DNA from: Chloroflexota bacterium
GTDB lineage: Bacteria > Chloroflexota > Anaerolineae > Anaerolineales > VGOW01
DNA: 33,793 nt
Direction of reading: 5' to 3'
Assembly: GCA_016875735.1 (NCBI GenBank)
Contig: VGOW01000041.1
Coordinates: 1-33,793, forward strand
The translations under genes were made by a program, and so were the position numbers. The notes under the pieces are model-generated. The model was not told the origin of the DNA. It saw nothing but the letters and a program-made list of their open reading frames with translations, and did not search any database. This document shows, in pieces, positions 1 to 33,793 of this stretch (within the stretch, counting starts at the first letter, position 1; each line of letters starts with the position of its first letter).

Positions 1-1693
1 CGCGGTCGCGGTCGAGGGCGAGGGCGCGGGCGCGGGCGCGGGCGCGGGCGAGGGCGAGGGCGAGGTCGAGGGCGAGGTCGAGGTCGAGGTCGAGGTCGCG
101 GGCGAGGGCGAGGGCGAGGTCGAGGGCGAGATCAGTGTTGGCGCGCGCTAACGCGCGCGCCAACACGGGATGCCGCACATCTCCATAGTCCAGCGCCTTT
201 TGCGCCGCCCACCCCAGCAAGCGGCAGAGTGGCTCGTCATTCGCCACCAACCCATCCACCCTGCGGCGAAAGCGGGCAATGAAAGTATCGGCCTCGTTCA
301 ACATGCTGGCCGTGAGCAAAAGCACTTCGCGCCAGCGGCGGTCGGTAAAGTGATTATCAATCAGCAAAGCCAGCGCGCCCTCGGCGGCATTCTCTACCAC
401 ATAGCGCGCGGAGAAGTATTCCTGCAGGGTGAGGTGCGAGAAAGAATAGATGCCCCGCGCCCGTTCGACAAAGATGCCGTGCTGGGCTTCGATGGCTTTG
501 ACGATGGTTTCACCGTCGGGTGGCGCTCCGCCTTCGGCGCTCGGTAATTTGGCCATGAACGTTTCCACGCGGCCGGCCAGATCATCCTGCCGAAAGAAAA
601 TCTCGCCGCGCTCGAAATACTCGGCCGCGATCTGGGCAAACAACTGCCGCTTGCGCCCCAACGACAGGCCGCGATACACCTTGTCGCGCCGGATGTTGCG
701 AGCCGAGTCCCACTTCTTCAGCAGGGCTTCCAAGGCTTCTTCGTACACTTCGGCGCGGCGCGGCGGGAAGATGAGGGTCTCTTCGAACGAGAGGCACAGC
801 AGGGTGAGCAACAGCGGGGTTTGGGCCAGTTCGCGCAGGCCGCTGTGTTCGGCTTTCTCCAGTTCATCTAAAAACCGTTCGGCTTTCTCCGAGTCATTCC
901 CGAACCATTTGGCGGCGAAGGTTTTGATCTGTTCGGAGTCGAAGTCGGCGATCTCCACATCGGTGAAGCCGTTGAAGGCATAATCGCTGGCGGCGATGCG
1001 GCAGGTGATGATGTGCTTGTTCTTCGGATACTGTTTGATGAAATCGTTGATGGCCGTCGTCAGCGCCGCGCGCCGTTCGCCCTCCACATTCACTTCGTCC
1101 AGCCCGTCGAACAACACCATCGCCCAGCCCTTTTTCAGAATATGCTCGATGAACGGCGCGGCTTCGGGGAAGGCGCAGATCTCGAACTGCCGGGCGATGA
1201 ACTGAGCCAGCGTTTGCCCGCTATTCGACCATTCGTGCAGGGAAATGAAAATGGGAATGCGCTCGATGCGATTGTCGAGGGCTTGCAGGGTGAGGAATTT
1301 GAGAAACGTGGTTTTGCCCGCGCCGGGTTTGCCCAGCACGTAGAGGCGGTCTCTCTCTTTCGCCAGCCCCAGAGCATTCTGCCGCTCGGCCTGGCCGCGC
1401 AGGGATCGAGTCTCTTCGTGTTCCTTGCGCAGCTGCTCGATGTCGAAACGGCGGAGCGCGGTGGGCCTGTCTAAAATATGAACGTCGGTGTAAATGCCCT
1501 CCACCGCAACGGGGTCGGGCTTGCCCAGCACGCGCATGGTGGAATACAAGTCTTTCATGCGGGCGTGGTATTTCTTGGCCGCCTCGAGCCAGCGGAACTG
1601 ATCCCAGTCCTTCCTGAATTGGCCTGAGACTTTATCTTTGATCTCTTTGCTGAAGTTATCCCACAGCCACACGCCCGCGGCGATGAAATCCAT
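1..1693 (-). CDS. NACHT-domain STAND NTPase, partial (C-terminus beyond window)
   Basis: About 564 codons are visible and the frame is still open at the left edge. The Walker A loop GKPGAGKTT lies at residues 121-129 and the Walker B motif LFDGLDEV at about 193-200; the GxDE form is typical of NACHT. The block HLTLQEYFSAR near residue 420 matches the conserved end of the NACHT helical region. From about residue 512 the protein becomes a strictly alternating Leu/Arg then Ala/Asp tail encoded by hexamers. There are no transmembrane segments, so it is probably cytosolic. STAND NTPases usually oligomerise on ligand sensing and many bacterial NACHT proteins act in phage defence; that role is inference here. 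The start at 1693 follows AAGGTGA, and the upstream gene's TGA lies inside this Shine-Dalgarno sequence, so translation is probably coupled. It is the third gene of an apparent parA-nucleotidyltransferase-NACHT operon. Confidence 0.9.
   Translation of the reverse strand, partial: MDFIAAGVWLWDNFSKEIKDKVSGQFRKDWDQFRWLEAAKKYHARMKDLYSTMRVLGKPDPVAVEGIYTDVHILDRPTALRRFDIEQLRKEHEETRSLRGQAERQNALGLAKERDRLYVLGKPGAGKTTFLKFLTLQALDNRIERIPIFISLHEWSNSGQTLAQFIARQFEICAFPEAAPFIEHILKKGWAMVLFDGLDEVNVEGERRAALTTAINDFIKQYPKNKHIITCRIAASDYAFNGFTDVEIADFDSEQIKTFAAKWFGNDSEKAERFLDELEKAEHSGLRELAQTPLLLTLLCLSFEETLIFPPRRAEVYEEALEALLKKWDSARNIRRDKVYRGLSLGRKRQLFAQIAAEYFERGEIFFRQDDLAGRVETFMAKLPSAEGGAPPDGETIVKAIEAQHGIFVERARGIYSFSHLTLQEYFSARYVVENAAEGALALLIDNHFTDRRWREVLLLTASMLNEADTFIARFRRRVDGLVANDEPLCRLLGWAAQKALDYGDVRHPVLARALARANTDLALDLALALARDLDLDLDLALDLALALARARARARALALDRDR
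2..133 (-). repeat. Hexanucleotide coding repeat in the NACHT tail
   Basis: Read on the minus strand this is about 21 consecutive hexamers of the form C(T/G)C G(C/A)C. Each codon varies only in its middle base, giving Leu or Arg followed by Ala or Asp. The only visible departure in bases 2-133 is the Asp codon at 131-133, which is GAT instead of GAC. Because six is divisible by three, unit gain or loss keeps the reading frame. The tract continues to the window edge. Confidence 0.95.
135..166. repeat. Perfect 14-bp inverted repeat inside the NACHT gene
   Basis: The arms at 135-148 and 153-166 (GTGTTGGCGCGCGC and its complement) flank a four-base loop. It sits in frame at the start of the repetitive tail and encodes part of the Leu/Ala/Arg stretch. 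There is no T-run, so a terminator is unlikely. Confidence 0.85.
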
Positions 1694-1704
1694 GCTGTTC
1701 ACCT

Positions 1705-2373
1705 TCACCCACGGAAATTCTTGTCGAATCTTTCAATGCGTTGCTCGATTTCGGCGACGATCTCGCGTAGCGAGTCGATATCGCTTGTAGAGAGGTGGTG
1801 AGCGAGAATTTCCAACAGCGGATCGAGAACAGGCCGGTAATCGTGAATGAGGGCCGCAATGTCGCTCTCGTAAATGCCAACACGAGAGAAATTCCCCTGC
1901 CGGTATAACGAAGGCAGGGCATACAGTTTTAGCAACAGCAACCCTTCGACGGTTGCGCACGGAATCTCTTGCTCGGCGAAAGGCTGAGGAGCAGTATGCT
2001 GTTGGCCGACTCTCTCGAAGAGCGGGTTGCTGGTGAGAAGGATGTCGATCTGGAGAGCGTCGAATTTGCCGCGGGCGAAATCCTTGTCCTGGCTTTCGAT
2101 CTGAATCTCCGGCAATGCTCTCAACGACGACACAGCCATAATCAGATCGACATCTTCGGTATTGCGGCCTTCGACGAACTGCAGCATTGCCACACCGCCG
2201 ACGAGCGCGTACTCTATCTGTCGTTCACGCAGAAGGTCAAACAGATGCGCAACGGTTTGCAGGAGGGAGTCTGCGGCCATAGCATCTTCTCGCTTGTTTC
2301 TGAAGTTGAAGACAACGGCGTTTCGAACCACCTCGCCGATGCGAATTCTCTTGGAAGCGGTCGTTGCGATCAT
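1705..2373 (-). CDS. Nucleotidyltransferase-fold protein (AbiEii/MNT-like)
   Basis: This 222-residue protein carries the nucleotidyltransferase signature: LVGGVAM at residues 57-63, then TEDVDL with Asp74 and Asp76 as likely metal ligands, and a later DALQIDILL that could supply the third Asp. The fold is shared by AbiEii toxins, MNT antitoxins and uncharacterised single-domain proteins; which applies here cannot be told from sequence. The first ATG is four bases after the parA stop. An internal Met32 (position 2280), preceded by a weak purine stretch, would start nearer the conserved domain and is an alternative. Its stop codon is embedded in the Shine-Dalgarno sequence of the NACHT gene, which suggests coupled expression and a shared function. 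Confidence 0.8.
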   Translation of the reverse strand: MIATTASKRIRIGEVVRNAVVFNFRNKREDAMAADSLLQTVAHLFDLLRERQIEYALVGGVAMLQFVEGRNTEDVDLIMAVSSLRALPEIQIESQDKDFARGKFDALQIDILLTSNPLFERVGQQHTAPQPFAEQEIPCATVEGLLLLKLYALPSLYRQGNFSRVGIYESDIAALIHDYRPVLDPLLEILAHHLSTSDIDSLREIVAEIEQRIERFDKNFRG

Positions 2374-2377
2374 ACTG

Positions 2378-3145
2378 TCACGCTTGATCGCCTTTCAGCA
2401 GTTCCTCGGCCAGCGCGTGGTAGGCTTGCGCTCCGGCAGAGGAAGCGGCGTAGGCCGAGATGGGCACGCCGTGCGAAGGGGCCTCGGCCAGGCGCACACT
2501 GCGCGGGATGATGCTCTTGAACACTTTGCCGGGGAAGTGTTTGCGAACTTCGGCGAGCACTTGCGATGAAAGGCCGGTGCGGGCGTCGAACATGGTCATC
2601 ACCACGCCGCGCACGTGCAGGCCGGTGTTGAGCGCCGAGCGCACGCGGTTGATCGTCTGCACCAGCTGCCCCAAACCTTCGAGGGCGAGGTACTCGCACT
2701 GCACCGGAATGATAACCGCTTCGGAGGCGACCAGCGCGTTGACGGTGAGCAGGCTGAGTGAAGGCGGGCAGTCGATCAAAATGTAATCGTAATTGCCTTT
2801 CAGTGAGGCGAGGCGAGTCTTGAGCCGAGTCTCGCGGGCCAGCTCGTTCACCAGTTCCACATCGGCGCCGGAGAGTTCGGGCGAGGAGGGCATGAGCGAG
2901 AGGTTGAGTTTGGGGCTGACGAGGATCGCATCGGCGGGCTTCTCGCCTTCGATCAGCACATCATAGATGCTCGTCTTCACTTTGTGTTTGTCGATGCCGA
3001 GACACGAGGTGGTGTTGGCTTGCGGATCGAGATCGATCAACAGCACGCGCTGGCCGAGTTGCGCCAGATACGCGCCGAGATTGATGGCGGTGGTAGTTTT
3101 GCCAACGCCGCCTTTTTGATTAACGAGGGCGTAGATGTGGGGCAT
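2378..3145 (-). CDS. parA: ParA/Soj-family partition ATPase
   Basis: This 255-residue protein has the deviant Walker A motif KGGVGKTT at residues 11-18, the Walker A-prime LLIDLDPQ, and the Walker B region YDYILIDCPPS. The length is typical of chromosomal Soj/ParA. These ATPases bind DNA non-specifically in the ATP form and position ParB-parS complexes. No parB lies beside it in the window; instead the next genes on the same strand are a nucleotidyltransferase-fold protein and a NACHT NTPase with spacers of 4 and 11 bases. It may be the chromosomal partition ATPase with a read-through operon, or a ParA recruited to an accessory module. A TAAAAT box lies about 40 bases upstream. Confidence 0.95.
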   Translation of the reverse strand: MPHIYALVNQKGGVGKTTTAINLGAYLAQLGQRVLLIDLDPQANTTSCLGIDKHKVKTSIYDVLIEGEKPADAILVSPKLNLSLMPSSPELSGADVELVNELARETRLKTRLASLKGNYDYILIDCPPSLSLLTVNALVASEAVIIPVQCEYLALEGLGQLVQTINRVRSALNTGLHVRGVVMTMFDARTGLSSQVLAEVRKHFPGKVFKSIIPRSVRLAEAPSHGVPISAYAASSAGAQAYHALAEELLKGDQA

Positions 3146-3151
3146 GGGATC

Positions 3152-3179
3152 AGCGATTAGCCATTAGCGATTAGCGGTC
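3152..3179. repeat. Heptanucleotide array, four units
   Basis: Four units of seven bases follow one another (AGCGATT, AGCCATT, AGCGATT, AGCGGTC) just upstream of parA. The array resembles, in inverted orientation, the one at 4086-4120. Confidence 0.85.
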
Positions 3180-3185
3180 AGGCGT

Positions 3186-3191
3186 ATTTTA
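3186..3191 (-). promoter_or_regulatory. Candidate -10 box for parA
   Basis: On the minus strand this reads TAAAAT, about 40 bases before the parA ATG. No convincing -35 is visible, and the spacer is otherwise filled with seven-base repeats. Confidence 0.45.
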
Positions 3192-3220
3192 TCATTCCGC
3201 TCACTGGTAACTGACTACTG

Positions 3221-3258
3221 AATTCTGACTACTGGCTACTGGCTACTGGCTTCTGACT
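3221..3258. repeat. Heptanucleotide array at the end of the PfkB gene
   Basis: Related words of seven bases run CTGACTA, then after a short break ACTGGCT three times (3231-3251) and TCTGACT. The TAG stop of the PfkB gene at 3243-3245 lies inside the array. Confidence 0.85.
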
Positions 3259-4040
3259 CTCGTCTTCTCCCTCACCCCCACTCGCGTCACCGACTCGGAG
3301 GCGAGGTCGACGGCAAATCGGGCGGCGTCCCACGCATCGGCAGACTGTTGCAGGCGAACAAAGAAGGCGGCGGCAAAGATATCGCCCGCTCCGGTCAAGT
3401 CTGCCACGGGAACGGCAGGCGCGGGGAATTGGCGGCGGTCGCCATTCCAAAAGACGGTCGCCCCTTGATCGCCTTGTGTGGCGACGAAGGCTTTCGATTG
3501 CGAAGCCCAACGTTCGATCACATTCCAGTCTCCGCCGACATCCTCAACACTGATCACGGTGGCCGATGCCGATCTCAACAGCGACTCCGATTCGGCCCAT
3601 TCGCCGCGAGTGACGCGGCCACTCGCATCCCATCGCCGCATCCATCCCTGCGGAGTGAGGCCGATGAACGTTCCAGCGAAGTGCGCGGCGAACGCCGGAT
3701 CGACTTCGCAAGCGATGGGCGCGAGATGAACAATGGAAGGGTTGGTCCACTCGGAAGGCAGATCGGCGGGCGAGAGCAGTGAGGCTTGCGCGTGAAGAGT
3801 CTGGATGCGGCCGGTCGGCGTGTATCGATTCTCGAAGACGGTGCTGAGAGGCGAAGGCGCGCAGTGCACCGCGATGCTTTCGAGCCCGGCGGTGATGGCA
3901 TCGGGCGCGGCAGAGGTGAGGATGCCGGTTTGCAAGCCGAGCGCGTGAGCGGCGAGAGTGGAATAGGCAACCGTGCCGCCGAGTCGGAGTCCATTGGGGG
4001 TGATGTCTTGAGCGATATGGCCGATGGCGAGGTAGTCCAT
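3243..4040 (-). CDS. PfkB/ribokinase-family carbohydrate kinase
   Basis: This 265-residue protein has the C-terminal PfkB signature GAGDIFAAAF with the catalytic base Asp220, and the N-terminal pattern GHIAQD followed by LGGTVAYS typical of the sugar-binding lobe. The family phosphorylates sugars or nucleosides with ATP; the substrate cannot be assigned. The ATG at 4040 is preferred over an in-frame TTG two codons upstream. Neither has a Shine-Dalgarno sequence, because the upstream region is made of seven-base repeats. The last codons and the TAG stop also lie in a heptamer array, so both ends of the gene abut such arrays. The downstream neighbour is parA, in the same direction. Confidence 0.88.
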   Translation of the reverse strand: MDYLAIGHIAQDITPNGLRLGGTVAYSTLAAHALGLQTGILTSAAPDAITAGLESIAVHCAPSPLSTVFENRYTPTGRIQTLHAQASLLSPADLPSEWTNPSIVHLAPIACEVDPAFAAHFAGTFIGLTPQGWMRRWDASGRVTRGEWAESESLLRSASATVISVEDVGGDWNVIERWASQSKAFVATQGDQGATVFWNGDRRQFPAPAVPVADLTGAGDIFAAAFFVRLQQSADAWDAARFAVDLASESVTRVGVREKTRVRSQ

Positions 4041-4041
4041 T

Positions 4042-4069
4042 GGCAAATGGCAAATGACGAATGACGAAT
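4042..4069. repeat. Heptanucleotide array upstream of the PfkB gene
   Basis: GGCAAAT twice is followed by GACGAAT twice, all in register with period seven, immediately before the PfkB start codon. Confidence 0.88.
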
Positions 4070-4085
4070 GTTGGTTTCGCTAAGT

Positions 4086-4120
4086 GCTGACCGCTGATTG
4101 CTGATTGCTAATCGCTACCG
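4086..4120. repeat. Heptanucleotide array at the end of the UPF0316 gene
   Basis: Five units in register read GCTGACC, GCTGATT, GCTGATT, GCTAATC and GCTACCG. The TAG stop of the UPF0316 gene at 4115-4117 is part of the last unit. Confidence 0.88.
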
Positions 4121-4627
4121 TTGGAAGAAGCCGCGCCAGAGAGGCCGCACTTCTTCGATGGTGATGAAGGCCGACTCGTCGGCGGCGCGCACGAGACCTT
4201 GCACATGATCGACATCTTTGCGGCGCGCGGTGATGAGCAGAACGGTCACCGCGCCGTCTTTGCCGCGCCCCGACATTTCGGTGACGGCGTAGCCGCCGCC
4301 GCGAAGCGCATCGGCAATGGCCTGCCCTTTGGCAGAGGAGATGATTCGCATTTGTCCGAAGCCGAGAGCGAGGCGCTCCTCGAACACCATGCCCAGCATC
4401 ACACCCGCGCCGAATCCGGCGGCGTAGCCGACGATGTTGAGCGGGTTGCTGAGTTCGTTGATCACCCGGCTGATGGCGATAACGAAGATGGCCGCCTGCA
4501 TGAAGCCGATGACTCCGGCGGTGAGTTTGCGGCCGCGCATCATGAACAGCACGCGCAGGGTGTCGAGCGTCATATCGGCGACGCGCATGAAGAAGATGAA
4601 GAGGGCGGAGAGGATGGCGGGGAGCAT
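4115..4627 (-). CDS. UPF0316 membrane protein (DUF5698 + DUF2179)
   Basis: This 170-residue protein has an N-terminal half with about three hydrophobic segments, including AILSALFIFFMRVADMTLDT and a segment starting at GYAAGFGAG. The soluble C-terminal half (from about residue 90) has the DUF2179 pattern of GGGYAVTEMSGRGKDG followed by VLLITARRKD. This arrangement and length match UPF0316 proteins, whose biochemical role is unknown; the C-terminal domain resembles ligand-binding regulatory domains. The ATG at 4627 is preceded by a pyrimidine-rich stretch with no Shine-Dalgarno sequence. Both flanks are heptamer arrays. Confidence 0.88.
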   Translation of the reverse strand: MLPAILSALFIFFMRVADMTLDTLRVLFMMRGRKLTAGVIGFMQAAIFVIAISRVINELSNPLNIVGYAAGFGAGVMLGMVFEERLALGFGQMRIISSAKGQAIADALRGGGYAVTEMSGRGKDGAVTVLLITARRKDVDHVQGLVRAADESAFITIEEVRPLWRGFFQR

Positions 4628-4650
4628 GGGAGGGGAGAAGTCAGAAGAGA

Positions 4651-4705
4651 GTGATCAGTGATTGGTAATTGGTGATTGGCTTTGCCACTTGCCACTTGCC
4701 ATCCG

Positions 4706-4720
<15 letters not shown>
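4651..4720. repeat. Ten-unit heptanucleotide array at the end of glgP
   Basis: Ten units stay in register for 70 bases, starting GTGATCA, GTGATTG, GTAATTG, GTGATTG and moving to CACTTGC twice and CATCCGC. It is the longest uninterrupted array in the window. The glgP stop (TAG at 4706-4708) and its last codons are read from it. Confidence 0.92.
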
Positions 4721-6862
<2,142 letters not shown>

Positions 6863-6942
6863 GAGCAGGGCTCCGAGATTCGAGTTGGAGTTTGAGTTGA
6901 GGTGAGCGGCGAGCGAGGCGGCTGCCCCTCAATGATTGCGGA

Positions 6943-6948
6943 ATTGTA
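6943..6948 (-). promoter_or_regulatory. Candidate -10 box for glgP
   Basis: TACAAT on the minus strand, with ACGACA 16 bases upstream as a weak -35. It would give a 5' leader of about 75 bases. It lies back to back with the box for the M20 peptidase gene. Confidence 0.5.
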
Positions 6949-6984
6949 CTACACCGCGTTGGGGTGTCGTCGCCGTTGTGCTGG

Positions 6985-6990
6985 TAGAAT
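6985..6990 (+). promoter_or_regulatory. Candidate extended -10 box for the M20 peptidase
   Basis: TAGAAT preceded by TGG gives an extended -10 (TGNTANAAT). The predicted start of transcription is about 23 bases before the ATG at 7021, leaving room for GGGAG. Confidence 0.5.
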
Positions 6991-7020
6991 GTGCTCATCA
7001 CTTCACTGGGAGCAAAGCCC

Positions 7021-8160
7021 ATGACCGCCATCCCCGTTTCATACTTCGCCGACCGAACTGATCAACTCGTGGAAACCCTGCGCCGATACGTCGAGATCGA
7101 GTCGCCGTCCACCGACAAAGCCGCCGTGGATCGATTCGGCGCGGCGGTGGCCGATGAGCTCCGCGCGCTCGGCGCGGCGGTGGAAATTGATCGGCAGACG
7201 GCGGCAGGCGATCACGTCATTGGCCGATTCGGCAGCGGAAGCGACGGCATTCTCATCCTCTGCCATCTCGACACGGTGCACGATCTCGGCGAAGTCAAAC
7301 GCAACCCGCCGCGCGCGCAGGGCAACAAATTTTACGGGCCGGGCGCGATTGATATGAAAGGCAGTATCGCGCAAACACTGGCCGCACTGCGCGCGCTCAT
7401 CGACAACAGCCGAATGCCCGCCCGCCCCATCACCGCCCTGTTCACCTCCGATGAAGAGATCGGCTCGGAAGCGTCGCGGCCGCTCATCGAATCGCTCGGC
7501 GCGCAGGCCGGGCTGGTGTTGTGCATGGAACCGGCGCTTCCCGGCGGCGCGCTCAAAACATGGCGAAAGGGAATCGGCGGATTCGAGATCGTCGCCCGGG
7601 GCCGCTCCACTCATGCCGGAGCCGATCACGAAAACGGCGTGAACGCCATCGAAGAAATCGCCAATCACATTCTGGCTCTGCAAAAGCTCACCGATTACGA
7701 GAAGGGCACGACGGTGAATGTGGGTGTGGTTGACGGCGGCACACGGAGCAACGTGGTGCCCGACGAATGCCGGTTGGAGGTGGATTTGCGGGTGATGACT
7801 CCGGCGGACGCCGACTCCGTTTGCGCGGCCATCACCTCGCTCAAGCCCGTTCATCCGCGCGCCACCCTCACCATCACCGGCGGCATGAACCGCCCGCCCA
7901 TGCCGCGCACCGAAAACATCGCCCGCTCGTTTGCCATCGCCTCGCGCATCGCCGAGCAGCTCGGAATGCGACTCGAAGAGGGCGGCACGGGCGGCGGCTC
8001 CGACGCGAACTTCATCGCTCCGCTGGGCGTGCCCGTGCTGGATGGATTGGGGCCGATTGGCAACGGCGCGCATTCAGAGCGCGAGCATGTCATCGTCAAC
8101 AGTTTGCCAGAGCGAACGGCGCTGTTGGCCGGGCTGTTGAGCGAGTGGCCATCCGATTAG
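7021..8160 (+). CDS. M20-family metallopeptidase (carboxypeptidase G2-like)
   Basis: This 379-residue zinc hydrolase has all expected metal ligands: His82 in CHLDTV, Asp111 in GAIDMKGS, the DEE triad at 144-146, Glu in LCMEPAL and the late His in NGAHSEREH. The dimerisation (lid) domain lies between, with GRSTHAGADHENGVNA. The family removes C-terminal amino acids, often glutamate, or acts on related N-acyl amino acids; the substrate is not fixed by sequence. The start at 7021 follows GGGAG eight bases upstream; an ATG at 6991 in frame has no ribosome site. No signal peptide, so probably cytosolic. A dispersed palindromic element follows the stop by six bases. Confidence 0.92.
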   Translation: MTAIPVSYFADRTDQLVETLRRYVEIESPSTDKAAVDRFGAAVADELRALGAAVEIDRQTAAGDHVIGRFGSGSDGILILCHLDTVHDLGEVKRNPPRAQGNKFYGPGAIDMKGSIAQTLAALRALIDNSRMPARPITALFTSDEEIGSEASRPLIESLGAQAGLVLCMEPALPGGALKTWRKGIGGFEIVARGRSTHAGADHENGVNAIEEIANHILALQKLTDYEKGTTVNVGVVDGGTRSNVVPDECRLEVDLRVMTPADADSVCAAITSLKPVHPRATLTITGGMNRPPMPRTENIARSFAIASRIAEQLGMRLEEGGTGGGSDANFIAPLGVPVLDGLGPIGNGAHSEREHVIVNSLPERTALLAGLLSEWPSD

Positions 8161-8166
8161 AGGCTA

Positions 8167-8269
8167 TCGGAAATGGATCATTCTCCACGAAGGCCACGAA
8201 GCCACACGAAGATTTGCTGATAGTCTTCGTGCCCTTCGTGTGCTTCGTGGATCATCGGTTTATTTCCGA
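8167..8269. repeat. Dispersed palindromic element, copy A
   Basis: It starts TCGGAAA and ends TTTCCGA, with inner arms rich in CCACGAAG and CTTCGTGG. A second copy with the same ends and inner words is at 29384-29480. Both are followed directly by AGGAGTC, which supplies the Shine-Dalgarno sequence of the next gene here. Confidence 0.82.
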
Positions 8270-8278
8270 AGGAGTCTG

Positions 8279-9715
8279 ATGAGATCGAAAGCCGGAGCGA
8301 TGGTCGGGCTGATCTTGCTCTATTGGCTCACCCGGCTCATCGCCCTCGACTCGCTGGCCTTCTTCATCGACGAGGCCAATCACTTGTGGTGGGCGCGCGA
8401 TGTGTGGGCATTGCATCCTTTCCACGCCGCCTCCGATGGCCGGCTGCTCAACGTGTTGTGGATGGCCGCCTTCTGGCCGTTCAACGCCGCCGTGTGGCTG
8501 TCGCGCGCGAGCGTGGCGCTCGTAACCACTGCCGGGTTCGCCTGCGCGCTTGCCTTCGCCCATCGATTGATTTCATTCCGCGCCGCTGCCATCGCCGGAT
8601 TGCTGTACATCTTTCTCCCGCTCACCTTTTTCTTCGAACGCATGGCATTGGCCGATTCACTCTCCGCGCCGTTCGTGGCTGGGGCGCTGTGGGCCATCTC
8701 GCAGTGGCGCAAACAACCCACTGCCAAAACCGATCTGCTGTGGGCCGCGCTCGGCGGCATCGCCCTCACCGCCGCCGCCTTCAGCAAAATATCGAACCTC
8801 ATCTTCCTCTGCATCCCCATCTTCGCCGCTGTGTTCCTCTTCCAATTATCCGAGGGGCGGCGAGCCGCGTGGCTCGCTGGCGCAACGCTCGCCGCCTTCG
8901 CCGTCACCGCGCTTCCATCGGCGGCCATCGTCAAAGTGATCGGGCGCTCCGATCTGGGGCTCGATCTGCTGACGCTCAAAGCCAGCACTCCGCTCGAACA
9001 ACTGCCTCGGCAAATCATCACCGCGTCGGGCGTTTTATGGAACGCCGTTCTCGCCTACTTCCCCTTTCCGATGTGGCTGATCGTGCTGATCGGGATCGGG
9101 ATCGGGCTGTGGCGCGGTGGCCGCCCGGTGTGGTTTGTGTTCGCGGTGTTGGCCGCCACCGTTGGGGCGCTCGTCTCTCGAACCTCAACCGCCTTTCTCG
9201 AAACGCGATTCCTTCCGGCCTATGCGCCGCTGGTCGTCATCGTCGCCGCCGCCGGGTTGACGCGACTCACCGAACAATGGAAACCGTTGTGGCTGGCATT
9301 GGGTGCGGCGGCGATGATCAGTTCGGGGTTGTGGTTCGAATGGATCGGTTGGACACGAGCCGAAGCCCTGCCCCTGCCCCGCGCCGACGAATGGCAATAC
9401 ATCACCGGCTGGCCTTCGGGCTACGGCTTCCGCGAGATCGCCGCCGAGGCCATCGCGCGCGGCGAACCGGCCACGCTGGTCACCCTCGATCTCGGCGGCG
9501 AGGAACGATTCGCGGGCTACCTCTTGGGCAAGACCGACGTGGTGACAGCAGTGAGGTATCGAGAGGGGATGTCGCTATCGGGCGTGTTGTTGGTGATCGA
9601 CACGCCGAAGGACGATTCGGATTTGGCCGAGAAGGGTTGGGCGTTGACCGAACTGGCGCGGTATCCGCGCCCCGGCGGAGAGTCGGCGTTGGTGGTATAT
9701 CGGGTAGAACCGTAG
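8279..9715 (+). CDS. Polytopic membrane glycosyltransferase (GT39/ArnT-like)
   Basis: This 478-residue protein has about ten hydrophobic segments. After the first helix comes FFIDEANHLWW, which matches the acidic loop motif of the polyprenyl-phosphate-sugar-dependent GT-C fold (GT39/PMT-like). A soluble C-terminal part from about residue 370 resembles the extracytoplasmic domains of this class. It probably transfers a sugar from a lipid carrier to an exported acceptor at the membrane; the acceptor is unknown. GAAGGAG five bases before the ATG fixes the start. That ribosome site comes from the palindromic element just upstream. Its stop codon is immediately followed by the -10 box of the tRNA gene. 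Confidence 0.82.
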   Translation: MRSKAGAMVGLILLYWLTRLIALDSLAFFIDEANHLWWARDVWALHPFHAASDGRLLNVLWMAAFWPFNAAVWLSRASVALVTTAGFACALAFAHRLISFRAAAIAGLLYIFLPLTFFFERMALADSLSAPFVAGALWAISQWRKQPTAKTDLLWAALGGIALTAAAFSKISNLIFLCIPIFAAVFLFQLSEGRRAAWLAGATLAAFAVTALPSAAIVKVIGRSDLGLDLLTLKASTPLEQLPRQIITASGVLWNAVLAYFPFPMWLIVLIGIGIGLWRGGRPVWFVFAVLAATVGALVSRTSTAFLETRFLPAYAPLVVIVAAAGLTRLTEQWKPLWLALGAAAMISSGLWFEWIGWTRAEALPLPRADEWQYITGWPSGYGFREIAAEAIARGEPATLVTLDLGGEERFAGYLLGKTDVVTAVRYREGMSLSGVLLVIDTPKDDSDLAEKGWALTELARYPRPGGESALVVYRVEP

Positions 9716-9721
9716 TAGAAT
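9716..9721 (+). promoter_or_regulatory. Candidate -10 box for tRNA-Leu
   Basis: TAGAAT begins on the base after the glycosyltransferase stop codon and ends seven bases before the first base of the tRNA. The predicted transcript would have almost no 5' leader. Confidence 0.6.
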
Positions 9722-9728
9722 CTTGGCT

Positions 9729-10059
9729 GGGCCAGTGGCGGAATGGCAGACGCCGTGGACTTACTTAGTGAGCACCCGGGGCGAAATCCTCAGGTGAATG
9801 GAGTCAAAGTCGGCGAAACCTTGAATATCATGGCAATGCCGAGCGAAGCTACTTTCACTTCCTCTCATCTCGCAAAGTAGAACGTGTAGAGACTAGACGG
9901 CTCCTGCCTGACTGACGCTGCTGTACACAACGGGGCGTAAAAAGGCAAAGGCATAGTCCAGACCACAAACTACAGACTCAACTGTAGGTAGCGAAAGCTA
10001 TAGTGGCATGAAAATCCTCTGCTCGCAAGAGCGTGTGGGTTCGACTCCCACCTGGCCCA
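9729..10059 (+). tRNA. tRNA-Leu(UAA) interrupted by a group I intron
   Basis: The 5' exon (9729-9762) has acceptor strand GGGCCAG, a D arm and the 5' half of the anticodon arm, ending at U34. The 3' exon (10011-10059) resumes with AAAA, so the anticodon is UAA. It contains a long variable arm GCTC-GCAA-GAGC as expected for class II leucine tRNA, the T arm GTGGG-TTCGACT-CCCAC and the 3' acceptor strand CTGGCCC with discriminator A. The acceptor helix is a perfect seven pairs. One U-U mismatch is seen in the anticodon stem (positions 28-42). CCA is not encoded. Confidence 0.93.
9763..10010 (+). ncRNA. Group I intron in the tRNA-Leu anticodon loop
   Basis: The 248-base insertion sits between anticodon positions 34 and 35, the site used by the known cyanobacterial and plastid tRNA-Leu(UAA) introns. 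The P7 helix can be drawn from GACTA (9891-9895) and TAGTC (9954-9958), in the usual conserved settings of the R and S elements. A P9-like hairpin TAGC-GAAA-GCTA (9989-10000) and a TACAG/CTGTA stem precede the end. The last base is G (10010), as required for splicing. It contains no open frame for a homing endonuclease. Self-splicing is expected from the family but not shown. Confidence 0.9.
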
Positions 10060-10066
10060 CTGTAAG

Positions 10067-10131
10067 CGATGAAGGATGAATGCGGAATGATGAATCTTTG
10101 CTGTCATCGTTCTGCCTTCATCCTTCACTTG
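10067..10131. repeat. Heptanucleotide arrays, inverted pair, at the metalloprotease 3' end
   Basis: CGATGAA, GGATGAA, TGCGGAA and TGATGAA run in register, then after nine bases TCATCGT, TCTGCCT, TCATCCT and TCACTTG. The two halves are nearly complementary and could form a long imperfect hairpin between the tRNA and the metalloprotease gene. The stop codon of the latter is inside the last unit. The vocabulary matches the array at 19841-19915. Confidence 0.85.
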
Positions 10132-11402
10132 TTTTCTGCCACAGCCTCTTGCAAATCCCCAAAGCTCGTCATCCACGACATTTGATCGAGAAACTCTTTT
10201 AGCGAGCGGCTCTGCTCGCGCAAAGCTCGCACGGCAGGGCCCACCGGGTCTTGGCCGCTCGCGCCCGGCCCCACATTGTACGCGCCGTAAAAAGCGAAAT
10301 AGGCCTGATTGAGTTTGCGGAGGCGATAGCCGCGTTCGACGAACTCCCGCCGACGCGCTTCCATGTATGCTTCGGCCTCTTCGACATTCCCCGCCGCCAA
10401 CAGTTCATCAACCCTCACTCGCGTCTCGTGCATTTCGGTGTTGAAATCGAAGGCGTTCGGATCGGGGGTGGGACTCGGTGTCGGAGTCGCGCGGGGATCG
10501 GGGGCCGGGGTGGGAGGCGGCACGCGCTCCGGGTAGTATCGCTCGATCACTCGTTGCCCGATCTCGCGCCCGATAATCGTGGCCGTCGTTTCGTTCATCG
10601 TGCGCAGTTCGGGCGAGCCTTCGTAATTGAGGCCGAGTGGCCGCAGGGTGAGGTAGTTGTGCGCCCATTCGTGCGCGCCCACTTCGGCGACGTAGTTGAG
10701 ATTGGCCGTTTCGTAGATCATGGTTGGGTACGTGCCGAGTCCGCCCAATGGCACGACGAGAGCCGAGACATTCAACTCGCGTTCCATTTTGCTTTCGAGC
10801 GCGGACTCTTCGTCGGCGGTGAGGCCGGGTTCGAGGTTGGCGTAGGTTTTCAGTTCGATGCGCTCGCGCGGGGAGATGACGAGGAAGCCGGGCAGCGCGG
10901 TGATGTGAAAGGAGACGGGCGGAACGGTTTGGCCGCCGAGGGCGAATCCTTCATCGGCCAGCACGGCGGCGATCTGTTCCTGCAAAATCGCTTCGGCCAA
11001 TGGGCTCAGTTCGCCCATTCGGGCGCGGGTGTCGGCGAGTTGAGTTTTGAGGCCGCGCGCGGCAGTGTCGGGGTCGCGTTGAGTGGGGTCGGTGAAGATG
11101 TCGTTGATTTGGCGGTCGAGGTCGAGGCTATGATCGAGGAGGTCGAAATAGTCGAGCACGATCTGTTTGCGCTGATCGGTTCGCAAGTAGTTTTGTTCGG
11201 CGGAGGCCGATTGCGCGGCTTTGAGGCCGAGCGCGTTCACAGTCCAGCCGATGAAGTCGAATTGCAGTGCGCCGACGCGGGCCGAGACTTGCGCGGCGAG
11301 GTCGCTGGGCGGCGGCGCTTCGCGGGCGAGGAGGAAACATAGGAGGGTGAGGAAGACGGCGCGACGGAGGGTGAGGAGAAGGGGATGGAAGAAACGCACC
11401 AT
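10125..11402 (-). CDS. Secreted or membrane-anchored HEXXH metalloprotease
   Basis: This protein of about 425 residues has one N-terminal hydrophobic segment (RAVFLTLLCFLLA) and then a soluble region. HEWAH at residues 244-248 is an HEXXH zinc site, and NETTATIIGREIG about 22 residues later offers Glu271 as a third ligand, the spacing of gluzincins. A Pro/Thr linker (PTPAPDPRATPTPSPTPDP) separates it from a charged helical C-terminal part. I cannot name a family; it looks like an uncharacterised extracytoplasmic peptidase. The start is uncertain: a TAGAAT box ends three bases before the ATG at 11402 and six before a GTG at 11399, so the mRNA may be leaderless. No Shine-Dalgarno sequence is present. 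Confidence 0.78.
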   Translation of the reverse strand: MVRFFHPLLLTLRRAVFLTLLCFLLAREAPPPSDLAAQVSARVGALQFDFIGWTVNALGLKAAQSASAEQNYLRTDQRKQIVLDYFDLLDHSLDLDRQINDIFTDPTQRDPDTAARGLKTQLADTRARMGELSPLAEAILQEQIAAVLADEGFALGGQTVPPVSFHITALPGFLVISPRERIELKTYANLEPGLTADEESALESKMERELNVSALVVPLGGLGTYPTMIYETANLNYVAEVGAHEWAHNYLTLRPLGLNYEGSPELRTMNETTATIIGREIGQRVIERYYPERVPPPTPAPDPRATPTPSPTPDPNAFDFNTEMHETRVRVDELLAAGNVEEAEAYMEARRREFVERGYRLRKLNQAYFAFYGAYNVGPGASGQDPVGPAVRALREQSRSLKEFLDQMSWMTSFGDLQEAVAENK

Positions 11403-11413
11403 CACATTCTAAC

Positions 11414-11485
11414 GTAGGGGCAGGCCTTGCGCCTGCCCGCCTCGCGCCTTGCCCCATCGAGGGCGACGGCAAGCATCGCCCCTAC
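11414..11485. repeat. GTAGGGGC-type extragenic palindromic element
   Basis: The ends are GTAGGGGC and GCCCCTAC (perfect eight-base inverted repeat). The left part has a nested hairpin GGGCAGGC-CTTGC-GCCTGCCC. A related element with diverged ends is at 16363-16451. Confidence 0.7.
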
Positions 11486-11490
11486 AGGGT

Positions 11491-11496
11491 TATAAT
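11491..11496 (+). promoter_or_regulatory. -10 box of the epimerase gene, leaderless geometry
   Basis: A perfect TATAAT ends seven bases before the ATG at 11504. There is no Shine-Dalgarno sequence between. No clear -35 is seen. Confidence 0.65.
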
Positions 11497-11503
11497 CCCT
11501 CCC

Positions 11504-12430
11504 ATGAAATTTCTTGTCACTGGCGGCGCCGGGTTTCTCGGCGCGGCGCTGGCGAATCGGTTGGCCGACGACGGCCACGAAGTCCGCGTGATTGACGATT
11601 TGTCGGCGGGCGACCCGGCGCGGCTGAGCGGCAAAGTGTTGTTCACGCGCGGCGACGTGAACGACCGCCCCAAACTGTGGACACTTCTGCAAGGGGTTGA
11701 TTGCGTTTATCACCTCGCCGCGCGCGTCTCCGTCGCCGAATCGATTCTGTATCCCCGCGAATACAACGCCACCAACGTGGGCGGCACGGTGAGCGTGATG
11801 GAGGCCATGCGCGATGTGGGCGTGCGGCGCGTGGTGCTCGCCTCGTCGGGGGCAGTGTACGGCGACAACGGCGCACAACCCCTGAAAGAGACGATGACGC
11901 CCGACCCGGCCTCGCCGTACGCGGTGAGCAAACTGGCCGCCGAATTTTACGTGCGCACTATCGGCAAACTGTGGGGCATCGAAACCGTGATCCTGCGCGT
12001 GTTCAATGCCTACGGGCCCGGCCAGCCCCTGCCCGCCGTTCATCCGCCGGTCATCCCGCGCTTCCTCAAACAAGCCATCAACGGCGCGTCGGTGGTGGCC
12101 TTCGGCGATGGGCGGCAAACGCGCGATTATGTGTTCATCACCGACGCCGTCAGCGCAATGGTGGCGGCGGCCTTCGCCGATGGAGTGGATCGGCAGATCA
12201 TCAACGTGGGCAGCGGCGAGGAATTGAGCGTGCGCGATCTCGTCAATCAGATCAGCCACACGCTCGGCAAGCCGGTGGACGCGATCTACAACACCACCGA
12301 GGGCGGAGGCGTCTCGCGCATGAGAGCCGATTTATCGCTGGCGGCTTCCCTGCTCAACTACGCGCCGCGCGTGCCGCTGGCCGAAGGCCTGAAGCGCATG
12401 ATCCAATCGGACCCGCGCTTTCAGATCTGA
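11504..12430 (+). CDS. NAD-dependent nucleotide-sugar epimerase/dehydratase
   Basis: This 308-residue extended short-chain dehydrogenase has the Rossmann loop TGGAGFLG at residues 6-13, the Asp of VIDDLS for the NAD ribose, HLAARVS, the catalytic serine region ASSGAVYG and the Tyr-Lys pair in SPYAVSKLAAE. The later block RVFNAYGPGQ followed by FGDGRQTRDYVFI is characteristic of UDP-glucose 4-epimerase and related UDP-sugar epimerases. It probably makes a sugar nucleotide for cell-surface polymers; the exact substrate is open. The TATAAT box placed seven bases upstream predicts translation from a leaderless mRNA. Confidence 0.9.
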   Translation: MKFLVTGGAGFLGAALANRLADDGHEVRVIDDLSAGDPARLSGKVLFTRGDVNDRPKLWTLLQGVDCVYHLAARVSVAESILYPREYNATNVGGTVSVMEAMRDVGVRRVVLASSGAVYGDNGAQPLKETMTPDPASPYAVSKLAAEFYVRTIGKLWGIETVILRVFNAYGPGQPLPAVHPPVIPRFLKQAINGASVVAFGDGRQTRDYVFITDAVSAMVAAAFADGVDRQIINVGSGEELSVRDLVNQISHTLGKPVDAIYNTTEGGGVSRMRADLSLAASLLNYAPRVPLAEGLKRMIQSDPRFQI

Positions 12431-12443
12431 ATAGCATCAAGAT

Positions 12444-12482
12444 GATCAGCGTTTATCCGCTTCATCTGCGTTCATCAGCGTT
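12444..12482. repeat. Short repeat with period about ten in the epimerase-LysM spacer
   Basis: GCGTTTATCC, GCTTCATCT, GCGTTCATCA and GCGTTC follow one another. This is a longer-period relative of the heptamer arrays found in other spacers. Nothing else is recognisable in 12431-12572. Confidence 0.55.
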
Positions 12483-12572
12483 CCCCCGATGCGCCTATCT
12501 TTTCAAGGCGACGACCGTCAGAGGAGCGTAAGGCCCGGGCGAGGGCCGAGTGGCGCAATCTCCCGACTCAAA

Positions 12573-12578
12573 TACAAT
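12573..12578 (+). promoter_or_regulatory. Candidate -10 box of the LysM gene
   Basis: TACAAT 23 bases before the ATG, leaving space for the strong AAAGGAG ribosome site. Confidence 0.5.
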
Positions 12579-12601
12579 ACACGGCCAAAGGAGACTTTCC
12601 T

Positions 12602-13705
12602 ATGAAGCCCAGACGCATTCTATTGACTCTGCTATCAGCCATCGCGCTGTTGGCGCTGGCGATTCCCCCGGTGGGCGCCGCCGAGACTCGCGCCCCGGCT
12701 CACGCCTTCACTTACGTCGTCCAGCTCGGCGACTCGCTGGTCACCATCACCCGCAAGTTCGGCGTGAGCGCAACGCGCATCATCGAAGCCAACAACCTGC
12801 GCGCCCGCCCCGATCTGATCTTCGTCGGCGAAAAACTGATCATCCCCATTGACATCGGCGCGACGCCCAGTTACGTCAGCCCGTTCTTCTACACCGTGAT
12901 CACCGGAGACACCGTGCAGTCGCTGGCCAACAAGTTTTACATCGACAAGACCGCTCTGCGGCAAGCCAACGGCCTTGCGGCCAACTCCAACCTGCTCACT
13001 GCCGGGACAACGATTCTCATCCCCGCCGGGCCGCATCGCTACGTCGTTCAACGCGGCGACACCATTCACACCATCGCCGCCCAGTTCAACACCACCGTCA
13101 ACAACCTGCTCAAGTTCAACTCGCATCTCGGCGATGGCGGGCTGATCTTCCCCGGCGCAAACGTGTACGTGCCCATTCAATACGACGCAACGTTCTCGCC
13201 GATTCTGTCCGAAGGCACGGGCGGCGGCGGCGAAGGGACGGCAACCGACGCGGCGCTCCCGGCCACCGGCCTCAAACCCACCGACTCCTCTGATCTGGCG
13301 CGGGCCGCCAACGCCACCGTCATCACCTCTTTCCAAACGATCACCATGCCGCAGAACGTGGTCAACCTCGACGGCGTGTTCGAGTATCGCTGGTATCAAT
13401 ATCGCCGCGCGCGGCGCGACTCTTCGCGCGACAACGGCGCTATCGCCACCATTGCCATCACCTTTCGCGGCGGCAACGGCGCGTACAAAGTTATGCGTTA
13501 CGATGACAACGACGGCTCGCTCGGACTCAAAGGCGTGAACATCACCGGCATCTATGTGAACTCCGGCGACAAGGAACTGTGGAACGACATCGAAATCGAA
13601 ATCCCGGCCACATGTGAATCGGTCACCCACAGCTATATCTACTTCACCAGCGGCGGCAAGACTCACGAAGCGCACCTCGAATTCAAAGTCAGCTGCCCCC
13701 CGTAA
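12602..13705 (+). CDS. Secreted protein with three LysM domains
   Basis: This 367-residue protein has a signal peptide (hydrophobic core at residues 6-23, probable cleavage after the Ala pair at 26-27). Three LysM repeats follow, at about 38-83, 97-141 and 145-191, each with the YVVQxGD or YTVITGD opening and an xIxIP ending. A Gly-rich linker leads to a beta-rich C-terminal domain (about 230-367) that I do not recognise. LysM binds peptidoglycan or other GlcNAc polymers, so it is probably a cell-wall-associated protein. AAAGGAG seven bases upstream fixes the start. Transcription ends at a clear terminator 16 bases after the stop. Confidence 0.92.
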   Translation: MKPRRILLTLLSAIALLALAIPPVGAAETRAPAHAFTYVVQLGDSLVTITRKFGVSATRIIEANNLRARPDLIFVGEKLIIPIDIGATPSYVSPFFYTVITGDTVQSLANKFYIDKTALRQANGLAANSNLLTAGTTILIPAGPHRYVVQRGDTIHTIAAQFNTTVNNLLKFNSHLGDGGLIFPGANVYVPIQYDATFSPILSEGTGGGGEGTATDAALPATGLKPTDSSDLARAANATVITSFQTITMPQNVVNLDGVFEYRWYQYRRARRDSSRDNGAIATIAITFRGGNGAYKVMRYDDNDGSLGLKGVNITGIYVNSGDKELWNDIEIEIPATCESVTHSYIYFTSGGKTHEAHLEFKVSCPP

Positions 13706-13720
13706 CTCACCCCTCAAACA

Positions 13721-13752
13721 AAAAAGCGCTCCTATCCAACGGAGCGCTTTTT
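13721..13752. terminator. Bidirectional Rho-independent terminator
   Basis: AAAAAGCGCTCC, eight-base loop, GGAGCGCTTTTT: a perfect 12-base stem ending in T on both strands, between the convergent LysM and guaB genes. Confidence 0.93.
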
Positions 13753-13792
13753 GATCTGCTTGCTTTCATGATCCTTCGCATACTTTCATGGA

Positions 13793-15238
13793 TCACCTCA
13801 CCTCAACATCGTGGGCGCCGCTTTCGCGTTTGCCCGCCGACGTGATGCGAATGAACTCCGCATTCCGCCACAACTCCTCAATGGTGGACGCGCCCGCATA
13901 ACTTAAACCGGATCGCAGGCCGCCGACGAGTTGATGCAAAATATCTTTCACCGGGCCGCGCATCGGCACCATCGCCTCCACCCCCTCCGGCACCACGCGC
14001 TCCCAGTCTTCGGGGTCCACCTCGCGCCGCAGTTCCACTTCCTGCCGATCAATGTTGGCCGTGAGCGAGGCCATGCCGCGCACCACTTTCACCCGCCGCC
14101 CGTCGCGCACCACCGTTGCCCCCGGGCTTTCATCCGTCCCGGCCAGCAAACTGCCAATCATCACCGTGCTCGCCCCGGCGGCCATCGCTTTCGTCAGATC
14201 GCCCGCCGTGCGGATACCGCCGTCGGCGATAATGGGCACACCGAGCGCGTGGCCGGCCTCGGCGCAATCAGCCACAGCGGTGAGTTGCGGGACTCCGAAT
14301 CCGGTGACGACACGAGTAATGCAGATCGATCCCGCGCCGACTCCCACCTTCACCGCGTCGGCGCCCGCCTCCGCAAGATCGCGCACACCATCGGCGGTGG
14401 CCACATTGCCGCCGATCACATCCGTTTGAGGAAATCGCTCTTTCAACGCGCGCACCATATTGATCGCGCTGTCCGAGTGGCCGTGCGCAATATCCACCAC
14501 CAACGCATCGACTCCGGCTTTCACGCAGGCTTCGGCGCGTTCCACATCCGAGGGGCGCACACCCACCGCCGCCACAACGCGCAAACGCCCGCGCTCGTCT
14601 TTCGTGGCGTCGGGCGACTGCTCCATTTTGATGATGTCCTGCGCGGTGATCAGTCCGAGCAGTCGGCCCGCGTTGTCCACCACCGGCAGTTTTTCGAGTC
14701 GGTGATTGTGGAGCGTGGCGCGGGCGGCTTCCAACGAGGCTCCGGCCTCCACCGTGATCAGTCGTTCGCGCGGAGTCATCACCTCGCTCACCGGGCGATC
14801 CGAATCCTCCTCGAAGATGAGGTCGCGAGTGGAAACGAGTCCGATGAGGGCGCCGTCACTGCTCGTCACCAACAACCCGCCGATGCCGTGCTCGGTCAGT
14901 TTGGCTCGCGCTTCGGAGACGGTGGCCTTGCCGGGCAAACTGAAAGGATGCTCGACCATGAAACTTTCGGCGCGTTTGACGCGCGCGACTTCGGCGGCTT
15001 GGCGCTCGATGGTCATGAAACGGTGAATGACGCCGATGCCGCCAGAGCGAGCCATGGCCATCGCCATCGCCGACTCGGTGACGGTGTCCATGTTGGAGGA
15101 GACGATCGGAATGGAAGTTTCGATGCGGCGGCTGAAGCAGGTTCGGGTGTTGACGGCTTGCCGCGAGTGAATCGAGGAGCGGCGCGGCACGAGCAGAACG
15201 TCGTCGAAAGTGAGGGCAGTGTCGGGGCGGAGTCTCAT
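13793..15238 (-). CDS. guaB: Inosine-5'-monophosphate dehydrogenase
   Basis: IMPDH converts IMP to XMP with NAD, the committed step of GTP synthesis. The 481-residue protein has the N-terminal TFDDVLLVP, two CBS domains at about residues 95-205, the catalytic loop GSICITR with Cys306, and [21 protein letters not shown] for phosphate binding. The start at 15238 is chosen because the only longer in-frame option (15316) lies in the terminator of the gene upstream. AAAGG is about 11 bases before the ATG. TTGACG (15265-15270) and TTACTT (15242-15247) with a 17-base spacer form a possible promoter, but the -10 lies very close to the ATG. It shares a bidirectional terminator with the LysM gene. Confidence 0.96.
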
Positions 15239-15283
15239 GGCAAGTAACCTTTCGCAAGACGAGTCGTCAACTCGTCCAACAAA

Positions 15284-15319
15284 AAAATGCCTCTCGATAA
15301 TTGCATCGAGAGGCATTTT
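15284..15319 (-). terminator. Rho-independent terminator between the broken membrane gene and guaB
   Basis: AAAATGCCTCTCGA, eight-base loop, TCGAGAGGCATTTT: a perfect 14-base stem. On the minus strand it ends in a run of seven T and follows the upstream gene by 15 bases. Confidence 0.92.
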
Positions 15320-15334
15320 ATCATCCTTCCGCCG

Positions 15335-16338
15335 TCACTTCGCGGGGGCGCGTTTCCTTCCGCCGACCCAATACAGCACGATCAGCACAATGCTGACGGC
15401 AAGGATAACGAGCGCCTGCATCATCATCGGCTGGAAGATGGCATCGGCGACGCGGGTGATGACGCGAGTCGTTTCGGTTCGGATGGCTTCGGGCGTTTCG
15501 CTGAGAGCGCCGGAGGCAAGCACGCTGGTGATGAGCAACCGATAGACGAGCGTGGGCAAGAGGGTGAGGACTCCGCCCACGAGCAGGGGCGCGCCCACCC
15601 AGCGGCCCAGCGTGGGTAGTGAGCGGACGACGAGGGCGACGATGAGCAGAAGCAACACCAGCGGCAACAACCACACGAGACTGCCGAGCCATCGAATGAG
15701 GCGCAGCTGCTCTTTGAGCGCCTCCGGCCCCACGCCGCCCTGATCGGCCAAGCGCGATAGTTCGTTGGTGAGGGCGAACTGCTTGGGAACGTTGCTCACC
15801 ACTTTGAACAGCGCGTTTTTGTAATCGCTGAATTGATCTTCGAACCACGGGTCGGGGAAGCGGCAGAGGTTATACAGCACTTCGGTGCCGGGCGGCACGA
15901 GCGAGAGGCGGTAGAGGTAGTCGTCGATCTCCTCCTGTTTGCAGTCGGGCAAGTTGTCGTAGGCAATGACGACGGCGTTGACGCCGTGCTCGGAGTTCAC
16001 TCGCTCGATGAAGGGCGTGAGGTCCCAAACGATCTGCGGCACGCGGTCAGCCGAGTCGATCCATCCGTACACGCTGTCCACCGTTACCGATACGAGGTGG
16101 GTGAGGAATTCGTCGGTGAGCACTTCTTGTTTGATGGCTCGCCAATCGTCGCGGTCGAGGAACGACATGAGCAAAACAACGTCCGGCTCGTCCACCCCGG
16201 TGAGGGCTTCGCCCTTTTCCACGCGCTCTTTGGCGCGGCGGGCAGAAGAGCCAACACGAAGGCTGGCGCAGTGGCGCAGCCGGAGGAGCGGTTGGGTTTG
16301 TCGGCGGGGGGCGGAGTGTCGGGTGGTTTGTTGTTCAT
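15335..16338 (-). pseudogene. Membrane protein gene with frameshift and probable deletion near its 5' end
   Basis: A good start at 16338 (AAGGA eight bases upstream) opens with a Pro-rich segment and GCATAPAFVLALL, a truncated hydrophobic stretch, then reads into a frame without further similarity. The long conserved-looking body is in another frame: ERVEKGEALTGVDEPDVVLL, a soluble domain of about 160 residues, then three transmembrane segments (WLLPLVLLLLIVALVV, a second at LLVGGVLTLLPTLV, and ALVILAVSIVLIVLYWV). The shift lies near 16240-16265. The first membrane segment is only about ten residues long, so bases seem to be missing as well as the frame being changed. Function unknown. The body could still be translated from a GTG at the start of VEKGE. 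A sequencing indel cannot be excluded. Confidence 0.6.
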
Positions 16339-16362
16339 GGTGAATTCCTTTGGCCATTCTAT

Positions 16363-16451
16363 CGTTGGGGCAGGGCTTGCCCCTGCCCGCGCAGGCGGTT
16401 GCACGGGCGACCGCAACCCCGCCAAAGGCGGGGCAGGTGGTCGCCTCTACG
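16363..16451. repeat. GTAGGGGC-type extragenic palindromic element, diverged copy
   Basis: The ends are CGTTGGGGC and GCCTCTACG, related to the element at 11414-11485. It contains nested hairpins, GGGGCAGGG-CTTG-CCCCTGCCC (one bulge) and CCCCGCC-AAA-GGCGGGG. It overlaps the stop codon of the lipoprotein gene. Confidence 0.65.
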
Positions 16452-16947
16452 GGCCGACTTCCACGAGGATATATTCGAGTTCCTCTGCGCCTCCTTTGGT
16501 GAGGATCATTTTGTCGCCGAGATAGCGGCCTGTCACTTCGCCAATGACTCGGTTGGTGCGCGCCTGCGCCAGCTCGAAGCGGATGGTTTCGCCGGAGAGG
16601 TAATACTCGCCGTGATTGAAGGTATCGATGCTTTCGAGCGTCATGTATTGTTTCATCTGCGCCCACGCGGCGGCGCAATCGGCAAAGGGCTCCACTCCTG
16701 CATCGAGCACTGCGCCGTTGCCGAAGAAGCGGAGGAGGTTGAACGAGCCGGCGTCGATGGGCGACGGCCAGCAGAACACGGCGTCGATGTATTCGCGCGG
16801 GCCGAGAGTGGGAGTGGCGGTGGGGGTGGGCGCGGGGGTGGGGGTGAGAGTGGGGGCGACGGTGGGGGGCGGTGGCGGCGCGAGTCCGCACGCCGCCATC
16901 CACGCGCTGAGAACGATGATCATAAAAGGGGCGCGCTGTAGTTTCAT
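16447..16947 (-). CDS. Small lipoprotein with Pro/Thr linker
   Basis: This 166-residue protein has a signal peptide ending in the lipobox MAACG, so it should be lipidated and anchored on the outer face of the membrane. A Pro/Thr stretch (PPPPPTVAPTLTPTPAPTP) spaces the domain from the membrane. The remaining 115 or so residues (from GPREYIDAVFCWPSPIDAG) have no family I recognise; they contain two cysteines (FCWPS and ADCAAAW) that might form a disulphide. GGAG about ten bases upstream supports the ATG at 16947. It lies between two broken genes, and encodes a complete protein itself. Confidence 0.8.
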   Translation of the reverse strand: MKLQRAPFMIIVLSAWMAACGLAPPPPPTVAPTLTPTPAPTPTATPTLGPREYIDAVFCWPSPIDAGSFNLLRFFGNGAVLDAGVEPFADCAAAWAQMKQYMTLESIDTFNHGEYYLSGETIRFELAQARTNRVIGEVTGRYLGDKMILTKGGAEELEYILVEVGP

Positions 16948-16972
16948 GATGATCGCTCCTTCGTGTGTGGCG

Positions 16973-17770
16973 TTATGGGAGTTCGAGAGTGAGTTCGAGG
17001 AACTCCAACAGCAGTTCCAGTGTCTTCGGTTCAACTTCCTCTTCAATCATTGCCATGCCGTGCCGTTTGGCGAAGTCGCCTGTGTAGGGAATGGGGCGGT
17101 ACGACTCTCCGGTGGCCGATTTGCAGGCGGGCGCGGATTCGCCATCCTGCTCTCCATAGAGACACCATGCCGGTTTGGGCGGCTGCTCTCCCTGCAAATC
17201 TTTGATGGCTTCGGAGTATCGCACGCCGAGATAATTGCCCGGCGATTGCGGCTGGCGCCCAATCGCGGCAGCCTTCGGGGAAGGGTTGGCAGCCACGCAA
17301 TGAAAAGGCGAAGACGGCGATGGATTAACCTTCCGGCACGGGCGGAAACCACGATGAATCGAGCCACGGCACACCTTCGGGGTTGGGCGTGTTGCCGCCC
17401 AGCCCGCGGTTTTGCAGCCAGAAGGCGGTCTCGGCCCAATCGGTTTCGTTGCCCGCCACCCAATGCACGAATACGATGAGCGGCGCGTTGAGGCTCGCGG
17501 CGGGATAATACATTCCCGTCAGCGCCTGCCCGTCAGAGGCAGTGAACTCAATGGCCTGCGGTTCGGGCGGCGGGCCTGCCGGGGTGGGCGAGGGTGGGAT
17601 GGGTGTGTCGGTGGGCGGTACGGGTGTATCGGTTGGGGGTGGGGCTGTGTTGGTGGGAGGAATGGGTGTGGGCGCTTCGGTGGGCGGCACGGGGGTGGCG
17701 GCGGCTGGAGAGCCGCAGGCTGTCAGAGCAAAAGCAACAATGAGAATCGAAGTCGAGAGAAACGAGTCAT
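16973..17770 (-). pseudogene. Broken alpha/beta-hydrolase-like lipoprotein gene
   Basis: Three lesions are visible. First, the ATG at 17770 with GGAGG upstream is out of frame with the signal peptide and lipobox (FALTACGS) that follow, so one base is gained or lost near the start. Second, an in-frame TAA at 17325-17327 interrupts the coding sequence; reading through it gives SIAVFAFSLRGCQ, which continues the beta-strand pattern of the fold. Third, about 25 codons later the frame moves and the similarity-like pattern resumes at GNYLGVRYSEAIKD. The part that should hold the nucleophile elbow (GxSxG) is absent, while the C-terminal HGMAMI block, a plausible catalytic His, is present. The intact ancestor was probably a surface-anchored hydrolase. 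Confidence 0.72.
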
Positions 17771-18128
17771 GGAGCCTCCGTTCTTTGATAAGTTGAGTGA
17801 TCGCCGATGCCAAGCATAATACGACAACTATCGCTAAAAGCGTGCCGAACTTTAGTTGAAACATCGTTGCCCCGCCGAATCTGACAAATTCGTGTGGATT
17901 TCCATGGCCACTCTATAAGCGGCCTCCCCGCCAGAATCCGGCAGGGGTGGGGAGGCGATTTCCCCGAAAATCCCTCGATTCTTGGGCAAAAATGGGGAAA
18001 GAATCCACCGGAATTCTGATATAATTCTAAAGTACCAGTGGGGGGCTGGCGTGCTAGAATACGTTGCTTCACCCGGTCGTCACGGATCAATGGCTGTAGG
18101 AAATTACTGACTGCACAGGGAGTGGCTG
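17771..18128. other. Spacer with hairpin and divergent promoter-like boxes
   Basis: A reading frame on the minus strand up to 17864 enters the lipobox frame of the broken hydrolase but lacks a convincing start. GCCTCCCC (17922-17929) and GGGGAGGC (17949-17956) form a hairpin without a T-run. TATAAT (18020-18025, plus) overlaps TAGAAT (18024-18029, minus), a possible divergent promoter pair. Confidence 0.4.
18055..18060 (+). promoter_or_regulatory. Candidate extended -10 box of the C2HC mini-protein gene
   Basis: TGCTAGAAT, 68 bases before the ATG at 18129. The predicted 5' leader is about 60 bases. Confidence 0.5.
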
Positions 18129-18368
18129 ATGAAACTTCACAATCGAATAATTCAACGGACAGCGCAAAAGAAAAACAAGGTTGAGGATGAGCGGCACGCA
18201 TTTGGCGTCAGCACCATCAACCCCCGAATGATGGACACCGTTTCCTTTTGCGAAAAATGCGGCGAGGCGGTGCAAGTTCGATACATGAACGCGCACTGGA
18301 AAGAGTGTGTCCGCAAAGAAGCGCGAGGCGACGACCGCCTGCGTGTGAAGCGGAGCGGCAAGAAGTAG
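18129..18368 (+). CDS. Small C2HC zinc-ribbon-like protein
   Basis: This 79-residue basic protein has Cys41-x2-Cys44 and His56-x3-Cys60 (FCEKCGEAV...NAHWKEC), a plausible single zinc site of C2HC type. Lys/Arg-rich flanks on both sides would suit nucleic-acid binding, but the function is unknown. GGGAG eight bases before the ATG supports this start over the later Met34/Met35. It has its own extended -10 box and a strong terminator 30 bases after the stop, so it is an independent unit. Confidence 0.75.
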   Translation: MKLHNRIIQRTAQKKNKVEDERHAFGVSTINPRMMDTVSFCEKCGEAVQVRYMNAHWKECVRKEARGDDRLRVKRSGKK

Positions 18369-18398
18369 CCCGCCCCTCTACAATTGAATAGACTTTGG

Positions 18399-18430
18399 AA
18401 CAGCGGCAGTGAGCCGCTGTTTCTTTTTTC
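18399..18430 (+). terminator. Rho-independent terminator
   Basis: AACAGCGGC-AGTGA-GCCGCTGTT is a perfect nine-base stem followed by TCTTTTTTC. It ends the mini-protein transcript and is followed six bases later by the next promoter box. Confidence 0.93.
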
Positions 18431-18435
18431 TCTGC

Positions 18436-18441
18436 TACAAT
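18436..18441 (+). promoter_or_regulatory. Extended -10 box of the mpg gene, leaderless geometry
   Basis: TGCTACAAT; the hexamer ends seven bases before the ATG at 18449, with no Shine-Dalgarno sequence. Confidence 0.65.
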
Positions 18442-18448
18442 CGCGGCC

Positions 18449-19054
18449 ATGCCCCGCCTGCCCCGCTCGTTCTTCGCCCGGCCCACGCTCACGGTGGCCC
18501 GCGAACTTTTGGGGCAACGGCTGGTGAAAGTGGAGCGGGGCAAACGGTTGAGCGGCCTCATCTCCGAAGCCGAAGCCTACATCGGCGAAGAGGATCTGGC
18601 CTGCCATGCCAAAGCGGGCCGCACCCCGCGCACCGACGTGATGTACCGCAAGCCGGGAAGCCTCTACGTTTATTTCACTTACGGAATGCATTGGATGATG
18701 AACATCGTCACCGAGCGCGAAGGTTTTCCGGCGGCGGTGCTGTTGAGAGGCATGATCCCCGACGAGGGCATCGCAACGATGCGCCGACGGCGCGGGCGGC
18801 GCGATCACCTCACTGACGGCCCGGCGAAGATCGCCGAAGCGATGGGGATCGACAAGCGATGGAACGGGATCGATCTGTGCGATCCCGACTCCGATCTATT
18901 CATCGAGCCATGCCGCCCCGTGCCCGATTCGCTGGTGGGCGCCGCCCCGCGTGTGGGGCTGGGCGGCGCCCCCGAACCCTGGTTGAGCCAACCGTGGAAC
19001 TTTTCCATCACCCGCGCGGGCTTGGTAAAATGGGGCCAGCACACTTCACTTTGA
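18449..19054 (+). CDS. mpg: 3-methyladenine DNA glycosylase (MPG/AAG family)
   Basis: This 201-residue base-excision repair enzyme flips out and removes alkylated purines. The opening [20 protein letters not shown], the catalytic region [17 protein letters not shown] and [16 protein letters not shown] are the diagnostic blocks of the mammalian-type AAG fold as found in bacteria, and the length is normal. The gene has a leaderless promoter geometry of its own. The fabI gene begins ten bases after its stop, so the two are probably co-transcribed. Confidence 0.94.
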
Positions 19055-19064
19055 GGAGATCACA

Positions 19065-19853
19065 ATGGGATTACTCACCGGCAAGACCGCGCTCATCTTC
19101 GGCGTCGCCAACGATCACTCGATTGCCTGGGGCATCGCTCAAGCCTTTCACCGCGAGGGCGCAACGCTCGGCTTCAGTTACGCTGGGGAAGCGCTGCTCA
19201 AACGAGTCAGGCCGCTGGCCGAGTCGGTCGGCTCCCCCTTTGTGGAGCCGTGCGACGTGACGAAAGATGAAGACATCATTGCGCTGTTCGAGAAAGCCAA
19301 AAGCGCCTTCGGCCAGATCGACATTCTCGTTCACGCCGTCGCCTTTGCCAACCGCGACGAGTTGAACGGCCCGTATTACAACACCAGCCGCGAGGGCTTT
19401 CGGCTCGCGCTCGACGTGTCGTGCTACTCGTTCACCGCCCTCACCCGCGCCGCCGTGCCGCTGATGAAACCCGGCGGAGCGCTCCTCACCCTTTCGTATT
19501 ACGGCGCGGAGAAAGCCGTGCCCAATTACAACGTGATGGGCGTGGCCAAAGCCGCGCTCGAAGCCTCGGTGCGTTACCTCGCCGCCGACCTCGGCCCGCA
19601 CAACGTCCGCGTCAACGCCATCTCCGCCGGGCCCATTCGCACATTGGCCGCCGCTGGTGTGTCCAGTTTCAAAGCGCTGTACGGTGAATTCAAGAATATC
19701 GCCCCCCTGCGCCGCAACGTGACTATCGAAGATGTGGGCAACGCCGCGCTCTACCTTTGCTCCGATCTGGCGAACGGCGTGACTGGCGAAGTGCATTACG
19801 TGGACGCCGGGTTCAACGTCATCGGCCTGTCCGCGCCGGAGGGCAAAGGATGA
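19065..19853 (+). CDS. fabI: Enoyl-[acyl-carrier-protein] reductase, FabI type
   Basis: FabI reduces enoyl-ACP with NADH in the last step of each fatty-acid elongation cycle. The 262-residue protein has the FabI-specific nucleotide loop [15 protein letters not shown], the [19 protein letters not shown] block with catalytic Tyr155 and Lys162, and [19 protein letters not shown] about seven bases before the ATG fixes the start. The stop codon TGA lies inside a heptamer array (GGATGAA units), so the last residues EGKG are partly read from the repeat. A TAAAAT sequence inside the end of mpg (19026-19031) might serve as an extra promoter. Confidence 0.96.
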
Positions 19854-19915
19854 AGGATGACGGCAGAAGGATGAATCGGCTCGTGACTCATCCTTCATCC
19901 TTCATCATTCATCCT
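19841..19915. repeat. Heptanucleotide arrays, inverted pair, after fabI
   Basis: GGGCAAA, GGATGAA, GGATGAC, GGCAGAA, GGATGAA and TCGGCTC are in register; after five bases follow TCATCCT, TCATCCT, TCATCAT and TCATCCT. The halves are complementary and can pair. The stretch covering GGATGAC and GGCAGAA closely matches the complement of 10104-10127. Confidence 0.9.
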
Positions 19916-19920
19916 TCCCT

Positions 19921-20793
19921 ATGCAACGCACCCTCCTCGCCATCTTCGCTCACCCCGACGATGAAAGTTTTGGGCCGGGAGCCACGCTGGCAAAATACGC
20001 CCGCGCCGGAGTCGCCGTGCACTACCTCTGCGGCACGCGCGGCGAAGTCGGCTCATCGGATCCCGAACACCTGCGAGGCTTCACCACCACCGGCGATATG
20101 CGTTGGGCCGAATTGACATGCGCCGCCACCGCGTTGGGGTTGGCGGGAATCCATCATCTCGGCTTCCGCGATTCGGGAATGCCCGGCTCCGACGACAACC
20201 AGCATCCGCAGGCGTTGGCGGCTCAACCGGTGGAAGCCGTCGCCGCGCGCATCGCACACTTCATCCGCCAACTCAAACCGCAAGTGGTGCTCACCCACGA
20301 CACCATCGGCGGCTATCGCCACCCCGATCACATCACCCTCAACAAAGCCACGCTGATGTTCTTCGAGCGGATGTGCGACCCCGCCGCTTTCCCCGATCCC
20401 GAAGGCCTGGCCGATCACTTCCCGCAAAAACTTTACTATCCTATCTTCAGTCGGGGGTTTCTCAAATTCGCCGCGCGCATTCTGCCGCTGTTCGGGCAAA
20501 ACCCGCGCAAGTTCGGGCGCAATGGCGATATTGATCTGCTCAGCCTCACCGAAGTGGAGTTTCCCGTTCACGCCGTCATTGACGTGCGCGGCGAGCCGTC
20601 GGAGATGAGGGCGCGGGCCTCCGAGGCTCATCAGAGTCAATTGGCGGGCGGCCCGCCCCGACAAGGCCTCATCGGCCTGTTTGCGCGGCTCATGGGGTTT
20701 CGTGGCGGATCGGATTCGTACATGCGCGCCTTCCCCCCAGTTCCCCCCACTGTGAAGTTGAAAGAGACGGATTTGTTCGAGGGAGTGGGGTGA
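19921..20793 (+). CDS. PIG-L/LmbE-family zinc deacetylase
   Basis: This 290-residue protein has the metal motif AHPDDESFG near the N-terminus (His-Pro-Asp-Asp) and the second ligand block GGYRHPDHI around residue 140, as in MshB and BshB deacetylases that act on N-acetylglucosaminyl lipids or thiol precursors. The substrate cannot be named; no mycothiol or bacillithiol partner gene is nearby. The start at 19921 has no Shine-Dalgarno sequence because the upstream spacer is a heptamer array. The stop codon also lies in the next array. The 3' end faces the V4R gene. Confidence 0.9.
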   Translation: MQRTLLAIFAHPDDESFGPGATLAKYARAGVAVHYLCGTRGEVGSSDPEHLRGFTTTGDMRWAELTCAATALGLAGIHHLGFRDSGMPGSDDNQHPQALAAQPVEAVAARIAHFIRQLKPQVVLTHDTIGGYRHPDHITLNKATLMFFERMCDPAAFPDPEGLADHFPQKLYYPIFSRGFLKFAARILPLFGQNPRKFGRNGDIDLLSLTEVEFPVHAVIDVRGEPSEMRARASEAHQSQLAGGPPRQGLIGLFARLMGFRGGSDSYMRAFPPVPPTVKLKETDLFEGVG

Positions 20794-20838
20794 TTGCAGA
20801 TGTGAGATTGCTGATTGAAATCTGAAATCTGCAATCAA
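20790..20838. repeat. Heptanucleotide array between convergent genes, with hairpin
   Basis: Seven units in register begin GTGATTG, CAGATGT, GAGATTG, CTGATTG and continue with AAATCTG twice and CAATCAA. GATTGCAGAT (20792-20801) and ATCTGCAATC (20827-20836) form a perfect ten-base stem that may act as a bidirectional terminator. The stop codons of both convergent genes lie inside the array. Confidence 0.88.
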
Positions 20839-21467
20839 TCCATTGGCTTTTTGTCGATCCGAAACATGCAAGCCTTCGCGCCCACAGCAATACACTCCGA
20901 CTCTTCCACCCGATACCGCCGGCCACCCGTGCCCCAGAAAACTAATTCATCGAGAATGCCGAGCGCGAGATGACAGCACGGCTCGGTCGTCTGCCGCCCC
21001 CAGCACACCGGGTTGCGTTCGATGATCCACAGGAAGCCGCCCTCCTCTTCGGAGAGGCGCACGATCTGATCGCTGAACTGATTGAACACGCGGGCGAACA
21101 CTTCCAAGCCCACGCGAAACTTCATGCTCAACGGCATCAGCCGCATCGGCAAATCGGCAATGCCCAGCACCGGCTCGAACTCTTTGAGCCCGCTGTTGAA
21201 GCACAGCCGCCCCACCCGCGCATTGAGGCTGCGCCCCGCGCGTTCGCCGTACACCGACTCGGTGGCCTCTTGCAGAGACGACACCCATTCGAAAGGGAAT
21301 CTTTTTTCGAGATTGTTGGGCGGCAGTTTTTTCAGTGATTCGAGTTTGGCCGCTTTCAGCACCTCGTCGAGTCGTTCGCGCCCCATCGCGCTTTCCATCG
21401 CCACAAGAATGACGCGCCCCATTCGGTTGGGGTAAAAATACTTTGCAGTGCCGGCGGCCAACGTCAT
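20835..21467 (-). CDS. V4R-domain protein
   Basis: This protein of about 210 residues has a C-terminal half carrying the V4R pattern: paired cysteines in NPVCWGRQ and EPCCHLALG, then ECIAVGAKACMFRI with two more Cys near the end. V4R domains are thought to bind small ligands or metals and occur in regulators and in bacteriochlorophyll-related proteins. The N-terminal 90 residues, with RMGRVILVAMESAMGRERLD, have no clear family. The ATG at 21467 follows the kinase stop by one base (TGATATG), so translation is coupled. This pairing suggests a signalling module. Confidence 0.75.
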   Translation of the reverse strand: MTLAAGTAKYFYPNRMGRVILVAMESAMGRERLDEVLKAAKLESLKKLPPNNLEKRFPFEWVSSLQEATESVYGERAGRSLNARVGRLCFNSGLKEFEPVLGIADLPMRLMPLSMKFRVGLEVFARVFNQFSDQIVRLSEEEGGFLWIIERNPVCWGRQTTEPCCHLALGILDELVFWGTGGRRYRVEESECIAVGAKACMFRIDKKPMD

Positions 21468-21468
21468 A

Positions 21469-22292
21469 TCATCCCCGCAACGACTCGCGCAAGGCAGACG
21501 AAAATTCGAGCGCAGAGCCGTAGCGCTCGGCGGCATTGCGCGACATGGCTTTGAGAATCACATCCTGCACCGCCGGAGGCAGTTCGGGATTCACATCGCA
21601 CGGCAGGGGCGGGTCTTCCTGCAAAACCTTCACCACAATGTCGGCCCAGTTGTTCCCGTCGTAGGGGCGGCGCCCCGCGCACATTTCGTACAGCGTCGCT
21701 CCAATGGCGTAAATGTCGGCGCGGCAATCAAGCGTTTGCCCGGCGGCTTGTTCGGGCGGCATGTAATACGCAGTGCCAGTCGTGGTTTGCGCGTCGAACG
21801 ATTGCGAGGAGGTGAGCAGAACGGCGAGGCTGAAGTCGCCGATGTACACATCGCCGCTGGCTTCGATGAGAATGTTCTGCGGTTTGATGTCGCGGTGGAT
21901 CATGCCGCGCTGATGGGCGTAGTTGAGTCCGCGCGCGGCCTGATCGATCACCTCGACCGCCCGCGCCAATGGCGGCCGCCCCCGGGCCAGCTCGTCGGCC
22001 AGCGATCCGCGATCGGCGAAGCGCATGACGATGAACGGAATTTGCCGTGATGCCCGCAATCGTAAATGGGCAGGATGTTGGGGTGTTCGAGTTGGCCGAT
22101 GACTCGTAGTTCGGTGGCGAACTGCCGCGCCGCCTCTTCATCGCCGATGAGATCGGAAGGGAAAATTTTGATCGCCACCGCGCGATCCATCAGCGGGTCG
22201 TGGCCGCGATAGACGATGGCCGAGCCGCCGCGCCCGATCAGCGCGTCGATGCGGTAACGGGAGGCGAGAGACGATCCGGGGAAGAATATCAT
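21469..22292 (-). pseudogene. Hanks-type Ser/Thr protein kinase, interrupted by a one-base frameshift
   Basis: The N-lobe is in one frame: LIGRGGSAIVYRG (glycine loop, residues 18-30) and AVAIKIF with Lys42, up to ILPIYDCGHHG. The rest is in another: QIPFIVMRF, the catalytic loop IHRDIKPQNIL and TAYYMPPEQ. Adding one G near 22044-22046 restores HHGQIPFIV, so a single base appears lost. The usual DFG is DFS (IGDFSLAV), a change that could reduce magnesium binding. There is no transmembrane helix or sensor domain; only the kinase domain of about 275 residues. A minus-strand TAGAAT box ends eight bases before the ATG and there is no Shine-Dalgarno sequence. A sequencing error is as likely as true inactivation. 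Confidence 0.75.
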
Positions 22293-22300
22293 CTGCGGCT

Positions 22301-22306
22301 ATTCTA
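22301..22306 (-). promoter_or_regulatory. -10 box of the kinase gene
   Basis: TAGAAT on the minus strand, eight bases before the kinase ATG; near-leaderless geometry. It is divergent from the box at 22345. Confidence 0.55.
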
Positions 22307-22344
22307 CAACAATGCGGCGAGGGGGGCGCGATTCGAGTCCGTGC

Positions 22345-22350
22345 TAGAAT
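22345..22350 (+). promoter_or_regulatory. Extended -10 box of the restriction-modification gene, leaderless geometry
   Basis: TGCTAGAAT; the hexamer ends seven bases before the ATG at 22358. No Shine-Dalgarno sequence. Confidence 0.65.
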
Positions 22351-22357
22351 CCTTTCT

Positions 22358-25300
22358 ATGCCCAAGCCTTCGCCTCTGCTCCTCGAACAATCTGACGCTC
22401 TAACACTGGCAATGGAAATTCGCGCCGCCGCCGAAAAGGCCATCCGCGCTGGCGCAAAAGGCGCGGCGCTGGAAGCAAACTTTGAAGATGCGATGCGCCC
22501 GGTGCTAGAGGGCGCGGCGAAACGGCTGGGGGTCGAAATCGATCTGTCATCCCAAGTCAAAATCATCGGAGCCGGGCGTGCGGGTGGCACAGGCAAAGCT
22601 GATTTGGTTTTCAGCAACGTCATGCTCGAACTGAAAGCGCCCGGCAGATTTATTGCCTCACGTGGATGCAAGTTTGAGATGCCGAAAATCTCGGAAACCG
22701 AAGTTGAAGAGCCGGGCTTGCCGCTCGCGCTCGGCCCCGGCAACAAGGAAGCGATTGGCGAACTGACCCGCTACATCATCCGCCGCGCTCAAGAGGAGCA
22801 TAGCGACACATGGGCCGATCATGTCGGCGATTATGCCGGGGTGGGTCTTGACGGTTACTATATCTTCTTCGTGCGGTATTTGCCGCCGTTGAGCATGTTC
22901 GACGTTTCGGAAGCCGCGCCCATTTCTGAAACAGAGTTCTATCCTGTTCATCGCCTGTTGATCCTCATGCGCTCGGCGCGCAAGCGCGCGCTCAGTGCTG
23001 GCAGTCTGGCCGCCGATTTTGCAATTGTAGAAGAGGGCCGCGCCCGCGCTGTCAGCCCATTGGCACAGGATATTTTGCGCCAGTTCTACGCCAAAGTGAC
23101 AGAGGCGTTGGCGCAGACCGGCAAGAATGGGGCCGCTGTGCGCGCCCGATATACTGAATGGCGCAAACTGTTTCGCGAGGCAGTTTCATTTGAGGAAAAA
23201 GAAGCCCGCACCAGATTCGGCGAATTGCAAAAGGTCTATGGCCTTCCCGGTCGCGCCGACTCGTTTGACCCCGCAGCTTTCTTCTTCGCCCTCTCCACCT
23301 ACTACGGCTTGCTGGTCAAAATGATCGCTGCCGAGCAGTTGGTCAATTACTGCTGCTCGACCGTCACCACCACGCTCGAAGCTCTCTCTGGTTACGACCC
23401 CGATACGGTCCGCCGCCACTTGCACGACATGGAGCGCGAGGGCGGCAGTTTCGCTCAATTTCACATCCGCAACTTTCTGGAGGGTGAACTGTTCGATTGG
23501 TACGTCGAGCCGTCAATCTGGGACGAGCCATTGGGCCGCGCTGTCCGCGCTATCATCGGCAAACTGGCCGAATACGAAATCGCCACTTTCGACCTGCGCC
23601 CCGAAGAAACGCGCGATCTTCTCAAAGACCTCTACCATCGTCTCTTTCCGCAAAAGCTTCGCCATGCTCTTGGCGAGTATTACACCCCCGACTGGCTGGC
23701 CGAGTTCACGCTTGAAGAGTTGAGCGAGCTTTCCGGCTACGACGGCAACCCCAACCTCCGACTTTTGGATCCAGCCTGCGGTTCCGGCACTTTTGTGGTG
23801 GAAGCGATCAAACTGGCCCGCCAATACGCCGCCGAGCGCCAACTCGATCCCGACGCCGCCCGCGCTTTGATCACGCGCAACATCGTCGGCTTTGATCTCA
23901 ACCCGCTCGCCGTCCTCACTGCTCGCGCCAACTATCTCATCGCTCTCGGCGATCTCGTGCGCGGCAAGCAAGGCTTGCTCGCTCTCAACGAGCCAATCAC
24001 CATCCCGGTTTATCTCACCGACAGCATCATGATCCCGGCCGCGCCCAAAAAGCTGGGGTTGGAACAGCAGGGCGATGTCTATCAAGTTGATCTCGAAGCG
24101 TTGAAAGAACTGCGCCCGAAAGCCCCGCCGCAAGACCAACTCCTCATCATCCCTGCGCCGGTCGTGGACGGCGGCAAGCTGGCCCAGCTTACCAGCCTCA
24201 TCCGCGAAGGCTTGGGGCGCAACTGGAAGAGCGACCGCTTCCGACAGGAAGCCGATCGGCAACTCAACTTGACCGGCCTCTACCAAAAAGCCTTGGGGTT
24301 GTCGCCCGACGATCCTACCCCTGACTCTGCTATCGGCCAGGGGCAAACCCTGCTGGCGAAACTTTACGACGACATGCGCGAACTGGAAGAGGCCGAACTG
24401 GATGGTTTGTGGGGACGGTTCCTCCTCAACCGCTTTGCCCCGGTGCTGGACGTGAAAGCCAACGGGCGTTTTGATCTCATCATCGGCAACCCGCCGTGGA
24501 TTAACTGGGAGAGCCTGCCCGACGATTACCGCGACTCGCAACAACGGCTATGGAAAGACTACGGCCTTTTCCGGCTGGCCGGCAGTGGGGCCAAAGGCAC
24601 TTCCGTTCGACATGGCGCGGGCAAGAAAGACCTCTCGATGCTGATGACCTACGTGGCAGTGGATAAACTGCTGAAGGATGGCGGGCATCTGGCGTTCGTC
24701 ATCACGCAAACAGTCTTCAAAACCGAAGCGGGCGAGGGCTTCCGCCGGTTTGTGATTCCCGATACGGTGACATTCTTCCCGCCACAGCGCGTTCACGACC
24801 TGAGCAGTTTTCAGCCGTTCGAGGGCGCCACCAACCGCACGGCGGTTTTCGTGGTGAAGAAAGACCCGGCGGCGAAGCGCGTTGACTATCCGGTTGACTA
24901 CTTTTTATGGCGAAAGACCGAGCCGGTGTATCCCGATGACTCGCTGGAAGCAGTGAAAAACAAGACAGATCGTTACAGGCTGGCCGCCGAGCCGGTGAAT
25001 AAAGCGCAAAACGGTTTGCTGACTGACCGCTGGCTCACGGCCAAGCGCAAGGCCATCCGCGCTCTGCGAAAATTCACTGGCACGATAGGACGGCCAGCAT
25101 ATCAAGCTTATGAAGGCTCAAACACCGGCGGCGCTAACGGAGTATATTGGCTCTCGGTTGACCAGATGATGGGCAAGAAGCACGCGCTGGTTACAAACTA
25201 TCTCAAAGGAGCAAAGCGTAAAGTCAAACAATATACAGACTACAAAATCGAAACTGACTTGCTCTATCCGCTTTTGCGTGGGCGTGATATTGGGCGATGG

Positions 25301-25993
25301 CAAGCCTCGCCGAGCTTGCACATTCTGATGGTGCAAGACCCTGACAAACGAGTCGGCTATCATGAAGATTGGTTACAAGATACAGCTCCTCTTGCTTACG
25401 CCTGGCTTAGGCAATTTAGAAAAGAACTGCTCGAACGGAAATCAAGTGTTGTCCCCAAAGATCCTTTCTACTCAATGTATGGCATCAGCACAACAACCCT
25501 CGCACCTCACAAAGTTGTGTGGTCCGAGATTGCCCACACTCTCAAAGCGGCAGTGATCGGCAGCGTGGATGATAAGCATCTTGGCGAGAAAGTCATTGTG
25601 CCAGATCACACGGTCATCATGATACCGAGTAAAGCCGAAGCGGAGGCGCACTACCTTTGCGCTCTGCTCAACTCGACCCCGGCGCAATTGGCGGCCACTG
25701 CCTATGTTGTTCTACACCCCGATCCGCATATCATCACCCGGATCGCCTTGCCCAAATTCGATCCAAAGAACGAGACGCACAAGGCGCTGGCTACCGCATC
25801 CAAAACCGCTCATCGCGCCGCCGCGAAGGGCAATACGGATAAGGTGAATGAGGCTGAAAAGGAAATTGACGGGCTGGCGGCGAAGATATGGGGACTGGAC
25901 GCCGACGAGATGCAGGACATCAAAGACAGCCTGCGCGAGATGGGAGGAACAATCGCTTATGAAGACGAAGAAGGCGAAGAAGACTGTTCCTGA
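22358..25993 (+). CDS. Single-chain restriction endonuclease / N6-adenine methyltransferase (type IIG-like)
   Basis: This 1211-residue protein has an N-terminal domain with a PD-(D/E)XK-type pattern: Asp82 in KADLVF and Glu91-Leu-Lys93 in MLELKAPG. The central methyltransferase has LGEYYTPDWLAEF, motif I DPACGSGTF from Asp471, and motif IV NPPW at 711-714, as in gamma-class N6-adenine methylases. A C-terminal region of about 350 residues from residue 860 probably recognises the target site. One polypeptide with nuclease, methylase and specificity parts is the type IIG plan. A BREX PglX-like protein is less likely because no other brx gene is near. The promoter is leaderless. A stretch around 25141-25500 is clearly less GC-rich than its surroundings. 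The 3' end overlaps the next gene by 35 bases. Confidence 0.88.
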   Translation: MPKPSPLLLEQSDALTLAMEIRAAAEKAIRAGAKGAALEANFEDAMRPVLEGAAKRLGVEIDLSSQVKIIGAGRAGGTGKADLVFSNVMLELKAPGRFIASRGCKFEMPKISETEVEEPGLPLALGPGNKEAIGELTRYIIRRAQEEHSDTWADHVGDYAGVGLDGYYIFFVRYLPPLSMFDVSEAAPISETEFYPVHRLLILMRSARKRALSAGSLAADFAIVEEGRARAVSPLAQDILRQFYAKVTEALAQTGKNGAAVRARYTEWRKLFREAVSFEEKEARTRFGELQKVYGLPGRADSFDPAAFFFALSTYYGLLVKMIAAEQLVNYCCSTVTTTLEALSGYDPDTVRRHLHDMEREGGSFAQFHIRNFLEGELFDWYVEPSIWDEPLGRAVRAIIGKLAEYEIATFDLRPEETRDLLKDLYHRLFPQKLRHALGEYYTPDWLAEFTLEELSELSGYDGNPNLRLLDPACGSGTFVVEAIKLARQYAAERQLDPDAARALITRNIVGFDLNPLAVLTARANYLIALGDLVRGKQGLLALNEPITIPVYLTDSIMIPAAPKKLGLEQQGDVYQVDLEALKELRPKAPPQDQLLIIPAPVVDGGKLAQLTSLIREGLGRNWKSDRFRQEADRQLNLTGLYQKALGLSPDDPTPDSAIGQGQTLLAKLYDDMRELEEAELDGLWGRFLLNRFAPVLDVKANGRFDLIIGNPPWINWESLPDDYRDSQQRLWKDYGLFRLAGSGAKGTSVRHGAGKKDLSMLMTYVAVDKLLKDGGHLAFVITQTVFKTEAGEGFRRFVIPDTVTFFPPQRVHDLSSFQPFEGATNRTAVFVVKKDPAAKRVDYPVDYFLWRKTEPVYPDDSLEAVKNKTDRYRLAAEPVNKAQNGLLTDRWLTAKRKAIRALRKFTGTIGRPAYQAYEGSNTGGANGVYWLSVDQMMGKKHALVTNYLKGAKRKVKQYTDYKIETDLLYPLLRGRDIGRWQASPSLHILMVQDPDKRVGYHEDWLQDTAPLAYAWLRQFRKELLERKSSVVPKDPFYSMYGISTTTLAPHKVVWSEIAHTLKAAVIGSVDDKHLGEKVIVPDHTVIMIPSKAEAEAHYLCALLNSTPAQLAATAYVVLHPDPHIITRIALPKFDPKNETHKALATASKTAHRAAAKGNTDKVNEAEKEIDGLAAKIWGLDADEMQDIKDSLREMGGTIAYEDEEGEEDCS

Positions 25994-26294
25994 ACTTGAC
26001 CACCCGATCAGCATTGTGCCGCGCTCTAAAAAGTCGGTATTGATCCGCGATCTGATGAAGACGATCTACATCTTCGGCTTTTACAACACTGAAGCCGGAT
26101 GCGTCACCGATCTCAAGACCGCGCTGTGCGCCTTGAAGACCGAACACCGTTTCTACGTCTACCCTGGCGGCGAGGTGGTGTACGAGGTCTCGCCGCATTT
26201 CTATCAAGCCATCGGCCTTTCGCCCCGGCGAGTGGCGAGGCGGCTCAAAGCCGTCTTCGCTCCGCCGCCAGCGCCGGAAGCCATGGGATTGTAA
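25959..26294 (+). CDS. Small unknown protein overlapping the restriction-modification gene
   Basis: This 111-residue basic protein begins inside the end of the methylase gene in another frame. GGGAGGA about 11 bases before the ATG is a good ribosome site. It starts with a Lys-rich segment, then SVLIRDLMKTIYIFGFYNT and VYPGGEVVYEVSPHFYQAIG, suggesting a small alpha/beta domain, and ends in a Pro-rich tail. I recognise no family. The 35-base overlap and shared terminator indicate co-expression, so it may regulate, inhibit or assist the restriction enzyme; this is inference. Confidence 0.75.
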   Translation: MKTKKAKKTVPELDHPISIVPRSKKSVLIRDLMKTIYIFGFYNTEAGCVTDLKTALCALKTEHRFYVYPGGEVVYEVSPHFYQAIGLSPRRVARRLKAVFAPPPAPEAMGL

Positions 26295-26296
26295 CA

Positions 26297-26331
26297 AAGA
26301 CCCTTCGGGTTTTTGAAGCCCGAAGGGTCTT
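26297..26331. terminator. Hairpin terminator between convergent genes
   Basis: AAGACCCTTCGGG, nine-base loop, CCCGAAGGGTCTT: a perfect 13-base stem between the small unknown gene and gyrB. The T-tract is weak on the plus strand. Confidence 0.82.
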
Positions 26332-26333
26332 CT

Positions 26334-28281
<1,948 letters not shown>

Positions 28282-28289
<8 letters not shown>

Positions 28290-29325
28290 TCTTCTGCGCC
28301 AACAGCCATTGCCTCATCTCAGTCCACCAGCGGTAGCGGTCTTTGTAAAACACAAACGTGGCCGCCACGAGGCCGGTGGACACAAAGGCGTGGCCGCCGA
28401 TGCCCGCCAGCGTGAGCCACGACTCCGGGCTGGGCAGACTCCACAGATAACTCGTGCCAGCGTTGATCAACACAACCAGCACGAACAAGCCCGTCACCGA
28501 AAACAGATTCGACTGCACCAGCCGCGCGCTGTCCCACATCGCCCCGAGCACGCCGCGATTCTTCAGCACCATCCCATGCACGGTGAAAGCCAAATACACC
28601 ACGCACCAGATCGCCGCCACGCCGATAGCGATCTGGCTCAGCTCGGCCATCAGCGGCGCGAGCGCCCCCGCGCCCACGATCAACAGCGACAACTGAAACA
28701 GACTCAGAATAATCACAAACGTCAATCCGGCTATCAAAGCCAAGATGGATAGGAGCAGACTGAACGCCGTGAGCCGCGCCCAATTCACCGCAGTGCGCTT
28801 CATGATTTGCGGCGCGTCGGGTTTGTCGTCATCGAAAAAGAGCGACCCGATCAGCGTGAAATAGATCGCACCGGCAAACAAACCTGCCATGCTGAAGCCC
28901 AACGACAGCATGATCAGCAACAGCGCATTATCGAGAGGGATGACGAACGGTTGGCCGCCGGGGATGACAAGGGGCGCCACGCCCACCATCAGGCTCGGCA
29001 CGCCCAGCGGCGCAGTGCTGAGAAGCGAGAAAACGTTGGTGCGTTCGCCCGCCTCCTTCAGAAAACTGATCATCATTTGCTGGCTTTGAGCGCTGGCTTC
29101 GTCCGGCATCCGCACCTCGGCCAGCGCGGCGATCATCCCCTGCGCCAGCGGGCTGATGGAAAGGCGCGGCCCCAGCCACAAAAACAGATCGACTGCCGCC
29201 GGAAACAACGCCAACCCCACGTGCGAGGCGATGGCCTCGAACCCGCTGGTGAGCGACTCGATCACCCCCACAGGCGGTTTCGGTTCTATACGCGATGAAA
29301 CGGTCACGGAAATTGATTCTACCAT
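28282..29325 (-). CDS. Polytopic membrane protein of unknown function
   Basis: This 347-residue protein has about six transmembrane segments, including LLIMLSLGFSMAGLFAGAIY, LLLSILALIAGLTFVIILSL and LFSVTGLFVLVVLINAG. I see no catalytic motif or named family. The gene is directly upstream of gyrB on the same strand, with a 25-base repeat spacer, so co-transcription is likely but need not mean shared function. The ATG at 29325 follows AAGGGTG. The stop codon lies inside the heptamer array. Confidence 0.8.
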
Positions 29326-29332
29326 GACACCC

Positions 29333-29362
29333 TTGCCCGCGCCCTTCGCTTGCGGTTACAAT
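29333..29362 (+). promoter_or_regulatory. Candidate promoter of murA
   Basis: TTGCCC (29333-29338) and TACAAT (29357-29362) are separated by 18 bases. The 5' leader of about 140 bases would contain the whole palindromic element at 29384-29480. Confidence 0.5.
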
Positions 29363-29383
29363 GCGCGCAACTGCTTGAGTCGT

Positions 29384-29480
29384 TCGGAAACAGTTTCGAT
29401 CCACGAAGGTCACGAAGTATCTCAAAGTTTTCTCGCGATTTTTCGCGCCCCTTCGTGTTCGTGGATGAAAGCCTTTCCGA
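29384..29480. repeat. Dispersed palindromic element, copy B
   Basis: Same ends (TCGGAAA, TTTCCGA) and inner words (CCACGAAGGTCACGAAG, CTTCGTG, TTCGTGGAT) as 8167-8269, and again followed by AGGAGTC. The middle is different and AT-richer. Located in the murA leader. Confidence 0.82.
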
Positions 29481-29510
29481 AGGAGTCAACTGAAAACTGA
29501 CGAGGACACT

Positions 29511-30791
29511 TTGGAACAATTCATCATCGAAGGGGGACACCCGCTGCACGGCACGGTGCGGCCATCGGGCAACAAAAATGCCGCCCTGCCACTCTTGGCC
29601 GCTTGCCTGCTCACCGATCAGCCCGTCATCCTGCGTAACGTGCCCACCATCCGCGACGCGCAAACCATGCGCGAATTGTTGGCCGACGTGGGCGCAACCC
29701 TCGACGAGATCGACGCCCACACCGTGCGCATCCAAGCCAAAGACTTGCGCAACGCGGAGCCGAATCCCGATTCATCGCGCGCCATTCGCGCTTCGATGCT
29801 GTTGGCCGGGCCGCTGCTCGCCCGCGTCGGACAGATCGCCCTGCCCCCGCCCGGCGGCGACGTGATCGGGCGGCGGCGGCTCGACACTCATCTGTTGGCC
29901 TTCGAGGCGTTGGGCGCCGACTCGCACTTCGACGGGCGCTTCGAACTGAAAACGTCCGGCCTGCGCGGCGCAGACATTTTGCTCGACGAAGCCAGCGTGA
30001 CCGGCACCGAAAACGCGGTGATGGCCGCCGTGTTGGCCAAAGGCACAACGCACATCCGCAACGCCGCCTCCGAGCCGCACGTGCAGGAACTCTGCCTCTT
30101 TCTCAATCAACTCGGCGCGCGCATCTCCGGCATCGGGTCGAACACGCTCGCCATCGAAGGCGTTCCCTCACTGCGCGGCGGCGAGTTCACCATCGGCTCC
30201 GATTATCTCGAAGTGGTCAGTTTCATCGGCGCGGCGGCCGTCACTGGCGGCTCAATCCGAATCGAAAACGCCGGGCCGCAATATCTCAACATGATCTCGC
30301 TCGTCTTCCACCGGCTCGGCGTGCATTGGCAAACGGAGGGCGATGACATCATCGTGCCCGCCGAGCAATCGCTGGCCGTTGTGCCCGATCTCGGCGGCGC
30401 GATTCCCGAAATCAAAACCAACGTGTGGCCGGCCTTCCCCACCGATCTCACCAGCATTGCCATCGCCGTGGCCACGCAGGCCAGCGGCTCGGTGCTATTC
30501 CACGATTGGATGCACTCTGGGCGAATGTATTTCATCGACAAACTGGTGGGCATGGGCGCGCGCATCATTCTGTGCGACCCGCACCGATGCCTTGTGCAAG
30601 GCCCCAACCGTTTGCAGGCCGAGCGGCTCGAAAGCCCCGACATCCGCGCCGGGATGAGCATTCTGTTGGCCGCGCTGTGCGCGCAGGGCACGTCGGTCAT
30701 TCGCAACATCGGGCAGATCGAGCGCGGCTATGAACGCATCGACGAAAAACTGCGCGCGCTCGGCGCGAACATCCAGCGCGCGCAAGCATGA
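29511..30791 (+). CDS. murA: UDP-N-acetylglucosamine 1-carboxyvinyltransferase with Asp in place of the active-site Cys
   Basis: MurA adds enolpyruvate to UDP-GlcNAc, the first committed step of peptidoglycan synthesis. The 426-residue protein has SGNKNAALPLLAACLL at the N-terminus and the usual two-domain repeats. In the catalytic loop, where most MurA proteins have GGCxIGxRP, this one has GGDVIGRRR with Asp117. Cys-to-Asp at this site is the known natural change in mycobacterial and chlamydial MurA that prevents fosfomycin alkylation. The start is a TTG at 29511 with GAGGA just upstream. Its stop overlaps the next gene's ATG by four bases (ATGA). Confidence 0.96.
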   Translation: MEQFIIEGGHPLHGTVRPSGNKNAALPLLAACLLTDQPVILRNVPTIRDAQTMRELLADVGATLDEIDAHTVRIQAKDLRNAEPNPDSSRAIRASMLLAGPLLARVGQIALPPPGGDVIGRRRLDTHLLAFEALGADSHFDGRFELKTSGLRGADILLDEASVTGTENAVMAAVLAKGTTHIRNAASEPHVQELCLFLNQLGARISGIGSNTLAIEGVPSLRGGEFTIGSDYLEVVSFIGAAAVTGGSIRIENAGPQYLNMISLVFHRLGVHWQTEGDDIIVPAEQSLAVVPDLGGAIPEIKTNVWPAFPTDLTSIAIAVATQASGSVLFHDWMHSGRMYFIDKLVGMGARIILCDPHRCLVQGPNRLQAERLESPDIRAGMSILLAALCAQGTSVIRNIGQIERGYERIDEKLRALGANIQRAQA

Positions 30792-31609
30792 CTCTCTTCC
30801 AAAAGCACATCGCTTTGCCCCAACAACACGGCGCGTGGGCCATTTGGCTCGGACCTTTCGCCATCGGCATCGGTGTGAGCGAGACGGCGCTCAAACCCGG
30901 ATTGCTGTGGCTGGCCCTCGCCAGCCTCGGCGGCTTCTTCGCTCTGCAACCGCTCACCCTCTTCGTCAAAGTCCTCGCCCGCCGCCGCCCGCGCGCCGAT
31001 CTCATCCCCGCCGCATTTTGGATCATTGCCTACGGACTCGTCACTGCCATCGGCGCGTTCGGATTGATCCTCACCGGCAACGGTTTTCTGTTGTGGCTCG
31101 GCCTCGCCGCCCTGCCCGTGCTGGCTTGGCAAATGTGGCTCGTGGCTCGCCGCGAAGAGCGCGGCCAAATGGGGGTGGAAGTGGTGGGCGCGGGCGTGTT
31201 GTGCATGGCCACCCCCGCCGCCGTGTGGGCCGACACGGGGGCGATGTCCCCTGCCGGATGGTGGCTGTTCGCGCTGTGCTGGCTGCAAGCCGCGGGCGCA
31301 ATCGTGTACGTCTATCTCCGGCTCGAACACCGCCGCATGACGACTCTGCCCGAATGGAATGAGCGAGTCAAACTCGCGCGGCGATCCATGCTCTACAGCA
31401 TCGCCAACGTGATCATCGCCGCGGCGCTGGCCGCCTTCGGAGTCGCGCCGCCGGGTATCATCGCCGCCTTCGCCGCCATGCTCGCCGAGTCTGTTTATGG
31501 CGGACTCGCGCGGCCGGGCATCGGAGCGAAACCCTCCTCCATCGGCGTGCGGCAGATCATCGTCACCGTCCTGTTCGCGGTGTTGATGATCATTGCGTAT
31601 CGAATGTAG
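30788..31609 (+). CDS. YwiC-like membrane protein
   Basis: This 273-residue protein opens with LPQQHGAWAIW, the signature of YwiC-like proteins, and has about seven or eight transmembrane segments. The family function is unknown; the conserved Gln-Gln-His-Gly at the start recalls membrane prenyltransferase relatives, but I see no strong evidence for that activity. It overlaps murA by four bases and must be translated from the same message. A role near the cell envelope is plausible from the neighbour only. Confidence 0.85.
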   Translation: MTLFQKHIALPQQHGAWAIWLGPFAIGIGVSETALKPGLLWLALASLGGFFALQPLTLFVKVLARRRPRADLIPAAFWIIAYGLVTAIGAFGLILTGNGFLLWLGLAALPVLAWQMWLVARREERGQMGVEVVGAGVLCMATPAAVWADTGAMSPAGWWLFALCWLQAAGAIVYVYLRLEHRRMTTLPEWNERVKLARRSMLYSIANVIIAAALAAFGVAPPGIIAAFAAMLAESVYGGLARPGIGAKPSSIGVRQIIVTVLFAVLMIIAYRM

Positions 31610-31666
31610 TTGACCCCCCACCCCAACCCTCCCCCATTTGCAAAACCACAACGCTCTTATCTGGTT

Positions 31667-31843
31667 AGCAACTGCTCACACGTGAAGCGCTCTGAGCGAA
31701 GTTCCGCGCTCTTTGCGGAACGAAGTCGACCCATAGGCCCCCTTTGGGGGAGAGCGCGGATGTTGCGCCGAGCCGCATCCTTCGACTTCGCGCCGAAAAC
31801 CATCGGCGCTTCGCTCAGGATGCGCGATGCGTGAGCAGTTGCT
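31667..31843. repeat. 177-base imperfect palindromic element with 13-bp terminal inverted repeats
   Basis: AGCAACTGCTCAC (31667-31679) is perfectly inverted at 31831-31843, and CTGAGCGAAG (31692-31701) at 31809-31818. Inner hairpins TTCCGC/GCGGAA and CCCCC/GGGGG are nested within. No open frame of note; it resembles a small non-autonomous element or a structured RNA. Confidence 0.72.
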
Positions 31844-31869
31844 CTTGTTACAAGAAGGTCGGTCAAACC

Positions 31870-31952
31870 TGTCAACGAATTTAGAACCGCTTCGCGTAGA
31901 CGAATTCCTCGCGCGCAGACTCATTCGTTCATTCGTTGACCATTCGTTGACA
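31870..31952. repeat. Inverted and direct repeats of CATTCGTT type
   Basis: TGTCAACGAAT (31870-31880) is inverted at 31942-31952. The right side also has three CATTCGTT words, two in tandem and a third after GAC. No gene is seen in 31610-32135. Confidence 0.65.
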
Positions 31953-32019
31953 GAGCACCTCCTTGAAACCCATCAAGAGCGAAGCGCTTTTGGAGAGAGG
32001 CGAGGGTGTGGGTTTCACC

Positions 32020-32051
32020 TCCCCCATCGGTGTTTTCCGATGGGGGAGGCC
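32020..32051. repeat. Strong GC-rich hairpin upstream of the CHAT gene
   Basis: CCTCCCCCATCGG, loop TGTTTT, CCGATGGGGGAGG: a perfect 13-base stem. No T-run follows, so it is not a standard terminator. Confidence 0.8.
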
Positions 32052-32086
32052 GGGAGGGGGTAAACACACAACACCTCTTTGTTGTA

Positions 32087-32092
32087 CAATGC
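32087..32092 (+). promoter_or_regulatory. Candidate -10 box of the CHAT gene
   Basis: TTGTACAAT, 43 bases before the ATG at 32136. It lies after the hairpin at 32020-32051. Confidence 0.5.
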
Positions 32093-32135
32093 TCGCAACT
32101 GATCGCCGCCGCCCTTCATTCACCCACGGGGGTCT

Positions 32136-33793
32136 ATGGCCGTCGTTCTCTCGCTCCGCACAATCGATTTCGCAATCACCCCATCGATCAACGGTGAGCC
32201 GCTGGCCGCGCCCGCGCCGCTGGCCTCACTGCCCGATCTGAAAACACTGCAAGCCGATGCGCGCGCGCACGGCCGAGCCCTTTTCGCCGCGCTCGGCGGC
32301 GAGGCGCTCCGCGCCCGGCTCGACTCGGACTCCGATCGCCTTCTGCTCATCGACGCCGACGAACCCGCCGACCGCATTCCGTGGGAGTTCGCCGCACTGC
32401 CCGATCATCAATGGCTCGTTTTGCAATACGGCGTTCTGCGATTGGTGGATACGCCCGCCGTGCCCGCGCCTTCGGGGTCGCGGTTGGCGTTCATGGCTAT
32501 GGCCGCCGACCCGCTGGCCGACGAAAACGGAAACCTCACCGGCCCGCGCCTCCAACTCGATTTCGAAGTGAAGAAGATTCGGCGTGCGCTGAAAGAATGC
32601 GCTGTGGCTCTCGACGCCGAACGACTGCCGCCCACTCGCAACGCTCTGCAAAAAGCGTTGCGCCGCGTGGCCGGCCCCGCCATCCTTCACATTTCGTGTC
32701 ATGGCAACGTCGTGAAAACCGAGTCCGGCCTCTCGCCGGTGCTGTTCCTCGAAACGCGCGACAGCCGCGCCGACCCGCTGAACGGGCGCGATCTGTTGGG
32801 CATGGCCGCGCCCGGCACACTGCGCCTCGTGCTGCTCAGCGCCTGCCGCACCGCGCAGAACGACACCGCCCTCGCCCGCGCGCTCGTGCGCGGCGGCGTG
32901 CCGTTCGCCATCGGCATGCAGGGCGACTTCCCCGACGCGCAGAGCGACGAACTGGCCGAAGGGTTGTACGACACCGCGCTCGCCGGTCACTCGTTGGCCG
33001 AGAGCCTGCGGCAGGCGCGGCGGGCGATCAGCCGCGACGACTCGGCGGTGGGCCTGCCCGTGGGCTACACGGCGCGTGAAGGGTGGGGACCGATTCCGCG
33101 CCCGGCGGGGAGTCCCAACGTGCGCGCGCTCGGCCTGCCCGGATTCGTCGATCTGCCTCCCGAAGTTCAGCCGCCGACTCCGTTGCTGGGGCGCGATCTC
33201 GATCTGCATCGCATCGCTTCCGAGTTTTCCGAAGAGGGGCGCACGGTGGTGACGATTTGCGGAACGGGCGGCATGGGCAAAACCGCGCTGGCCGCCGCCT
33301 TCGCCGCCCGGTTCGCGTGGCGCTGGCCCAATGGCGCGCGCGGCCTGTCGTTCGCCAGCGATGTGATCGACCCCGCCGCTTTCCGCGCCGCGCTTCTGCG
33401 CCATTTGCTCGGCGAGGGCGAAGCGATGCGGCTGGCTCCGGCCTCCGCCGAGGCGCAGACGAGCGCGATCCTCGCCGCCGCCGGCGATTGGGACGGACTG
33501 CTGTTGATCGACAACTACGAAACGATCTTGCAGGGCCTCGAGAATCATCAACCCGAGGCCGAGTCCGTTCACCGCATCGTGGCGCAACTGGCCAATGGCG
33601 GCGCGAATCTTTTGCTCACCAGCCGCCAACAACCGGCGGGCTTGCGCGGCGAAATCCTTTACCCGCGCGCGGGCAAACTGCTGGAAGGCCTCGACGACGA
33701 ACCCGCCGCGCGACTCTTTTTGCAGCACAGCAGTAAAGCCAAAGACGAATCGGCATGGAAGTTTGCAAACGAAGTGGCGCGGGCCGCCGAGGG
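32136..33793 (+). CDS. CHAT protease-STAND NTPase, partial (C-terminus beyond window)
   Basis: About 552 codons are visible and the frame is open at the right edge. The N-terminal CHAT (caspase-like) domain spans about residues 60-310: LHISCHGN has the catalytic His189 and LLSACRTA the catalytic Cys237, the expected dyad. An NTPase domain follows after the PLLGRDLDL box, with Walker A CGTGGMGKT (Lys382), Walker B LLLIDNYE (Asp459) and the sensor-like LLLTSRQ. CHAT fused to a STAND NTPase, usually with repeats at the C-terminus, is a sensor-switch-protease plan; some members act in defence or cell-death systems. GGGGG precedes the ATG by four bases. It is the last gene in the window, so partners cannot be judged. 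Confidence 0.92.
   Translation, partial: MAVVLSLRTIDFAITPSINGEPLAAPAPLASLPDLKTLQADARAHGRALFAALGGEALRARLDSDSDRLLLIDADEPADRIPWEFAALPDHQWLVLQYGVLRLVDTPAVPAPSGSRLAFMAMAADPLADENGNLTGPRLQLDFEVKKIRRALKECAVALDAERLPPTRNALQKALRRVAGPAILHISCHGNVVKTESGLSPVLFLETRDSRADPLNGRDLLGMAAPGTLRLVLLSACRTAQNDTALARALVRGGVPFAIGMQGDFPDAQSDELAEGLYDTALAGHSLAESLRQARRAISRDDSAVGLPVGYTAREGWGPIPRPAGSPNVRALGLPGFVDLPPEVQPPTPLLGRDLDLHRIASEFSEEGRTVVTICGTGGMGKTALAAAFAARFAWRWPNGARGLSFASDVIDPAAFRAALLRHLLGEGEAMRLAPASAEAQTSAILAAAGDWDGLLLIDNYETILQGLENHQPEAESVHRIVAQLANGGANLLLTSRQQPAGLRGEILYPRAGKLLEGLDDEPAARLFLQHSSKAKDESAWKFANEVARAAE

Follow-up and report, generated by a model that had tools for sequence, protein, structure and literature searches.

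Genes at the ends of the contig

The window, that is, the whole stretch of 33,793 nucleotides analysed here, is an entire contig (G000:C41) of a 4.15 Mb genome that is 97.8% complete in 150 contigs. At its right end lies an ORF, coding by score, in which a CHAT protease domain precedes a putative STAND NTPase; at its left end lies part of a NACHT NTPase gene. The truncation of both genes is therefore due to the ends of the contig and not to the choice of window. The relevant features are the following.

2-1708 (-): NACHT NTPase gene, left edge (Pfam NACHT, E 2.8e-13, over cut-off)
29511-31609 (+): upstream neighbours, genes for a MurA-like member of the EPSP-synthase family and for a YwiC-like membrane protein (Pfam); no partner gene
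32136-33791 (+): 5' part of the putative CHAT-STAND-TPR gene, 552 codons (ORF call, coding score), open at the contig end
32265-33044 (+): CHAT (caspase-like) protease domain, residues 44-303 (PF12770, E 3.3e-31; structure-model matches)
32700-32702 (+): codon of catalytic His189, motif ISCHGN (H in 24/24 aligned sequences)
32844-32846 (+): codon of catalytic Cys237, motif LSACRT (C in 24/24 aligned sequences)
33261-33284 (+): Walker A of the STAND NTPase, GTGGMGKT, residue 376 (motif and alignment)
33498-33521 (+): Walker B, LLLIDNYE, residue 455 (motif and alignment)
33552-33793 (+): 242 bases that recur, with 3 mismatches, at the start of contig G000:C9 (sequence match)
33609-33626 (+): sensor-1, LLLTSR, residue 492 (motif and alignment)

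The Pfam CHAT model scores 109.3 bits on this ORF against a curated cut-off of 24, and the Walker and sensor-1 motifs follow it. A CHAT protease joined to a STAND NTPase, with a His189-Cys237 dyad and Walker motifs, had been proposed in the earlier note and is confirmed. All Pfam STAND and NTPase families stay under their cut-offs on the ORF (AAA_16 1.7e-5, NACHT 0.0019, NB-ARC 0.025, and likewise nSTAND1 and nSTAND3), so the designation rests on the motifs, the domain order and a GHPL motif in the continuation of the gene. The NTPase is accordingly described as STAND-like, and no named STAND clade is assigned. A structure model of the CHAT-NTPase part is of middling confidence (mean pLDDT 64); in a fold search its closest solved match was SAVED-CHAT (8tl0, E 2e-8), with separase and caspase-9 lower down. 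A PDB sequence search with the 552-aa protein returned a single match at E<=1, SRP54, judged to be due to chance.

The last 242 bases of the contig match the start of contig C9 at 99%, and the 80 residues encoded there are 100% identical. The three differences, at 33678, 33704 and 33725, are all synonymous, the pattern that strain variants of a single gene would be expected to show. C9 carries the presumed rest of the gene (L051:1-2280), with the GHPL motif, a TPR array and a stop at base 2280. The two contigs thus probably hold a single CHAT-STAND-TPR gene, joined through the overlap, and TPR_12 reaches 131 bits (Pfam) on the part that this join brings in. The earlier note had placed a C-terminal sensor outside the window, and extending the contig bears this out in the form of TPR repeats. 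Four 40-aa TPR units on C9 are near-identical, with a 120-bp period and 95% matches. Such 120-bp arrays with at least 95% matches occur in 9 of the 26 genes examined (L051, L084, L087, L088, L091, L094, L096, L099 and L007), vary in length among relatives, and are accompanied by several relatives' contigs that also end inside the CHAT-STAND-TPR gene; together this may explain the split of the window gene. In frame within the coding region on C9, some 110 bases (L051:1891-2000, ALTPGPSPKGRGEEEGQLPSPSGRG...) have the look of a dispersed GC-rich palindromic repeat; no long copy was found in the own-genome stretches searched.

Judged from the predicted proteins, the flanks of the window copy are housekeeping genes: those listed above upstream and, downstream on C9, genes for an ArsR-type regulator, a DsrE-like protein, TusA and an iron-sulfur protein. 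Neither a defence island nor a gene resembling a protease substrate was seen in the flanks on the two contigs, and no gasdermin is among the families that a general Pfam scan of the neighbouring ORFs listed. Elsewhere in the window, positions 22358-25993 (+) encode a protein of 1211 aa that contains an Eco57I-type methylase domain and may be a restriction-modification enzyme.

The NACHT NTPase reported earlier at the left edge is likewise confirmed. Its gene continues on contig G000:C117 through an exact 65-base overlap, where the frame ends in NCH2 (E 5e-16) and is followed by parB; on its other side lie a gene that weakly matches AbiEii-like nucleotidyltransferases and, beyond it, parA. The NACHT and AbiEii-like genes (window 2-3145 (-) and L055:1-1472) therefore lie between chromosomal parA and parB. 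Before NCH2, the protein has a long tail of alternating (Ala/Asp)-(Leu/Arg) dipeptides encoded by a hexamer-like DNA array, which has short matches in other contigs. The suggestion that the genome carries an expanded set of STAND genes was not borne out. Genome-wide counts are low: of 6 NACHT matches 1 passes the cut-off, of 3 NB-ARC matches 2 do, and CHAT occurs at 4 places. Searches with the window protein find up to 10-11 places in relatives against 4 in the own genome, 2 of which are the halves of the window gene.

Relatives of the protease

Across 400 Chloroflexota genomes, 30, the own genome included, hold a match to the window protein at E<=1e-25, and four close relatives, from named genomes of the phylum, are 44-54% identical to it. 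His189 and Cys237 are kept in all 24 aligned sequences (and in 5/5 of a smaller set that includes L006), as are Walker A, Walker B and sensor-1, the last reading TCR or SSR in a few. A protease-switch-sensor plan, as the earlier note had it, is supported by this conservation and the C-terminal TPR, and the CHAT-STAND-TPR architecture is well supported. The note had also set two observations jointly against its own reading, namely purely housekeeping downstream genes and a dyad not conserved in close homologues. The former is what the flanks show and the latter is not; since refutation required both, the reading is not refuted.

The window protein falls in a clade with 100/99 support together with L083, L006 and L005 (at a contig edge). 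The next larger clade, with 100/100 support, also takes in L084 and L085, plus L007 and L008 (contig edges). In the close relative L008 (L008:3913-6852), Walker B and sensor-1 are separated by an EAD7 adaptor domain. EAD domains are used in published conflict systems, according to the available text of PMC7159879 and PMC8195603, and this domain ties the clade to those networks. The plasmid collection holds two records with CHAT-like matches (Herpetosiphon, Acaryochloris).

At L006:9902-13731 and L085:5691-8964 the CHAT-STAND frame is broken into overlapping ORFs in different frames, by sequence error or decay. Tyrosine-recombinase-like N-termini were recognised by eye near two modules (L083:11661-12761 and an L089 ORF upstream of the module), as well as between the own genome's two NB-ARC genes (L152:6590-7591). 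Mobility is possible.

A membrane protein co-encoded with the protease

When the flanks of the relatives were read, a membrane protein of about 140-170 aa was found beside many of them. A profile built from eight such proteins recovered 24 ORFs at E<=0.01 in the loci then collected, some of which overlap. Adjacency was assessed in the 23 loci that combine a CHAT-NTPase ORF with no less than 2.3 kb of sequence on each side (L006, L083-L088, L090, L091, L093-L102, L140, L145-L147). The membrane gene lies on the same strand and within 3.7 kb of the protease gene in 20 of these loci, a count in which L083-L102 were picked from the best protease matches and several are closely related; L086, L098 and L147 lack the membrane gene. 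The partner-bearing loci also contain a small (~65-aa) zinc-ribbon ORF in 16 cases and a TIR gene in the other four (L090, L096, L097, L146); in most loci, the zinc ribbon ends a few bases from the membrane gene. Whether it stands up- or downstream of the protease gene, the pair is always codirectional with it.

The seeds of the membrane, zinc-ribbon and TIR profiles came from the very loci that later served to count adjacency, and a whole-genome search provides an independent check. Both this search and that for the protease covered 400 evenly drawn genomes of the phylum, taken as the same 400 as their handles agree. The membrane-family alignment (A1) found 28 carriers with 35 places, and 22 genomes carry both genes, given 30 protease and 28 membrane-gene carriers (Fisher odds ratio 167, p 2.2e-24). 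Among the 35 places, 23 adjoin a CHAT-NTPase ORF, including two (L136, L138) where both genes are divergent and still adjacent, and four adjoin a fragment, at the end of a contig, that by eye is TPR-like (L133, L141, L142, L143). One meets a contig end before any protease gene could come into view (L144), two fall outside the examined set, one is a partial fragment, and four have no protease nearby (L134 and L139, strong matches; L135 and L137, weak). In L144 an unrelated NTPase gene lies near the membrane gene on the opposite strand. Protein distances of protease and membrane partner correlate at r 0.88 over 16 pairs, shared ancestry included, a value matched in 0 of 2000 permutations. One plasmid record holds the membrane protein (Herpetosiphon).

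Along one branch (L090, L096, L097, L098, L133, L142, L144, L146) the zinc ribbon is replaced by a TIR-like gene, and both loci tested (L096, L142) match PF13676. This swap points to an exchangeable module between the switch and the membrane part. That three loci keep the protease without a membrane gene, one of them (L098) with its TIR-like gene in place, indicates that the pair is not obligatory. At L134:7468-8237 and L139:7701-8401 the zinc ribbon-membrane pair stands alone, with no CHAT gene in view.

The membrane family (~150 aa) has invariant columns that include L32, I40, P62, Y64, L65, P94, K118 and F129, and simple hydropathy finds three hydrophobic regions in 16 aligned members, with overlapping windows in some rows. 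A single-sequence model of the L006 member (mean pLDDT 70) shows three long helices and, at the N-terminus, a short one. In a fold search this model drew generic helical bundles; matches to NINJ1/NINJ2 filaments at Z 6.4-7.4 lie inside the noise for helical models, and no claim is made from them. Pfam and NCBIfam offered no fitting family, and no gasdermin model is among the matches listed in Pfam, NCBIfam and PADLOC. The PADLOC model PDLC01077 (C3a152, 'Type III-C specific') matches 14 of the 16 members, with a best E of 1e-52; PycTM and 2TM effector matches are weak. In the open-licence literature searched, no description of an operon of CHAT-STAND-TPR, zinc ribbon or TIR, and membrane genes was recognised.

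Probable loss of the partner in the window genome

The window copy has a protease of the right clade, with the three-helix membrane gene absent from both operon and genome. Neither the window nor L051 contains a membrane gene or a zinc-ribbon match, and the membrane family gave nothing at E<=1 in the 97.8% complete genome. Since L083 and L006, and L084 and L085 of the wider clade, all have the membrane gene together with a zinc ribbon, loss is the simplest reading, and the window genome has likely lost its membrane partner. A second case in the tree is L147, which lacks the gene beside its near-twin L102, the Herpetosiphon locus with a complete module. The persistence of the protease after partner loss argues either for another target or for slow decay of such copies. 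A substrate outside the window, as the earlier note had it, is in part sustained: beside the window copy no substrate-like gene was seen, and beside its relatives there is a strong candidate partner family.

Comparison with known systems

Bacterial gasdermin systems consist of a caspase-like protease and a co-encoded membrane-acting protein. The present module shares this pairing of a protease with a membrane protein, and differs in that its partner is an unnamed ~150-aa protein with three helices. Craspase also has co-encoded targets, and HetF is a CHAT-TPR protein; to our knowledge, a STAND NTPase is present neither in HetF nor in the TPR-CHAT (Csx29) architecture. Csx29 of the type III-E CRISPR 'Craspase' (PMC9729208 and PMC10028731, in the portions available) resembles the window protein in linking a CHAT protease to TPR under the control of a partner complex. 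Its trigger, however, is the Cas7-11 complex, and the window genome has 0 RAMP matches, whereas a Craspase would require Cas7-11/gRAMP. SAVED-CHAT of type III CRISPR/CBASS, the closest solved match to the CHAT model, is described in the accessible part of PMC11229360 as a filament-forming activated protease, whose sensor is a cyclic-nucleotide-binding SAVED domain instead of STAND-TPR. HetF of Anabaena differs by its divisome role (PMC8406250, available part).

The EACC1/EACC2-caspase and EAD-linked STAND systems likewise combine a caspase-superfamily peptidase with STAND or TPR parts (PMC7159879, PMC8195603). As far as the accessible text of these two papers goes, they occur in Chloroflexota and other multicellular bacteria and include a membrane-near two-gene system; they differ in having EACC domains (a single TM helix) or ternary MoxR-vWA cores, and the pair of three-helix and zinc-ribbon proteins is not named there.

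Proposed mechanism and alternatives

In STAND proteins the repeats sense, the NTPase oligomerises and the N-terminal domain acts. We regard it as slightly better than an even bet that the window protein is a single-chain sensor-switch-protease of the conflict-system kind, whose ancestral output was coupled to the co-encoded membrane protein. The C-terminal TPR repeats would bind a trigger, the STAND NTPase would then exchange nucleotide and oligomerise, and the N-terminal CHAT cysteine protease would turn active. Its output would, in the ancestral module of the Chloroflexota, be coupled to the three-helix membrane protein and to a protein with a zinc ribbon (or TIR). The tightness of the operon suggests a protease that cuts, releases or recruits the membrane protein, most simply as an effector; proteolysis may activate this effector, and the role of the module may lie in defence or cell death. 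In the window, where the pair is missing, the protease would act on something else or be on its way out. This small, undescribed membrane protein is likely the protease's target or partner. More tentatively, and on the unlikely side, the Chloroflexota may possess an undescribed three-part conflict system, made up of CHAT-STAND-TPR, a zinc ribbon (or TIR) and a new three-helix membrane effector. In it, the NLR-like switch would by proteolysis set off a membrane killer other than a gasdermin, with the window genome keeping the protease after losing the effector.

A comparably tentative alternative assigns the membrane protein and zinc ribbon to the sensor or anchor side, as a receptor complex, with the protease cutting an unrelated host protein. 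It would account for the window and the three loci that keep the protease without a membrane gene, for the two strong zinc ribbon-membrane pairs without a CHAT gene, and for the swap of zinc ribbon for TIR around a constant membrane protein, which fits an exchangeable module. However, at 27 of the 35 membrane-gene places the neighbour is a CHAT-STAND gene or, where the contig ends, a TPR-like fragment, and among the loci examined the membrane gene is never the operon partner of a STAND protein with another N-terminal effector. That the window copy is simply the remnant of a decaying module seems unlikely; in its favour, the membrane partner is absent from the genome though present in the clade, whereas against it the frame is open through both parts, the motifs are intact and the overlap differences are without exception synonymous.

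A developmental or divisome protease like the cyanobacterial HetF, with CHAT and TPR and no immune function, is somewhat less probable still. HetF is a divisome component (PMC8406250, in part), and the window copy sits among housekeeping genes; the patchy distribution (30/400 genomes), the near-identical repeat arrays of varying length, the repeated loss of the partner and the TIR and EAD7 associations all argue otherwise. Very improbable is an accessory of type III-C CRISPR-Cas, as the PADLOC label of 14 of 16 family members would have it. In G256 the membrane gene does have RAMP matches at a distance of about 6-14 kb, but a permease-like gene stands between them. Of 27 genomes searched, G256 alone has RAMP within 15 kb of the module among the matches listed (G331 at about 25 kb), and no Cas10-type GGDD motif was found in a plausible cas gene of the fetched loci. 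The CRISPR label thus looks like that of a chance neighbour. It may mislead CRISPR annotation, as the family mainly neighbours CHAT-STAND-TPR genes.

Implications

CHAT proteases on NLR-like switches are often annotated, and few of their targets are known. The co-inherited, same-strand membrane partner is a specific candidate for a target or co-effector, and one that is simple to test. If the proposed coupling is true, protease-fired membrane damage would extend beyond gasdermins, and the window indicates that the protease can outlive its partner.
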